A stretch of 64,000 nucleotides of DNA from Pseudomonas maumuensis (lineage in GTDB: Bacteria > Pseudomonadota > Gammaproteobacteria > Pseudomonadales > Pseudomonadaceae). The notes under the pieces are model-generated. The model had not been told where the DNA came from, searched no databases, and saw nothing but the letters and a program-made list of their open reading frames with translations. Below are positions 1 to 64,000 of the stretch, one piece after another (position 1 is the stretch's first letter; each line of letters begins with the position of its first letter). Position numbers and translations under genes: made by a program. The stretch spans positions 558,001 through 622,000 of the forward strand of contig NZ_CP077077.1 in assembly GCF_019139675.1 (NCBI RefSeq), given 5' to 3'.

Positions 1-2
1 AG

Positions 3-3355
<3,353 letters not shown>

Positions 3356-3361
3356 TTTCAA

Positions 3362-3457
3362 GGAAGGCAATCGCGCCCGGTGGCGCGGCCGGGCTTCAAA
3401 CCCGGTTGGGGACGGCAGCCGTTCCCGGGCAGGTTCGACTCCCGCTGCCTTCCGCCA
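3362..3457 (+). tRNA. selC: tRNA-Sec (anticodon UCA)
   Basis: The acceptor arm pairs GGAAGGCA at 3362-3369 with TGCCTTCC at 3446-3453. That is 8 bp, as expected for selenocysteine tRNA. A discriminator G and encoded CCA follow. The anticodon arm is CCGGG-CTTCAAA-CCCGG with anticodon TCA at 3396-3398. A long variable arm and a T-loop GGTTCGACTCC are present. The length of 96 nt with CCA is typical of bacterial tRNA-Sec. Its place directly behind selB supports the call. Confidence 0.96.
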
Positions 3458-3493
3458 TTTTTCCCGGATACCAAACGCTCGCGGGCGTAACGC

Positions 3494-4483
3494 TTAAGCG
3501 CGCTCCCCGCACAGATCCAGCGCAAACCAGTGCTCTGCCGAGTCAGCGTCCAACCCCGCCCCGAGCAACGCAAACAGCTTGCCCAGCGCCGCCTCGCGGG
3601 TCATGCCGCCGCCACTGACCAGCCCGGTGTCGCGCAGGCGGCTGCCGGCGGCGTAGGTGTCGAACACCACCGAGCCTTCCGGGCATTGGCTGATGGCAAC
3701 GATCATCACGCCGCCCTGGCGGGCGTCATGCAGTGCGTCGAGCAGCGCCTGGTCATCCGACGGGCCGGTGCCGCTGCCGTAGCACTCCAGCACCAGGCCC
3801 TGGATGCCGCTGTCGAACAGGCCGCGCAGGTGTTCGGCGGCAAGGCCCGGGAACACCGGCATGACCGCCAGCTTGACCGGCTGGCGTGGCTGGCGGTAGT
3901 CCAGGCGGGTCGGCAGTTCCGCGGCGCGCTCGCCATCACGATGGCGCGGCAGCACGGTGAAGGCGTCGAACGCCTCGCTGCGCAGTTTCGAGGCGCGGCA
4001 GCCGTGCAGCAACTGGCCATGGAAATACAGCTGCACGCCGTCTTCCAGACCGTTTTCGAACAGATTGAGCGCGCCGACCAGATTGGCCCAGGCATCGCTG
4101 TCCGGCGCGCCGGCCGGCAGCATCGAGCCGGTAAGCAGCACCGGCACCGGCAGGCCCAACAGCAGGAACGACAGGGCAGCGGCGCTGTACGCCAGGGTGT
4201 CGGTGCCATGCAGCACCAGCACGCCGTCATGCCCGTCGCGTTCGACCGCCTCGACGATGGCATCGCGCATCGCCAGCCAGTTGGCCTGTTGCATGTTGGC
4301 GCTGTCGATCAGCGGATTCAGTTCACGCAGCGCCCATTGCACCTTGGGCGCATCGCCGCAGGCGGCAAAGTGTTCGCGCATGCGCGCTTCGAAGCCACCG
4401 GCCGGCGCGAGGCCTTCGGCGGTCTGCAGCATGCCGATGGTGCCACCGGTATAGAGGACGAGGAGATTCTTGACTGCACGCAT
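3494..4483 (-). CDS. ansA: Type I L-asparaginase
   Basis: Hydrolyses L-asparagine to aspartate and ammonia. The 329-residue product carries both asparaginase signatures: the N-terminal TGGTIG loop with the nucleophilic threonine (about residues 12-17) and LHGTDTLAYSA with the second catalytic Thr-Asp pair. No signal peptide is visible in the chosen form, which fits the cytoplasmic type I enzyme. I chose ATG at 4483 (MRAVKNLLVLYTGG), as it matches the family N terminus. An upstream TTG at 4522 would add 13 residues but has no ribosome binding site. The gene lies convergent to selB-selC, 36 nt from the tRNA. Confidence 0.9.
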   Translation of the reverse strand: MRAVKNLLVLYTGGTIGMLQTAEGLAPAGGFEARMREHFAACGDAPKVQWALRELNPLIDSANMQQANWLAMRDAIVEAVERDGHDGVLVLHGTDTLAYSAAALSFLLLGLPVPVLLTGSMLPAGAPDSDAWANLVGALNLFENGLEDGVQLYFHGQLLHGCRASKLRSEAFDAFTVLPRHRDGERAAELPTRLDYRQPRQPVKLAVMPVFPGLAAEHLRGLFDSGIQGLVLECYGSGTGPSDDQALLDALHDARQGGVMIVAISQCPEGSVVFDTYAAGSRLRDTGLVSGGGMTREAALGKLFALLGAGLDADSAEHWFALDLCGERA

Positions 4484-4522
4484 GGGAGGATTCCGTAGCG
4501 ATGTAGCGAAGGAAAGAGACAA

Positions 4523-4540
4523 CCGCCCCGAGTGGGGCGG
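4523..4540 (-). terminator. Rho-independent terminator behind the alanine/glycine symporter
   Basis: A 7-bp GC stem (CCGCCCC/GGGGCGG) with a 4-nt loop. On the minus strand it is followed by TTGTCTCTTTCC. It lies 19 nt beyond the symporter stop and before the asparaginase start. Confidence 0.7.
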
Positions 4541-4558
4541 CTGTGGCAGGGCAGGGTA

Positions 4559-6001
4559 TCAGTGCTGCGCTGGCGCCGGGGCGGCGGCTTTGTCAGCGGC
4601 TGTTTCAGCCTGCGGGTTGGCCGGCCAGGCGGCGCGGTCCAGGTCCAGGTCGGCGAACTTGCTGGAGTCGAACACCGGCTGCTTGATGCCCGCCTTGCGT
4701 TGTGCGTCGTAGTCGCGCATCACGCGCAGGCCGACCTTGAACAGCATGGCCAGGGCGATCAGGTTGACGAAGGCCAGGCAGGTCATGGTGATGTCGGCGA
4801 AGGCGAACACGGTCGACAGGTCCTGGGTCGAACCCCACACCACCAGCGCCAGCACCAGGCCACGGAAGGTCATCAGCACGGCACGGTTGCGGCTGAGGAA
4901 TTGCAGGCTGTTCTCGCCCAGGTAGTAGTTGTAGAGGATGCAGGTGAAGACGAACAGCGACAGCGCGACGCTGACGAAGATGCGGCCCCAGTCACCGACC
5001 ACGGCGGCCAGCGAGTTCTGGGTCAGGACGATGCCGTCACCTTCGAAGCCCGGGGTGTAGAAGCCCGACAGCAGGATCAGCAGCGCGGTGCAGGTGCAGA
5101 TCACGAAGGTGTCGAGGAACACGCTGAAGGCCTGGACCACGCCCTGGGCGCCCGGGTGCTTCACGGCGGCCACGGCGGCCACGTTCGGGGCGCTGCCCAG
5201 GCCCGCTTCGTTGGCGAACACGCCGCGCTTCACGCCCATGACGATGGCGCTGCCGAGCAGGCCGCCGAACGCCGGGTCGAGGCCGAAGGCGCTCTTGAAG
5301 ATGGTTTCCAGCATGGCTGGCACGTGTTCGATCTGGGTGCCGATCACGTACAGGGTCACGCCGATGTAGGCCAGGGTCTTGACCGGTACCAGCAGGTCGG
5401 ACACAGCGGCGATGCGCTTGATGCCGCCGATGAAGGTGATGGCCAGCAGCACGGCGAGGACGATGCCGGTTTGCTTGGGATCGAAGGCGAAGGCGTTCTG
5501 CAGCGAGTGGGTCACGGTGTACGACTGCAGGCCGATGAAGGCGAAGCCGTAGGTGACCAGCAGCAGGATCGAGAACACGATCGCCATGCTTTTCAGCTTC
5601 AGGCCGTGCTGGATGTAGTACGCCGGGCCGCCGCGGTACAGGCCGTCGCCGTCGGCGCGCTTGTAGACCTGGGCCAGGGTGCATTCGAAGAAGCTACTGG
5701 ACATGCCCACCAGTGCGGTGACCCACATCCAGAACACGGCGCCTGGGCCGCCGAGGGTCACGGCGATACCGACACCGGCGATGTTACCGGCGCCGACGCG
5801 GCCGGCGAGGCTCAGCATCAGGGCCTGGAACGAGCTCAGTTGGCCTGCCTGGCCGCGAAGGGATTCCTTGAAGACGCCGAACATGTGGCCGAAGTGGCGG
5901 AACTGGACGAACCGCGAGCGGATGGTGAAGTAACCGCCGAGTCCGACGATCAGCACGATGAGGAGTTTCCCCGAAAGGAAATCGTTGAGTGCTTCGAGCA
6001 T
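4559..6001 (-). CDS. Alanine/glycine:cation symporter (AGCS family)
   Basis: Inner-membrane sodium- or proton-coupled amino acid importer of the AgcS/DagA/AlsT family. The 480-residue protein has many hydrophobic segments. It also carries family-typical stretches such as LAGRVGAGNIAGVG, GGPGAVFWMW and VFANEAGLGSAPNVAA. The C terminus is a charged, Ala/Pro-rich tail. I chose ATG at 6001 (MLEALNDFLSG) because the first hydrophobic helix starts just behind it. The open frame runs 23 residues further upstream, but those residues are polar and basic and do not look like family sequence. A divergent HTH regulator starts 181 nt away and may control it. The substrate is probably alanine or glycine; this is inferred from the family only. 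Confidence 0.92.
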   Translation of the reverse strand: MLEALNDFLSGKLLIVLIVGLGGYFTIRSRFVQFRHFGHMFGVFKESLRGQAGQLSSFQALMLSLAGRVGAGNIAGVGIAVTLGGPGAVFWMWVTALVGMSSSFFECTLAQVYKRADGDGLYRGGPAYYIQHGLKLKSMAIVFSILLLVTYGFAFIGLQSYTVTHSLQNAFAFDPKQTGIVLAVLLAITFIGGIKRIAAVSDLLVPVKTLAYIGVTLYVIGTQIEHVPAMLETIFKSAFGLDPAFGGLLGSAIVMGVKRGVFANEAGLGSAPNVAAVAAVKHPGAQGVVQAFSVFLDTFVICTCTALLILLSGFYTPGFEGDGIVLTQNSLAAVVGDWGRIFVSVALSLFVFTCILYNYYLGENSLQFLSRNRAVLMTFRGLVLALVVWGSTQDLSTVFAFADITMTCLAFVNLIALAMLFKVGLRVMRDYDAQRKAGIKQPVFDSSKFADLDLDRAAWPANPQAETAADKAAAPAPAQH

Positions 6002-6182
6002 TGGAAAATGACCTCGATTCTTATTCTTCGCATGGAAAGACCAGCGGACGGCAGGCGCACCGCTATTCATTGGGGGCGCATGGTTGGCTATGACAACTGT
6101 GGTTACAATTTCGCGGGTTGCTCCATTTTGGTGCGACTTGATGCTAGAATGGCGCCACTCGCATCATCCGGACCGGCGTATC

Positions 6183-6995
6183 ATGGGCGATCACTTCGCT
6201 ATCAACCTCAAATTGGCCTGCAGCCACTACCGCTCTATCTCCGAGGTTTGCCGGCAGCTGTCGATCAACCGGGCGCAATTCAACAAGTACCTGAGCGGCC
6301 AGAGCCGTCCGACGGCCTACAACCTCAAGCGCATCGGCGACTTCTTCGGTGTGGAGGATTACGAGCTGGGCCTGCCGCCCGAGCAGTTCGCCCGTTTGAT
6401 CGGCGCACGCAACCAGGAACAGCCTGTCGGCCCACAGGACGACCCCATCAGCGAGCTGTTCAAGCCACTGCATAAAGAGGCCGGCAATCTCTCGCGCTAC
6501 TGCGGCTATTACTTCGAATACTCCAACTGCATGTCGGTGCCCGGTTCGATCCTGGTGTCGCTGGTACACCTGTGGGAGGAGCGCGGCAGTTTCCTGTTCG
6601 AGCGCCAGGAGCGCCAGGAGCGCAGCAGCGGCCTCGACCGGCATGCCGAGGTGCGCTGCCGCTACCTGGGCGCGGCGTTCCAGCTGCAGGACCGGATGTT
6701 CCTGATCGACTATGAGTCGCTGACCCTCAACGAGATGAGCCAGACCGTGCTCATCCCCAGTTTCAAGAGCCGCATCAGCCGCCTGAACGGCCTCAAGACC
6801 GGAGTCTCCAGCGGCGACCGGCGCAACCCGGCCTGCACCCGGGTGGTGTGGGAATACCTGGGCGAGGAGATCAACCGCATCAACGCCTTCCGACAGATCA
6901 AGTTGTACCGCCCGGACGATCCGCGCATCGACGACGATATCCGTGATCGGCTGAGCGCGGGGATGGTCAGCAACGGGTTGTTCGAGATCGAGTGA
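6183..6995 (+). CDS. Helix-turn-helix (XRE-like) transcriptional regulator
   Basis: A 270-residue DNA-binding protein. A Cro/CI-type HTH occupies about residues 15-60 (ISEVCRQLSINRAQFNKYLSG, then RPTAYNLKRIGDFF). A large C-terminal domain of unknown ligand follows. I used ATG at 6183 (MGDHFAINLKL). An ATG at 6084 opens the frame earlier but would add 33 residues from the promoter region. The gene is divergent from the AGCS symporter, and the shared 181-nt gap suggests it may regulate that transporter. This is context only. No enzymatic motif is seen. Confidence 0.8.
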   Translation: MGDHFAINLKLACSHYRSISEVCRQLSINRAQFNKYLSGQSRPTAYNLKRIGDFFGVEDYELGLPPEQFARLIGARNQEQPVGPQDDPISELFKPLHKEAGNLSRYCGYYFEYSNCMSVPGSILVSLVHLWEERGSFLFERQERQERSSGLDRHAEVRCRYLGAAFQLQDRMFLIDYESLTLNEMSQTVLIPSFKSRISRLNGLKTGVSSGDRRNPACTRVVWEYLGEEINRINAFRQIKLYRPDDPRIDDDIRDRLSAGMVSNGLFEIE

Positions 6996-7023
6996 GCCAT
7001 CATTGATGGCGCATTGACTTGTA

Positions 7024-7112
7024 GGCGCGGGCTTGCCCCGTGATAGCGTCCGACCAGGAACCTTGCCGTGGCCATCGCGGGGCAGGCTCGCGCCCTCGCG
7101 ATGGACGCTATA
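7024..7112. repeat. REP-type inverted repeat pair
   Basis: Two imperfect inverted arms at 7024-7044 and 7074-7094 with the GCGGGCTTGCCCC-type core seen in Pseudomonas REPs. They are interleaved with a second inverted pair, ATAGCGTCC (7043-7051) and GGACGCTAT (7104-7112). The element sits between two convergent genes and may act as a bidirectional terminator. Confidence 0.7.
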
Positions 7113-7115
7113 AGG

Positions 7116-7955
7116 CTATTCGAGAATGAAAGCCGCCACCGCATCGGCGACTTTGTCCGCCACCTGCGGGCGGTCACGCAGGTGCGCGGCGATGCCGTGG
7201 TCGCAATCGGTCAGCATCAGGCATTCGACATGGGGCGCGGGAACCGAGCGTAGCAAGGTGTGGGTGACCTCTTCGGGAATCGGGCTGTAGCGCTCGACCC
7301 CTGCCAGGCGTCGGGTGCCGGCCGAGGTGCCGGGGCCCTGGCCATGCACCTTGGAGTTGAGCCCGTCGTATTCGCCGATCACCAGCAGCACCCGGCCCTG
7401 GAACTGGCGCAGGAACGCATAGCTGTCGCATTCGAGGAAGGCGAAAGGCTTGCGGATCGCTTCGCTGAAGGCCGGTCCGAAGGGGGCAGCATGGGCTGCA
7501 TCGGGATAAACCGCCGGGCAGATCAACACCAGCTTGCGTACGCCTGGGCGGTGCGCCGCCAGCTTGAGGGCAATGGCGGCGCCGAGGCTGTGGCCGATCA
7601 GGGTGTCGCTGCGCGCGTCCAGATGCTGGTGAAAGCGCAGGGCTTCCTGCAGGTTACTGGCCAGCGACGCATCCCTTGCACCTGGCTCGCTGGCCAGGCT
7701 GTGGCCGGACAGGTTGCCGGTCAGCGAGCCAATGCCTCGTTGTTGCAGGCGGTACAGCAATGGGTTGAGGCGGGTGAAGTCCGAGCGGGCGCCGCCGAGC
7801 ACGAAGACCGGGGGTGCGTACTCATCGTCTGGCAGCAGCAGGCGTGCCTGTTGGCGATAGCCATCGAAGTCCTCATTGATGAACCGCTCGGCACCAGGCG
7901 CGGGTTCGTCGTGCTGCCAGCGTGGCCGCTGCAGTGAATTCACCTCGTATTCCAT
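7116..7955 (-). CDS. Alpha/beta hydrolase fold protein
   Basis: A 279-residue predicted serine hydrolase. The nucleophile elbow is GHSLG (in LIGHSLGAAIALKLA). A later IGEYDG segment could supply the acid, and DCDHGIAAH near the C terminus could supply the histidine. No signal peptide is visible, so it is probably cytoplasmic. The start is ATG at 7955, which has GGGAGG 5 nt upstream. A TTG just before it is less likely. The substrate is unknown. It is the last gene with host-like composition before the AT-richer cassette that starts on the other strand about 245 nt away. Confidence 0.85.
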   Translation of the reverse strand: MEYEVNSLQRPRWQHDEPAPGAERFINEDFDGYRQQARLLLPDDEYAPPVFVLGGARSDFTRLNPLLYRLQQRGIGSLTGNLSGHSLASEPGARDASLASNLQEALRFHQHLDARSDTLIGHSLGAAIALKLAAHRPGVRKLVLICPAVYPDAAHAAPFGPAFSEAIRKPFAFLECDSYAFLRQFQGRVLLVIGEYDGLNSKVHGQGPGTSAGTRRLAGVERYSPIPEEVTHTLLRSVPAPHVECLMLTDCDHGIAAHLRDRPQVADKVADAVAAFILE

Positions 7956-8150
7956 CAACTCCTCCCAAGCGGTTTTAGCGCGTCTCCGAGGCTCATAAGC
8001 ATGAGGGGTGAGCCTGGGCGCATCAAGTTTTCGCAGTGTCCATTCTTTGAAGACTAATGGGTAGTGTCTTTCCTACTGGAGTGGATGGGTTTTCTGTTAT
8101 GGGCAGGAGCCTCTTCCTCGGGCTCAGGCATTGTGCTGAGAAACAGGCGC

Positions 8151-8180
8151 TATAAAATCGAATGCGAACGTTAGACGTTC
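8151..8180 (+). promoter_or_regulatory. Putative promoter -10 and leader palindrome of the peptide-nucleotide cassette
   Basis: The 244-nt gap at 7956-8199 is AT-rich and holds no other gene. TATAAA at 8151-8156 could be a -10 box; no good -35 is evident at 17 nt. A perfect 6-bp palindrome with a 3-nt loop, GAACGT-TAG-ACGTTC, lies at 8166-8180 and is followed by TTTT. It could be an operator or a small attenuator. The ribosome binding site AAGGAG lies 7 nt before the ATG at 8200. Confidence 0.4.
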
Positions 8181-8199
8181 TTTTATAAGGAGATAGTAG

Positions 8200-8385
8200 A
8201 TGTATAACGTCTTTGGAGTTGCCGCGGTATTAATGCTTGGCGTATCGGTCGCCGAAGCTTCTGTCAGTCACACTAAGGAGCCTTTGTTGTTGACCAGCAA
8301 GGAGCAGCCATCCGTACCGCCTACGATAGTTTTGGCCAGCTGCAGTGGCACCCATGCCCGAATGCTGCCGCGTTGCCATAACTGA
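8200..8385 (+). CDS. Candidate precursor peptide of a microcin C-like peptide-nucleotide
   Basis: A small ORF of 61 residues with a strong AAGGAG site 7 nt before the ATG. The first 20 residues are hydrophobic and end in an AEA-S pattern resembling a signal peptidase site, although the N terminus lacks positive charges. The last residues are ARMLPRCHN, so the C terminus is asparagine. In microcin C systems MccB adenylates the C-terminal Asn of MccA, and an MccB-like gene starts 53 nt downstream. Extended MccA precursors trimmed by proteases are known in other bacteria. The alternative is a small secreted protein unrelated to the E1 enzyme, or a shorter product from the internal ATG at 8362. 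The codon composition is AT-richer than the neighbours. Function is inferred from context and the C-terminal Asn. Confidence 0.6.
   Translation: MYNVFGVAAVLMLGVSVAEASVSHTKEPLLLTSKEQPSVPPTIVLASCSGTHARMLPRCHN
8362..8385 (+). CDS. Nested heptapeptide MLPRCHN, MccA-like
   Basis: The last seven codons of the small ORF read ATG ... AAC TGA and encode MLPRCHN. E. coli MccA is MRTGNAN and the Helicobacter version is MKLSYRN; all are seven residues beginning with Met and ending in Asn. No convincing ribosome binding site precedes this ATG, so the heptapeptide may instead be released from the 61-residue protein by proteolysis. It is a candidate core peptide, not an established gene. Confidence 0.45.
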   Translation: MLPRCHN

Positions 8386-8392
8386 GTGCGTT

Positions 8393-8416
8393 GGGCTGGA
8401 GAGATATCTCCAGCCC
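8393..8416 (+). terminator. Hairpin between precursor and MccB-like gene
   Basis: A perfect 10-bp stem (GGGCTGGAGA / TCTCCAGCCC) with a GATA loop, starting 7 nt after the precursor stop. No U-run follows, so it may act as an mRNA-stabilising or partial-termination structure. In the E. coli mcc operon a terminator-like hairpin between mccA and mccB keeps the short transcript in excess. Confidence 0.65.
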
Positions 8417-8438
8417 ACATTACGGAAGAAAGTAAGTG

Positions 8439-9380
8439 ATGGATGACTTGATCTATTATTGCGGTAAAGTGCCCGCCGGCGTTATCGCGCCCTCTACGGC
8501 TTATGCATTTGATGGCGCGCGTGTCCTGATCGATGGGCCCGAGGGTATTACCTCTGCCGATCGAAACGACGAGCGTGAACTACGCCAGGCACTCCAGGCC
8601 TCGGGCGCTTTGGTGGTGGGTTCCGCGCAAGAGGTGGGAAACGTGATCGCCTTGCTCAGTGCGCCGCAGAGCAGTCGAACGGCCAGTTATCTGCTGTGCT
8701 CCGCGTCCCAGTGCGCACAGGTCATTGGCGACCTGCGCACGCTGAGCGCCGCTCGGATCATGGTAGTGGGGTGCGGTGGTATCGGCAGTTCGCTATGCAT
8801 GCTGTTGGCGGGTGTCGGAGTGCGAAATTTTATATTGGTCGATGCGGATACGATCGAGCAGAGCAATCTTAATCGGCAATTTTTCTGGACATTGGCAGAT
8901 ATCGGTCGCAGCAAGGTAACGGTGCTGAAGGCTGCGCTCGAGGCCAGGTTCGAGAGTATGCAGATAGAGTGCCTCTGCGCTCAACCCGGCATTGCTGACC
9001 TCATCGCCTTGAGCTGCGGTAATGTCGATGCTGTTGCCGTGACGGCGGATAATCCGCCCACCTTGGCGAGGGACAGTTGGGAAATCGCCGAGCGCTGTAA
9101 TATTCCGGTCGTTGCGGGTGGCTACCTGCATCACAGGTGTAGTGCATTTTGCTTTATACCGGATGACTGTGCAGAAGTGGAAAGTTCCAGAAAGTTGTTT
9201 GAGGAAACTTACGCAGGCTTGCCCAGTGCCATTATGCCGAGTTATGGGCCAATGAATGTTTCACTTGCGGCTGTCTTGGCAACCCAGATGATTATGGCGC
9301 TTGCAACGTTAACGTTTGGACTGCCCAGGACACGTGTCGATACCTGGGATTCCCGAGGAGAACATGGCTTTGACTGCTAA
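8439..9380 (+). CDS. MccB-like ThiF/E1-family peptide adenylyltransferase
   Basis: A 313-residue Rossmann-fold E1-like protein. Residues 1-100 form a variable N-terminal domain, where MccB holds its precursor-peptide clamp. The ATP site is VVGCGGIGSS (about 109-118). VDAD (134-137), SNLNRQ with the conserved Arg (142-147) and GRSK (156-159) follow, then TADN (202-205), whose Asp matches the catalytic Asp of MccB. The region after it (WEIAERCNIPVVAGGYLHH) is also MccB-like. The two CxxC zinc pairs of ThiF/MccB are not visible: only single cysteines remain near 244 and at the last residue. It is shorter than the roughly 350 residues of MccB. ATG at 8439 follows GGAAG/GAAAG; a GTG one codon upstream is possible. 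Its 3' end overlaps the HIT gene. ThiF-type sulfur transfer is a less likely role. Confidence 0.75.
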   Translation: MDDLIYYCGKVPAGVIAPSTAYAFDGARVLIDGPEGITSADRNDERELRQALQASGALVVGSAQEVGNVIALLSAPQSSRTASYLLCSASQCAQVIGDLRTLSAARIMVVGCGGIGSSLCMLLAGVGVRNFILVDADTIEQSNLNRQFFWTLADIGRSKVTVLKAALEARFESMQIECLCAQPGIADLIALSCGNVDAVAVTADNPPTLARDSWEIAERCNIPVVAGGYLHHRCSAFCFIPDDCAEVESSRKLFEETYAGLPSAIMPSYGPMNVSLAAVLATQMIMALATLTFGLPRTRVDTWDSRGEHGFDC

Positions 9381-9891
9381 CGTAACGCCTGGGGCAGATA
9401 TGTGCATTTTTTGCGATATCGGCTGTGGCCATGAACCCGCTCATATTTTTTGGCAGAGTGAAACGCATATGGCTTTTCTGTCGATCTTTCCTAATACGCC
9501 AGGGGTGACGGTGGTCATTCCGAAGCGGCACTACTGCAGTTATGCATTCGATCAGGACGATCATGTGCTTGCCGGGCTGATGGTTGCGGCCAAGGAGGTG
9601 GCCCGCTTGCTCGACTCGGCCTTGAAAGATGTCGGCAGGACAGCAATGGTGCTCGAGGGGTATGGCATAGATCATCTGCATGCCAAGTTGTTTCCCCTGC
9701 ATGGCACAGGTGAAAGTAGTGCGTTCAGAACCATCTCATCGGATAGACACGACTACTTCGATCGCTATGAAGGCTATGTCTCCTCGCATGATTGTCGCCG
9801 GGCGGATGATCGACAGCTCGCCTCCTTGGCGTGGCGGCTCGCGAAGGCGGGCGGCAACGGGGGGACTGGTAAGAGCATCAAGACGTCCTGA
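9364..9891 (+). CDS. HIT-family hydrolase, possible self-immunity protein
   Basis: A 175-residue histidine-triad protein. CIFC lies at about residues 14-17 and VVIPKRHY at about 50-57. The active-site motif HLHAKLF lies at about 104-110. The middle (nucleophilic) His is kept, but the third His of the usual HxHxH is Lys. ATG at 9364 follows GAGGAG and overlaps the MccB-like gene by 17 nt, implying co-translation. HIT enzymes cleave nucleotide phosphoramidates. A HIT hydrolase (MccH) is reported to protect Hyalangium minutum against its microcin C-like compound, so an immunity role is attractive. A generic nucleotide hydrolase or a maturation role cannot be excluded. Confidence 0.75.
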   Translation: MALTANVTPGADMCIFCDIGCGHEPAHIFWQSETHMAFLSIFPNTPGVTVVIPKRHYCSYAFDQDDHVLAGLMVAAKEVARLLDSALKDVGRTAMVLEGYGIDHLHAKLFPLHGTGESSAFRTISSDRHDYFDRYEGYVSSHDCRRADDRQLASLAWRLAKAGGNGGTGKSIKTS

Positions 9892-9921
9892 TGTTGGACT
9901 TGGCCGGCCCATGTTGGACTT
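9891..9921. repeat. Short direct repeat at the right edge of the cassette
   Basis: ATGTTGGACTT occurs at 9891-9901 and again at 9911-9921, 20 nt apart. The first copy overlaps the HIT stop codon. It may mark the junction where the AT-richer cassette meets host-like sequence, or be chance. Confidence 0.5.
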
Positions 9922-9983
9922 CCCCTCGCGGAAACAGCAAAATGCCCCTTTCCCCCTTAGACTTGAGCGGACCCGTTGACTCT

Positions 9984-10868
9984 ATGCGTATGCGCCTGAT
10001 GCTGTTGGGTGGTGGCAATGCCCTCGGGCAAGCGCTGATTCGTCTCGGGGCCGAGGAAGACATCGCCTTCCTGGCGCCTCGTCCTCCGGAACACGGCTGG
10101 GATCCGGCCAGCCTGACCCTGCTGCTCGACGAGCAGCGCCCGCACGCCGTGATCAACCTGGCCTACTACTTCGACTGGTTCCAGGCCGAGTCGGTCAGCG
10201 AGCAACGCCTGGCCCAGCAGGAGCGGGCGGTGGAGCGGCTCGCCGAACTGTGCCAGCACCACGAGATGATCCTCGTGCAACCGTCCAGCTATCGGGTGTT
10301 CGATGGTTCGCGTGCCACGGCCTATAGCGAGAAGGACGAGCCGGTGCCGCTCGGCCTGCGTGGCCAGGCGCTGTGGCGTATCGAGCAGAGTGTGCGGGCC
10401 ACCTGCCCGCAGCATGTGCTGGTGCGTTTCGGCTGGCTGCTGGACGAAAGCATCGATGGCGCGCTCGGGCGTTTCCTGACTCGTGCCGAACAGCCCCAGG
10501 AACTGCTGCTGGCCGATGACCGTCGTGGCAACCCGACGCCGGTGGACGATGCCGCGCGAGTGATCCTCTCGGTGCTCAAACAGCTCGATTGCCAGGCGCC
10601 GCTGTGGGGGACTTACCACTACGCCGGCAACGAGGCCACCACGCCGTTGGTGCTCGGCCAGGCGATCCTCACCGAAGCCACACAGTGGCGCAAACTGGCC
10701 GTACAGGCGCCCACCGCCCAGGCCCACGCCGCCCGCCCGGATGCCAGCGAGGAGCCGCAACACGCGGTACTGGCCTGCAAGAAGATCCTTCATACCTTCG
10801 GCATCAAGCCACGCGCCTGGCGCGCCGGTTTGCCGCCCCTACTGGACCGATTCTACCGACATGGCTGA
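9984..10868 (+). CDS. RmlD/SDR-like sugar-nucleotide reductase family protein
   Basis: A 294-residue NAD(P)-binding protein of the extended SDR or RmlD-like type. The N-terminal MLLGGGNALGQAL resembles the GxxGxxG dinucleotide motif. VINLAYYFDWFQAE and QPSSYRVFDG match the positions of the N-terminal strand signals and the SSxxVF segment of RmlD. The canonical YxxxK is not obvious, so activity is uncertain. The start at 9984 (MRMRLMLLGG) puts the Rossmann motif at the N terminus; an ATG two codons later is equally possible. The stop lies inside the start of the downstream epimerase (8-nt overlap), so the two form an operon. Confidence 0.7.
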   Translation: MRMRLMLLGGGNALGQALIRLGAEEDIAFLAPRPPEHGWDPASLTLLLDEQRPHAVINLAYYFDWFQAESVSEQRLAQQERAVERLAELCQHHEMILVQPSSYRVFDGSRATAYSEKDEPVPLGLRGQALWRIEQSVRATCPQHVLVRFGWLLDESIDGALGRFLTRAEQPQELLLADDRRGNPTPVDDAARVILSVLKQLDCQAPLWGTYHYAGNEATTPLVLGQAILTEATQWRKLAVQAPTAQAHAARPDASEEPQHAVLACKKILHTFGIKPRAWRAGLPPLLDRFYRHG

Positions 10869-11793
10869 CGCCCCCATCCTGATCACCGGCGGTGCCGGCT
10901 TCATTGGCTCGCACCTGTGCGACGCGTTGCTGGAGAAAGGCTACGCGGTGCGCATCCTCGACGACCTGTCGACCGGCAAGCGCAGCAACCTGCAGCTCAG
11001 CCATCCACGCTTGGAACTGCTCGAGGGCGATGTCGCCGATGCCGCGCTGGTGGCCCGTGCCGCCAGTGGTTGCCAGGCAGTGGTGCATCTGGCCGCGGTG
11101 GCCTCGGTGCAGGCCTCGGTGGAAGACCCGGTGAAGACCCACCAGAGCAACTTCATCGGCACGCTGAACGTGTGCGAGGCGATGCGCCTGAACGGCATCC
11201 GCCGCGTGCTGTTCGCTTCCAGCGCGGCGGTGTACGGCAACAACGGCGAAGGCCAGTCGATTGCCGAGGACACGCCCAAGGCGCCGCTGACCCCCTACGC
11301 GGTGGACAAGCTGGCCAGCGAGCAGTACCTGGACTTCTACCGCCGCCAGCACGGACTGGAGCCGGTGGTGTTCCGCTTCTTCAACATCTTCGGGCCACGC
11401 CAGGACCCTTCCTCGCCGTATTCCGGGGTGATCAGCATCTTCTGCGAGCGCGCCACCAGTGGCAAACCGATCACGGTGTTCGGTGATGGCGAGCAGACCC
11501 GCGACTTCCTGTTTGTCGGTGACCTGGTCCAGGTAATGGTGCAGGCGCTCGAGCAGCAGGCGGTGGAAGAGGGCGCGGTGAACATCGGCCTCAACCAGGC
11601 GACCTCGCTGAACCAGTTGCTCAAGGCGCTGGAACAGGTGGTGGGCGGTCTGCCTGCAATCAGCTACGGCCAAGCACGCTCGGGGGACATCCGCCATTCG
11701 CGGGCGGACAACTCGCGTTTGCTGGCACGTTTCGCATTTCCCGAGCCGACGCCGTTTGTCGAAGGTCTGGCCCGCTTGCTCGGCAAAGCTTGA
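10861..11793 (+). CDS. NAD-dependent sugar epimerase/dehydratase (GalE-like)
   Basis: A 310-residue extended SDR enzyme acting on nucleotide sugars. Visible motifs are ITGGAGFIGSHL (NAD binding, about residues 7-18), VVHLAAVASVQASVEDP, the catalytic Ser stretch FASSAAVYG and the catalytic YAVDK. NIFGPRQDPSSPYSGVIS and RDFLFVGD lie in the substrate domain. These resemble UDP-glucose or UDP-GlcNAc 4-epimerases. The start ATG at 10861 overlaps the upstream reductase-like gene. The pair probably serves surface polysaccharide precursor synthesis; the exact sugar cannot be read from sequence. Confidence 0.88.
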   Translation: MADAPILITGGAGFIGSHLCDALLEKGYAVRILDDLSTGKRSNLQLSHPRLELLEGDVADAALVARAASGCQAVVHLAAVASVQASVEDPVKTHQSNFIGTLNVCEAMRLNGIRRVLFASSAAVYGNNGEGQSIAEDTPKAPLTPYAVDKLASEQYLDFYRRQHGLEPVVFRFFNIFGPRQDPSSPYSGVISIFCERATSGKPITVFGDGEQTRDFLFVGDLVQVMVQALEQQAVEEGAVNIGLNQATSLNQLLKALEQVVGGLPAISYGQARSGDIRHSRADNSRLLARFAFPEPTPFVEGLARLLGKA

Positions 11794-11798
11794 GCCTC

Positions 11799-11818
11799 TC
11801 GCGGGGCTTGCCCCGCGA
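11799..11818. terminator. Bidirectional hairpin terminator (REP-like core)
   Basis: A 9-bp perfect GC stem (TCGCGGGGC/GCCCCGCGA) with a 2-nt loop, between the ends of the convergent epimerase and HxlR genes. It carries the GCGGGGCTTGCCCCGC sequence typical of Pseudomonas REP units. Confidence 0.7.
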
Positions 11819-11826
11819 TGACGTCA

Positions 11827-12264
11827 CTAATGCCGGATCAGCTGTCGCCGGCAATCCTCCGGCCCCACCACTCGCCCATCTCGGGCCCGCACCTGTAACG
11901 TCTCCAGCCCCTGGCCGCGATCATCGACCAACTGCGAGCGTGATTCCCCCGGCCTGAACAGGTACCGCTCCCCCCATTGGCGCAAGCCGATCACGATCGG
12001 AAACACCGAACGGCCCTTTTCCGTCAGCACATATTCCTTGTAGGCACTGCCATCGGATGCAGGCTGCTGTGCCAGCAGCCCGGCCTCCACCAGCAGTTTC
12101 AGGCGCGAAGCGAGGATGTTCTTCGCCAGCCCGAGGTTTTTCTGCAATTCGCTGAAGCGGCACGGGCCATCGAAGGCATCGCGCAGGATCATCAGCGCCC
12201 AGCGCTCGCCGAGGACTTCCAGGGCGCGGGCCACTGGGCATTGCTGGTTGTTCTCGTCGAGCAT
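11827..12264 (-). CDS. HxlR-family winged-helix regulator
   Basis: A 145-residue transcription factor. CPVARALEVLGERWALMILRDAF (about residues 9-31), then RFSELQKNLGLAKNILASRL and EYVLTEKGR, are hallmark HxlR segments, and the first carries the conserved N-terminal Cys. ATG at 12264 follows AAGGA. An upstream frame extension to 12306 runs into the operator. It is divergent from an MFS exporter gene, and the shared gap holds a long inverted repeat, so it probably represses that transporter and itself. The inducer is unknown. Confidence 0.9.
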   Translation of the reverse strand: MLDENNQQCPVARALEVLGERWALMILRDAFDGPCRFSELQKNLGLAKNILASRLKLLVEAGLLAQQPASDGSAYKEYVLTEKGRSVFPIVIGLRQWGERYLFRPGESRSQLVDDRGQGLETLQVRARDGRVVGPEDCRRQLIRH

Positions 12265-12297
12265 GAGGCGTTCCTTGGCTGTGATCTGGTTGCAGAA

Positions 12298-12336
12298 TAA
12301 AACCATGTTTGCTAGAAATCCAGTTTCATGGTTTTA
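12298..12336. promoter_or_regulatory. Inverted-repeat operator between hxlR-type regulator and MFS gene
   Basis: TAAAACCATG at 12298-12307 is an exact inverted copy of CATGGTTTTA at 12327-12336. A related GAAACCAGTTTT lies just downstream. It is centred in the 101-nt divergent gap, which fits an HxlR dimer-binding site overlapping both promoters. Confidence 0.6.
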
Positions 12337-12365
12337 AATTGAAACCAGTTTTGGAGGGATTGCCG

Positions 12366-13586
12366 ATGCCACCGCTCACCCGCGGATTGACGCTGTTGTT
12401 GGCTGCCGCCTGCGCCCTGGCCGTTGCCACGGTGTACCTCGCCCAGCCGCTGCTGGAGGCCATGGCCGCGAGCCTCGGCGTAAGCGCTGCGCGCGCCGGC
12501 CTGGTGGTGGGCATGACCCAGGCAGGCTATGCCTTGGGTCTGTTGCTGATCGTGCCGCTGGGCGACCTGGTCGATCGTCGGCGGCTGATTGTCGGCCAGT
12601 TGCTGGCATCGGCTGGCGCGCTGTTTGCCGTGGCGTTTGCCGTGGAATGGGCCATGTTGCTGGCGGCGATGGCCATGGTCGGCCTGGCTGCGGTGGTGGT
12701 GCAGGTGATGGTCGCGCATGCCGCCACACTGTCCACGCCAGCCCAGCAGGGGCAGGCGGTGGGGACTGTCACCAGTGGCGTGGTGCTGGGCATTCTGTCA
12801 GCGCGCTTGGTTTCTGGCGCATTGGCTGACCTGCTGGGCTGGCACGGCGTGTACGTCGTGGCGGCGGGGCTGGCGTTGGCCATGGCGTTGTTGCTGGCCT
12901 GGCGCTTGCCTGCTGTCAGGCCGCAGGGGCCGAGGCAGCGCTATCGGGCACTGCTGGTCTCAGTGCTGCGCTTGTACCGGCATGACCGTCTGCTACGTCA
13001 GCGCGGTGTGTTTGCGGTGCTGATCTTCGCGGCGTTCAGCGTGCTGTGGAGCGCGATGGTGTTGCCCCTGAGCGCCCCGCCGCTGGCGCTCGATCACACC
13101 CAGGTCGGGTTGTTAGGCCTGGCCGGGGTGGCTGGCGCGCTGGCGGCTTCGCGTGCCGGGCGCCTGGCAGATCAGGGGCAGGGCCGGCGGGTGAGCGGCT
13201 GGGCCCTGGGGCTGTTGACGCTGTCATGGCTGCCCAGCGCCTACCTCGAGCAGTCATTGCTGGCGCTGGTGATCGGCGTACTGATGCTGGACCTGGCCGT
13301 GCAGGCCGTGCATGTGACCAACCAGAGCCTGTTGCTGGCGGGGCGTGGCGAGATGGCCGGCCGGCTGATCGGCGCCTACATGTGTTGCTATTCAGTGGGT
13401 AGCGGGGTGGGTGCGGTCGTGGCGACCTGGGTGTACGGCAAGTGGGGCTGGGTGGCGGTGTGCGGGCTGGGGGCGGGGATAAGCGCGGTTGCCTGGGGCT
13501 ACTGGGGATATCTCTGGTGGGCCGAGGTGAAGCGGAGCAAGCCCGCTCCAGAAGGAACGGGCTTGGCTGCGGATCAGAACTTGTAG
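12366..13586 (+). CDS. MFS transporter (drug/metabolite exporter type)
   Basis: A 406-residue inner-membrane protein with about 12 hydrophobic segments. After helix 2 it has the MFS motif-A-like stretch LGDLVDRRRLI at about residues 65-75. Near the start it carries VYLAQPLLEAMAASLGVS, typical of DHA1-type exporters. ATG at 12366 follows GGAGGG. It is divergent from the HxlR regulator, so it is likely induced by a small molecule that this regulator senses. It ends 13 nt inside the convergent oprG gene. It is 2.5 kb from the MccB-like cassette and has its own regulator, so there is no reason to assign it as that cassette's exporter. Confidence 0.88.
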   Translation: MPPLTRGLTLLLAAACALAVATVYLAQPLLEAMAASLGVSAARAGLVVGMTQAGYALGLLLIVPLGDLVDRRRLIVGQLLASAGALFAVAFAVEWAMLLAAMAMVGLAAVVVQVMVAHAATLSTPAQQGQAVGTVTSGVVLGILSARLVSGALADLLGWHGVYVVAAGLALAMALLLAWRLPAVRPQGPRQRYRALLVSVLRLYRHDRLLRQRGVFAVLIFAAFSVLWSAMVLPLSAPPLALDHTQVGLLGLAGVAGALAASRAGRLADQGQGRRVSGWALGLLTLSWLPSAYLEQSLLALVIGVLMLDLAVQAVHVTNQSLLLAGRGEMAGRLIGAYMCCYSVGSGVGAVVATWVYGKWGWVAVCGLGAGISAVAWGYWGYLWWAEVKRSKPAPEGTGLAADQNL

Positions 13587-14257
13587 CCGATGCCGACCAT
13601 GTAGACCCAGGGATCGACGTCCACGTCGACCTTGGTCTTGCCCACGCCCAGGGCGCTCGGGCCATCGATGCTGGCCTTGGTGTCGATGTCGACGTACCAG
13701 ACCGCGGCGTTGACCAGCAGGTTGTCGGTGAGCATGTAGTCCATGCCCAGCTGGCCGGCGATGCCCACCGAGTCCTTCAGCTTCATGTTGCTGAAGCCCT
13801 GGGCCTTGCGGTTGCTGCTCAGGTCTTCATCGAAGAACATCGTGTAGTTGATGCCCACGCCGGCGTACGGCTGGAACTTCGAGGACGGTGCCATCGGGTA
13901 GTACTGCAGCGACAGGGTCGGTGGCAGCTGCTTGATGTCGGCCAGCTTGCCGTCCAGGCCAGGGCCGAGGCCCTTGACGCCGACAGTGTGCTGGAATGGC
14001 GTGGCAGCCAGCAGCTCGAGGCCGATGTGATCGGTGAGCATGTAGGCGAAGGCCAGGCCCAGCTGGGTGTCGCTGTCCAGGGTCGCCTTGGTGCCCGAGA
14101 CCTTGGCGCCATCGAGTTTGATGTCGCCGCTGCTTTCGTTCGGCGCGGTGGTGATGGCGCCGGCACGGAGGATGAAATCCCCCGCCTGGTGGGCGTGGGC
14201 AACAGGGGCTGCGAGCGCCAACGCGACGAGCGAGGCACTGAGCAAGGACTTGTTCAT
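13574..14257 (-). CDS. oprG: OmpW-family outer membrane protein OprG
   Basis: A 227-residue 8-stranded beta-barrel of the OmpW family. It has a clear signal peptide (MNKSLLSASLVALALAAPVA-HAHQ). The barrel contains AFAYMLTDHIGLELLAATPF, LQYYPM, YAGVGINYTMFF and the terminal YKF. OprG is thought to pass small hydrophobic or amino acid-type molecules and is controlled by Anr and iron in P. aeruginosa. Here an ANR-like box lies 66 nt upstream of the ATG, in a class II position. As in P. aeruginosa, it neighbours the metal-uptake operon that follows on the same strand. Its 3' end overlaps the convergent MFS gene. Confidence 0.92.
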   Translation of the reverse strand: MNKSLLSASLVALALAAPVAHAHQAGDFILRAGAITTAPNESSGDIKLDGAKVSGTKATLDSDTQLGLAFAYMLTDHIGLELLAATPFQHTVGVKGLGPGLDGKLADIKQLPPTLSLQYYPMAPSSKFQPYAGVGINYTMFFDEDLSSNRKAQGFSNMKLKDSVGIAGQLGMDYMLTDNLLVNAAVWYVDIDTKASIDGPSALGVGKTKVDVDVDPWVYMVGIGYKF

Positions 14258-14322
14258 GGAAGCTCCCAGAGGACGTGAGTAATCGAGTAGTCCAATGGTA
14301 CGAAGCTGACTAAACAGAAAGT

Positions 14323-14336
14323 TTGACCCAGCTCAA
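14323..14336 (-). promoter_or_regulatory. ANR/FNR-type box upstream of oprG
   Basis: TTGACCCAGCTCAA (TTGAC-N4-CTCAA) closely matches the TTGAT-N4-ATCAA consensus. A TACCAT -10 candidate sits at 14295-14300 on the minus strand. The predicted transcript start near 14288 places the box centre close to -41.5, where FNR-type activators work. Confidence 0.65.
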
Positions 14337-14367
14337 CGAAGCCTCTTCAAACAGGCGTGCGCAGTTC

Positions 14368-14922
14368 TCACTTCAGCTCATAAGCGTAGATTTTCTCGGC
14401 CTCCATCTGGTAACCCGCATCCGCCAGCTCGCTGCTGGATGCCTTGACCTGCATCGTGCCTTCGATCCAGTAGGGTTGATAGAGGTCTTCGATGCGCACG
14501 CCCATCTCGCTGAAAATATGCACGATCTGGTTAGAGGGCGGCGGTGGCACGTGGATGCAGGCGCCGTAGTAGGGCACCAGGAGGAACTCGGTGGTGCGGC
14601 CTTCGTCGCTGACCTCCAGCGGCACGATATAGCCGGGGATCTTCACCGGCTGGCCGTCCAGGGCCGTCACCACCGGGGCGTTGGGTGCCTGCTGGCGTGC
14701 CGCGGGAGCGGCCTCGGCGGACAAGGCGTCGCTGATCTGCGATAGGTCGTGCAACGGCGTCAGTTGCGGCGGGATGATCGGCGCGCCCTCGGGGATCAGC
14801 GCGGGCCAGTCCAGCTCACGAGGTTCGGCGGCACATACCGTGGATACCAGCAACACCACTGCCAGTAATAGGTAATGCCAAGCAGCGGGAGCTTGCCTGT
14901 TGTCCATGGACATCGCGGTCAT
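14368..14922 (-). CDS. DUF3299 periplasmic protein of the metal-uptake operon
   Basis: A 184-residue exported protein, last gene of a four-gene operon. The N terminus has a hydrophobic stretch (WHYLLLAVVLLVSTVCAAEP) that may be a signal peptide. The conserved C-terminal part has VKIPGYIVPLEV, FLLVPYYGACIHVPPPPSNQIVHI and PYWIEGTMQV, characteristic of DUF3299; the single Cys and His in YGACIHVP could bind metal. I chose ATG at 14922, 8 nt after the permease stop; a second ATG lies 3 codons on. The P. aeruginosa counterpart belongs to the PA4063-PA4066 zinc-starvation operon. The biochemical role is unknown. Confidence 0.8.
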   Translation of the reverse strand: MTAMSMDNRQAPAAWHYLLLAVVLLVSTVCAAEPRELDWPALIPEGAPIIPPQLTPLHDLSQISDALSAEAAPAARQQAPNAPVVTALDGQPVKIPGYIVPLEVSDEGRTTEFLLVPYYGACIHVPPPPSNQIVHIFSEMGVRIEDLYQPYWIEGTMQVKASSSELADAGYQMEAEKIYAYELK

Positions 14923-14930
14923 GAAGGTTC

Positions 14931-16196
14931 TCAAAGATGAATCGACAGGCCATCGGCCAGCGACTGCCGGTAGGCGCGCCAGGCCGGCACACTGCCCATC
15001 AGCAGCGCCGCGCCAAGGATGATAGCCAACAGCGTCCACTCATGGACGCTTGGCCAGGCCAGTGGCAGGTACAGCCCGTAGTTGGCTTGCACGTAGCCCT
15101 GTGCCAGGGCGATGCCGGCATACAGCAAGCCAAGCCCGGCGGCGATGCCCGCCAATGCCAGGGCCAGTGCTTCGAGCACCAGCAGCCCGGCGATGTGCCA
15201 GGGACGGGCCCCCACCGAGCGCAGGATGGCCATTTCCCGGCGGCGTTCGTTGAGGCTGGTGAGAATCGCGGTAAGCATGCCGATCAGGCCGGTGAGCACG
15301 ACGAACAACGACACCACGAACAATGCCTGCTCGGCCGTGCCCATCAGGCTCCACAGCTCCTGCAGGGCCACGCCGGGCAGGATCGCCAGCAGGGGCTCGG
15401 CACGGTACTCGTTGATTTCACGCTGCAGGCTGAAGGTGGCGATCTTGCTGTTGAGCCCGAGCATGAAGGCGGTGATGGCGGTGGGCTGCAGGTCCATGGT
15501 ACGGGCCTGCTCGGCACTGATGCGCCCGGCGCCACGGGCTGGGATGCCGTCGTGCCAGTCGATGTGGATCGCCTCCATCCCTGCCAGGCTGATGTGCAGG
15601 GTGCGGTCCACCGGGGTGCCGGTGCGCTCGAGCACGCCGACCACGGTGAATGGCTTGTCGTCGTGCTTGACCAGGCTGATGGCTGCTACACCATGCGCCA
15701 GCACCAGCTTGTCACCCAGTTTGTAGTGCAGCGCCTCGGCGACTTCGGCACCCAGCACCACTTCGAACGGATCGTCGGCGAACGCCCGGCCCTGGTCGAG
15801 TGCCAGGTGCTGGCGGCGACCGAACTGGTAATGGCTGAAGTAGTCGGCGCTGGTGCCCATCACCCGGTAGCCACGGTGCGAATCGCCCAGGGAAATCGGG
15901 ATCGCCCACTTCACCCGTGGATCCTTGGCGTAATGCTCGTAGCTGTCCCAGCGGATGTTGTTGGTGGCATTGCCGATGCGGAACACCGAGTACAGCAGCA
16001 GATTCACCGACCCCGAGCGGGCGCCGACGATCAGGTCGGTGCCGCTGATGGTGCTGGCGAAACTGGCGCGGGCTTCGGTGCGTACCCGCTCGACGGCCAG
16101 CAGCAAGCACACCGACAGGGCGATGGCGAACGCGGTGAGCAGTGCGGTGAAACGGCGGTTGGCCAGGCTGGCCAGGGCAAGGCGAAGCAGGTACAT
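14931..16196 (-). CDS. ABC transporter permease (FtsX/MacB type)
   Basis: A 421-residue inner-membrane protein. One N-terminal helix (ALLTAFAIALSVCLLLAV) is followed by a large periplasmic domain (about 45-285) and three C-terminal helices. NERRREMAILRSVGARPWHIAGL is the signature cytoplasmic loop of FtsX-like permeases. The topology resembles MacB and LolC/E-type mechanotransmitters more than ZnuB importers. The start overlaps the stop of the ATPase gene by 1 nt. It sits in the Zur-box operon with the ATPase, a His-rich periplasmic protein and DUF3299, so a role in zinc acquisition is inferred. Confidence 0.88.
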   Translation of the reverse strand: MYLLRLALASLANRRFTALLTAFAIALSVCLLLAVERVRTEARASFASTISGTDLIVGARSGSVNLLLYSVFRIGNATNNIRWDSYEHYAKDPRVKWAIPISLGDSHRGYRVMGTSADYFSHYQFGRRQHLALDQGRAFADDPFEVVLGAEVAEALHYKLGDKLVLAHGVAAISLVKHDDKPFTVVGVLERTGTPVDRTLHISLAGMEAIHIDWHDGIPARGAGRISAEQARTMDLQPTAITAFMLGLNSKIATFSLQREINEYRAEPLLAILPGVALQELWSLMGTAEQALFVVSLFVVLTGLIGMLTAILTSLNERRREMAILRSVGARPWHIAGLLVLEALALALAGIAAGLGLLYAGIALAQGYVQANYGLYLPLAWPSVHEWTLLAIILGAALLMGSVPAWRAYRQSLADGLSIHL

Positions 16197-16906
16197 CAGG
16201 CCTCCCGGGGCTTGGCGGCGCGATTGAGCTCGGCCAGGGACAGATGGCGGTCGAACAACGGCGCCAGGCTCTGGTCATGGCTGACGAACAGCAGGCTGGC
16301 GCCGGCGTCGCGGCATTCGTCGAACAACAGGCGGATGAACGCCTCGCGGGTGTCGGCGTCGAGGGCCGAGGTCGGCTCGTCGGCGATCACCAGCTCGGGC
16401 TGGCCGATCAGTGCCCTGGCCGCGGCGACCCGCTGCTGCTGCCCGATCGACAGGCTGTCGGCGCGGCGGGCGAGCAGGGCCGGGTCGTCCAGGCCCAGGT
16501 GGGCTAGCAACTGGGCAGCGGCCTGGTCGATGCTGCCGTGGCGCTGGGCGGCGCGGGCGGCACGGCTTTTCGAGAAGCGGCAGGGCAGCTCGACGTTTTC
16601 GCGCACCGACAGGAACGGCAACAGGTTGAACTGCTGGAAGATGTAGCCGGTGTGATCGACCCGGAAGCGGTCGCGCGCGCCCTGGCCCAAGCTCGCCAAG
16701 TCCTGGCCGAGCAGGCGGATGCTGCCCTGGCCTGGGCGGTTGACCCCGCCCAGCAGGCCGAGCAGGGTGGTCTTGCCACTGCCGCTGGGGCCCTTGAGGA
16801 ACAACGCCTCGCCGGGTTCCAGGCGAAACGCCGGGATCTCCAGCAGCGGCGCCTGGCCAGGCCAGGCGAACACCAGGTCATGCAGTTCGATCAGCGGCTG
16901 GCTCAT
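16196..16906 (-). CDS. ABC transporter ATP-binding protein (LolD/MacB type)
   Basis: A 236-residue nucleotide-binding subunit. Walker A is GPSGSGKTT (about residues 39-47) and the Q-loop is in YIFQQFNLLPFLSVREN. The signature is LSIGQQQR, Walker B is LVIADEPTSALD and the switch is VSHDQ. It partners the FtsX-like permease encoded next. It starts just after the His-rich protein gene (0-nt gap), so the operon is tightly coupled. Confidence 0.93.
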   Translation of the reverse strand: MSQPLIELHDLVFAWPGQAPLLEIPAFRLEPGEALFLKGPSGSGKTTLLGLLGGVNRPGQGSIRLLGQDLASLGQGARDRFRVDHTGYIFQQFNLLPFLSVRENVELPCRFSKSRAARAAQRHGSIDQAAAQLLAHLGLDDPALLARRADSLSIGQQQRVAAARALIGQPELVIADEPTSALDADTREAFIRLLFDECRDAGASLLFVSHDQSLAPLFDRHLSLAELNRAAKPREA

Positions 16907-17482
16907 TCAGAACTCGACCACGGCCTTGGCGGGGGTGGCTTCCGCGCCTTTCTGGCCATTCGGGCCGATCAGTTGCACGTTGATCTTCTGGGTTTGCGGG
17001 AAGGTTTTGAACAGGCGGCCGAGGTCGATCTGGGTGAGTTTGCCCGGGGTGGCGCAGGTCAGTTGGTAACGGGCATTGATGTCGGCGTGCTGGTGTGCGT
17101 CGCCGCCAGCTTCGGGGGCATTACCGAACAGCGGGCTTTCCAGCTCCTGGGCCTCCTCCTTGCAACCGGCTGCCTGGGCGATGGCGAACAACTTCAGGGG
17201 TTGTTCGAGCTGCTGGCGGGCGGCGGCGACCTTGGCTTTGTCGGCGTCGCTGCTGGCGGCGTGTTCGAAGCCGACCAGGTTCATCGCCGGGCTGTCCAGC
17301 GCCAGCTCGAGGACGTTGCCGTCGAGTACCGCGTTGAGCTTTGCCACGCCGTGCTCATGGGCGCCGAGGGTGCCATGGGCGTGATCGTGATCGTGATCGT
17401 GATCATGGTCGTGATCGTCGTGGGCATGGGCCACGGCCAGGGGAAGCAGGGCGAAGGGCAGGGCGAGCAACAGACGACGCAT
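16907..17482 (-). CDS. zrgA: His-rich periplasmic zinc-uptake protein (ZrgA/DUF2796)
   Basis: A 191-residue exported protein, first gene of the operon. The signal peptide MRRLLLALPFALLPLAVAHA is followed at once by a run of alternating His and Asp (about residues 20-38), a likely zinc-binding segment. LGAHEHGVAKLNAVLDGNVL and AMNLVGFEH are DUF2796-typical, and a second His cluster (DAHQHADI) lies further on. I used ATG at 17482, as it starts the signal peptide; the frame stays open upstream through the promoter. The Vibrio family member ZrgA is linked to zinc uptake, and the P. aeruginosa version is induced on zinc starvation. A Zur-like box lies about 40 nt upstream. Confidence 0.85.
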   Translation of the reverse strand: MRRLLLALPFALLPLAVAHAHDDHDHDHDHDHDHAHGTLGAHEHGVAKLNAVLDGNVLELALDSPAMNLVGFEHAASSDADKAKVAAARQQLEQPLKLFAIAQAAGCKEEAQELESPLFGNAPEAGGDAHQHADINARYQLTCATPGKLTQIDLGRLFKTFPQTQKINVQLIGPNGQKGAEATPAKAVVEF

Positions 17483-17514
17483 GGACGGCTCCACAGGCGG
17501 CTTGGAATGAATTT

Positions 17515-17531
17515 GTGATGTTATAACAATT
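17515..17531 (-). promoter_or_regulatory. Zur-like box of the zinc-uptake operon
   Basis: The core TGTTATAACA palindrome at 17519-17528 lies within GTGATGTTATAACAATT. This is close to the TGTTATANNATAACA pattern of gammaproteobacterial Zur sites, though the two halves are closer than usual. It lies 33-49 nt upstream of the zrgA start. Confidence 0.55.
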
Positions 17532-17616
17532 TGCATTTGCCCCGCCAGCCTGCCTGGCACAGGTTTCATGTTCGTGGGAGCATGGCGCAATCGAGCCTGG
17601 AAACAAGGAAATCATC

Positions 17617-17961
17617 GTGAGAATTCGTGGACAGATCGGCGACTGGCCGGTGGACCTGACTGTCGAGCTGGAGCCGCATGAATGGGCGCAGCTGGGGCGT
17701 AGGATGGATGTCCAGGCCCCGGTGGAAGCTACGCTGGTCAGCGCCAGCCCGGCACCTCGACAGGATGACGGACAGTGGGCAGCGGCGCGTGAAGTGCTGC
17801 GTCAGGCGGGGCAGATGGGTGGTCCGGAGCTGCTGGAACGCCTGGAAGGTTTGGCCGGAAGCGTGGCGGCGGGCAAACGGCTGCTGGTGCGCTTGCGCCA
17901 TAGCAGTGAGGTAAAAGTGGAAAGTGGCGTGGATGCGCCGGTGTATCGCTGGGTGGGATGA
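17617..17961 (+). CDS. Conserved hypothetical protein
   Basis: A 114-residue soluble protein without a recognised domain. The sequence is mixed acidic and basic (IRGQIGDWPVDLTVELEPHEWAQL, then a helical region EVLRQAGQMGGPELLERLEGL). The start is GTG at 17617, preceded by AAGGAA 6 nt upstream. It is divergent from the zinc operon and shares its 134-nt promoter gap, so the Zur-like box could influence it too. In P. aeruginosa a hypothetical gene also lies between this operon and the thioredoxin-like gene. No function is proposed. Confidence 0.7.
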   Translation: MRIRGQIGDWPVDLTVELEPHEWAQLGRRMDVQAPVEATLVSASPAPRQDDGQWAAAREVLRQAGQMGGPELLERLEGLAGSVAAGKRLLVRLRHSSEVKVESGVDAPVYRWVG

Positions 17962-17976
17962 GGGGCCGCTGTGCGG

Positions 17977-18110
17977 CCCTTTCGCCGGCAAGCCGGCTCC
18001 CACAGGCACCGCCTGTTTCTGAGGGAGCAACTGTCCAAGCCATCCACAAGGATGGCGCTTGGCTAGAGGGCGCTGCGATCGGGGTGGGAGCCGGCTTGCC
18101 GGCGAAAGGG
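17977..18110. repeat. Inverted pair of Pseudomonas REP elements
   Basis: Arms at 17977-18002 and 18085-18110 are exact inverted copies over 26 nt and contain TTCGCCGGCAAGCCGGCTCC. About 80 nt lie between them. The pair sits between two convergent genes and can serve as a bidirectional terminator. Confidence 0.85.
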
Positions 18111-18132
18111 CTGCATAGCAGCCCCAGCAGCC

Positions 18133-19005
18133 TCAGAACAACGCAGAAGACAGCTTGCGGCGGTACACACTGACCAGCGGATGCTCGTTGCCCAGTAGCT
18201 CGAACACCTGTAGCAGCGCCTTCTGCGGCAGGCCGTTCTCGTAGGCGCGGTTGCGTTGGAACAGTTTCAGCAGACCATCCATCGCGGCCTCGTACTGCTG
18301 GCGTGCCAACTGTTGGATGCACAGCTGGTAGGCTGCTTCGTCATCTTGCGGATTCTGCGCCAGGCGGCTCTTCAGCTCTGCGGCTTCCGGCAGGCTGGCG
18401 GCCTGGCGCAGGAAGGTCAGCTGGGCCTTGGCGCCGGCCAGTGCGGCCTTGTGCTCGTCGGTCTTGACCGCGTCGAGCACCACCTGGGCCTCGCCCAACT
18501 CGCCGCGCTCGGCCAGGCAGCGGGCGTAGAGGATCAGCGCCTCGGCATTGCTGTTGTCTTCACTCAGCAGCACCTGCAGCAGGGCCTCGGCCTCGCTGAA
18601 GCGACTCTCGGCGAACAGCGCCTTGGCCTGCTCCAGCGGCGCGGCTGCGGGCGGCGCGGGCATCTGCACATGGGGTTCGAGCATGGCGCGGATGGCCGAC
18701 TCGGGCTGCGCACCGGCAAAGCCGTCGACCGGTTGGCCATCCTTGAACAGCACCACGGTCGGCAGGCTGCGGATGCCGAACTGGGCGACGATCTGCTGCT
18801 CGACGTCGCAATTGATCTTGGCCAGCAGCAGCTCGCCCTGGTAACCCTCGGCGATCTTCGCCAGCAGCGGCATCAGCGCCTTGCACGGCGCGCACCACTC
18901 GGCCCAGAAGTCGACCAGCACCGGCTTGTGGAAAGAGTTCTCGATGACCAGTTGCTGGAAGTTGGCATCGGTGGCATCGAAGATAAATGGTGTTTCCTGG
19001 CTCAT
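18133..19005 (-). CDS. cnoX: Thioredoxin-TPR chaperedoxin (CnoX/YbbN)
   Basis: A 290-residue protein with an N-terminal thioredoxin domain (about 1-115). Its active site is WCAPC, with cis-Pro in SLPTVVLF. A C-terminal tetratricopeptide-like domain covers about 120-290. CnoX holds unfolding proteins under oxidative stress and passes them to GroEL or DnaK. Unlike E. coli, whose first active-site Cys is replaced, both cysteines are present here, so thiol-disulfide activity is likely. ATG at 19005 (MSQETPFIFD). No obvious partner is adjacent. Confidence 0.9.
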   Translation of the reverse strand: MSQETPFIFDATDANFQQLVIENSFHKPVLVDFWAEWCAPCKALMPLLAKIAEGYQGELLLAKINCDVEQQIVAQFGIRSLPTVVLFKDGQPVDGFAGAQPESAIRAMLEPHVQMPAPPAAAPLEQAKALFAESRFSEAEALLQVLLSEDNSNAEALILYARCLAERGELGEAQVVLDAVKTDEHKAALAGAKAQLTFLRQAASLPEAAELKSRLAQNPQDDEAAYQLCIQQLARQQYEAAMDGLLKLFQRNRAYENGLPQKALLQVFELLGNEHPLVSVYRRKLSSALF

Positions 19006-19036
19006 CGTGACTCTCGCAAATCCGTGAATGCCCCCA

Positions 19037-19696
19037 CTATAAGGGCTCGCGGCTGGCGTGGTACAGGCTGACCCGGCGGAATTCGTGCGGCTCGGCCAGA
19101 TCCGGCAGGGTCAGCGCCTCCAGCACGCCGAGCGGGCGGTACAGCGGATGGTTGAAATCGCGCACCCGCGAGTCGGCCACCAGCGCCTGGCGGCCACGGC
19201 CGAGGAATGCGTCCAGCAACGGCAGGTTGGCGCGGTCGTAGAGCACATCGGCGACCAGGATCAGGTCGAAGCGGTCGGCCTCGGCGAAAAAATCGCTGCT
19301 GTAGCCCAGCGTCACGCCGTTCAGCGCGGCGTTGGCGCGGCAGGCGTCCAGGGCCAGCGGGTCGAGGTCGCAGGCCACCACCTCCAGCGCGCCGGCCCGG
19401 GCGGCGGCGATCCCGGCGATGCCGGAGCCGGCGCCGAAGTCCAGCACGCGCTTGCCACGCACCCAGTGCGGCTGCTCGGCCAGGTAGCGCGCCATGGCCA
19501 GGCCGCTGGCCCAGCAGAAGCTCCAGTAGGGCGGCTCTTCGAAAATGCGCCGGGTTTCCTCGCTGCTGAATGCGCGGTCCATGTTCTGGTCGTCGATCAA
19601 CCAGAGTTTCAGGTCGCACTCGGGCAATTCACTGACGATCAGGCGTGCTTCGCCGATCAGGCCGCTCAAGGCCTGTTGCAGGGCCAGCGGGGCCAT
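19037..19696 (-). CDS. Class I SAM-dependent protein methyltransferase
   Basis: A 219-residue methyltransferase of the lysine-methyltransferase-like group that includes ETF-beta methyltransferase. The pre-motif PPYWSFCWASGLAMARYL is followed by motif I VLDFGAGSGIAGIAAA, the acidic loop VACDLDPLALDACRANAALN and the post-motif DLILVADVLYD. The target protein is unknown, and ETF-beta is only a guess from similarity. The start ATG at 19696 lies directly after the stop of the lipoprotein gene, so they may be co-transcribed. Confidence 0.82.
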   Translation of the reverse strand: MAPLALQQALSGLIGEARLIVSELPECDLKLWLIDDQNMDRAFSSEETRRIFEEPPYWSFCWASGLAMARYLAEQPHWVRGKRVLDFGAGSGIAGIAAARAGALEVVACDLDPLALDACRANAALNGVTLGYSSDFFAEADRFDLILVADVLYDRANLPLLDAFLGRGRQALVADSRVRDFNHPLYRPLGVLEALTLPDLAEPHEFRRVSLYHASREPL

Positions 19697-20149
19697 CTAC
19701 GGTGCCTTTTCGAAACGCAGCGGGCCGGTGGCCTGGGTCTGGGCCTGGGCGATGGGTACCGGAGGCAGGTGCAGGATCAACTGGCCGGAGCGGCTGGCGC
19801 GGCCGCGCAGTTCGACCCGCGCGCCGGCCGGGAAGGCTTCGGGGTTGAAGCGCAAGCGGTAGGGCAGGGCCTGGCCGGTGCCGCTCAGGGTGCTGCTGGC
19901 CAGTAGTTGCTGCGGCCGGCCGCGCTCGTCGATCACCAGCAGGGCCAGCTCCACATCGGCACCTGCCGGGATTTCCATCAGGGTACCGCTCAGCTCGCGC
20001 TGGTAGGCCGGCAGCGGGCCCAGGGGTTCGGTCTTCTTCGCCACCTTGGCCGGCACCGGCGCCGGGGCTTGCTCCGGCTTGGGGCGGTCGCTGCCGCAGG
20101 CGGCGAGCAGGGCGGCGCAACACAGCACGACGAGCGCTCGAGGGTACAT
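19697..20149 (-). CDS. YbaY-family lipoprotein
   Basis: A 150-residue lipoprotein. The signal sequence [20 protein letters not shown] carries a lipobox (LAAC) with Cys at about residue 18. A Pro/Ala-rich linker and one beta-rich YbaY/type III secretion-pilotin-like domain follow ([41 protein letters not shown]). ATG at 20149 is preceded by AAGGA at good distance. A GTG 5 codons earlier is less likely. It is probably anchored in the outer membrane facing the periplasm. The role is unknown. Confidence 0.8.
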
Positions 20150-20254
20150 GGGGTCGTCCTTCACGGGCAGATTTGCATGGATGGTAACCCCTTTGGCTTG
20201 TCTTGCCAGTGCAATGCGCTACCATGGCCCTCCCTTTTTTTGTTGCCTGCCACC

Positions 20255-20719
20255 ATGCACTGTCCGTTTTGCGGCGCCAACGACACCAAGGTCATCGACT
20301 CGCGCCTGGTCGCCGAGGGCGAACAGGTGCGTCGCCGTCGCGAGTGCGTCGCCTGCGGCGAACGTTTCACCACCTTCGAAACCGCCGAGCTGGTCCTGCC
20401 GCGGCTGATCAAGCAGGACGGCACGCGCCAGCCCTTCGATGAAGACAAGCTGCGCGCCGGCATGCAGCGCGCGCTGGAAAAGCGCCCGGTCAGCGTCGAG
20501 CGCCTGGAAGCGGCGCTGGCGCACATCAAGAGCCGCCTGCGTGCCACCGGCGAGCGCGAAGTGAAGTCGCTGGTGGTCGGTGAGATGGTGATGGCCGAGC
20601 TGCGCAAGCTCGACGAAGTGGCCTACATCCGATTCGCCTCGGTCTACCGACGTTTCCAGGACCTCGACGAATTCCGCGAAGAAATCGACCGCCTGGCCCG
20701 CGAGCCAGCCAAAGAGTAA
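20255..20719 (+). CDS. nrdR: Transcriptional repressor NrdR
   Basis: A 154-residue repressor of ribonucleotide reductase genes. The N-terminal zinc ribbon is CPFCGA...[16 protein letters not shown] (about residues 3-40). The ATP-cone domain ([33 protein letters not shown]) senses ATP/dATP. The length is exactly that of the family. I chose ATG at 20255 because it gives the canonical MHCPFCG start; the upstream open frame is antisense to the lipoprotein gene. It is followed by ribD after 2 nt, an order common in gammaproteobacteria, so it heads the riboflavin operon here. Confidence 0.96.
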
Positions 20720-20721
20720 GC

Positions 20722-21849
20722 ATGTCCAGCCAAGCCATTCTCGACGCCCACTACATGGCCCGGGCCGTGGAACTGGCCCGCAAGGGCCTGTACAGCACCC
20801 ACCCAAACCCCCGCGTCGGCTGCGTGATCGTGCGCGATGGCGAGGTGGTCGGCGAAGGCTGGCATGTGCGTGCCGGCGAGCCGCACGCCGAAGTTCACGC
20901 CCTGCGCCAGGCCGGCGAGCGCGCCCGTGGCGCCTGTGCCTACGTCACCCTCGAGCCCTGCAGCCACCATGGGCGCACGCCGCCGTGCGCCGAAGCCCTG
21001 GTCAACGCCGGGGTGGCGCGGGTGGTGGCGGCCATGCCAGACCCCAATCCGCAAGTGGCCGGCAATGGCCTGCGCCGTCTGCGCGAGGCCGGCATCGAGG
21101 TCGCCAGCGGGGTGCTCGAAGCCGAGGCCCGCGCCCTCAACCCAGGCTTCCTCAAGCGTATGGAGCACGGCCTGCCGTTCGTGCGCGCCAAGCTGGCCAT
21201 GAGCCTGGACGGTCGCACCGCCATGGCCAGTGGCGAGAGCCAGTGGATCACCGGCCCCGCCGCCCGCGCCGCGGTGCAGCGTCTGCGCGCCCGGTCCAGC
21301 GTGGTGCTGACCAGCGCCGAGAGCGTGCTGTTCGACAAGGCCCGCATGACCGTGCGTGGCGAGGAGCTGGGCCTGGATGAGGCGCTCACCGCCCTGGCCG
21401 TGTCGCGCCCGCCACTGCGAGTGCTGATCGACGGGCGCCTGCGCCTGTCACTGGACGCGCCGTTCTTCCAGGCCGGCCCGGCGCTGGTGGTGACCGCCGC
21501 CGGCGAGGACTCTCGTTATGCGGCCGCCGGCCATGAGCTGCTCGACCTGCCCGGCAGCGACGGCCGCGTCGACTTGCCGGCCTTGCTGCGGGTGCTGGCC
21601 GAGCGCGGCGTCAATGAAATCCTCCTGGAAGCCGGCGCCGGCCTGGTCGGCGCCTTCGCCCGCCAGGGCCTGGTCGACGAGTACCAGTTGTTCGTCGCCG
21701 GCACCTTCCTCGGCTCCGACGCCCGTCCGTTGCTGGACTGGCCGCTGTCGAAAATGAGCGAGGCGCCGCGGCTGAAGATCACCGACATGCGCGCGGTCGG
21801 CGATGACTGGCGAGTCACTGCCATCCCCCTGCCGGCCCCCGGCGTATAA
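20722..21849 (+). CDS. ribD: Riboflavin bifunctional deaminase/reductase RibD
   Basis: A 375-residue enzyme for two steps of riboflavin synthesis. The N-terminal deaminase domain (about 1-145) has the zinc motif HAEVHAL and PCSHHGRTPPC. The C-terminal NADPH-dependent reductase (about 150-370) has FVRAKLAMSLDGRTAMASGESQWITG. The start ATG at 20722 comes 2 nt after nrdR. A TATAAT at its end (21846-21851) may be an internal promoter for ribC. Confidence 0.96.
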   Translation: MSSQAILDAHYMARAVELARKGLYSTHPNPRVGCVIVRDGEVVGEGWHVRAGEPHAEVHALRQAGERARGACAYVTLEPCSHHGRTPPCAEALVNAGVARVVAAMPDPNPQVAGNGLRRLREAGIEVASGVLEAEARALNPGFLKRMEHGLPFVRAKLAMSLDGRTAMASGESQWITGPAARAAVQRLRARSSVVLTSAESVLFDKARMTVRGEELGLDEALTALAVSRPPLRVLIDGRLRLSLDAPFFQAGPALVVTAAGEDSRYAAAGHELLDLPGSDGRVDLPALLRVLAERGVNEILLEAGAGLVGAFARQGLVDEYQLFVAGTFLGSDARPLLDWPLSKMSEAPRLKITDMRAVGDDWRVTAIPLPAPGV

Positions 21850-21891
21850 TGCCTGGCTTGCTTCGCGCAGCCCGTACTTGAGGAGAACAGC

Positions 21892-22557
21892 ATGTTCACC
21901 GGCATCATCGAATCCATCGGCACCATCCGCAGCCTCACCCCCAAGGGCGGTGACGTGCGCGTCTACGTTGAAACCGGCAAGCTCGACCTGGCCGACGTCA
22001 AGCTCGGCGATAGCATCGCGGTCAACGGCGTGTGCCTGACCGCCGTCGAGCTGCCCGGCGACGGCTTCTGGGCCGACGTCAGCGTCGAGACCCTCAAGCG
22101 TACCGCCATGGTCGACCTCAAGAGCGGCAGCCGGGTCAACCTGGAAAAGGCCCTGACCCCGACCACCCGCCTGGGCGGCCACCTGGTCAGCGGCCACGTC
22201 GACGGTGTCGGCGAGATCGTCTCGCGCGCCGATAACGCCCGCGCCATCCAGTTCCGCGTGCGTGCGCCCAAGGAACTGGCCAAGTACATCGCCCACAAGG
22301 GCTCGATCACCGTCGACGGCACCAGCCTGACGGTCAACGAAGTCGATGGCGCCGAGTTCGAGCTGACCATCGTCCCGCACACCCTGTCCGAAACCATCAT
22401 GGCCGACTACCGCGCAGGGCGTCGGGTGAACCTTGAGGTCGACCTGCTGGCCCGTTACCTGGAGCGTCTGCTGCTGGGCGACAAGGCCGCCGAGCCGAGC
22501 AAAGGCAGTGGCATCACCGAAAGCTTCCTGGCCGCCAACGGCTTCTTGAAATCCTGA
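21892..22557 (+). CDS. ribC: Riboflavin synthase alpha subunit
   Basis: A 221-residue enzyme that dismutates two lumazine molecules into riboflavin. Two homologous barrels are evident: [10 protein letters not shown] with [13 protein letters not shown], and [14 protein letters not shown] with [15 protein letters not shown]. The start has AGGAG 7 nt before the ATG at 21892. The gene is called ribE or ribC in different species. Confidence 0.96.
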
Positions 22558-22575
22558 TTGAGAAGGGGGTGCCGC

Positions 22576-23667
22576 GTGGCGCTCAACAGCATCGAAGAAC
22601 TGGTCGAAGACATCCGCCAGGGCAAAATGGTCATCCTCATGGATGACGAAGACCGCGAGAACGAAGGCGACATCATCATGGCGGCCGAGTGCTGCCTGCC
22701 CGAGCACATCAATTTCATGGCCAAGCACGCCCGTGGCCTGATCTGCATGCCGATGACCCGCGAGCGCTGCGAAACCCTGAAGCTGCCGCTGATGGCGCCG
22801 CGCAACGGTTCGGGCTTCGGCACCAAGTTCACCGTGTCGATCGAGGCCGCCGAAGGCGTCACCACCGGCATCTCCGCCGCCGACCGCGCCCGCACCGTGC
22901 AGGCCGCCGCGGCCAAGGACGCCAAGGCCGAGGACATCGTCAGCCCTGGGCATATCTTCCCGCTGATGGCCCAGCCCGGCGGCACCCTGGCCCGCGCCGG
23001 CCATACCGAGGCCGCCTGCGACCTGGCGCGCATGGCCGGTTTCGAGCCAAGCGGGGTGATCTGCGAGGTGATGAACGACGACGGCACCATGTCGCGCCGC
23101 GCCGAGCTGGAAGTGTTCGCTGCCGAGCATGGCTTGAAGATCGGCACCATCGCCGACCTGATCCACTACCGCATGATCCACGAGCGCACCGTGCAGCGCG
23201 TTTCCGAGCAGCCGATCGAGAGCGAGCTGGGCGAATTCAACCTGGTCACCTACCGTGACGCGGTGGAAGGCGACGTGCATATGGCTCTGACGCTGGGCAA
23301 GATCTGCGCCGAAGAGCCGACCCTGGTGCGGGTGCATAACATGGACCCGCTGCGCGACCTGCTGCTGGTCAAGCAGCCGGGCCGCTGGAGCCTGCGCGCA
23401 GCCATGGCCGCGGTGGCCGAGGCCGGCAGCGGCGTGGTCCTGCTGCTGGGGCACCCGCTGGACGGCGACGTGCTGCTGGCGCACATCCGCGAAAGCGCGG
23501 GCGATGCGCAGCCTAAGGCACCCACCACCTACAGCACCGTCGGTGCCGGTTCGCAGATCCTGCGCGACCTCGGTGTGCGCAAGATGCGCCTGATGAGTTC
23601 GCCGATGAAGTTCAATGCGATATCCGGATTCGATCTGGAAGTTGTAGAATACGTGCCCTCCGAGTGA
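22576..23667 (+). CDS. ribBA: RibBA-like protein: DHBP synthase with degenerate GTP cyclohydrolase II domain
   Basis: A 363-residue two-domain protein. The N-terminal half (about 1-200) is an intact 3,4-dihydroxy-2-butanone 4-phosphate synthase: [17 protein letters not shown], acidic metal ligands, and [16 protein letters not shown]. The C-terminal half has the outline of GTP cyclohydrolase II ([14 protein letters not shown]), but the three zinc cysteines and the GREGRG-type motif are absent. That fits the RibBX-type variant described in Proteobacteria, so GTP cleavage should depend on the separate ribA at 27.1 kb. The start is GTG at 22576, with AAGGGGG upstream. The TTG that opens the frame 18 nt earlier lacks a ribosome site. 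Confidence 0.9.
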
Positions 23668-23712
23668 CTTGAGGCGGCCTGATCGCCCTTAAGCTCGAGT
23701 CAAAACCCTCCC

Positions 23713-23734
23713 GAGGCCGCCACAGCGCGGCCTC
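23713..23734 (+). terminator. Hairpin between ribBA and ribH
   Basis: An 8-bp GC stem (GAGGCCGC/GCGGCCTC) with a 6-nt loop, followed by GCTCTTG without a strong U-run. It may attenuate transcription into ribH-nusB-thiL or stabilise processed ends. Confidence 0.5.
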
Positions 23735-23758
23735 GCTCTTGAAGATGAGAACTCCGGA

Positions 23759-24235
23759 ATGACCCTGAAGACCATCGAAGGTACCTTCATCGCCCCCAAA
23801 GGTCGCTATGCTTTGGTGGTTGGCCGCTTCAACAGCTTCGTCGTCGAAAGCCTGGTAAGCGGTGCAGTCGATGCCCTGGTACGCCACGGCGTCAGCGAAA
23901 GCGACATCACCATCATCCGTGCCCCGGGCGCGTTCGAAATCCCGCTGGTGGCACAGAAAGTCGCCCAGCAGGGCGCTTATGACGCGATCGTCGCCCTGGG
24001 CGCGGTGATCCGTGGCGGTACCCCGCACTTCGAATACGTGGCGGGCGAGTGCACCAAGGGCCTGGCCCAGGTGTCCATGGAGTTCGGTGTTCCGGTGGCC
24101 TTCGGCGTCCTGACTGTCGACTCCATCGAACAGGCCATCGAGCGTTCCGGCACCAAGGCCGGCAACAAAGGTGCCGAAGCTGCCCTGTCCGCTCTGGAAA
24201 TGGTCAGTCTGCTGGCGCAGTTGGAGGCCAAGTGA
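23759..24235 (+). CDS. ribH: Lumazine synthase
   Basis: A 158-residue enzyme that condenses the pyrimidine intermediate with dihydroxybutanone phosphate; it forms an icosahedral or pentameric shell. Motifs are [31 protein letters not shown] [31 protein letters not shown] and [17 protein letters not shown]. The start is ATG at 23759. The stop overlaps the nusB GTG. Confidence 0.96.
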
Positions 24236-24732
24236 TTAGCGACGAAAGCGATCGTTTCAACCCGCGCGATCCAAAACCCGCGGATGCCGGCAAGCCCTCG
24301 AAGAGCGCCAAGCGTCGCGAAGCCCGCAAGCTCGCCACGCAAGCGCTCTATCAGTGGCACATGGCCAAGCATTCGCTGAACGAAGTGGAAGCGCAGTTCC
24401 GGGTCGACAACGATTTCACCGATGTCGACGGCGCCTACTTCCGCGAGATCCTGCACGGGGTCCCGGCGAAGAAGGGCGAGATCGACGAGGCGCTCAAGCC
24501 TTGCCTGGACACGCCGCTGGAAGAGCTCGACCCGGTCGAACTGGCCGTGCTGCGCCTGTCCACCTGGGAGTTCATGATGCGCGCCGACGTGCCGTACCGC
24601 GTGGTCATCAACGAAGGTGTGGAACTGGCGAAAGTCTTCGGCGCCACCGACGGCCACAAGTTCGTCAATGGCGTGCTCGACAAGCTGGCTCCGCGTCTGC
24701 GTGAGGCGGAAGTCAAGGCGAACAAGCGCTGA
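24232..24732 (+). CDS. nusB: Transcription antitermination factor NusB
   Basis: A 166-residue RNA-binding factor that acts with NusE on boxA during rRNA transcription. [21 protein letters not shown] is the family N terminus after a roughly 23-residue polar extension. [55 protein letters not shown] is the conserved C terminus. GTG at 24232 overlaps the ribH stop by 4 nt. The ribH-nusB-thiL order is conserved in gammaproteobacteria. Confidence 0.95.
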
Positions 24733-24750
24733 TCGCGGCGCTGACCAGCC

Positions 24751-25707
24751 ATGGGTGAGTTCGAGCTGATCCGTCATTACTTCGCCGCCGCGCCCTGTGC
24801 GCAGGGCGGCGAGGGCGTGGCCCTGGGGATCGGCGACGACTGTGCCCTGCTGGACCTGCCTGCCGGCGAGCAGCTGGCGATCTCCACCGACACGCTCGTG
24901 GCCGGTGTGCATTTTCCCGCAGTCTGCGACCCGTTGCTGCTCGGCCAGCGCTCGCTGGCCGTGGCGGTCAGCGACCTGGCGGCCATGGGCGCCACGGCCG
25001 TCGGCTTCACCCTTGCCCTCACCTTGCCCCAGGTCGGCGCGCAATGGCTTGCCGGCTTTGCCGACGGCCTCGGCCGCATGGCCGCGCGCTGCGGTATCAG
25101 CCTGATCGGTGGCGACACCACCCGCGGCCCGTTGAGCATCACCGTGACCGTGTTCGGCCGGGTGCCGACCGGCCAGGCGCTGCGTCGCAGCGGCGCGCAG
25201 CCGGGCGACCTGCTGTGTGTCGGTGGTTTTCTGGGCAATGCGGCGGGGGCCTTGCCGCTGGTGCTGGGCGAACGCGAGGCGCCTGCCGATGTGGCCGGGC
25301 CATTGCTCGAGCATTACTGGTCGCCCTTGCCGCAACTGCAGCTGGGCGAGCGTCTGCGCGGCCTGGCCACGGCGGCGCTGGATATTTCCGACGGCCTGCT
25401 GGCCGACTGCGGGCATATCGCCAAGGTGTCCGGCGTTGCGTTGGAGGTGAACCTGACGCAGGTCCCCGTGTCTGCTCCTTTACAGGCTTTCCTCGGTCGA
25501 GAAGCGGCCTTGCATGCAGCGCTCACCGGTGGTGACGACTACGTGCTGGCGTTCACCGTGCCGGAAAGCGCACTGACCGCCCTGGCCCGTGAGGTGCATG
25601 TCATCGGTCGTGTATTGGAAGGCCAGGGCGTGACCTTGCGTGACCCGCAAGGCCAGGACATCACCCCCGTGCAACGGGGCTATCAACATTTCAGGGAGAC
25701 ACCGTGA
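24751..25707 (+). CDS. thiL: Thiamine-monophosphate kinase
   Basis: A 318-residue enzyme that phosphorylates thiamine monophosphate to thiamine pyrophosphate. GEFELI is the family N terminus. GIGDDCALLDLP, AVSDLAAMGATAVGF and LIGGDTTRGPLSIT hold the metal and ATP residues, and ALDISDGLLADCGHIA is the C-terminal signature. The stop overlaps the pgpA GTG by 4 nt. Confidence 0.95.
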   Translation: MGEFELIRHYFAAAPCAQGGEGVALGIGDDCALLDLPAGEQLAISTDTLVAGVHFPAVCDPLLLGQRSLAVAVSDLAAMGATAVGFTLALTLPQVGAQWLAGFADGLGRMAARCGISLIGGDTTRGPLSITVTVFGRVPTGQALRRSGAQPGDLLCVGGFLGNAAGALPLVLGEREAPADVAGPLLEHYWSPLPQLQLGERLRGLATAALDISDGLLADCGHIAKVSGVALEVNLTQVPVSAPLQAFLGREAALHAALTGGDDYVLAFTVPESALTALAREVHVIGRVLEGQGVTLRDPQGQDITPVQRGYQHFRETP

Positions 25708-26207
25708 CCGACCACCCCAACCAGGTGCCTGCGGAGTTCGTTCCGCCCTCGGTCTGGCGCAACCCGTGGCACTTCATCGCCTTCGGCTTCGGCTCGGGCA
25801 CCCTGCCCAAGGCGCCGGGAACCTGGGGTTCGCTGGTGGCGCTGCCGTTCATCCCGTTGTGGCAGATGCTGCCCGACTGGGGCTACTGGCTGTTGCTGGG
25901 CATCAGCATGCTGTTCGGCGTGTGGTTGTGCGGCAAGGTGGCCAACGACTTGCGCGTGCATGACCACGAGGGCATTGTCTGGGACGAGATCGTCGGCATG
26001 TGGATCACCCTGTGGCTGGTGCCGGAAGGTTGGCAGTGGCTGTTGGCGGGGTTCCTGATGTTCCGCTTCTTCGACATCCTCAAGCCGTGGCCGATCCGTT
26101 GGGTCGACCGCCATGTGCATGGTGGGTTCGGGATCATGCTCGACGATATCCTGGCCGGTGTGTTCGCCTGGCTGGGTATGCAGGTTCTGGTGTGGGCGGT
26201 GGCCTGA
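25704..26207 (+). CDS. pgpA: Phosphatidylglycerophosphatase A
   Basis: A 167-residue inner-membrane enzyme that dephosphorylates phosphatidylglycerophosphate. FGSGTLPKAPGTWGSLVALP and VWDEIVGMWITL are the conserved catalytic segments; RFFDILKPWPIRWVDRHVHGGFGIMLDDILAG is the C-terminal signature. Three or four hydrophobic helices are seen. The start is GTG at 25704, translationally coupled to thiL. Confidence 0.95.
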   Translation: MTDHPNQVPAEFVPPSVWRNPWHFIAFGFGSGTLPKAPGTWGSLVALPFIPLWQMLPDWGYWLLLGISMLFGVWLCGKVANDLRVHDHEGIVWDEIVGMWITLWLVPEGWQWLLAGFLMFRFFDILKPWPIRWVDRHVHGGFGIMLDDILAGVFAWLGMQVLVWAVA

Positions 26208-26223
26208 TACAGGGAGCGTTGCG

Positions 26224-26964
26224 ATGTCCTTGAGGAATGTGTTGCTGGCATTGATGCTGCTTGTCGCGGTGCCCGGCGCCATGGCGCAGGAGCAGCAGGT
26301 GCGCCTGGTCAGCGAGGAATGGCTCGACTACACCAATGCCGACGGTACCGGGCTGGCCTGGGACGTGCTGCGCAAGGTGTTCGAGCCAGCCGGCGTCAAG
26401 GTCAAGGTACAGAGTGCGCCGTACAGTCGTGCGGTCGGTCTGGTGAAGCGGGGCGAGGCGGACGCCTGGGTCGGCTCCTACAGGGAAGAGAACGACGACA
26501 ACCTGTACCCGCGCTGGCATTTCGACATGGACCATATCTACGCCCTGGGCCTGGCCGGCAAGCCGCAGCCCACGCTGGAGACCGTTGGCCAGTATCGCCT
26601 GGCCTGGGTGCGAGGCTATGACTACTCCAGCTATTTGCCCAACGTGCGCAACTTCCGCGAGGTCCAGCGCCGCGAAGGCATCCTGCCGATGCTCGAGCAT
26701 GACCGGGTAGACTTCTACATCGACGCGCAGACCGAGGTCGAGTACGTGCTTGGTCAGGCGCCCGAGCCCCAGCGTTTTCGCAGCACCCATGTCGCCGAGC
26801 TACCGCTTTATCTGGCGTTCACCCGCAGTGCGCAGGGCGAAGCCTTGCGTGACCTGTTCGATCGGCGCATGGCGCAGTTGGTGCGCAGCGGTGAACTGAA
26901 GCCGATATTCGAGCGTTGGAAGCAGCCCTATCCGTTCACAGCGGACAGCCAGCCGCACCCGTGA
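26224..26964 (+). CDS. Periplasmic substrate-binding protein (SBP_bac_3 type)
   Basis: A 246-residue exported protein with a signal peptide ([22 protein letters not shown]). A polar amino acid-type binding domain follows: [32 protein letters not shown], then [20 protein letters not shown]. No permease or ATPase gene is next to it, so it may be an orphan binding protein or a sensor. It starts 16 nt after pgpA and may be co-transcribed. The ligand is unknown. Confidence 0.85.
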
Positions 26965-27101
26965 GGGGTGTTCGGCCTGCGCTGGGGAGGCCATATGCAT
27001 CGAACTTTTCGATCTTAAGCCACGATATTCATCCTGCGCACCTGCGCCGGGCTGCTGATACAATCGGCCGATCTGAAAAATCCTACTGCCAGGAGCACAA
27101 C

Positions 27102-27719
27102 GTGCCCGTCGTCTTTGTTGCCGCCTCGAAACTCCCGACTCCCTTTGCGACCTTCACCATGCATGGCTTCCTCGACGAAGCCACTGGCCGCGAGCACGTG
27201 GTGCTCAGCCTGGGTGATATCGCCGACGGCGAGCCGGTGCTAGGGCGTCTGCACTCCGAATGCCTGACTGGCGATGCGCTGTTCAGCCAGCGTTGCGACT
27301 GCGGCTCGCAGCTGGAGGCCGCATTGCAGGCCATCGCCCGTGAAGGCCGTGGCGTGCTGCTGTACCTGCGCCAGGAAGGCCGCGGCATCGGCCTGCTGAA
27401 CAAGATCCGCGCCTACGAGCTGCAGGATGGCGGTGCCGATACCGTCGAGGCCAACGAGCGCCTGGGCTTCGCCGCCGACCAGCGTGACTATGCCATGTGC
27501 CTGCCGATGCTCGAGCACCTGGGCGTGAAGTCGCTGCGTTTGATGACCAACAATCCGCGCAAGGTCAAGGCGCTGACCGACATGAGCATCAAGGTCGCCG
27601 AGCGGGTGCCGCTGCACACTGGCCATAACCCGCACAACCGCCTATACCTGGCCACCAAGGCCGACAAACTCGGCCACATGATGGGCAACAAGCACCAGGG
27701 CGAGGTTCCCCAGGCGTGA
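27102..27719 (+). CDS. ribA: GTP cyclohydrolase II
   Basis: A 205-residue enzyme for the first committed step of riboflavin synthesis. The zinc ligands are in [20 protein letters not shown] (three cysteines). The catalytic [22 protein letters not shown] and GFAADQRDY are intact, as are [12 protein letters not shown] and the C terminus. This contrasts with the cysteine-less RibBA at 22.6 kb. GTG at 27102 follows CAGGAG. The 137-nt gap upstream has a TACAAT that could be a -10 box. Confidence 0.96.
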
Positions 27720-28135
27720 CGCGCACAGAGGTGAAGCGGCGGCTGGCGCTGGCCTGGTGGCAGTACCTGGCCGTGGGGTTGCTGCCACTGCCGGTGATGG
27801 CCTGGGCCTTCGGTGGCGGCGAGGCGCTGATTCCGGTGCTGGCCATGCCGCTGTTCATCGCCGGTGCCGCCAGCATGTTCCTCAGCCTGCCGCGCTTCAG
27901 TGCGTACAAGCGGGCGTTGATCGCCACCGACAAGGCGCTGGGCAGCGCCGAAGAGCCGGCCGCCTGGATCGAGTTGGCGCGGGTGCGCCGCCTGGCCATG
28001 CTGTTCGCCTGCTTCCCGGCCTGGGTTGCCGCGCTGTCGGTGCTGGTCGGGCTGGAGGCAGTGCCGCAGATTCTCCTTGCCCTGTCCACCGTGGTGCTGC
28101 TGTACCTCTATCGCATTCCTCGCCAGCTCGGCTGA
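27716..28135 (+). CDS. Conserved small inner-membrane protein
   Basis: A 139-residue protein with about four hydrophobic segments in two hairpins ([67 protein letters not shown]). The central part is soluble ([27 protein letters not shown]). GTG at 27716 overlaps the ribA stop. The stop shares one base with the btuF ATG. No domain is recognised; the position between ribA and btuF gives no clear role. Confidence 0.75.
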
Positions 28136-28947
28136 TGCGGGCGCTGCTCGCCGGGTTTTCGCTACTGTGCCTCGGCGCCTTGGCCGAGGCTGCGCCGCGG
28201 GTGGTCAGCCTGGCGCCATCGATGACCGAGATCGTTCTGGAGCTGGACGCCGGCGAGTTGCTGGTCGGTGTGCTCGATGGTGGCGAGCGTCCGCCGGCGC
28301 TGGCCCGGTTGCCCTCCGTCGGCCGCCATGGCCAGCTCGACATGGAGCGTCTGTTAAGCCTCAAGCCCGACCTCTTGCTGCTGTGGCCCGGCAGCGTACC
28401 GCCAGCCCAGCGCGACCAGCTCAGGCGCCTGGGCATCGCCACATTCAGCGGCGAGCCCGGCAACCTCGACCAGTTGATCGACCAGATCGAAGCCATCGCC
28501 CAGCGTATTGGCCGTGACCAGCAAGGCCGCGCCTATGCCGCCAGCCTGCGTGAGCGGCTGCAGGGGCTGCGCGACCGCTACCGGCGTGAGGCGCCGCTGC
28601 GGGTGTTCTACCAGGTCTGGGACAAGCCGCTGTACACCTTGGGTGGCCGCCAAGTGGTCAGCGACGCCTTGCGCGTGTGCGGGGCGCGCAATGTGTTCGA
28701 CGACCTGGCCCAGCCCGCCCCGCAGGTCAGCGTGGAGTCTGTGCTGCTGCGCGACCCCGAGGTGATCCTGGCGGGCGATGAGGCGCAACTGGCCAGTTGG
28801 CGCAACTGGCCGCGGTTGAGCGCTGTGAAGGGCGAGCGCTTGCTGGTGGTGCCGGACAAAGGCCTGGAGCGCCCCAGCGGGCAGATGATCGAGGCCACTG
28901 CTCGGCTGTGTGCGTTGCTCGATGCTAGAGCGCCGGTGTCCAGGTAA
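28135..28947 (+). CDS. btuF: Cobalamin-binding periplasmic protein BtuF-like
   Basis: A 270-residue exported binding protein. The signal peptide is [19 protein letters not shown]. The class III fold is shown by RVVSLAPSMTEIVLELDAGELLVGV, VGRHGQLDMERLLSLKPDLLLLWPG and VFYQVWDKPLYTLGGRQVVSDALRVCGARNVF, all typical of BtuF. It carries B12 to an ABC importer; BtuCD genes are not in the window. Its 3' end overlaps the convergent btuB by 23 nt, which links the two functionally. Confidence 0.87.
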   Translation: MRALLAGFSLLCLGALAEAAPRVVSLAPSMTEIVLELDAGELLVGVLDGGERPPALARLPSVGRHGQLDMERLLSLKPDLLLLWPGSVPPAQRDQLRRLGIATFSGEPGNLDQLIDQIEAIAQRIGRDQQGRAYAASLRERLQGLRDRYRREAPLRVFYQVWDKPLYTLGGRQVVSDALRVCGARNVFDDLAQPAPQVSVESVLLRDPEVILAGDEAQLASWRNWPRLSAVKGERLLVVPDKGLERPSGQMIEATARLCALLDARAPVSR

Positions 28948-30775
28948 GGCTCAACAGCCAGGTGCGGCCCTCTTCGCGGTAACCGTAGTCATTGCCTTGG
29001 TAGTTGTAGAGGTTACGGCTGTAACGCTTGTCCAGCAGGTTGTCGAGCTTCAAGTCGAGCTTCAGCTCGCGAGTGGCAGCCCAGCCGCCGCGAATGCCCA
29101 GCAGCCCGTAACCGCCGATGGGGGCGTTGTTGGTTTCGTCGTTGTAGCTGCCGCTGACGGCCTGCCAGCTGGCGCCAACATTGAAGCTGTCGAATTGACG
29201 GTCGACATCCAGGCTCAGCGTACGCCGCGCGCGCCGGGACAGCGTGTGGCCACTCTTTCGGTCACGCGGGTCGATCAATGCCAGGCCCAATGTCGAGGTC
29301 CAGGCCCCCCATTGCTGGTCCAGCGCCATCTCGAAGCCGTTGATACGGGCTTGGGCAACGTTGCCCATGGTGTTGGCATCTGCGTCGTAGCTGATGGCGT
29401 CTCGCAAGTCGGTGCGATAAAGCGAGGTTTCCAGGCGGCTGCTGTCGGTCAGTTGACTGCGCCATTGCACCTCATAGGATTTCGAGTGCTCTGGCTTGAG
29501 ATCGGGGTTGCTGAAGCCCGGGTAGTACAGGTCGTTGAACGTGGGGGCGCGGAACCCCTCGCTGTAGGAAAACAGCAAGTCATTACGGGCGTTCAATGGC
29601 AGGGTCAGGCTGCCGCTCCAGGTGGTCTGGCCGCCGAACTGCTGGTTCTCGTCGTGGCGCACGCCCAGTTCGGTCGAAAAGCGCTCGCCGTGGAAGCGAT
29701 GCTGGGCGAACACCGCGCGGTTCCAGCGGCTGTCCTCGTTGAAATCGGTACTCGAATGCACCCGGTCCTCATACCACTCGCCACCCAACAACACGCTGTT
29801 GTCGGCATCGATGGTCAGATCGTTCTGCCAGGTGACTTGATCGCGGTAAGTGTTGAACGGCGAGCTTTGGTGCGTGAGCTTGTCGCGGCTGTCGTCGCGG
29901 TTCTCGCTGTGGGCTATCTCCAGTCGGGAGTGCCACAGATCGGTAAGTTGGGCATCGAAGTAACTGCCCAGGCTGCTGACGGCGAAGTTCGAGTAGGGCA
30001 CTTGCGGGCTGCTACCACGAGGTTCGTCGAACTCACGACGCCCACGGCTGTCGAGCAGGTTCAGGCCCGCTTCGAAGCGCTCGTTGAAGCTGTGGCTCAA
30101 GCTCAGGTTCAGCGAGCGGTTGCGATAGGCGTCATGGTCGCCATCGCTGGCATACGACGGCCCGGTCGAATCGATGCCGACCGTCTCGTCCAGGCTGGCG
30201 CCGAGGTTGAAGCGGGTCGCGCCATCGCCACCGGACAGGCCCAGGCTGCGCTGCCAGGTCTGGTTGCTGCCGGCCGCCAGGCGCAGGCGCGGTTGCAGGC
30301 CCTGGCCCTCGCCACGCCGGGTGAAGATCTGGATCACCCCGCCGATGGCGTCGCTGCCGTATACCGCCGAGCGCGATCCGCGCAGCACTTCCACCCGTTC
30401 GATCTGGTCGATGTCGAGGAACTGCAGGGCGCTGTCGCCGGAAGTGGCGTTGGCGATGCGCACGCCGTCGACCAGCACCAAGGTCTGGGCGGCCTTGGTG
30501 CCGCGCACGAAGATGCCCGGTAGGCTACCGCGACCGCCGGTGGGCGCGACCTGCACGCCGGGCACGCGGGCGAGCAGGTCGGTGACGCTGCTGGGTTGCA
30601 GGCGGTCGATGTCGGCACGGGTGAACACTGTGTTGGCGGCGCTGGTGGCGGTACGCGACTCGACCTGGCGGCTGGCGCTGATCAGTACGTCGGGGAGCTT
30701 GAGGGCGTCGTCGCGTTCGGCGGCCAGTAGCGGCAAGGGGAGGCAGAGCAGGGTAGTGAGGCTTGGGAATTTCAT
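28925..30775 (-). CDS. btuB: TonB-dependent vitamin B12 receptor BtuB
   Basis: A 616-residue outer-membrane receptor. The signal peptide is MKFPSLTTLLCLPLPLLA. A TonB-box-like LPDVLISA precedes the plug domain (about 40-150: VFTRADIDRLQPSSVTDLLARVPGVQV, IERVEVLRGSRSAVYGSDAIGGVIQIFT). A 22-strand barrel follows, ending in WLLSLTWTPAL. The length matches BtuB. I used ATG at 30775, since the ATG-less extension upstream is REP sequence. The convergent btuF neighbour supports B12 as substrate. I see no B12-box riboswitch in the 132-nt gap upstream. Confidence 0.87.
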   Translation of the reverse strand: MKFPSLTTLLCLPLPLLAAERDDALKLPDVLISASRQVESRTATSAANTVFTRADIDRLQPSSVTDLLARVPGVQVAPTGGRGSLPGIFVRGTKAAQTLVLVDGVRIANATSGDSALQFLDIDQIERVEVLRGSRSAVYGSDAIGGVIQIFTRRGEGQGLQPRLRLAAGSNQTWQRSLGLSGGDGATRFNLGASLDETVGIDSTGPSYASDGDHDAYRNRSLNLSLSHSFNERFEAGLNLLDSRGRREFDEPRGSSPQVPYSNFAVSSLGSYFDAQLTDLWHSRLEIAHSENRDDSRDKLTHQSSPFNTYRDQVTWQNDLTIDADNSVLLGGEWYEDRVHSSTDFNEDSRWNRAVFAQHRFHGERFSTELGVRHDENQQFGGQTTWSGSLTLPLNARNDLLFSYSEGFRAPTFNDLYYPGFSNPDLKPEHSKSYEVQWRSQLTDSSRLETSLYRTDLRDAISYDADANTMGNVAQARINGFEMALDQQWGAWTSTLGLALIDPRDRKSGHTLSRRARRTLSLDVDRQFDSFNVGASWQAVSGSYNDETNNAPIGGYGLLGIRGGWAATRELKLDLKLDNLLDKRYSRNLYNYQGNDYGYREEGRTWLLSLTWTPAL

Positions 30776-30791
30776 GGGTAGTTCCAACGCA

Positions 30792-30884
30792 ATCGCCGCG
30801 GTTCGTCGCCACGACAAGCCGGCTCCCACAAGAGACTGCGATACCTGTGGGAGCCGGCTTGTCGTGGCGACGAACCGCGGCGAT
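30792..30884. repeat. Perfect 39-bp inverted REP pair
   Basis: Arms at 30792-30830 and 30846-30884 are exact inverted copies over 39 nt with only 15 nt between them. They contain ACAAGCCGGCTCCCACA and GGTTCGTCGCCACG. The hairpin lies between dxs and btuB on the minus strand and probably ends the dxs transcript. Confidence 0.9.
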
Positions 30885-30907
30885 GGGCTGCAAAGCGGCC
30901 CCAGGGA

Positions 30908-32803
30908 TTACAGGCCGAGCTTGGCCATGCGGGCCTTCACCGATGCTTCGATGCCAGCGGCATCCAGTCCACATTCCGCCAGCATCTGCGCAGGCTTGGC
31001 ATGCTCGACATAGATATCCGGCAGCCCCAGGTGCAGCAGCGGCTTGACCACCGCTTCGCGGGCCAGGAACTCGCCCACCGCCGCGCCAGCGCCGCCCATG
31101 ATGGCGTTCTCTTCGATCGTCACCAGCAGCTCATGGCTGGCGGCCATTTCCAGCACCAGCGCCTCGTCCAGTGGCTTGACGAAACGCATGTCGACCACGG
31201 TGGCATCGATCTGCTCGGCCACCTGCAGGGCCTCGGCCAGCTGTACGCCGAACACCAGCAGGGCGACCTTGCCACCCTGGCGGCGGACCACGCCCTTGCC
31301 GATTTCCAGCGGCTCCAGGTCGCCGCTGATCGGCGCGTTGGGGCCGGTGCCACGTGGATAGCGCACGGCGGCCGGGCCCTTGTAGTGGTGGCCGGTGCTG
31401 AGCATCTTGCGCAGCTCGTTCTCGTCGCTCGGGGTCATCACCAGCATGCCGGGGATGCAGCGCAGGTAGGACAGGTCGTAGGCACCGGCGTGGGTCGGGC
31501 CGTCCTCGCCGACCAGGCCGGCGCGGTCGATGGCGAACAGCACATCGAGGTCCTGCACCGCCACGTCGTGGATCAGCTGGTCATAGGCGCGCTGCAGGAA
31601 GGTCGAGTAGATCGCCACCACCGGCTTGGCACCCTCGCAGGCCATGCCCGCGGCCAGGGTGACCGCGTGTTGCTCGGCGATGGCGACGTCGAAGTAGCGC
31701 TCCGGGTAGCGTTCGCTGAAGTCGATCAGGTCCGAGCCTTCCTTCATCGCCGGGGTGATGCCCACCAGGCGATTGTCGGCGGCGGCCATGTCGCACAGCC
31801 ACTGGCCGAACACCGAGGCGTATTTCGGGCCGCTGACCTTCTTCGGCGCGACCGGCTTGTCGGCCGGCTCCAGCTTGGTGATCGCGTGGTAGCCGATCGG
31901 GTCGACCTCGGCCGGGGCGAAGCCCTTGCCCTTCTTGGTCACCACGTGGAGGAACTGCGGGCCCTTGAGGTCGCGCATGTTGCGCAGGGTGGCGATCAGG
32001 GTCGGCAGGTCGTGGCCGTCGATCGGGCCGATGTAGTTCCAGCCCAGCTCCTCGAACAGCGTGCCCGGCACCAGCATGCCCTTGGCGTACTCTTCGGTGC
32101 GGCGGGCGATTTCCCAGGCACCGGGCAGGCGCGACAGCACTTTCTTGCTGCCTTCGCGCATGCTCGCGTAGGTGCGGCTGGAGAGGATCTTGGCCAGGTA
32201 GTTGGACAGGCCGCCGACATTGCGCGAAATCGACATGTCGTTGTCGTTGAGGATCACCAACATGTCGGCGTTGACTTCCTGGGCGTGGTTCAGCGCCTCG
32301 AAGGCCATGCCGGCGGTCAGCGCGCCGTCGCCGATCACCGCGATCGACTTGCGCGGGTCGTTCTGCAGACGGGCGGCGATGGCCATGCCCAGCGCGGCGC
32401 TGATCGAGGTGCTGGAGTGGCCGACGCCGAAGGTGTCGTACTCGCTCTCGCTGCGGCGCGGGAAGGCGGCGATGCCGTCTTTCTGGCGCAGGCTGAGCAT
32501 GCGCTCGCGCCGGCCGGTGAGGATCTTGTGTGGGTAGGCCTGGTGGCCGACGTCCCACACCAGCCGGTCATCCGGGGTGTCGAAGACGTAGTGCAGGGCG
32601 ATCGTCAGCTCGATGACGCCCAGGCCCGCACCAAAATGCCCACCGGTCTGCCCAACGGTATAGAGCAGGTCCTGGCGCAGCTCGTCGGCCAGGGTCTCCA
32701 GGTCGGCTTCGGCCAGCCGGCGCAGGCCGGCGGGCGTGTCGGCGCGGTCCAGCAGCGGCGTGACCGGGCGTTCGCGGGGGATCTCTTGAAACGTCGTGGG
32801 CAT
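30908..32803 (-). CDS. dxs: 1-deoxy-D-xylulose-5-phosphate synthase
   Basis: A 631-residue thiamine diphosphate enzyme that starts the MEP isoprenoid pathway from pyruvate and glyceraldehyde 3-phosphate. [24 protein letters not shown] and [15 protein letters not shown], the ThDP motif [17 protein letters not shown]...LNDNDMSIS, and [20 protein letters not shown] are all present. I used ATG at 32803 ([13 protein letters not shown]); 21 upstream codons are open but unlike the family. It forms a cluster with ispA and xseB on the same strand. Confidence 0.96.
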
Positions 32804-32901
32804 CAGGCGAGTCGTTATAGGTGTGAAGACGCGGCAGTTTACCCCATTGTAGGAAAAGCTGCCCATTCAGTCGGGTGTTGAGCGGGGGCTGCTGCGCACC
32901 C

Positions 32902-32927
32902 CATCGCCGACAAGCCGGCTCCCACAG
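32902..32927. repeat. Single REP element
   Basis: One copy of the GACAAGCCGGCTCCCACAGG type in the 169-nt gap between ispA and dxs. The rest of the gap has no other feature I can support. Confidence 0.7.
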
Positions 32928-32972
32928 GTATCGCGTTGTCCGTGAGCGCTGGTATGTCGGCAGCGGCGCTGA

Positions 32973-33860
32973 TCAGTGGCGGCGCTCGACGATGTAGCGG
33001 GCCAGCGCCCGCAGAGGCTCGGCGTTGTCGCCAAAGCCTGCCAGCGCGGCCAGCGCCTGGTCGCGCAGCTCCAGGGCATAGGCCTTGGCCGCCTCCAGCC
33101 CGAGCAGCGCCGGGTAGGTCGGCTTGTCGCGGGCGATATCGGCGCCCTGGCGCTTGCCCAGGGTGGCGGTGTCGCTCTCCACGTCGAGGATGTCGTCCTG
33201 CACCTGGAACGCCAGGCCGATGGCCTGTGCATAAGTCTGCAGAGAATCGAGCTGGGCTTGCTCGGCGCGTGCGCTGGCCAGGGCGCCGAGGCGCACACTG
33301 GCTTCGATCAGCGCGCCGGTCTTGTGCCGGTGCATGTACTCCAGGGCTTTCTGGTCGAGCTTCAGGCCCACCGAGCCGAGGTCGATGGCCTGGCCGCCGA
33401 CCATGCCCGCGGGGCCGGCTGCCTTGGCCAGGGCCTGGACCATCTGCAGGCGGATCGCATCGGGCTGTGGGCTCAGGCGCGGGTCGAGCAAGGCGCTGAA
33501 GGCCAGGCTCTGCAAGCCGTCGCCGGCGAGGATCGCGCAGGCTTCGTCGAAGGCCTTGTGGGTGGTCGGCTGGCCGCGGCGCAGGTCGTCGTCGTCCATG
33601 GCCGGCAGGTCGTCGTGTACCAGCGAGTAGGCGTGGATCAGCTCTACCGCGCAGGCGGCGCCGTTGGCCTGCTCCGCCGGCACGCCGAAGGCCTCGCAGG
33701 CGGCATAGGCCAGCAGCGGACGCACGCGCTTACCGCCGTTCATCACGCTGTAGCGCATGGCGGCGTAGAGGCGTTCGAACTCCTTCGACGGCGCCTGGAA
33801 CAGCGGTTCGAGGGCGGCGTCGACTCGTGTCTGGGCGCTCTGCTGGTATTGGCTGATCAT
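32973..33860 (-). CDS. ispA: Farnesyl diphosphate synthase
   Basis: A 295-residue prenyltransferase that makes geranyl and farnesyl diphosphate. The first Asp-rich motif is [14 protein letters not shown] (about residues 84-97) and the second is [22 protein letters not shown] is at the N terminus. ATG at 33860 overlaps the xseB stop by 4 nt. Confidence 0.96.
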
Positions 33861-34099
33861 GCCTCGGGCTCCGCATCGAACGGCTGGGCTGCCAGCTCGC
33901 CGTCACGCTCCAGCAGGATCTGCACCTTCTGCTCGGCCTGGGCCAGGGCGCCCTGGCAATCGCGGGTCAGGGCAATGCCTTGCTCGAAGGCGGCCAGCGA
34001 CTCCTCCAGCGACAGTTCGCCGTTCTCCAGGCGCTCGACCAGGGCTTGCAGGTCGGCGAGGGATTGTTCGAAATCGATGGAGGCTTTTTTGCGGGCCAT
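33857..34099 (-). CDS. xseB: Exodeoxyribonuclease VII small subunit
   Basis: An 80-residue helical protein. [55 protein letters not shown] is the family signature. It pairs with XseA (not in the window) to degrade single-stranded DNA. It overlaps ispA, an arrangement conserved in many gammaproteobacteria. Confidence 0.95.
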
Positions 34100-34233
34100 G
34101 GCGACAGTCTCGGTGGTGTCCAGAACGGCGCGACACTAGCAGAGCGGGGCAGGGGGAGCAAATTGCAGGGGGGTAGTCGCATTTTGTTGCACTTGCCCTG
34201 GCGGGCCGTCTTGCAATCCGCGCAGCAATCGAA

Positions 34234-34263
34234 TTGTGGGGGGCGGCGGCCCTCTGCCATAAT
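34234..34263 (+). promoter_or_regulatory. Putative sigma-70 promoter of the O-acetylation operon
   Basis: TTGTGG at 34234-34239 and CATAAT at 34258-34263 are separated by 18 nt, about 50 nt before the MBOAT start. The 214-nt gap between xseB and this operon has no other supported feature. Confidence 0.45.
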
Positions 34264-34313
34264 CCGCGCGCTCTGGCCCGCGGGCTAGCGGCTTCCCTTC
34301 CCGACGTCATGTA

Positions 34314-35729
34314 ATGGACTACGTTGTGAGCTTCCTCTCGATCGAATTCGGCCTCTGTTTCACGCTGTTCTTCATTCTTTATTGGAGCCTGTGCTGGAGT
34401 GTCCGGCTGCAGAACCTCCTGCTACTGGGCGCCAGCTATGGCCTGGTGGCCAGCTTCGGCCTGCCGTCGTTGTACATCCTGCTGGGCTACAGTGCGCTGG
34501 TGTACCTGCTTGGCCTGCTGGCGGGGCGCTACCCGGGGCGTTGGTTCAACCGCGTGATGCTGTTGACGCTGGTTCTGGGGTGCTTCTACCTGTTCAAGTA
34601 CCAGACCTTCTTCGTCGAAGGGGCGCAGTCCGTGCTGGCCCGCGCCGGGTTCGAGGTCACCTTGCCGTTGCTCGAAGTGCTGGTGCCGATCGGCCTTTCG
34701 TTCTATGCCTTCCATTCGGTCAGCTACCTGGTGTCGATCGGTCGCCGCGAGCTGGCGCCGGCCGCGCCGTTGGACCTGGCGTTGTACCTGGCGTTCTTCC
34801 CCAGCCTGGTGGCCGGGCCGGTCAACCGCGCCCTGGACATGCTGGCGCAGATCCGTCCGCCGGCCATGCGCCAGGTGCTGGAGCCACAGCGGGCACTGGG
34901 GCTGATCGCGATGGCGGTGGTCAAGCTGTTCTTCCTCAGTGCCTGGCTGGGCAGCGAGTGGGTGGACCCGGTGTTCGACACCCCGGGCAGCGCCACCCCC
35001 GAGCAGGTGCTGCTGAGCGTGTACGGCTACAGCCTGCTGATCTACTTCAACTTCAGCGGCTACACCAACCTGGTCACCGGCATCGCCCTGTTGCTGGGGT
35101 TTCGCCTGCCGGACAACTTCGACGCGCCGTACGCCGCGCGCAACCTCAAGGAATTCTGGGGGCGCTGGCATATCAGCCTGTCGCGCTTCATCCGCGACTA
35201 TGTCTATATCCCCCTGGGCGGCAACCGCCAGGGCGTATGGCGCGGCAACCTGAACATGCTGCTGGCGATGCTGGTGTCCGGACTGTGGCACGGGGCGAGC
35301 GTGAACTTCATCATCTGGGGCGCGCTGCACGGCGTGGGCCTGGCCATCTCCAAGCTGTTCAGCCAGTGGTGCCCGGGGTTCTCCCGCCTGCCGGGATCGG
35401 GCTTGCTGGCGCGGTTGATGACCTTCCACTACGTGGCCTTCGCCTGGATCTTCTTCCGCAGCCCGACGCTGGAGGGCGCGCTGGAGATGCTCGGCGACAT
35501 CGCCCAGCTGAGCCTGGCGGGGCTGAACAGTGGCACGGGCCTGATGCTGCTGGCCTGCGTGCTGTTCGTGGCCAGTTACCCACAATGGCTGGCGCTGTTG
35601 CGCCAGAGCGGCGCGGCCTTCCAGCGCCTACCGTGGCAGCTGTATCCGATCCCGCTCGGGGTCGGCGTGTCGCTGGTGATTTTCGCTTCGCAGTCGGGCG
35701 TGCCGGGGTTCATCTATGCAAGCTTCTGA
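34314..35729 (+). CDS. MBOAT-family O-acyltransferase (AlgI-like)
   Basis: A 471-residue polytopic inner-membrane protein that should pass acetyl groups across the membrane to a periplasmic acceptor system. About 11 hydrophobic helices are seen. Key motifs are FFPSLVAGPVNR, YFNFSGYTNLVTGIALLLGF and the signature LKEFWGRWHISLSRFIRDYVYIPLGG. The proposed catalytic His is in SGLWHGAS. The stop overlaps the start of a GDSL-like gene by 14 nt, and a second one follows, as in alginate acetylation (AlgI/J/X-F) and similar polymer-modifying systems. No polymer synthase is nearby, so the target is unknown. ATG at 34314. Confidence 0.88.
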   Translation: MDYVVSFLSIEFGLCFTLFFILYWSLCWSVRLQNLLLLGASYGLVASFGLPSLYILLGYSALVYLLGLLAGRYPGRWFNRVMLLTLVLGCFYLFKYQTFFVEGAQSVLARAGFEVTLPLLEVLVPIGLSFYAFHSVSYLVSIGRRELAPAAPLDLALYLAFFPSLVAGPVNRALDMLAQIRPPAMRQVLEPQRALGLIAMAVVKLFFLSAWLGSEWVDPVFDTPGSATPEQVLLSVYGYSLLIYFNFSGYTNLVTGIALLLGFRLPDNFDAPYAARNLKEFWGRWHISLSRFIRDYVYIPLGGNRQGVWRGNLNMLLAMLVSGLWHGASVNFIIWGALHGVGLAISKLFSQWCPGFSRLPGSGLLARLMTFHYVAFAWIFFRSPTLEGALEMLGDIAQLSLAGLNSGTGLMLLACVLFVASYPQWLALLRQSGAAFQRLPWQLYPIPLGVGVSLVIFASQSGVPGFIYASF

Positions 35730-36867
35730 TAGCAAACAGCTGTTCCAGGTGCAGATGGGCGCCGCCCGTGGCTTGTATGCGATCGTGGTCATCACCGCGC
35801 TGTTGTTCTGGCTGAACCAGGACTCGATCAAACTCTACTGCCAGCAGAGGTACCACCAGAGCTGTGAAATCCCGCTGCTGGGCCAGATGCCGGCCTGGCG
35901 CACGGGCGCGCAACTGACAGCACTGCTCGAGGCGCGCCGCGACGACCTGCTCGAACGCCTGCAGCCGGCGCCGCAGGTGGCCACAGCGCCGTTGCCCGAG
36001 GTTCTGCCTGCGCCGATACCGGTGGTCACGGTCGACCTGCAGACCCCGGCGGCACTGGCCAAGCCGCTGCCGCATGGGGCGGCGCACACGCCCGCGCCTG
36101 TTCACGTGCCCGCGCCCGTCGCTGTCGCTCAGCCCGTCGCGGCAGCGCCAATGCCAGAGGCAACTCCCATAGCAGACCCTGCGCCAACATTGCTGCAACC
36201 GGGCACCGTGGCCTCGCTGGCTGCCGGTGACGAGGTGTTCCTGGTCGGCGATTCGCTGATGCAGGGCGTTGCCCCGCACCTGGCCAACAGCTTGCGCAAG
36301 CGTTACCAGATCCGCACCGTCAACCTCAGCAAGCAGAGCACCGGCCTTGCCTACCCGGGCTTCTTCAACTGGCCGAAGACCGTGGCCGAGACCCTCGACC
36401 ACGAACCGAACGTGCGCTTGATGGTGGTGTTCCTCGGCCCCAACGACCCGTGGGACATGCCCCAGGGTAAGGGCAAGCCGTTCCTGCGCTTCAAGTCGCC
36501 GGAATGGGAGGTGGCCTATCGCGCGCGGATCGATTCGATCCTCGAGCAGGCCCGCACGCACAACGTGCAGGTTATCTGGGTTGGGCCGCCGAACATGGAG
36601 AAGGCGCGGCTGTCCACCGCCATGGGCTACCTCAGCGGGCTCTACCAGGAGCAGACCGCGCTGTACGGCCAGCACTACGTGTCGGCCAACCCGATCCTCG
36701 GCTACGCCGACGCCAGCTTCTCTTACACGGTGCAGACCGCGCAGGGCAAGCGGGTCAAGGTGCGGGTCGACGACGGCATTCATTTCACCATCACAGGCCA
36801 GAAGATGATCGCCGAACAGGTGTTGTCGCTGATCAGCTTCCCTGGTCTGACCGTAACAGGACATTGA
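35716..36867 (+). CDS. SGNH/GDSL-like acetyltransferase or esterase (DUF459 type)
   Basis: A 383-residue membrane-anchored periplasmic protein. One N-terminal helix (GLYAIVVITALLFWL, about residues 19-33) is followed by a Pro/Ala/Val-rich linker (about 80-165). The SGNH domain has GDSLMQG with nucleophile Ser at about 180, GPNDPWDMP supplying the Asn, and DGIHFTITGQ supplying the Asp-His pair. The DUF459-like arrangement fits. It overlaps the MBOAT gene, and the next gene follows after 1 nt. It likely receives acetyl from the MBOAT protein and modifies an exported polymer. Confidence 0.83.
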   Translation: MQASDSKQLFQVQMGAARGLYAIVVITALLFWLNQDSIKLYCQQRYHQSCEIPLLGQMPAWRTGAQLTALLEARRDDLLERLQPAPQVATAPLPEVLPAPIPVVTVDLQTPAALAKPLPHGAAHTPAPVHVPAPVAVAQPVAAAPMPEATPIADPAPTLLQPGTVASLAAGDEVFLVGDSLMQGVAPHLANSLRKRYQIRTVNLSKQSTGLAYPGFFNWPKTVAETLDHEPNVRLMVVFLGPNDPWDMPQGKGKPFLRFKSPEWEVAYRARIDSILEQARTHNVQVIWVGPPNMEKARLSTAMGYLSGLYQEQTALYGQHYVSANPILGYADASFSYTVQTAQGKRVKVRVDDGIHFTITGQKMIAEQVLSLISFPGLTVTGH

Positions 36868-36868
36868 G

Positions 36869-38062
36869 ATGCGCCAATGGCATCACCTGCTGGGCCTGGC
36901 CCTGCTGATCAGCGCCGCGCCGGGTTGCAGCACCGGCGCCAACAGCGTGAGCGCCCAGCCCGCGGCGCGGCCCACCGCCACGCCCGTCACTCGCCAGGAC
37001 GGCAACGTCGCCCTGCTCGCCGGCAAGTTGCGCAATGCCGGGCGTGCCCCGGTCGGCATCGTCCAGCTGGGTGACTCGCATACCGCCGCCGACCTGTTCA
37101 GCGGCGAGCTGCGCAAGCTGCTACAGGCGCGCTACGGCGATGGCGGCATCGGCCTGGTGCCGGCCTCGCCGGTGCCGGGGATCCGCAACGACCGGGTGAT
37201 CATCAAGAGCGAGAAGCGCCAGTGGGAGCTGGTGTCGGCGCGCAATCAGCAGAGCCAGCAGTTTCCCCTGGGTGGCTACCTGTCGCTGCCGCAGGCCAAC
37301 CGTGCCAGCGTGATGCTGCAGGCGCGTGACGAGGACCGCCAGCGCTACAAGGTCTCGGCGCTGTACCAGTCCAGCGGGAGTTCCAGCCTGCTGGTCAATG
37401 GCGGCCAGCGCCGGGTGCTGCCGGCCAGCAACGGCCAGTGGCGCTTCAGCCCGGCGTTCGCCAATGTCGGCCTGCCGGTGCAACTGACGGTGGAAGGTGG
37501 CCGTGGCGTCGCCTTGGGTGGCTGGTACCTGCAGGGGCAGAAGAATGCCGGGGTGACCTACTCGACGCTGGGCATCAACGGCGCGCGCCTGGAAGTGGTG
37601 GACAAGTGGCAGGCGGGTTGGCGCGACAGCCTCAAGGCCGTGCGGCCGGACCTGGTGATCCTGGCCTACGGCACCAATGAGGCGTTCGACGACAAGCTCG
37701 ACCTGGCGCTGTACCAGGCGCAGTTGGAGGCGACCCTCACGGGCTTGCGCAAGGACCTGCCGCAGGCGGCGATCCTGCTGGTTGGCCCACCGGACTCGAT
37801 CAAGCAGCGCAAGGCGCGCAGTTGCGCGGCGCGCCAGCCGCAACCGCTGGCCTCGGTGATCCGTATCCAGCAGCAGCAGGCGCGCAAGCACAAGGCGCTG
37901 TTCTGGGATTGGCAGGGGTTCATGGGCGGGCCGTGCTCGATCGCCGGCTGGCAGGCGCAGGGGCTGGCGCGGCCTGATCTTGTCCATCTGACAGCCGATG
38001 GCTATCGCAAGAGTGCGGCGGGCTTGTATGAGTTTCTGAAGGGGCCGTTGGGATTGCGTTGA
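36869..38062 (+). CDS. Second SGNH/GDSL-like exported protein
   Basis: A 397-residue exported protein. The N terminus (MRQWHHLLGLALLISAAPGCS) is a signal sequence that may end in a lipidated Cys, although Pro in the lipobox is unusual. VQLGDSHTAADLF holds the Ser nucleophile, LAYGTNEAFDD the Asn block, and DLVHLTADGY the Asp-His pair. A beta-rich insert (about 110-230) may be a carbohydrate-binding module. It is the third gene of the MBOAT operon and may act as a deacetylase or as a second transferase. The polymer is unknown. Confidence 0.8.
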   Translation: MRQWHHLLGLALLISAAPGCSTGANSVSAQPAARPTATPVTRQDGNVALLAGKLRNAGRAPVGIVQLGDSHTAADLFSGELRKLLQARYGDGGIGLVPASPVPGIRNDRVIIKSEKRQWELVSARNQQSQQFPLGGYLSLPQANRASVMLQARDEDRQRYKVSALYQSSGSSSLLVNGGQRRVLPASNGQWRFSPAFANVGLPVQLTVEGGRGVALGGWYLQGQKNAGVTYSTLGINGARLEVVDKWQAGWRDSLKAVRPDLVILAYGTNEAFDDKLDLALYQAQLEATLTGLRKDLPQAAILLVGPPDSIKQRKARSCAARQPQPLASVIRIQQQQARKHKALFWDWQGFMGGPCSIAGWQAQGLARPDLVHLTADGYRKSAAGLYEFLKGPLGLR

Positions 38063-38067
38063 GGGCG

Positions 38068-38108
38068 GGGCAATCCCGCTCCCACAGTGACCGGGAGCGG
38101 GCTTGCCC
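38068..38108. terminator. Bidirectional hairpin between acetylation operon and ribB
   Basis: Arms of 16 nt at 38068-38083 and 38093-38108 pair with one mismatch (GGGCAATCCCGCTCCC / GGGAGCGGGCTTGCCC). They lie between convergent genes. The sequence is REP-like. Confidence 0.7.
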
Positions 38109-38113
38109 AGGTA

Positions 38114-38764
38114 TCAGGCCGGCTCGGCCTCGAGTTCCACCATCGCCTCGCGATAGCGCGCCAGCTCCTCGATGGTCAGCACCGGCAGGTTGTACTGCCG
38201 CGCATACACCGCCACTTGCTCGCCGCGGGCCATGCTGCCATCGGGGTTCATCAGTTCGCACAGCACCGCCGCCGGGCGCAGGCCGGCCAGGCGGGCCAGG
38301 TCCACCGAGCCTTCGGTGTGGCCGCGACGGGTCAGCACGCCGCCGTCACGGGCGCGCAGCGGGAATACATGGCCGGGGCTGACGATATGGCGCTGCTGCG
38401 CGGTGGAGCGCAGCGCGGCCTCGATGGTGGTGATGCGGTCCTGTGCCGATACGCCGGTGCTGACGCCCTCGGCGGCTTCGATGGTGACGGTGAAGCCAGT
38501 GCCGTGGCGGGCCTGGTTGTTCTGCACCATCGGCGCCAGCTGCAGGGCGTCGACGGTGGCTTCGTCCAGGCACAGGCAGACGATGCCGCTGCAGTCGCGG
38601 ATCATCATGGCCATGGTCTGCAGCGAAAGGTTCTCGGCAGCGGCGACGATGTCGGCTTCGTCCTCGCGGTCGTCGTCGTCGAGCAGCAGCACTGGACGCC
38701 CGGCCTGGAAGGCGGCGATGGCGGCGCTGACGTTGGGGAATTGCTTGTTAAGCGGGGTGGACAT
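38114..38764 (-). CDS. ribB: 3,4-dihydroxy-2-butanone 4-phosphate synthase (FMN-riboswitch controlled)
   Basis: A stand-alone 216-residue DHBP synthase, second copy of this activity in the window. [18 protein letters not shown] holds the acidic metal and substrate ligands. [23 protein letters not shown] and [31 protein letters not shown] complete the active site. ATG at 38764 follows GAGGAG. A large FMN riboswitch lies just upstream, so this copy should be made when FMN is low. The copy fused in RibBA has no such leader. Confidence 0.94.
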
Positions 38765-38849
38765 GAAACGCTCCTCGTGAATGATCGATGAACGTCTCGG
38801 GGCGAACAAAATGCGCGCGCAAGGGCGCCTGGACGGCCCCTGCCAAACG

Positions 38850-38982
38850 CCTTCTTTCATCCGGACTATGACCGTCGGCCCTGGAATCTCACCAGATCTG
38901 CTGACCCCCGGCATGGCCGGGGCGCTCGCGGGCTCATCTTTCGATTTACCGCCGGTGGGGACTTTCACCCCGCCCTGAAGAC
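38850..38982 (-). promoter_or_regulatory. FMN riboswitch (RFN element)
   Basis: On the minus strand the conserved RFN blocks appear in order: GGGCGGGGTGAAAGTCCCC, ACCGGCGGTAAATCG, GAGCCCGCGAGCG, then GGTCAGCAGATCTGGTGAGA, CCAGGGCCGACGGTCATAGT and CCGGATGAAAGAAGG. About 85 nt separate it from the ribB start; this stretch contains GC-rich segments that could form an expression platform hairpin. Confidence 0.95.
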
Positions 38983-39022
38983 CGGGCAAGCATACCCCAC
39001 GGTGGCGGTCTGCTGGCAAGCC

Positions 39023-40606
39023 CTACGACTTTAGTTGCTGCCAGTCGAGCCCGAACCGCGCCAGGTACTTGCGCAGGCGGTCGGCGTCGTTGGGGTTGGC
39101 CTTGTCCTGGCGCGACACCGCGAACAGCTGGCGCCCGGCCTCGGACAGGCTCGGGGCGCGGCGGCACGCATCGATCACCGCCCGCAGTTGTACCTGGTCG
39201 AACAGGTCCAGCTCGCGGCCGTCCAGCAGCGGCTCGGTTGCCGATTCCAGGCCCCAGGCATAGCGCAGCCGCTCGATCTCTTCCTCGACCAGTGCTTCGT
39301 CGATGCGCCCGCTGTCGGCCAGGGTCGCCATGCGCGTGATCGATGCCGACAGCTCGCGGAAGTTGCCGGCCCAGCGTGCTTCGCTGGCGTGGGCGAAGGC
39401 CAGGTAGCGGCGCTTGGCTTCGAGGTTGAAGCGCACTTGGCGGCCTTGCTCGCGGGCATGGCGCTGCAGCTCGAAATCCAGGTTCGGCTCGATGTCCTCG
39501 CGCCGCTGGGCCAGGCCCGGCAGGGCGAAGGTCCACAGGTTGATGCGGGCGAACAGGTCTTCGCGGAACGAGCCGTCGGCGACCTTGGCGCGCAGGTCGC
39601 GGTGGGTGCCGGCGATCAGTTGGAAGTCGCTTTCCACTTCACGGTCGGCGCCCAGCGGGAAGAAGCGCTTTTCTTCGATGGCCTTGAGCAGCATGGCCTG
39701 TTCGTCGGCGCCCAGCTCGCCGATTTCGTCGAGGAACAGCATGCCGCCGTCGGCGGCGCGCAGCAGGCCGTCGCGGGCGTTCTGCGCGCCGGTGAAGGCG
39801 CCTTTGGCGTGGCCGAATAGGGTCGACATGGCGCCGTCGCCGCGCAGGGTGGCGCAGTTCACCTCGATGAAGCGACCGCCCAGTTGGTGACGACCGCGCT
39901 TGAGCTCATGGACGCGGCGGGCGAGGAACGACTTGCCGGCGCCGGTCGGGCCGACCAGCAGCATCGGCGCCTTCGAGCGCAGGGCGACCCGTTCGATCTG
40001 CTCGATGGTGCGGTTGAAATCCGGGTTGCGCGTGGCGATGCCGGACTTGAGCAGCGACTGCCCCTCGACCTGTTCGCGGCGAAAGCGCGAGGCGATCGGG
40101 TCGTAGCGCGACAGGTCGAGGTCGATCAGGGTGGCGATGCCGGCCGGGTCGCTGTTTTCGTCGTGCTTGCGCGAGGGCGAGGTCTGCACCAGGCGCGCCG
40201 GCAGGTAGCGCGCCTCGGTGAGCAGGAACCAGCAGATCTGCGCGACGTGGGTGCCAGTGGTGATATGCACCAGGTAGTCCTCGTGCTCGGTGTCGAAGCT
40301 GTAGGCGCTGGCGAAGTCGTGCAGGGCGCCGTAGACCTCCTCGAAATCCCACGGGTTGCGCAGCGCCAGCGGGTGCAGGCGCACCTCGGTGCCGGGCGAG
40401 ACCTGCTGGATGTCGGCGCGGATTCGCTCGGCCAGGCCGAGATCGCGTGCGCTGGGGCCGTGGATAAGTTCCAGGCGGTCCAGAGGCAGGTCGGGTTGCT
40501 GGCACAGGCCGATGGTTGGCCGCCACTTGTTCCAGCGCGCGGCACCCTTGCCGTTGCGGTCGAGGGTGGTGCCGAGAAAACCGATGGCGACGAGGGACTT
40601 GGTCAT
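39023..40606 (-). CDS. rtcR: Sigma-54-dependent activator of RNA repair, RtcR
   Basis: A 527-residue bacterial enhancer-binding protein. The N-terminal RtcR domain (about 1-180, CARF-like) is thought to sense an RNA end or nucleotide signal. The AAA+ domain has Walker A GPTGAGKS, the sigma-54 contact loop GAFTGA, Walker B FLDEIGEL and the R-finger region. The C terminus (SLSEAGRQLFAVSRQ) is the DNA-binding helix-turn-helix. It is divergent from the slipin-rtcB-nucleotidyltransferase operon, whose promoter has a sigma-54 signature, so it probably drives that operon under RNA damage or antibiotic stress. Confidence 0.94.
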   Translation of the reverse strand: MTKSLVAIGFLGTTLDRNGKGAARWNKWRPTIGLCQQPDLPLDRLELIHGPSARDLGLAERIRADIQQVSPGTEVRLHPLALRNPWDFEEVYGALHDFASAYSFDTEHEDYLVHITTGTHVAQICWFLLTEARYLPARLVQTSPSRKHDENSDPAGIATLIDLDLSRYDPIASRFRREQVEGQSLLKSGIATRNPDFNRTIEQIERVALRSKAPMLLVGPTGAGKSFLARRVHELKRGRHQLGGRFIEVNCATLRGDGAMSTLFGHAKGAFTGAQNARDGLLRAADGGMLFLDEIGELGADEQAMLLKAIEEKRFFPLGADREVESDFQLIAGTHRDLRAKVADGSFREDLFARINLWTFALPGLAQRREDIEPNLDFELQRHAREQGRQVRFNLEAKRRYLAFAHASEARWAGNFRELSASITRMATLADSGRIDEALVEEEIERLRYAWGLESATEPLLDGRELDLFDQVQLRAVIDACRRAPSLSEAGRQLFAVSRQDKANPNDADRLRKYLARFGLDWQQLKS

Positions 40607-40631
40607 CCGTGATTATCCAAAAAGATAAATA

Positions 40632-40729
40632 TGTATCGCAGGATATACGAAAAATTGAATAGGCATGACGCTTCGTAATGCACACGCTACCGCGAAATAA
40701 GAAATAAATGCTTATAAATCATTTAGTTA
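40632..40729 (+). promoter_or_regulatory. Candidate RtcR enhancer and IHF site
   Basis: AT-rich DNA between rtcR and its target operon. A short inverted GTAT...ATAC pattern near 40632-40652 lies about 110-130 nt before the sigma-54 promoter, a usual enhancer distance. AATCATTTAGTTA at 40717-40729 matches the IHF consensus WATCARNNNNTTR with one mismatch. Both calls are by eye. Confidence 0.35.
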
Positions 40730-40757
40730 AAAGATTTTTTCAAGGGCGAGTGAAAAC

Positions 40758-40774
40758 CTGGCACGCCGCTCGCT
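40758..40774 (+). promoter_or_regulatory. Sigma-54 promoter of the slipin-rtcB operon
   Basis: CTGGCACGCCGCTCGCT matches YTGGCACG-N4-TTGCW with one mismatch in the -12 block. It faces the slipin gene and lies opposite rtcR, which encodes a GAFTGA-type activator. Transcription should begin near 40786. Confidence 0.8.
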
Positions 40775-40785
40775 ATATCCCTCTC

Positions 40786-41206
40786 GACCGCATCGCCAGG
40801 CAGGCCCTCGGGAAAGGGGAACCCCCCGCCGGTGCATGTACCCACCTTCAGGTGTCGGTGTCGTGCATGCCGCCGCCGCAACGACCGGTCATTGCTGCGC
40901 TGGGCCCCTGGAAAGGCCGGCGCAGACGCTCGCCGGGCAAAGCCCCGGCACTACCCTCCTAAGGTAGCTACAACCGCAACACCCGCAGGTGGGGCACAGG
41001 CAACGCAACCAGGGCCAGGATGGTCCGCTTTTGCGAAGGACGCCTGGGCCACCGCTGGCCCACCCGGCCCGCCGGCCGGGCCTGGCGCAACGATGGAGGC
41101 CGCCGGAGCAAGCGCTCCCGGCCCCGGACTCCGCCAGGCTTCGCCCACGGCGCTCGGTGAGTCGGCGACCCCTGCAACCAAGGACATTGATAAAAGGATG
41201 AGCAAG
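40786..41206 (+). ncRNA. Structured leader RNA of the rtc operon (function unknown)
   Basis: About 420 nt without a convincing gene lie between the sigma-54 promoter and slipin. Hairpins seen by eye: GCCGGG/CCCGGC at 40932-40949; CTACC-CTCCTAA-GGTAG at 40951-40967, a 5-bp stem with a 7-nt loop like an anticodon arm and separated from the previous hairpin by one A, as in a tRNA; and CCCGGCC/GGCCGGG further on (about 41067-41084). Some bacteria encode tRNA-like Y RNAs next to rtcBA, but no Ro60 gene is here. The frame stays open back to 40832, yet its translation is low-complexity and unlike slipins. Confidence 0.45.
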
Positions 41207-42337
41207 ATGAAACTGTTGAAACGCTTTGTGGTGAAGAAGAACGAACGTGGCCTACTGATGAGCGAAGGCGACTTCGTGTCGATTCTCGAGCCTGGCCAGT
41301 ACTCGCGTTTTGACTGGAAAGACCGGCTGGCGGTGACCACCTTCAGCCTCCAATCCCCACTGTTCGACCACCCGCTGGCGCAGTACCTGCGCGGGCAGGA
41401 GCCAGCTCTGGTCGAGCAGCATTTCGAAGCCATGGACCTGGCGCAGCACGAGGCCGGCCTGCGTTTCGAGGACGGCCGCCTGGTCGAGTTGCTGCCACCG
41501 GACAGTCGCCGCCTGTACTGGAAAGGCCAGGTCGAGCATGGCTTGCAGCGCATCGACCTGAATCAGGGCCGGCGCCTGGACGATGAACTGGTGGTTCGCC
41601 TGAGTCGCCCTGGCGTGGCCGGCACGGATCTGGTGCTGCTGGCGCTGGTGCCGGCGTTCCATGTCGGCGTGCTGAAGATCGACGGCGTGGTGGCCGGGTT
41701 GCTCGAGCCGGGCCGGCATGGCTACTGGCGCTGCGGCAGCCAGGTAGCGGTGGAGATGGTCGACACCCGCCTGCAGGCGCTGGAGGTCAACGGCCAGGAG
41801 ATCCTCACCCGCGACAAGGTCAGCCTGCGCCTGAGCCTGGTGGCCAACTGGCGCTACACCGATGTACTCGGCGCCCACGGGCAGATGAGCAAACCGGTGG
41901 AGCACCTGTACCGCGAACTGCAGTTCGGTTTGCGTGCCGCGGTGGGCACCCGCACCCTCGACGAACTGCTGGAAGACAAGCAGTCCATCGACGGTAGCGT
42001 CACCGAGCACCTGCTGGCGCACCTGCAAGGCAGTGGCCTGGAGGTGAGCAGCCTGGGGGTGCGCGACATCATCCTGCCGGGCGAGATGAAAACCCTGCTG
42101 GCCCAGGTGGTGGAGGCGGAAAAGGCCGCCCAGGCCAACGTGATCCGCCGGCGTGAGGAAACCCAGGCGACCCGCTCGCTGCTCAACACCGCCAAGGTGA
42201 TGGAAGGCAACCCGACGGCCCTGCGCCTGAAGGAGCTGGAAACCCTGGAGCGGGTGGCCGAGCGCATCGACCGGATTTCGGTGTTCGGTGGCCTGGATCA
42301 GGTATTGAATGGCATGGTCAGCCTCAAGGCGGGTTGA
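41207..42337 (+). CDS. Slipin / SPFH (band 7) family protein of the RNA-repair operon
   Basis: A 376-residue SPFH-type protein. The N terminus MKLLKRFVVKKNERGLLM lacks a clear membrane helix. The SPFH core has VEMVDTRLQALEVNGQEILTRDKVSLRLSLVANWRYTDVLG and LYRELQFGLRAAVGTRTLDELLEDKQSID. A C-terminal helical segment follows (LLAQVVEAEKAAQANVIRRREETQATRSLLNTAKVMEGNP). ATG at 41207 has AAGGA 8 nt upstream; an ATG 9 nt earlier lacks spacing. It is the first gene behind the sigma-54 promoter and precedes rtcB. Slipins sit beside RtcB in several bacteria, but their role in RNA repair is not established. Confidence 0.85.
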   Translation: MKLLKRFVVKKNERGLLMSEGDFVSILEPGQYSRFDWKDRLAVTTFSLQSPLFDHPLAQYLRGQEPALVEQHFEAMDLAQHEAGLRFEDGRLVELLPPDSRRLYWKGQVEHGLQRIDLNQGRRLDDELVVRLSRPGVAGTDLVLLALVPAFHVGVLKIDGVVAGLLEPGRHGYWRCGSQVAVEMVDTRLQALEVNGQEILTRDKVSLRLSLVANWRYTDVLGAHGQMSKPVEHLYRELQFGLRAAVGTRTLDELLEDKQSIDGSVTEHLLAHLQGSGLEVSSLGVRDIILPGEMKTLLAQVVEAEKAAQANVIRRREETQATRSLLNTAKVMEGNPTALRLKELETLERVAERIDRISVFGGLDQVLNGMVSLKAG

Positions 42338-42376
42338 CCCTTTGCGACACGACGTAACGCAACAAGGAACAAGGCA

Positions 42377-43582
42377 ATGAACATACTCGAAGTGGCGGGC
42401 GGCAAGCCGATCAAACTGTGGACCGACGGCGTGCCGGTCGAGGACGACGCCCGCAAGCAGCTGATGAACACGGCGAAGATGCCGTTCATCTTCAAGCACC
42501 TGGCGGTGATGCCGGACGTACACCTGGGCAAGGGCTCGACCATCGGCAGCGTGATCCCCACCGTGGGCGCGATCATCCCGGCGGCGGTGGGCGTGGACAT
42601 CGGCTGCGGCATGATCGCCGCGCGCACCTCGCTGCACGCCCGCGACCTGCCCGACAACCTGCATGGCCTGCGCACGGCCATCGAGAAGGCCGTGCCCCAC
42701 GGCAAGACTTTCGGTCGTCGCGACCAGGGCGCCTGGGACAACGTGCCGAACCAGGCCGACCAGGTCTGGAGCGGCCTGGCCGGGCGCTTCAAGGCGATCA
42801 CCGACAAGCATCCACGGCTGGAGAAGACCAACAACCGTCAGCACCTGGGGACACTGGGCGGTGGCAACCATTTCATCGAGGTCTGCCTGGACGAGGCCGA
42901 CCGCGTCTGGTTCATGCTGCACAGTGGCTCGCGTGGCGTCGGCAACGCCATCGGCAACCTGTTCATCGAATTGGCCCAGGCTGATATGCGCCAGCACATG
43001 GTCAACCTGCCAGATCGCGACCTGGCGTACTTCGAGGAAGGTAGCCGGCACTTCGCCGACTACGTCGAGGCGGTCGAGTGGGCGCAGGACTTCGCCCGGC
43101 ACAACCGCGAGCTGATGATGCAGGCGGTGGTCGCCGCCACCCGCAAGGTGCTGGGCAAACCGTTCGAGGCGAGCCTCGAGGCGGTCAACTGCCACCATAA
43201 CTATGTGCAGAAAGAGCAGCACTTCGGTCGCGAGGTGCTGGTGACCCGCAAGGGCGCGGTGTCGGCGCAGAAGGGCCAGTTGGGGATCATCCCCGGCTCC
43301 ATGGGCGCCAAGAGTTTCATCGTGCGTGGCCTGGGCAACGAGGAATCGTTCTGCTCGTGCAGCCATGGTGCGGGCCGGGTCATGAGCCGCACCAAGGCCA
43401 AGAGCCGCTTTACGGTCGAAGACCAACAGCGCGCCACTGCCCATGTGGAGTGCCGCAAGGACAAGGATGTGATCGACGAGATCCCGATGGCCTACAAGGA
43501 TATCGATGCAGTGATGCAGGCCCAGCGTGAGTTGGTCGAAGTGGTGCATACCCTGCGTCAGGTGGTGTGCGTGAAAGGTTGA
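42377..43582 (+). CDS. rtcB: RNA ligase RtcB
   Basis: A 401-residue GTP-dependent ligase joining 2',3'-cyclic phosphate or 3'-phosphate ends to 5'-OH ends. The metal ligands appear in AVGVDIGCGM (Cys), GTLGGGNHFIE (His) and NCHHNYVQKE (His). The guanylylated His is in CSHGAGRVMSR. The length matches the E. coli-type RtcB. It follows slipin by 39 nt. No rtcA cyclase gene follows; a nucleotidyltransferase does. Confidence 0.96.
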   Translation: MNILEVAGGKPIKLWTDGVPVEDDARKQLMNTAKMPFIFKHLAVMPDVHLGKGSTIGSVIPTVGAIIPAAVGVDIGCGMIAARTSLHARDLPDNLHGLRTAIEKAVPHGKTFGRRDQGAWDNVPNQADQVWSGLAGRFKAITDKHPRLEKTNNRQHLGTLGGGNHFIEVCLDEADRVWFMLHSGSRGVGNAIGNLFIELAQADMRQHMVNLPDRDLAYFEEGSRHFADYVEAVEWAQDFARHNRELMMQAVVAATRKVLGKPFEASLEAVNCHHNYVQKEQHFGREVLVTRKGAVSAQKGQLGIIPGSMGAKSFIVRGLGNEESFCSCSHGAGRVMSRTKAKSRFTVEDQQRATAHVECRKDKDVIDEIPMAYKDIDAVMQAQRELVEVVHTLRQVVCVKG

Positions 43583-43621
43583 GACGGGCGCCGGGTGGCG
43601 CCCAGTACAAGGAACGAAGAC

Positions 43622-44422
43622 ATGTATCAGGACGACCCCCATCCACTGCCCGAGGCGATGCGCGCCCGGGTGCTCGATGAACTGCAACGTATCGAGCGCG
43701 AGCACCAGGTGACCGTGCTCTATGCCTGCGAGTCCGGCAGCCGAGCCTGGGGCTTCGCCTCGCCGGACAGCGACTACGACGTGCGCTTCGTCTACGTGCC
43801 ACGCAACGACTGGTACCTGCGGGTGGACGAGCCTCGCGATGTGATCGAGCGTCCACTGAGCGACGAACTGGACATCAGCGGCTGGGAGCTGCGCAAGACC
43901 CTGCGCCTGATGCGTGGCGCCAACCCGAGCCTGCTCGAGTGGCTGGGCTCGCCGCTGGTGTATCGCGCCGATGCCGAGGCCACCGCGCGCCTGCGTGAAC
44001 TGGGCGAGGCCTTCTACTCGCCGCGCGCGGTGCGCCATCACTACTTGTCGATGGCGCGCAAGAACCTGCGTGGCTACCTGATGGGCGAGACGGTGCGTTT
44101 CAAGAAGTACCTGTACGTGCTGCGGCCGTTGCTGGCGGTGCGCTGGATCGACCAGGGGCTGGGAATGCCGCCGACGGCGTTTGCCGAGTTGATGGCACGC
44201 ACCGTCGATGACCCGCGATTGCAGGCGGCGATCGATGCATTGCTGGCCGTGAAACGACGCAGTGGCGAGGCGGCGCATGGGCCGCGGGACGAAGTGCTGC
44301 ACGGATTCATCGAGGCCGAGCTGGCGCGGGCCGATGCGGCGGGAGAGGTGCCGGTGACGCGGGGTGACAGCGAACTGTTGGATGCGTTTTTGCGGGACAC
44401 GGTGCGCAAGTGTCACGCCTGA
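43622..44422 (+). CDS. Predicted nucleotidyltransferase (YcgL/DUF4037-like) of the RtcB operon
   Basis: A 266-residue minimal-nucleotidyltransferase-type protein. The active site is SGSRAWGFASPDSDYDVRFVYV, i.e. GS followed by DxD at about residues 40-60. A helical C-terminal domain follows (LSMARKNLRGYLMGETVRFKKYLYVLRPLLAVRWI). The start ATG at 43622 lies 39 nt after rtcB. Similar genes accompany rtcB in other Pseudomonas. It may modify RNA 3' ends before or after ligation; this is inferred from family and context only. Confidence 0.82.
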   Translation: MYQDDPHPLPEAMRARVLDELQRIEREHQVTVLYACESGSRAWGFASPDSDYDVRFVYVPRNDWYLRVDEPRDVIERPLSDELDISGWELRKTLRLMRGANPSLLEWLGSPLVYRADAEATARLRELGEAFYSPRAVRHHYLSMARKNLRGYLMGETVRFKKYLYVLRPLLAVRWIDQGLGMPPTAFAELMARTVDDPRLQAAIDALLAVKRRSGEAAHGPRDEVLHGFIEAELARADAAGEVPVTRGDSELLDAFLRDTVRKCHA

Positions 44423-44424
44423 TT

Positions 44425-47639
<3,215 letters not shown>

Positions 47640-47722
47640 GTGTGATCTCCGGCGCGGCGGGCTGATTTCAAGAGATCACAGATGGTAATAGCTCTTATTT
47701 GAGAGTAAAGCGCATTAACTTT

Positions 47723-49060
47723 CTAAACACTTTCGGTCGCGGGCAGTAGCAGGTGCAGGCACAACCCAGGGTAGCCATTGCTCGCCCACAGCCGTCCGCC
47801 CTGTAGCTCGATGGCGCGCCGGGCGATGGCCAGGCCCAGGCCGAAACCGGCGCCGCTGCCGGGCAGGCGGCGATAGGCCTGGAAGATCGGTTCAAGTTCC
47901 GCCTCCGGCACCCCAGGCCCGTGGTCGCGCAGGCACAGGTGCCAATGCGTGCCCTCGCGCCAGCCTTCCAGGCTGACGTGGCCACCTGCGGGCGAATGGC
48001 GGATGGCGTTGCGCAGCAGGTTTTCCAAGGCCTGGGCCAGGCTGTCCAGGTGAGCCTGCACCTGGCAGTCGAGGCCGAGCGAGCAGGGCAGCCGGTCCTT
48101 CGCCCAGCCGCTCTCGAAGCTGCTGTCCTGGACCAGCGCTTCCCACACCGAGAGCACCAGCACCGGCTCGGTCGCCAGTTGCGGCTGCTCGGTGTCCAGC
48201 CACGCCAGGTCGAGGGTGTCCTCCAGCAGTTTCTGCATGTCGGTCACTTCCCGGTCCAGGCGCTGGCGCAACTGCTCCGGGGGCAGGCCGCTGTCATGGG
48301 CGATGCGCAGGCGCGCCAGCGGCGTGCGCAGTTCGTGGGACAGGGTGCGCAGCAGCAGGCGTTGCTGGTCCAGGCTCCTGCGCAGGCGTACGGCCATGTG
48401 CTCGAAGGCCTGGGCCAGCTCGCCCAGTTCGTCGCGACGCTCCTGCAGGGGCAGGCCGGGGCCGTCCAGGTCGTCGGCACGCAATGCGTGGGCGCGGTCG
48501 CGCAGGCGGTTGAGGGGTACGACCAAATGGCGGTACAACGCCAGGCCCAGCAGCAAGGCGAGCAGGGCGGGGGCAACGCCGTGGGTGATCACGTGGGTCC
48601 AGGGGGTCAACCCGGTGGGCAGCAGGTGTTCAGGGAGCTGGATGACCAGGCGGCCGTCCTGGGGGCGGGTGGGGAACTCGATGCTCACATAGGGCAACTC
48701 GTCCTGCAGGCGGCGGCTCATCGGCCAGTCGAGCTTGCGCATGAAGGTCAGGCGGCTGGCCTCCTCTGCGCTCAACGGCGTGGTACCGAGGCTCTGCAGG
48801 TGTGGGCCGATGATGGCGACCCAGGTGTCCTCCTCGGCTTGTAGCCGGCGGCGCAGGCGCTCCACGCCGTTGGCGCCGTCTGTGCGCCAGGCCTGCTCGG
48901 CCTGTTCGGCGAAGCCTGCCAGGTACACCCGGTCGGCGGGGGCGAGGAAGTAGGTGCTGCGCTCGACCGACAGCCCCCAGGTCCAGATCAGCCAGGTCAG
49001 CAGCAGGCAGAAGCACACCTGCAGCAGCGCCAGTTTCCACAGCAGCGGATGCCGGCGCAT
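47723..49060 (-). CDS. pfeS: Sensor histidine kinase, PfeS-like
   Basis: A 445-residue membrane kinase. TM1 is WKLALLQVCFCLLLTWLIW. A periplasmic sensor spans about 35-160, TM2 is VAPALLALLLGLALY, and a HAMP linker follows. The H-box is TLSHELRTPLARLRIAHD, the N-box is ALENLLRNAIRHSP, and the G-boxes are RDHGPGVPE and GAGFGLGLAIARR. The start overlaps the response regulator stop by 1 nt. It probably senses the iron-catecholate in the periplasm and works with the regulator on pfeA. Confidence 0.9.
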   Translation of the reverse strand: MRRHPLLWKLALLQVCFCLLLTWLIWTWGLSVERSTYFLAPADRVYLAGFAEQAEQAWRTDGANGVERLRRRLQAEEDTWVAIIGPHLQSLGTTPLSAEEASRLTFMRKLDWPMSRRLQDELPYVSIEFPTRPQDGRLVIQLPEHLLPTGLTPWTHVITHGVAPALLALLLGLALYRHLVVPLNRLRDRAHALRADDLDGPGLPLQERRDELGELAQAFEHMAVRLRRSLDQQRLLLRTLSHELRTPLARLRIAHDSGLPPEQLRQRLDREVTDMQKLLEDTLDLAWLDTEQPQLATEPVLVLSVWEALVQDSSFESGWAKDRLPCSLGLDCQVQAHLDSLAQALENLLRNAIRHSPAGGHVSLEGWREGTHWHLCLRDHGPGVPEAELEPIFQAYRRLPGSGAGFGLGLAIARRAIELQGGRLWASNGYPGLCLHLLLPATESV

Positions 49061-49752
49061 CAGGCGCTACCTGTGTCGACCAGGATATAGCCCTGGCCGC
49101 GCACGGCCTGGATCTCCAGGTGCCCCGCACCGATGGCGGCGAGCTTGCGGCGCAGATTGCAGACATGCACGTCCAGGCCACGGTCGAGACGGGTGTAGGC
49201 CCGGTGCAGGACGCTCTGGTAGAGAAAGGCCTTGCTCAGCGCCTCGCCGGGGTGGGCCTGCAAGGTCGCCAGCAAGCGGTACTCGGAACCGGTCAGCCCG
49301 GCGCTCTGGCCATGGTGCGCGACATCATGCTTGGCCGTGTCGAAGTCCAATGCGCAGGCATTGCGCGGGGCGGCTGGGCGCCGGTCCAGCGCCACCCGGC
49401 GCAGCAGGGCATCGACCCGGGCATCCAGCTCGGCCAGGCTGAAGGGCTTGGGCAGGTAGTCGTCGGCGCCACGGGTGAAACCGCTGATGCGATCCTGCTC
49501 GGCACCCAGGGCCGACATCAGCATCACCGGCACGGCCTGGTGCCGGCGCAGTTCGTCGAGCAGGCTGAGGCCGTCGACACCCGGGAGCATGATGTCCAGC
49601 AGTAGCAGGTCGAAGTGTGCCTGGTGTATCGCATTCAAGGCCTGGGTGCCGTTCTCGCAGGCCTGGACACGGAAGCCACGGCGCAGGAAGTGCTGTTCCA
49701 GGTCCTGGCGCAGGCGGGGGTCGTCTTCGGCAAGGAGAAGCTTGGGGGACAC
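49060..49752 (-). CDS. pfeR: Response regulator, PfeR-like (OmpR family)
   Basis: A 230-residue regulator. The receiver domain (about 1-120) has EDD at 9-11, the phospho-acceptor Asp in LLLLDIMLPG, and the conserved Lys in YLPKPFS. The C-terminal winged helix has LTGSEYRLLATLQAHPGEALSK and DVHVCNLRRKLAAIG...VRGQGYIL. The gene order pfeR-pfeS-pfeA-pfeE on one strand copies that of P. aeruginosa. A Fur-like box precedes it. Confidence 0.91.
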   Translation of the reverse strand: MSPKLLLAEDDPRLRQDLEQHFLRRGFRVQACENGTQALNAIHQAHFDLLLLDIMLPGVDGLSLLDELRRHQAVPVMLMSALGAEQDRISGFTRGADDYLPKPFSLAELDARVDALLRRVALDRRPAAPRNACALDFDTAKHDVAHHGQSAGLTGSEYRLLATLQAHPGEALSKAFLYQSVLHRAYTRLDRGLDVHVCNLRRKLAAIGAGHLEIQAVRGQGYILVDTGSA

Positions 49753-49763
49753 GGGGTGACCTT

Positions 49764-49793
49764 GATGAGAATGCGTTGCAAATACGAATCATC
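49764..49793 (-). promoter_or_regulatory. Fur-like box upstream of pfeR
   Basis: A 30-nt imperfect palindrome at 12-41 nt upstream of the pfeR start. It contains GAGAATGCGTTGCAAATACG and GAATCATC, resembling overlapping Fur hexamers. Iron control of the pfe genes is expected. Confidence 0.55.
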
Positions 49794-49877
49794 CCATTGG
49801 CGACGGTGCCGCGGCAATGGCCAGGTGCTGGCATTTCGTCGCGTTACACGGTACCGGCAGGGGCGGCCTGGGTGATG

Positions 49878-50807
49878 TCAGCGGCTGATGAATATCCCGC
49901 CGGCCTCGCTGCGGGTACGCAGCTTATGGCTCTGGGCCAACATGGCCAGGGCCAGGGGCAGGTCGTCGATCGGGAAACTGCCCGAAACCCGCAACTCGGC
50001 CAACGCCGGGTCGCAGACCAGGCGTTGGTCGCTGTAGCGCATCAGTTCCTGGGTCCATTGCAACAATGGCATCTCGTCGATCACCAGCAGGCCATTGCGC
50101 CAGGCCAGCTGGGCGTCGCGGGCCTCTTCCAGCGGATCGAGCCGGTTGCGGCTGAAGCGCAACTGCGAGCTGGCGTGGACGATGAGGCCACCGCTGGATT
50201 CAGGCTGGACCTGCACGGCGCCTTCGTAGACCGCGAGCAGGGTTTCATCGGGGAGCTGGCGTACGCTGAAGCGGGTGCCCAGCGCCTGCATGACGCCTTG
50301 CCCGGTGCGCACCCGCAAAGGCCGCGACGGGTCCGCCGCGGTGACGATGTATATCTCGCCCCGGCGCAGGTGCAGCAGGCGCTGCTCGGCCGTGAAGCGC
50401 ACGCTCAGCTCGCTGTCGCTGTTTAGAGAAACCTGGGTGCCATCGGCCAGCAGCACGTCCCGGCGTTCGCCCAGGGCGGTCAAGTAGTCGATACCACCTT
50501 CATTGCGCCGCCATACCCACCAGCCCAGCGGTGCAGCGCCCAGCAATACCAGCAGGCTGCGCAGCACGGTGCGCCGGCTGCTGTCCGGGCGCACCAGCGT
50601 CTGCCGGGCCAGGGTGGGAGGCAAGGTGCCGAGGCGGGTGAGCAGGCGCTGCGCCCGGTTCCAGGCGCGTTCGTGCTCGGCGTCGCTGCATCGCCAGTGC
50701 TCCAGTTCGAGCTGTTGCGCCGGCGTCAGCGGCCCTTCCTGCATCAGCAGCAACCAGGCGGCGGCCTGGGCCAGTACCGCCTGGGCGATGGGGTTCTGGT
50801 CACTCAT
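49878..50807 (-). CDS. FecR-like anti-sigma/sigma regulator
   Basis: A 309-residue inner-membrane protein. The N-terminal cytoplasmic domain (about 1-80: AQAAAWLLLMQEGPLTPAQQLELEHWRCSDAEHERAWNRAQRL) binds the sigma factor. One helix follows (LLVLLGAAPLGWWVW). The periplasmic FecR domain (LADGTQVSLNSDSELSVRF, GTRFSVRQL) contacts the receptor's signalling domain. The start overlaps the sigma gene by 8 nt. With the sigma factor and the transducer receptor it forms a cell-surface signalling set. Confidence 0.91.
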   Translation of the reverse strand: MSDQNPIAQAVLAQAAAWLLLMQEGPLTPAQQLELEHWRCSDAEHERAWNRAQRLLTRLGTLPPTLARQTLVRPDSSRRTVLRSLLVLLGAAPLGWWVWRRNEGGIDYLTALGERRDVLLADGTQVSLNSDSELSVRFTAEQRLLHLRRGEIYIVTAADPSRPLRVRTGQGVMQALGTRFSVRQLPDETLLAVYEGAVQVQPESSGGLIVHASSQLRFSRNRLDPLEEARDAQLAWRNGLLVIDEMPLLQWTQELMRYSDQRLVCDPALAELRVSGSFPIDDLPLALAMLAQSHKLRTRSEAGGIFISR

Positions 50808-51339
50808 CGGGCATCTGGCTCAGGCAGGCCACGTAGCCCTCGTGGATGTATTTCTTCACCGTCGGCAAGGCGATGTTCAGTGCCTGGGCGATGTCTTTCT
50901 GCTTCATGCCATCCAGTGTTGCCATCAGAAAGGCTTGCCTGACCCGTGGCCGCAGGCTGTCGAGTACGGCATCGATCTCGTGCAGGGTCTCGAGAATCAC
51001 GCTCTGCTGCTCGGGCGACGGATGTTCGACTTCGGGCACCAACGCCAGGGCCTCGAGCCAGGCCTGCTCAAGGGAATGCCGCCGCCGCCAGCTGACCAGC
51101 ACGCAATTGGCGATACGGGCCAGGTAGGCACGTGGCTGGCGCAAGGTATCAGGCTGGGTGGTGTCGCGGCTGGCCAGCACGCGCACGAAAATGTCCTGGG
51201 CCAGGTCATCGGCCACGCCACGTCCCCAGGAGCGCAAGCGGTACGCCAGCCAGCCGCGCAACCAGGCATGGTGTTCGACGTAAAGCGTGGTGACGGCGCA
51301 GTGCTCGATGTGCCGTGGCGGGTTCTTGAAGAGGGTCAT
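50800..51339 (-). CDS. ECF sigma factor, FecI-like
   Basis: A 179-residue extracytoplasmic sigma factor. Region 2 reads WLAYRLRSWGRGVADDLAQDIFVRVLA and RAYLARIANCVLVSWRRRHSLEQAW. Region 4 reads VRQAFLMATLDGMKQKDIAQALNIALPTVKKYIHEGYVACL. ATG at 51339 (MTLFKNPP) fits the family N terminus; 11 upstream codons lie in the promoter region. A Fur-type box lies about 22-41 nt upstream. It should transcribe the divergent TonB receptor gene from the promoter at 51408-51436. Confidence 0.92.
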   Translation of the reverse strand: MTLFKNPPRHIEHCAVTTLYVEHHAWLRGWLAYRLRSWGRGVADDLAQDIFVRVLASRDTTQPDTLRQPRAYLARIANCVLVSWRRRHSLEQAWLEALALVPEVEHPSPEQQSVILETLHEIDAVLDSLRPRVRQAFLMATLDGMKQKDIAQALNIALPTVKKYIHEGYVACLSQMPDE

Positions 51340-51361
51340 GGTCAGCGGGATCAAGGGTGTA

Positions 51362-51380
51362 AATGCAAACAATTATCACT
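51362..51380 (-). promoter_or_regulatory. Fur box of the FecI-like sigma gene
   Basis: AGTGATAATTGTTTGCATT on the minus strand is close to GATAATGATAATCATTATC and to Fur boxes before many fecI-type genes. It is 23-41 nt before the sigma start codon. Confidence 0.6.
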
Positions 51381-51407
51381 AGATTTGGCTAAATCACAAG
51401 ATCAAGT

Positions 51408-51436
51408 GAAAATGCGAATCGCACGCATATACCTTT
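51408..51436 (+). promoter_or_regulatory. FecI-type ECF promoter of the TonB receptor
   Basis: GAAAAT at 51408-51413 and ACCTTT at 51431-51436 are separated by exactly 17 nt. The FecI-type consensus is GGAAAT-N17-TCCTTT. It lies about 75 nt upstream of the receptor ATG. Confidence 0.65.
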
Positions 51437-51509
51437 TTCGCTGTCGTGCGACAGAAGGGGTGCAAGCCCGCATCGAGTGCCGGGCACTGACCTCACGAGC
51501 GAGAAAAGC

Positions 51510-54437
51510 ATGCCCGCCAGCTATCGGCTTCCCCCTGTTTCGCGCCCATCGCAACGCTTGTCCCCGATCAGCTTCGCCGTGCGCTGCGCGGTGCTCGGCT
51601 GCTTGCTGGGCTCTGGCGCAAGCCTGGCCCAGGCCGCCCCGGCGGCAACCGAGAACAGCCGGCCCGACGACGCCACGCGCCGCGACTACGATATCGCCCA
51701 GGGGCCGCTGGGCACCTCGCTGGGCGTGTTCGCCAAGCAATCGGGGCTGTTGCTGTCCTACGACCCCGATCTGACCCGCGGCCGCGCCGCGCCAGCGCTC
51801 AAGGGGCGCTACACCGTGCAGGAGGGCGCCCGGCGCCTGCTGGCCAATACCGGCCTGCAACTGCTGCCCAACTCACGGGGGGCGTACATCCTCATCCCGC
51901 AGGCCCAGGCATCGGCGACGGCAACCGAGCTGACACCGACCGTGGTCGCCTCCAGCGAAATGGTCGACCCGCAGCGCGACACCTACCGTGCGCCGCGTTC
52001 GACGGTGCATCTGTCGCGTGAAGACCTCGACCGCTTCAGCACCGTGTCGGTGGGCGACATGCTCAAGGGCGTGGCCGGCGTGCAGGTGGGCGACAGCCGC
52101 AACGGCGGCGCGCTGGACGTCAACATTCGCGGCATCCAGGGGCAAAGCCGGGTGGCGGTCAGGGTCGATGGCTCGGAGCAGGCGGTGGATGTCTACCGGG
52201 GCTACGGCGGCACCCAGCAGCGCAGCTACATCGACCCCGACCTGATCAGCAGTGTCACCGTGAACAAGGGCCCCAGCACGCGCTCCGGGGCGATCGGTGG
52301 TTCGGTGGAGATGAAGACTATCGGCGTCGATGACATCCTGGTCGATGGCAAGGATGTCGGCGTTCGCCTGACCGGCAACCTTTGGAACAACGGCGTCGAA
52401 CCCGAGCACCGCAGCCGCCATTCCCGCGACGAGGATCTGAGCGCGGTGCCGCGTGATGAGCGCGGTAGCCTGTTCGGCTCCAAGGCCGAATCCGGCAGCG
52501 CCGCCTTCGCCTATTCCCAAGAGCGCTTCGACCTGGTGGCAGCCTATGCACACCGCAACCAGGGCAACTACTTCTCCGGCAAGAAGGGCCAGGACCGTTA
52601 CCGGCTCTATGACCGCGATGGTGACGAGCAACCCAGTGTCGCCAACACCTACAATGCCGGCGAGGAGGTGCTCAACTCGTCGTTCGAGACCGACTCCTAC
52701 CTGCTCAAGACCACCTGGCGGCTGGCCGACGACCACACCCTGGACCTCGGTTACCGTCGCTTCGACGGCCACATGGGCGAGATCATGCCGTCGGACATCT
52801 TCCGTTATGGCACCGCCGGTATCTACCAGTACCCCACCAGCGAAATCGAGATCGACACCTACACCGCGCGCTATCACTACCTGCCCGAGGGCAATCCGTG
52901 GGTGGACCTCACCAGCCACCTGTGGATGACCGACTCGAAGACCAGCACCTTGAGCGCGGCCTGGATGGCGCCCAAGTCGCAGCTGTTCCGCACCGACCGA
53001 GCCTGGTCGCGCCAGGACAACCGCCGCATTGGTGGCGACCTGAGCAACGTGTCGCGCTTTACCACCGTCCATGGCGATTTCAAGCTCGACCTGGGCGGCG
53101 CCTTCCAGCTCGAGGACTTGCAGCCGCAGAAGAGCGTGGTCTCCACCCAGCACGACATCAATGCCAACCGCATGCTGCGCGATGCATCGCGCCAGGAATT
53201 CAGCTTCAACGGCAATCTGGAGTACAAGCCCACTGACGCGCTGACGCTGTGGGGGGGCGGTCGCTATGCCCACTACCAGACCAAGGACAACACGGTGCTG
53301 GCCGAGGCGCGCCGAGAGGAGCGGGAAATGCGCTGGATCACCGCCAGCAGCCCGGGACACTGGGGCAGCATGATGTGGTTCCCGGATCAGAACGGCCAGT
53401 ACACCGATGCCACCGACCCACGCCTGAACAACGGCATCGTCTTCGAGAACAGCAACGAGCCGTTCAATGGCGTGCCGTTCAACGAGTCCGGCGCGACCAA
53501 CGTCGTGGTCCATCCTGAAGGTGTAAGCCGAGTGGTCACCGGCTACGACTACACCCCGCAGGGCAAGAGCAGAGGCGGTGGCTTCGCACCGGCCTTCGGT
53601 ATCAACTTCGAGTTCCTCCCAGATACCTTCGTCTATGCCTCCTACACCGAGGGTCTGCGCCTGCCGTCGCTGTTCGAGACCAGCCAGGGCACCCAGCAGG
53701 TCACCCCGGGCAAGCACCTCAAGCCCGAGCGCTCGCGCAGTTGGGAAGTGGGCGTGAGTGCCTTGCGCAGCGACCTGCTGACCGCGGGCGACGAGGCGTC
53801 AGCCAAGCTGGCCTGGTTCGACAACGACATCAAGAACTACATCACCCGCTACTACGACCCGAGCCCGGGCCTGTGGGGGCAGATGACCTTCAGCAACACC
53901 GACAGCTTCCACACCCGCGGCCTGGAATTGCAGTCGCACTACGATGCCGGACGGGTGTTCGCCGACCTGTCGGCCACCTACTACCTGATGACCGAGACCT
54001 GCGACGCGGCCTTCGCCGGCAAGCTGCGCGCCAGCGCCAATCAGTACCAGCGCACCCACGACGCCCCGGACTGCACGCCGGGCAGCTACATGGGCTCGTA
54101 CACCAACACGCAGAACCCGCCACGTTTCTCGGCCAACCTGCTGACCGGCTTGCGCTTCTTCGACGAGGCGCTGACCGTGGGCGGGCGCATGACCTATACC
54201 TCGGGGCCCACCGCGCAGATGGACAAGCCTTGGCAGACCGGCGCGACCACGCCGCAGATCGATTACCGCTCGGTGGCGCTGTTCGATCTGTTCCTCAAGT
54301 ACAAATTGCTGGAACACACCGAGCTGAACGTGTCGGTGCAGAACCTGACGGACCGCTACTACCTGGATCCGCTGGCGCAGAGCTTCATGCCAGCACCTGG
54401 ACGGACCTGGCGGGTGGGGATGGTGGCGAGATTCTGA
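51510..54437 (+). CDS. TonB-dependent transducer receptor with STN domain
   Basis: A 975-residue outer-membrane receptor. The signal region runs to about residue 43 (ASLAQAA). A secretin/TonB N-terminal (STN) signalling domain follows (about 58-133: YDIAQGPLGTSLGVFAKQSGLLLSYDPDL...YTVQEGARRLLANTGLQLLP). The plug (about 160-260) contains VSVGDMLKGVAGVQVGDSRNGGALDVNIRG and VTVNKGPSTRSGAIGGSVEMKT. A long barrel ends in WRVGMVARF. The STN domain talks to FecR and thereby to the sigma factor. The long barrel and the GPSTRSGAIGGSVEM block resemble heme/hemophore-type receptors, but no FRAP/NPNL heme box is seen, so the ligand stays open. ATG at 51510; an upstream ATG 33 nt earlier is less likely. 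Confidence 0.88.
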   Translation: MPASYRLPPVSRPSQRLSPISFAVRCAVLGCLLGSGASLAQAAPAATENSRPDDATRRDYDIAQGPLGTSLGVFAKQSGLLLSYDPDLTRGRAAPALKGRYTVQEGARRLLANTGLQLLPNSRGAYILIPQAQASATATELTPTVVASSEMVDPQRDTYRAPRSTVHLSREDLDRFSTVSVGDMLKGVAGVQVGDSRNGGALDVNIRGIQGQSRVAVRVDGSEQAVDVYRGYGGTQQRSYIDPDLISSVTVNKGPSTRSGAIGGSVEMKTIGVDDILVDGKDVGVRLTGNLWNNGVEPEHRSRHSRDEDLSAVPRDERGSLFGSKAESGSAAFAYSQERFDLVAAYAHRNQGNYFSGKKGQDRYRLYDRDGDEQPSVANTYNAGEEVLNSSFETDSYLLKTTWRLADDHTLDLGYRRFDGHMGEIMPSDIFRYGTAGIYQYPTSEIEIDTYTARYHYLPEGNPWVDLTSHLWMTDSKTSTLSAAWMAPKSQLFRTDRAWSRQDNRRIGGDLSNVSRFTTVHGDFKLDLGGAFQLEDLQPQKSVVSTQHDINANRMLRDASRQEFSFNGNLEYKPTDALTLWGGGRYAHYQTKDNTVLAEARREEREMRWITASSPGHWGSMMWFPDQNGQYTDATDPRLNNGIVFENSNEPFNGVPFNESGATNVVVHPEGVSRVVTGYDYTPQGKSRGGGFAPAFGINFEFLPDTFVYASYTEGLRLPSLFETSQGTQQVTPGKHLKPERSRSWEVGVSALRSDLLTAGDEASAKLAWFDNDIKNYITRYYDPSPGLWGQMTFSNTDSFHTRGLELQSHYDAGRVFADLSATYYLMTETCDAAFAGKLRASANQYQRTHDAPDCTPGSYMGSYTNTQNPPRFSANLLTGLRFFDEALTVGGRMTYTSGPTAQMDKPWQTGATTPQIDYRSVALFDLFLKYKLLEHTELNVSVQNLTDRYYLDPLAQSFMPAPGRTWRVGMVARF

Positions 54438-54465
54438 GTGGCGCCTTGCTTGTCGACAGGCATTG

Positions 54466-54486
54466 AAAAGCCGGCTTGTGGCCGGC
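54466..54486. repeat. Left copy of 21-nt repeat flanking the restriction-modification operon
   Basis: AAAAGCCGGCTTGTGGCCGGC; an identical copy lies at 57340-57360. On the minus strand it folds to GCCGGC-CACAA-GCCGGC followed by TTTTC, so it can be a terminator. The gap 54438-54712 has no gene I can support besides this and the hairpin at 54668-54685. Confidence 0.75.
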
Positions 54487-54667
54487 ACCGATGTTCCCGT
54501 CAGCACAGAAGATCAAGGCACCGACGCTCGGCGGCACTCTATCTCCCAGCTTCACAATGTAGAGCACTGATTTGCATCCGAAGCCACCAGCGGAGCAACG
54601 ATGGCCACACAGCGGCCCGGTTTTGCGGACTTCTTCGCCTACCCATTTTCCTTGGGGGGGAGCTTAA

Positions 54668-54685
54668 GCGGCCCGCAGGGGCCGC
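54668..54685 (-). terminator. Hairpin behind the restriction endonuclease gene
   Basis: A 7-bp GC stem (GCGGCCC/GGGCCGC) with a 4-nt loop, followed on the minus strand by TTAAGC. It lies 27 nt after the endonuclease stop. Confidence 0.55.
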
Positions 54686-54712
54686 CTTCGACGACAACTA
54701 GGGTAGTGCTGT

Positions 54713-55846
54713 TCAGTCTTCGCTGATTGTTTCCTCGTTAGCTTCCTCGGAAAGACTCGGATCCTCCCTTCGTTGAACGTCACGACGATAGTCTCCCAAG
54801 TGGATCACGACTTGATCACCTTGATAGCTGGCGCGAATATCAAGAAGGGCAATGCTTTTCCTGCCGCTGCCGAACTCACATGCAGTCTCGAAACGGCTTA
54901 TGTCCTCGATCGGTCGGCGAACGTACTTCTCGATGAATTTCGACATTACCTCGCCAGCTTCTTCCTCAAGATGCTCCCACGCATCTTCGCCGAGATAGGC
55001 GCGGCCTCCTTTGGCCTCGTAAGCTTTCTGCAAGTCCCCAAGCCTCGGGTTCATAGTCGGGTCTAGAACAACGAGGATGGGGATTGCTCCGGAATTGTGC
55101 GCATCTACGGCGAATTGGGTTTCTTCACCAAAGCGGCCTTGGCCGCTTGCTGCAATGGTCACCCGCAGCTTGAATTCATATGCCAGCCTCTCCCCACTGG
55201 GTAGCACTTTCCAGCAGTCAACCTGGCGCCCCTTGGTTGCATCCCCGGTGCGTGTTACAACTTTTGTTCTTGCGCTCTTTTGCTCCCCTCCAATGGCTGC
55301 TGCCAGGATCGGCTCGAACAAGTAGCCGGTCTCTTGCGCGGAGCGATTGTCGAGGTCATAGAAGAACTTTCGCCACGTCAGCCAGGATGCAAGAGCTTCA
55401 GGCTCGGTCGAGCCGTACTCAACCAGTGATCGAGGGGAAATCTGCACCATTGTTGGCATTGGTTGAGCTGACAAGATCATGCTGTACTTTCGCCTGCGCT
55501 TGTGAAGCTCGCTCAAACATCTCAAATAAGTGGTGAAGTCTTCAATTTGTTCTTCGCCAGTTTTGATAAGTGCAACGTGTTGCTCTGCTTCGAGCGCTAT
55601 CTCCTCAAGAAACCAGTCTTCTGGAAGCTCGTAGTAATCAGCGGGTGGTGCAATCTTTGCCCACAGGCCTGGGTGCTGCTCTTCAAGCGCCGGCCCGCGT
55701 CCAGTGTCGTGGTAGATGATGCCGATAAGCTTTGCCAGCTCGCTAGGGGTCATCATTACCGGGAGGTTGGTTCCAAGCCCCATGGTCATGACTTTGGTGA
55801 GCAGCTTGGATTCTTCTGCACTCAGTCTTAATGTTTTTCTTTTCAT
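54713..55846 (-). CDS. Type II restriction endonuclease (PD-(D/E)XK candidate)
   Basis: A 377-residue protein encoded right behind a cytosine methyltransferase with a 4-nt overlap. A PD-(D/E)XK-like core is visible: Glu178 in [12 protein letters not shown], Asp210 in GRQVDCW, then Glu224-Phe-Lys226 in LAYEFKLRV. It is followed by [29 protein letters not shown], a typical alpha/beta continuation. Composition is clearly lower in GC than the neighbours, which suggests transfer. The recognition site cannot be read from sequence; an ApaLI-like family is one possibility I could not test. No control (C) protein gene is present. Confidence 0.72.
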
Positions 55847-57144
55847 GTGTGCTCAAGTTCGCGCTGTAAAATTCCTTTTAGGAGGGAGTCCGTTTTCTTC
55901 AGGGCCTCACTCATGCCGGTAGCTTCTGTCAATTGGTATCCGAGGAGCCTGGGTGACTGTACTTGAGGCAATGTGGATAGGTCGGAGCCATGCATGCCAT
56001 CAAGCTCTTGAAGGTGTTTGGCGAAGACGGCAGCAGCTATTGGAGGGACCGCATTGCCAATTTGCTGCATGACGCTGGAGGCGTTCCCTGAAAACTCATA
56101 TTTGTCTGGAAAGGACTGAATGCGCGCGCACTCACGAATCGTCAGAGGTCGGTCTAGACTCGGGTGGATAAATTCGCGACAAGCTGCTCCAGTAATGGTC
56201 AGGCTTTGCAAGTCACCATGAAGACGTTTGATACCAGAGGGCGCTCCTCCTCGTTTCTCCGTGGGCGTTCCATCTTGCACGCGGCGAAAAGCTCGCCTGC
56301 GAAAACTATCATGCCAAAGCTCTTCAGGAAGATCCTTCATTGTCTGACCGCACGCTAGAAGGCTGTAGCGGCGCGTATCCTCGGCGTTAGTGCTGTCAAA
56401 GTGCTCAGTCACTAAGCCAGACTGATTGCCTTCACGCATCAACGCGTCGTAAAGGTTCGTAGGTGAAGAACTGGAGTACTCAGCGGTATGCTTCCTTTGC
56501 TCGGCTGCTGTGCCGAGTCCGCCGATAGATTCCAATAGCGTGGGTGCGAATGGATTGTTAGAACTCTTTTTTGTTTTTCCCGAATTGTAGGAGAACTGCT
56601 CTTCAGGGAAACGGAAGACTGAGCCGATCCGATTGCCAATTATCAGGACTCGCTTGCGTGTTTGAGGTACGCCATATCCTGCTAGGTTGACCTTTTCGAC
56701 TCGGACGCTGTAGCCAATCTTTAGGAACTCTCGAACGAGCGAAGATACAGCCTCACCATGCCCGGAGGTCAACAGCCCCTCGACGTTCTCAAAGATGAAC
56801 CAGCGTGGTTTTACTTCCTCAACAATATGCAGGTAGTTGTAGATGAGTCTGTTGCGCGGGTCGGTAGCGTTTCTTGAACCGGCAGTGCTGAAGCCTTGGC
56901 ATGGTGGTCCTCCGATAATGGCGAAGGGTTCTTTACCGTCAAGCAAGTCTTTGAAAAACGAAGGCGGCGTTTGCGAAAGGTCCACGTTATGACACGTGCT
57001 TCCCACGTTGGCTTCGTAGCTTTGGCAGGCACTCTTGTCTAGCTCCGCACCACATAGGGGCTTGAGCCCTGCTGAGGCGAATCCATAAGAAAAACCTCCC
57101 GCTCCGGAGAACAGCGTTAGGACATGATCAGATCTTGAATTCAT
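55843..57144 (-). CDS. DNA (cytosine-5) methyltransferase
   Basis: A 433-residue C5-cytosine methyltransferase that should protect the host site from the partner nuclease. Motif I is [13 protein letters not shown], motif [17 protein letters not shown] with the catalytic Cys, motif VI FENVEGL and motif [15 protein letters not shown]. The target-recognition region lies between about 215 and 330, motif IX is at [34 protein letters not shown], and motif X is [22 protein letters not shown] at 57144 ([14 protein letters not shown]) places motif I at the N terminus and has GGAAAG upstream; an ATG at 57192 would add 16 residues. AT-rich codon use marks it as foreign. Confidence 0.92.
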
Positions 57145-57339
57145 CGATTTGTAGTCTTTCCAAGCTACGTCGTTGAGTGCATTGGGGGGCATCTTACGTC
57201 AATGGTGAGGGTCTGGTGGAGCGTACGCGACGTTCTGCCTTCCGATGTCCGATGGACGTAAGGCCTTAGAGGTATGGGTAGGGTATGGGCCGGGTTAAGC
57301 GCGCTCTGGCGCCCTTGCGGCGGAGAATATCGGCAATTA

Positions 57340-57360
57340 AAAAGCCGGCTTGTGGCCGGC
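57340..57360. repeat. Right copy of 21-nt repeat, also a terminator on the minus strand
   Basis: Identical to 54466-54486. On the minus strand it forms AAGCCGGC-CACAA-GCCGGCTT followed by TTT, about 205 nt beyond the S24-type regulator's stop, so it could end that transcript. The remaining gap 57145-57564 must hold the methyltransferase promoter; I see no clear -10/-35 or further gene. Confidence 0.75.
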
Positions 57361-57564
57361 TTCTCGGGGACGTTCTTGGCTCATTTTTGATGAGCCGCAA
57401 ACGCCTTAAACGGTTGGCAACATGGCCTGAAAAAGATGGCGGACGGCTGTGTGAGGCGTCGCCAGGCCCTCTGGAATGCGGCTTGCACCAACAGGGGGCA
57501 TGATGTGCCGCGTAGCATACCCGTGTGCGTGGCCTCTGCCCAGCAAAAAGTGGGGTGAGGCGCT

Positions 57565-58263
57565 TCAGTCGGGGCGAGCAGGGCGCAGACATGACCACCA
57601 GAACACCCAACCGAGGATCTCCACGTTCTGCACGCGGCGCTGGTAGGCGGTGTAGCGTTCGGTGGGGTGGTTGAGGCGGTCATGGCTGTGCAGGCACAGG
57701 GTGCCGTTGTGGCCGAGGGCGAGATGTTGCACACGCAGCCGGCCATTGTGCAGCAGCGCGTAGCATTCACCCTCCACGATCCGGGTAAAGCTGCGATCGA
57801 TGGCCAGCAGGGTGCCCTGGGGCAGCAAGGGTGCCATGTTGTTGCCTGGCATGCCGAGGCAGATAGCTTTCTCCGCCGTGACCTGCAGGGCTTCCATGGC
57901 CCGCCGGGGAACCGGCTGGTAGTGCCCGGGCAAGGCTTGCAGGCGGCCTTGCTCCAGGTGATGCAGGGGGAGATGCGCCATGTCGGTGTCCAGCGCCAGC
58001 AGTGGCGGCGGCAGGGGAGTGGCCGCAGGCGCGGAGCGGGCGGGGGTCAGCGGGGTGGGATGCTTCGGGCCTTCGCCACTGCGCAGCCAGCGCCCGCGTA
58101 CGCAGAACAGCTCGGCGATCTCCTCGAGCCGGGCTTGAGGTACGCCGCGCTTGAACCAATTGTTGACGTGCTGAGGGGTGATCTTGCGCTGGGCGGCAAA
58201 GTCGGAAGGGGTCAGGTTGCACTCCAGCAGGAGGGCTTTGAGACGGTCGCCGGATGTTTTCAT
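57565..58263 (-). CDS. CI/LexA-like repressor with degenerate S24 peptidase domain
   Basis: A 232-residue phage-repressor-type protein. The N-terminal HTH is about residues 5-60 (LTPSDFAAQRKITPQHVNNWFKRGVPQARLEEIAELF). A Pro/Ala-rich linker (about 68-90) precedes the S24-like domain. The usual catalytic GxSM reads MPGNNMAP, with Asn in place of Ser. The lysine of the V-K-R strand reads RLRVQHL, with Gln. The protein should therefore not self-cleave. ATG at 58263. No phage genes are nearby; it may be a domesticated regulator. Targets are unknown. Confidence 0.82.
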   Translation of the reverse strand: MKTSGDRLKALLLECNLTPSDFAAQRKITPQHVNNWFKRGVPQARLEEIAELFCVRGRWLRSGEGPKHPTPLTPARSAPAATPLPPPLLALDTDMAHLPLHHLEQGRLQALPGHYQPVPRRAMEALQVTAEKAICLGMPGNNMAPLLPQGTLLAIDRSFTRIVEGECYALLHNGRLRVQHLALGHNGTLCLHSHDRLNHPTERYTAYQRRVQNVEILGWVFWWSCLRPARPD

Positions 58264-58410
58264 GACGGCGAGTCTATAGCCCCTGGAACGGTGTGGAAAT
58301 CAACCCGATGTCGAGGTGATCTGTAGGAAATGTGGCGTGTTGTAGGGCTCTACTTAGGACCGAGTAGGATATTTCGATATTGCATCGACTCACGGCGAGC
58401 GCCGATAAAA

Positions 58411-58432
58411 AAACCCTGCCGGAGCAGGGTTT
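58411..58432 (-). terminator. Rho-independent terminator of ppa
   Basis: AAACCCTGC/GCAGGGTTT stem of 9 bp with a CGGA loop. On the minus strand it is followed by TTTTATCGG. It starts 15 nt after the ppa stop. Confidence 0.9.
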
Positions 58433-58446
58433 TCTTGGTGTCAGGT

Positions 58447-58974
58447 TCAGCCCTTGTAGGCTGCGACCGACTTGGTGATCGCGGCGCGGGCGGCGTCGGC
58501 GCCTTCCCAGCCCTCGATCTTGACCCACTTGCCCTTCTCGAGATCCTTGTAGTTCGCGAAGAAGTGCTCGATCTGCTGGATCAGCAGGGCGGGCAGGTCG
58601 GTGTATTCCTTCACGTCGACGTACAGCTGCGACAGCTTGTCGTGCGGAACGGCGATGACCTTGGCGTCGCCGCCACCGTCGTCGGTCATGTTCAGTACGC
58701 CGACCGGACGGGCGCGGATTACCGAGCCTGGGGCGACCGGATAGGGGGTCACCACCAGCACGTCCAGCGGATCACCGTCGTCGGCCAGGGTGTTGGGAAT
58801 GAAGCCGTAGTTGGCCGGGTAGAACATCGGGGTGGCCATGAAGCGGTCGACGAACAGGGTGTCGCTGTCCTTGTCGATCTCGTACTTGATCGGCGCGTGG
58901 TTGGCCGGGATCTCGATGGCGACGTAGATGTCGTTCGGCAGGTCTTTGCCGGCTGGAATCTTGCTATAGCTCAT
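58447..58974 (-). CDS. ppa: Inorganic pyrophosphatase
   Basis: A 175-residue family I enzyme that hydrolyses pyrophosphate and so drives biosynthetic reactions. The signature is [11 protein letters not shown] with the metal aspartates; [11 protein letters not shown] and [19 protein letters not shown] are also conserved. The start is ATG at 58974. A TATAAT lies at 59014-59019 on the minus strand, a good -10 candidate. Confidence 0.97.
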
Positions 58975-59066
58975 TGGGCAATGCCCCCGTGTTTGATCAA
59001 AAAAGTGGCGGCGATTATAGGCACATTCCCACCGTGGGTGCCACGCCCGGCCTGATCTGCGGGCGA

Positions 59067-59870
59067 TCAGCGATAGTCCGGGTGCTCGGCCTGCAGGCGC
59101 GCCAGGCGCTTCAGCGGATCCTGGCGGTAGAACAGCGACAGCTGCTGGTAGACCTTCGGGTAGGTCTCATGCAACACGTCGGGCGCGCTGAAGAAGTACT
59201 CACTGGTGACGGCGAAGAATTCGGCCGGGTTTTCCGCGGCGTAGGGGTCGATGGCGGTCTCGGCGTCGGGGTTGGCGTCTAGTTGGCGGTTCATATCGTC
59301 GTAGGCCTGCTGCATCGCCTGGGCCCAGTCCTCCACGCGCATGCCGGCATGCAGGGGCGGCAGGCCGTTGGCGTCGCCATTGAGCATGTCCAGCTTGTGC
59401 GCCAGCTCGTGGATGACCAGGTTGTAGGCTTCCCAGCCACCGCTGCCGAGAACCCCAGGCCAGGCGAGGATCACCGGCCCTTGCTGCCAGGCTTCGCCGC
59501 TGTGCTCGGCGTCCCAGACGTGCTCGACCCCGCTGCTGTCGCGGTGGCGCTGCGGGCTCTTGAAGTCGTCGGGGTAGAGGATGATCTCGTGGAAACCCTG
59601 GTACCAGTTCAGCGCGTCCAGGTGCAGCAGTGGCAGTTGGGCCTGGGCGGCGAGGAACAGACGCTGCTCGTCGTCCAGCTCGACGCCGGGCAGGGCGGTC
59701 AGGTGCTTGTCGTGCAGGAACAGCACGCAGGCGTCACGCAGCCAGCGGTCTTCTTCGTCGCTGATGCCGTCGAGCAGCGGCAGGCGTTGGCGGATCACCT
59801 GCCACAGCTGTGGGTCGACCGCATAGCGGGCCAGGGTACGCCGGCGCCGCCAGGCGCTGAACGACCACAT
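59067..59870 (-). CDS. mtfA: MtfA-family zinc-dependent peptidase
   Basis: A 267-residue cytoplasmic metallopeptidase (M90). The zinc site is HELAHKLD at about residue 154. [16 protein letters not shown] [38 protein letters not shown] and [18 protein letters not shown] are the family signatures, the latter holding the third ligand Glu. In E. coli MtfA binds the Mlc repressor and affects glucose uptake; the Pseudomonas target is unknown. It is separated from the DedA gene by 7 nt, so the two are probably co-transcribed. Confidence 0.91.
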
Positions 59871-59877
59871 GCCCAGG

Positions 59878-60525
59878 TCAGTGGGCCTTGGCCGTGCGGC
59901 CGAAGCGGCCGCGCAGCAGGCCGAGGATCATCGGTATCAGCGACAGCAGGATGATCGCCACCACCATCAGCGACAGGTGCTGCTTGATGAACGGCACATT
60001 GCCGAAGAAGTAGCCCAGGGTCACCAGGCCGCCCACCCACAGCAGCGAGCCGGCCACGCTGAACGCCAGGAAGCGCGGGTAGTGCATGTGGGCGATGCCG
60101 GCGACGAACGGCGCGAAGGTGCGCAGGATCGGCAGGAAGCGCGCCAGGGTGACGGTCTTGCCGCCATGGCGCTGGTAGAAATCGTGGGTACGCTGCAGGT
60201 AGTCCTTGCGGAAAATCTTCGAGTTGGGGTTGCGGAACAGGCGCTCGCCCGCCGTGCGCCCGATCACGTAGTTGGTGCTGTCGCCGAGGATTGCCGCGGC
60301 CATCAGCAGGCCCGCAAGCAGCACCGGGTCCATCCCGCCACCGGCGGCCACGGCGCCGGCGATGAACAGCAGCGAGTCACCCGGCAGGAAGGGCATGACC
60401 ACCAGGCCGGTCTCGCAGAAGATCACGGCGAAGAGGATGGCGTAGATCCAGGGACCGTAATTGTTGACCAGCAGATCGAGGTAGGCATCGAGATGCAGGA
60501 TAAGGTCCAGCGGGTTGAAATCCAT
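59878..60525 (-). CDS. DedA-family membrane protein
   Basis: A 215-residue inner-membrane protein of the DedA/VTT family, thought to be a lipid scramblase or flippase that recycles undecaprenyl phosphate or phospholipids. FCETGLVVMPFLPGDSLLFIAGAVAA holds the conserved E and GDS residues, and HGGKTVTLARFLPILRTFAPFVAG holds the two functional arginines. About five hydrophobic helices are seen. ATG at 60525 (MDFNPLDLILHLD) starts the family sequence; the frame runs 33 codons upstream without family resemblance. Confidence 0.9.
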   Translation of the reverse strand: MDFNPLDLILHLDAYLDLLVNNYGPWIYAILFAVIFCETGLVVMPFLPGDSLLFIAGAVAAGGGMDPVLLAGLLMAAAILGDSTNYVIGRTAGERLFRNPNSKIFRKDYLQRTHDFYQRHGGKTVTLARFLPILRTFAPFVAGIAHMHYPRFLAFSVAGSLLWVGGLVTLGYFFGNVPFIKQHLSLMVVAIILLSLIPMILGLLRGRFGRTAKAH

Positions 60526-60711
60526 GTACAGCACCTGTGTTCTTGACCCGCTTCCACGGGCACGCGATGACGGACAGCGCCATGGTTGCGGAAGATTCCC
60601 GGTTAAATCGGTAACTTTTCGCACATGGCAGGAGGGGGATTATACGGCGAAGTCCTGATCGTGCCCGGAGAGTTTGTAGCGAGGGGTTACGACTCTGCGA
60701 TTGCTTCGTAT

Positions 60712-60768
60712 CCGTGGGCGCGGGCTTGCCCCGCGATGGCGCAATCGCGGGCAAACCCGCGCCCACGG
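60712..60768. repeat. Inverted REP pair
   Basis: Arms at 60712-60737 and 60744-60768 pair with few mismatches and carry GTGGGCGCGGGCTTGCCCCG. They lie 12 nt beyond the GNAT stop and probably end that transcript. Confidence 0.8.
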
Positions 60769-60780
60769 TACGTGGCCTGC

Positions 60781-61239
60781 TCAATCCTGGCTGATCGGCA
60801 GGATGTAGTTCTCGAACTCGGTGTCCTTGCGAAAGCCCATGGATTCGTAGGTTTTCTTCGCCACTTCGTTGTCGCTGCTGGTGGATACGCGCAGGCGCAC
60901 GGCATTGGATTGCTTGGCCATCTTCTTGGCCTCGCGCATCAGGTTGTCGGCCACCAGCATGCGCCGCGAGTCTTCGGCCACGTAGATGTCGTTGAGGATC
61001 CATACGCGCTTGAGCGACAGCGAGGAAAAGCTTGGGTAGAGCTGGCAGAAGCCCATCAGACGGTCATCGCCATCATCCGGCAGGGCCAGGTAGATGATCG
61101 ACTCCTTGCGCTTGAGGCGCTTCTCGAGGAAGGCTCGCGAACTGTCCGGGTAAGGCAGTTGCCCATAGAACTCGCGGTATTTCACGAACAGCGGGGTGAG
61201 CAGGTCAAGGTGTTCCAAGGTTGCCTGGATGATGCGCAT
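60781..61239 (-). CDS. GNAT-family N-acetyltransferase
   Basis: A 152-residue acetyl-CoA-dependent transferase. The acetyl-CoA-binding area is LNDIYVAEDSRRMLVADNLMREAKKMAKQ, where RR..LVA takes the place of the RxxGxG/A loop. RLRVSTSSDNEVAKKTYESMGFRKD is the typical C-terminal end. The substrate is unknown. The start is ATG at 61239. Confidence 0.87.
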   Translation of the reverse strand: MRIIQATLEHLDLLTPLFVKYREFYGQLPYPDSSRAFLEKRLKRKESIIYLALPDDGDDRLMGFCQLYPSFSSLSLKRVWILNDIYVAEDSRRMLVADNLMREAKKMAKQSNAVRLRVSTSSDNEVAKKTYESMGFRKDTEFENYILPISQD

Positions 61240-61346
61240 GGGCGGGCCTCTGAGTCCATTGGGGATACGGCGGATTGCCAGCAGCGTCCATTGGCATGCT
61301 GCCTAAAGCAGGCTAGAAGCGCAATCCGCCTTCCGTGACATGTTTT

Positions 61347-62165
61347 TTACCCTTCACCGAGCAGGAAGTTTCCACTTTTTCCGGCAGATTCCTCGCTGTC
61401 GATACTATGAACCTCCGCTTCGTCCTTCAGATTCACCCCCGACAGCTGGCGCCTGCAGGCCTCGCGCATCAGGTACAGCAGGCGATGAGCGGCCATGCCA
61501 TAGCTGAGGCCTTCCAGGCGCACGTTGGAGATGCAATTGCGGTAGGCGTCGGTTAGCCCGACCTTGGGCGCATAGGTGAAGTACAGACCGAGGCTGTCGG
61601 GGGAGCTCAGGCCCGGCCGTTCGCCGATCAGCATCACCGTCATGCGCGCGCCGAGCAGCTCGCCCACTTCGTCAGCCACCGCGACTCGGCCTTGCTCCAC
61701 CAGGACCACCGGGGCGCTGCTCCAGCCATCGGCGGCGGCCTGCTCCTCGAAACGACTGAGGAAAGGCAGGGTATGACGGTGTACGGCCAGCGCCGAAAGG
61801 CCGTCGGCGACGACGATCGCCAGGTCGACGCCGCCCGGGTTGGCCTTGGCGTGCTCGCGCAGGCACTGGGCCGAGTCCTCGTGCAGGCGCCGGCCCAGGT
61901 CCGGGCGTTGCAGATACTGGTGGCGGTCGCTGGCGGCGCTGTGCAGCAGCAGGCTGTCGCGTCCGCGCTCACTGAGCTGCTGGCGCAGGCCGACATGGTC
62001 GAAGGGCAGGTGTACGGCATCGCGGGCCTGGGCATGGGCGAACTGGAAGTCCAGTTGGGCGCCGGTCGGCAGGCTGATGCCGGTACGGCCCAGGGCGATG
62101 CGTGCCGGCGTCAGGTTGCGCAGGGCCAGCCAAGGGTTGTCGGGGGTGGGGGTGTGTCGTTCCAT
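61347..62165 (-). CDS. eutC: Ethanolamine ammonia-lyase small subunit
   Basis: A 272-residue subunit of the B12-dependent enzyme that splits ethanolamine to acetaldehyde and ammonia. [43 protein letters not shown] and [25 protein letters not shown] are family signatures. ATG at 62165 follows GAGGTG and starts 8 nt after eutB. No shell-protein genes follow, so this is the short, carboxysome-free type of ethanolamine pathway. The enzyme needs B12, which the btuF/btuB genes could supply. Confidence 0.95.
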
Positions 62166-62173
62166 GGTCACCT

Positions 62174-63568
62174 CTAGGCCAGCTGTGCCAGGGCCTGGCG
62201 GAAGGCCGGCGGCAGGTTGTCGCCGAAGCGGATGCGGCCATCGGCCTGGGTGAAGATACCGGTGCGTTCCAGCCACGCCTCGAATTCCGGCCCGGGCTTG
62301 AGGCCCAGCGTCTGCCGTGCATAGAGCGCGTCATGGAACGAGGTGGTCTGGTAGTTGAGCATGATGTCGTCGGAGCCGGGGATGCCCATGATGAAGTTGA
62401 TCCCGGCCACGCCCAGCAGGGTCAGCAGGGTGTCCATGTCGTCCTGGTCGGCTTCGGCGTGGTTGGTGTAGCAGATGTCGCAGCCCATCGGCACGCCCAG
62501 CAGTTTGCCGCAGAAGTGGTCCTCGAGGCCGGCGCGGATGATCTGCTTGCCGTTGTACAGGTACTCCGGGCCGATGAAACCGACCACGGTGTTGACCAGG
62601 AATGGCTTGAAGTGGCGGGCAACGGCGTAGGCGCGGGTTTCGCAGGTCTGCTGGTCGACGCCGTGGTGGGCGTTGGCCGACAGGGCACTGCCCTGGCCGG
62701 TCTCGAAGTACATCAGGTTCTGCCCCACCGTGCCGCGCTTGAGTGACAGGCCGGCCTCGTAGCCCTCCTGCAACACGTTGAGGTTGATGCCGAAGCCGGC
62801 GTTGGCCGCCTCGGTGCCAGCGATGGACTGGAACACCAGGTCCAGCGGCACGCCGCGGTTGATCGCCTCGATCGAGGTGGTGACATGGGTCAGCACGCAG
62901 GACTGGGTGGGGATGTCGTAACGCTGGATGATCGCATCGAGCATTTCCAGCAGCGCGCAGATCGAGGCGATGCTGTCGGTGGCCGGGTTGATGCCGATCA
63001 TCGCATCGCCGTTGCCGTACAACAGGCCGTCGAGAATGCTCGCGGCGATACCGGCCGGTTCGTCGGTGGGGTGGTTGGGCTGCAGGCGGGTCGACAGCCG
63101 CCCGCGCAGCCCCATGGTGCCGCGGAAGGCGGTGACCACGCGGATCTTCTGCGCCACCAGCACCAGGTCCTGCACGCGCATGATCTTTGACACCGCCGCG
63201 GCCATTTCCGGCGTCAAGCCGGGGGCCAGGGCGCTGAGGCTGTGTTCGTCGGCCTTGTCGCTGAGCAGCCAGTCGCGCAAGCCGCCGACGGTCAGGTGGC
63301 TGACCGCGGCGAAGGCCGCGGCATCGTGGGTGTCGATGATCAGGCGGGTGACTTCGTCCTGTTCGTAGGGGATCAGTGCCTCGCTGAGAAAGTGCTTGAG
63401 CGGGATGTTGGCCAAGGCCATCTGCGCGGCCACTCGCTCGCCGTCGTTGCTGGCGGCGACGCCGGCCAGGTAGTCGCCCGAGCGTGCCGGGCTGGCCTTG
63501 GCCATCACCTCCTTGAGGCTGTCGAAGCGGTAGACCTGGTGGCCCACGGTATGCGTGAAACTTGCCAT
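62174..63568 (-). CDS. eutB: Ethanolamine ammonia-lyase large subunit
   Basis: The 464-residue catalytic subunit. [81 protein letters not shown] and [22 protein letters not shown] are typical, covering the substrate and cobalamin sites. ATG at 63568 follows GGAG. The upstream gene is a permease on the same strand 49 nt away, which likely imports ethanolamine. Confidence 0.96.
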
Positions 63569-63617
63569 ACAGAATCTCCAGGGCGCCGCAGGGCTGGCCT
63601 GCGGCGCAAGTCGGCAA

Positions 63618-64000
63618 TCAGTGCAGGGCCTCTTCGGCCTTCTGGATCGCGGCGAATTCCTCTTCCGGTGTACCGGCAACCAGGTGGTGGCGGCTGTAGA
63701 ACGCAAAGTAGGCAATTAATACTGCATAGATCACTGCGGCGCCAATCACCACCCGTGGGTCGACCAAGAAGCCGGCGACCACGGCGATGCAGGCCAGTAC
63801 CAGGGCCACGCTCGAGGTGAAGATACCGCCGGGGGTGCGGTAAGGACGCTCCATTTTCGGGCGGCGGATACGCAGGGTGATGTGCGCGGCCATCATCAGC
63901 ACGTAGGACAGCGTGGCGCCGAACACCGCCACCAGGATCAGCAGGTCGCCCTGGCCGGTCAGCGACAGGGCGAAGCCGATGATCCCGGGGATCACCAGGG
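63618..64000 (-). CDS. Ethanolamine permease-like APC transporter (5' end outside the window)
   Basis: C-terminal 127 or so residues of an APC-superfamily amino acid/ethanolamine permease; the frame runs off the right edge. Visible are hydrophobic helices (LLILVAVFGATLSYVLMMAAHITL, SVALVLACIAVVAGFLV, VVIGAAVIYAVLIAYFAFY), the loop RIRRPKMERPYRTPGG and a charged tail. The position before eutB suggests ethanolamine as substrate. Confidence 0.85.
   Translation of the reverse strand, partial: LVIPGIIGFALSLTGQGDLLILVAVFGATLSYVLMMAAHITLRIRRPKMERPYRTPGGIFTSSVALVLACIAVVAGFLVDPRVVIGAAVIYAVLIAYFAFYSRHHLVAGTPEEEFAAIQKAEEALH

What the first reader, a model, noticed from the sequence alone, without database searches (positions are those of the whole stretch)
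8151..9891. Compact microcin C-like peptide-nucleotide cassette
Three overlapping or closely spaced genes appear in the order expected for a microcin C-type locus: a small ORF ending in Asn, a hairpin, an MccB-like E1 adenylyltransferase and a HIT hydrolase. Seen: the C-terminal Asn, the GCGGIG, SNLNRQ and TADN motifs, and a 17-nt gene overlap. Known: MccB adenylates the C-terminal Asn of MccA, and the processed product inhibits aspartyl-tRNA synthetase. Inference: this cassette makes or once made a similar compound in Pseudomonas. I know of no described member with this exact precursor and gene content.
Basis: partly seen in the sequence, partly recalled or inferred. Interest (0 to 1): 0.92.

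Follow-up and report, generated by a model that had tools for sequence, protein, structure and literature searches.

The report
Exporter-free microcin C-like peptide antibiotic cassette
A three-gene block in a Pseudomonas chromosome appears to make a small secreted peptide that carries a nucleotide warhead like the antibiotic microcin C, but its precursor carries a general export signal where known clusters carry a dedicated export pump.

Summary
In detail: a 61-aa ORF ending in Asn, an 11-bp hairpin, an MccB-like E1 and a HIT protein. The cassette recurs in diverged form. Of 17 loci, 16 pair E1 with a HIT bearing the published MccH signature (ExxxxxHxHxK); the other has an S51 (MccG-type) peptidase. 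In 14 of 17 an upstream 57-94 aa ORF has a Sec-like signal peptide and a Cys-x(n)-Cys-x(0,1)-Asn end; 0 of 33 other ThiF-family loci have one. A homologue is fused to an MccE-like GNAT domain, so three McC immunity chemistries accompany this E1 family. AlphaFold2/Foldseek ranks MccB first, clamp domain included; seven residues are shared with MccB and nearly absent from ThiF/MoeB. The family is a separate group lacking MccB's Cys pairs. No exporter belongs to the cassette (an MFS gene lies 2.4 kb away behind three other genes). Best reading: E1 puts a nucleotide (probably AMP) on the C-terminal Asn, Sec exports the product, the Cys pair may form a disulfide, HIT protects the producer. Mcc-like Pseudomonas clusters with MccH were mentioned in print (PMC7157772); my ten searches found no description of the Sec-type Cys-Asn precursor. 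New variant of a known kind.

The parts
8200..8385 (+). Precursor peptide gene (MccA-like), 61 aa, ends ...PRCHN-stop
   Evidence: 14 of 17 homologous loci have an equivalent upstream ORF; 11 further protein homologues read all end in CN
8200..8259 (+). Sec-like signal peptide of the precursor, residues 1-20 (MYNVFGVAAVLMLGVSVAEA), cleavage predicted by eye after AEA
   Evidence: Own reading of the sequence; crude hydrophobicity and -3/-1 scan positive in 14 of 14 precursors; no dedicated signal-peptide predictor was available, and the scan's own cleavage positions mostly lie earlier than those I read by eye
8341..8382 (+). Core: Cys48 ... Cys59-His-Asn61; Asn61 is the predicted nucleotide-acceptor residue
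   Evidence: Alignment A2: the last Cys and the Asn are invariant in 14 of 14, the first Cys is in an at-least-90% column
8392..8417 (+). Intercistronic hairpin, 11-bp perfect stem and 4-nt loop; not followed by a T run
   Evidence: z -4.9 against dinucleotide shuffles of the intergenic stretch; 10 of 14 homologous intergenic stretches have z of -2.3 or lower
8439..9380 (+). MccB-like E1 nucleotidyltransferase, 313 aa, with an N-terminal clamp-like domain (about aa 1-75)
9364..9891 (+). MccH-type HIT phosphoramidase (EGYGIDHLHAK); alternative start 9400
   Evidence: signature from PMC7157772
7960..9911 (.). Approximate extent of the DNA absent from the empty site of a related genome (G015)
   Evidence: homology to L075 stops by the abhydrolase start and resumes at window 9913; GC 54-56% in the three genes against 65% for the window

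Best explanation
This is a self-contained RiPP cassette that makes and tolerates a microcin C-type peptidyl-nucleotide, routed through the Sec pathway. Proposed steps: (1) the 61-aa precursor is made with an N-terminal signal peptide; (2) in the cytoplasm the E1 enzyme, holding the precursor with its N-terminal clamp domain, activates the C-terminal Asn with ATP and, as MccB does, attaches a nucleotide through a P-N bond; AMP without aminopropyl is most likely, because no MccD/MccE-like gene is in the cassette and the published MccH enzymes act on the undecorated adenylate only; (3) the modified precursor leaves through Sec, the signal peptide is removed, and the two conserved cysteines probably form a disulfide beside the C-terminal warhead; [quoted passage not shown] (5) the HIT protein cleaves the P-N bond of any warhead released inside the producer. 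Shown here: gene content, conservation, the HIT signature, and the predicted E1 fold and diagnostic residues. Inferred: the chemistry, Sec export, disulfide, target and antibiotic role.
For: E1: Foldseek has MccB chains in its first 24 rows (8e-19 to 7e-16), then PaaA (4e-13) and MoeB (9e-13); MccB aligns over 277-284 residues from residue 12 on, MoeB/ThiF only from residue 71 or 72 on; residues I115, R170, A203, P206, G228, Y229, N273 are held by 23-25 of 25 family members and 18-21 of 21 MccB rows but by 0-1 of 29 generic ThiF/MoeB rows. Precursor: 14 of 17 loci, 0 of 33 other ThiF-family loci. Immunity: 16 of 16 HITs carry ExxxxxHxHxK, reported as the MccH-clade signature with the Lys essential (PMC7157772); the 17th locus, G049, has a Peptidase_S51 gene directly after E1 (PF03575 3e-42), the class shown to give McC immunity as MccG (PMC9239234); homologue P0036 is E1 fused to a GNAT domain (Pfam) 37% identical over 156 aa to the C-terminal part (residues 433-588 of 589) of the GNAT protein of the E. 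coli mcc operon, taken as MccE from operon order. Hairpin between precursor and E1 in 10 of 14, as the E. coli cluster has a terminator hairpin between mccA and mccB (PMC6495379).
Against: No product, activity or target has been shown. A sequence-profile comparison with MccB covers only the catalytic domain, columns 79-295. The two Cys pairs invariant in MccB are absent (0 of 25). By VIA-align Z alone MoeB and ThiF tie with MccB (24.2 and 23.7 against 23.9). The published minimal mcc set includes an exporter (PMC9239234) and the cassette has none; an MFS gene does lie at 12309-13583, 2.4 kb downstream behind the RmlD gene, an epimerase-like gene and an opposite-strand HxlR gene, and an unlinked pump cannot be excluded. 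How E1 would modify a Sec substrate before export is unexplained, and no route from periplasm to outside is known. In 3 of 17 loci no intact precursor was found (G247, G022, Xylophilus).
Confidence: 0.69

Rival explanations
1. The E1 activates the C-terminus for another end reaction (a ring closure or a bicycle, as PaaA is said to do on its substrate; recalled), and the HIT protein only clears adenylated by-products; the secreted Cys-Asn peptide would be a signal or metal-binding peptide and not a Trojan-horse antibiotic.
For: PaaA also aligns over 267 residues from residue 12 and is the next Foldseek family; the two conserved Cys next to Asn are unlike the heptapeptide precursors.
Against: Three different enzyme classes known to destroy or mask the McC warhead (HIT with Lys triad, S51, MccE-like GNAT) accompany the family; the terminal Asn is invariant in 14 of 14 precursors.
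Confidence: 0.14
2. McC-type chemistry is right, but the N-terminal hydrophobic stretch is only an E1 leader or membrane anchor and the product leaves by an unlinked or nearby pump.
For: The leader is the most conserved part in two of four precursor groups (94% identity in groups B and C); bufferin work reports preliminary results that a signal peptide takes part in enzyme recognition (PMC12452194); an MFS gene lies 2.4 kb downstream in the window and at that position P. entomophila COR5 has a different gene.
Against: 14 of 14 precursors pass a crude signal-peptide scan; no exporter was found as part of the cassettes in the flanks that were scanned; the window's MFS protein shows no meaningful similarity to the E. 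coli mcc MFS protein (best E 1.3), sits beside an HxlR regulator, and in three relatives has only 41-54% identical matches.
Confidence: 0.14
3. Ordinary ThiF/MoeB cofactor enzyme with an unrelated small ORF and a HinT housekeeping protein.
For: Pfam and NCBIfam name only ThiF-family and HIT; the best NCBIfam rows are ThiF/MoeB, all below their cut-offs.
Against: Separate group at 100/100; extra N-terminal domain; Cys pairs lost; precursor conserved; the HIT triad is HxHxK, whereas 11 of 27 HIT loci in 12 relatives show HxHxH, 2 show HxHxK (one of them the window's own) and 14 gave no readable triad.
Confidence: 0.02
4. A decayed relic that no longer makes anything.
For: Other copies are broken: G022 keeps only the C-terminal third of E1, and the Xylophilus precursor frame has an in-frame stop.
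Against: All three window genes are open and the E1 keeps the invariant residues of its alignment; strongly diverged alleles elsewhere stay open.
Confidence: 0.03

Closest known systems
E. coli microcin C cluster mccABCDEF (here L049, plasmid pL25922_1; gene letters assigned from operon order)
   Same: Precursor ending in Asn, hairpin before B, ThiF-type B enzyme with clamp domain, linked immunity
   Different: 61-aa precursor with Sec-like signal peptide and Cys pair in place of a heptapeptide; no MFS pump or MccD/MccE in the cassette, HIT in place of MccE/MccF; E1 lacks the two Cys pairs
Hyalangium minutum mcc cluster with MccH (PMC7157772)
   Same: MccA-MccB-MccH content; long precursors ending in Asn; HIT with ExxxxxHxHxK
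   Different: The H. minutum precursors (36 and 46 aa, letters given in the paper) show no signal peptide by eye, and its cluster has three transporter genes and two A-B pairs
Putative mcc-like clusters of Pseudomonas with MccH (one clause in PMC7157772)
   Same: Genus and HIT type; may include this very family
   Different: The parts of the paper read here (1-4 of 6, and passages) give no precursor, gene order or leader for them; figures and supplements could not be opened
Nocardia vaccinii MccG S51 immunity (PMC9239234)
   Same: S51 peptidase gene beside an MccB-like gene, as in locus G049 here
   Different: Bifunctional cytidylating MccB, 21-aa precursor and a pump gene there
Bufferins and other Sec-exported RiPPs (PMC12452194)
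   Same: Modified in the producer, then exported by Sec; Cys-containing precursor
   Different: MNIO enzymes and DUF2063 partners, copper binding; no nucleotide
PaaA (E1-like RiPP enzyme, PDB 5ff5)
   Same: ThiF fold that also aligns over the N-terminal domain
   Different: Ranks below MccB in Foldseek; different chemistry (recalled)

Membership tests
Microcin C-type (mcc) biosynthetic cluster | Small precursor with C-terminal Asn next to the B gene | tested here: met
   14 of 17 loci; the window precursor ends in Asn
Microcin C-type (mcc) biosynthetic cluster | MccB-like nucleotidyltransferase with peptide clamp | tested here: met
   Model aligns to MccB chains over 277-284 of 313 residues; Foldseek first 24 rows; by sequence profile only the catalytic domain aligns
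Microcin C-type (mcc) biosynthetic cluster | Dedicated exporter gene in the cluster (minimal set in PMC9239234) | tested here: not met
   No exporter adjoins E1 and HIT in the window or among 19 flanking genes scanned in 12 other loci. Transport genes seen nearby: ABC ATPase upstream in G678, sulfate permease downstream in G205, ShlB on the other strand in G067; MFS genes further out in the window (2.4 kb) and G099, an opposite-strand AcrB-type gene in L035
Microcin C-type (mcc) biosynthetic cluster | Linked self-immunity gene | tested here: met
   HIT in 16 of 17, S51 in 1 of 17
Microcin C-type (mcc) biosynthetic cluster | Product is a peptidyl-nucleotide acting on aspartyl-tRNA synthetase | not testable with these tools
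   Needs enzyme assay and bioassay
MccB (E. coli-type) protein family | Residues that set MccB apart from ThiF/MoeB (I126, R181, A213, P216, G238, Y239, N295 in MccB) | tested here: met
   23-25 of 25 family members, 0-1 of 29 generic rows
MccB (E. coli-type) protein family | Two CxxC pairs, invariant in 21 of 21 MccB rows | tested here: not met
   0 of 25
MccB (E. coli-type) protein family | Falls inside the MccB clade of a tree | tested here: not met
   own side of a branch at 100/100; the root is unknown
MccH (HIT phosphoramidase clade) | ExxxxxHxHxK motif | tested here: met
   16 of 16 cassette HITs
MccH (HIT phosphoramidase clade) | Phe in place of the N-terminal conserved His | tested here: inconclusive
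   Position assigned by eye: Phe in 10 of 16, Val or Ala in 5 (window: Val), 1 not read
MccH (HIT phosphoramidase clade) | Hydrolyses aspartamide-adenylate | not testable with these tools
   Needs enzyme assay
ThiF/MoeB cofactor enzymes | Clusters with ThiF/MoeB and keeps the CxxC pairs | tested here: not met
Sec-exported RiPP precursors | N-terminal Sec signal peptide | tested here: inconclusive
   Crude scan positive in 14 of 14 precursors against 161 of 1668 background ORFs, which include 13 of the 14 precursors; no dedicated predictor or experiment

The most novel reading that the evidence does not exclude
A distinct class of peptide-nucleotide antibiotics in which the general secretion signal replaces the dedicated pump: a Sec-exported, disulfide-looped peptide whose terminal Cys-Asn (or Cys-x-Asn) carries a nucleotide warhead, made by an MccB sister family without the Cys pairs, in a three-gene mobile cassette whose precursor and enzyme differ far more between sister species than the flanking genes do.
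Probability: 0.57. Interest if true: 0.8.

Novelty: new variant of a known kind. Interest (0 to 1): 0.7.

Why it matters
Published accounts take a precursor, an MccB and an exporter as the minimum for a microcin C-like compound (PMC9239234). A three-gene, pump-free version would show how a C-terminally nucleotidylated peptide can pass Sec, would extend Trojan-horse antibiotics to Pseudomonas and some other Gammaproteobacteria and Burkholderiales with a new precursor rule (signal peptide plus Cys-x(n)-Cys-x(0,1)-Asn) usable for genome mining, and would give a compact system for heterologous production. It also adds a second setting, beside bufferins, in which a cytoplasmic modification must precede Sec export.

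Tried and rejected
PADLOC matches of the E1 to E1-E2 defence models and of HIT to ThsC2 were rejected: they cover the shared ThiF and HIT domains, and the gene content differs. Housekeeping ThiF/MoeB was rejected. Phage carriage: 6 phage records match, none over 80% of the query; plasmids: 379 records match, none over 80%. The flanking HTH gene (6084-6992), the abhydrolase and the RmlD gene were rejected as cassette parts because homologous DNA is present in G007 and G015 without the cassette. The promoter scan found none; the terminator scan found two sites (1.6 expected), neither of them the hairpin. AclA (PDB 9egb) appeared in both fold searches; a literature search for it gave nothing relevant. 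The nearby MFS gene (12309-13583) was checked late and is not counted as part of the cassette; because of it the best explanation was lowered from 0.70 to 0.69, the novel case from 0.58 to 0.57, and the pump rival raised from 0.13 to 0.14.

Evidence that weakens the reading: L061, L063, L064 and L068 have no significant hairpin; G247 has HIT before E1, an asparagine-synthase-type gene after it and no recognisable precursor; outside Pseudomonas the family is rare: in the class search 11 of 369 genomes matched at 1e-25, but ten of them at 90-97 bits over the catalytic part only (window 439 bits), which I read as generic ThiF/MoeB, and in the phylum search 1 of 398, the window's own, matched at 1e-35. 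Two of the 33 control ThiF loci (L029, L044) start close to a contig end, so less upstream DNA could be examined there.
Full report
WHAT IS THERE. The window has, on the + strand, a 61-aa ORF (8200-8385), a perfect hairpin (8392-8417), an E1 gene (8439-9380) and a HIT gene (9364-9891). The small ORF reads as a signal peptide (MYNVFGVAAVLMLGVSVAEA) followed by a 41-residue mature part that ends Cys48...Cys59-His-Asn61. Pfam finds ThiF (PF00899, 1e-31) and HIT (PF01230, 4e-7), nothing in the small ORF. The best PDB sequence matches of the E1 are E. coli MccB (6e-15).

RELATED LOCI. Seventeen distinct loci of the family were compared: the window, all seven loci of the genome-contig search and all further hits at 1e-25 or better (G029, G099, G067, G049, G205, G247, G022, G678, G824; G127 and G809 are the contigs of L031 and L036). 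Of 398 genomes of the genus 9 hold it at 1e-40. In the class search 11 of 369 matched at 1e-25, but only the window's own at family level (439 bits; the other ten 90-97 bits over the catalytic part); in the phylum search 1 of 398 at 1e-35, the window's own. Protein homologues from metagenomes (49 at 1e-3) have no context here.

PRECURSOR. In 14 of 17 loci the E1 is preceded by a same-strand ORF of 57-94 aa with a hydrophobic signal-like start and the ending C.?N. The three without: G247, G022 (E1 itself is a C-terminal remnant) and Xylophilus (the candidate frame has an in-frame stop and ends in Val-Asn). Controls: 0 of 33 other ThiF-family loci (29 generic, 4 other) have such an ORF among 38 upstream ORFs; of 1668 ORFs of 40-110 aa in the window and 14 long loci, 18 end in C.?N, 13 of them the precursors, and none of the other five has a signal. 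The alignment has the last Cys and the Asn invariant and the first Cys in an at-least-90% column. A profile search of 5.8 billion proteins gave 15 homologues; I read 11 and all end in CN; the other four match precursors already read by identity (P0153), or by length and contig length (P0148, P0149, P0157). Within four groups of close homologues the Cys-to-Asn core is more conserved than the spacer (0.83 against 0.76, 0.86 against 0.66, 0.78 against 0.19, 0.76 against 0.53), and the leader is the most conserved part in two.

HIT AND OTHER IMMUNITY. All 16 HITs carry E-x5-H-x-H-x-K. PMC7157772 (parts 1-4 of 6 and passages) reports this as the MccH-clade signature, shows that the Lys is required, and that MccH cleaves aspartamide-adenylate but not the aminopropylated form. 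[quoted passage not shown] Of 27 HIT-domain loci in 12 relatives, 11 showed HxHxH, two showed HxHxK (the window's own and one in G004, a genome without this E1 family), and 14 had no triad recognised by my pattern. In G049 the gene after E1 is an S51 peptidase; S51 proteins were shown to be McC immunity enzymes, MccG (PMC9239234: part 1 of 5 and passages). Homologue P0036 is E1 fused to a GNAT domain 37% identical over 156 aa to the C-terminal part of the E. coli mcc GNAT protein, MccE by operon order. Three different enzymes against one warhead, attached to one E1 family, is the strongest functional argument.

EXPORT. PMC9239234 gives precursor, MccB and an exporter as the minimal set. Pfam on three flanking genes of the window and on 19 flanking genes of 12 other loci (18 of the 85 listed for other loci, and one more) found no exporter as part of a cassette. 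Transport-related genes seen: an ABC ATPase upstream in G678, a sulfate permease downstream in G205, a ShlB gene upstream on the other strand in G067; further out an MFS gene in G099 and an opposite-strand AcrB-type gene in L035. In the window an MFS gene (12309-13583) lies 2.4 kb past HIT, behind the RmlD gene, an epimerase-like gene and an opposite-strand HxlR gene; its protein shows no meaningful similarity to the E. coli mcc MFS protein (best E 1.3), and three relatives have only 41-54% identical matches. An unlinked pump is thus not excluded. Flanks differ from locus to locus except for the window and COR5, so the genes travel alone. The signal peptide offers an export route. Sec signals are described as rare in RiPPs, with bufferins as the tested case (PMC12452194, passages).

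HAIRPIN. Ten of 14 precursor-E1 intergenic stretches fold with z of -2.3 or lower; L061, L063, L064 and L068 do not. E. coli mcc has a terminator hairpin in the same place (PMC6495379, passages and one section), a paper that also lists precursors of 7-8 or 17-56 aa. The window hairpin has no T run.

MOBILITY. The three genes have GC 54-56% against 65% for the window. A related genome (G015) has the neighbouring genes with an empty site, and another (G007) has TauE- and TauD-type genes there. P. entomophila COR5 has a cassette at the same site, but precursor, E1 and HIT are 46, 57 and 68% identical in protein while three flanking proteins are 86-96%: the cassette has been exchanged or diversifies fast.

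LITERATURE. Ten searches in a library of open PMC papers found no description of a Sec-type or Cys-Asn microcin C precursor; 'McC-like' with 'signal peptide' gave no paper. PMC12710340 and PMC7136475 were seen as passages only. Subscription papers and supplements were not searched.

VERDICT. An intact variant of the microcin C kind without a pump of its own, best read as a Sec-routed peptidyl-nucleotide system. Gene content and conservation are shown; chemistry, export and target are inferred.

Noticed in passing
window 11830-13583: HxlR-type regulator gene and, divergent from it, an MFS transporter gene 2.4 kb past the cassette; in P. entomophila COR5 my gene list shows neither at that position.
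   Followed up: partly
L066 (G247) 8470-11856: Divergent copy with the order HIT, E1, then a 604-aa protein with GATase and Asn_synthase domains and no recognisable Asn-ending precursor: perhaps a version acting on another substrate.
   Followed up: partly
L067 (G022), 9386-10203 in the reversed locus: Decayed copy: only the C-terminal third of E1 remains in frame, while the HIT gene is open, as if immunity were kept after production was lost.
   Followed up: partly
L102 (G004:C25:38871-39140): HIT protein with LEGYGVDHLHAK in a genome without this E1 family, like the published stand-alone MccH genes.
   Followed up: no
L035, upstream of E1: Xylophilus precursor frame has an in-frame stop and a Val-Asn ending without the Cys.
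   Followed up: no
protein P0036 (505 aa): Natural fusion of this E1 with an MccE-like GNAT domain; its genomic context is unknown.
   Followed up: partly
L074 (G007) 1893-3784: At the same chromosomal site a relative carries TauE- and TauD-type genes on the opposite strand: the abhydrolase-RmlD gap seems to be a variable insertion site.
   Followed up: partly
L018 (G051): A further ThiF protein of 325 aa in a genome of the same genus, with an N-terminal extension, on a very long branch near this family in the quick tree; neighbours not examined.
   Followed up: no
window precursor about 8272-8310, and L031, L032: A conserved stretch soon after the predicted signal cleavage (KE[PA]..LT[ST]K[EK]Q in the closest three) may be the E1 recognition motif.
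   Followed up: no
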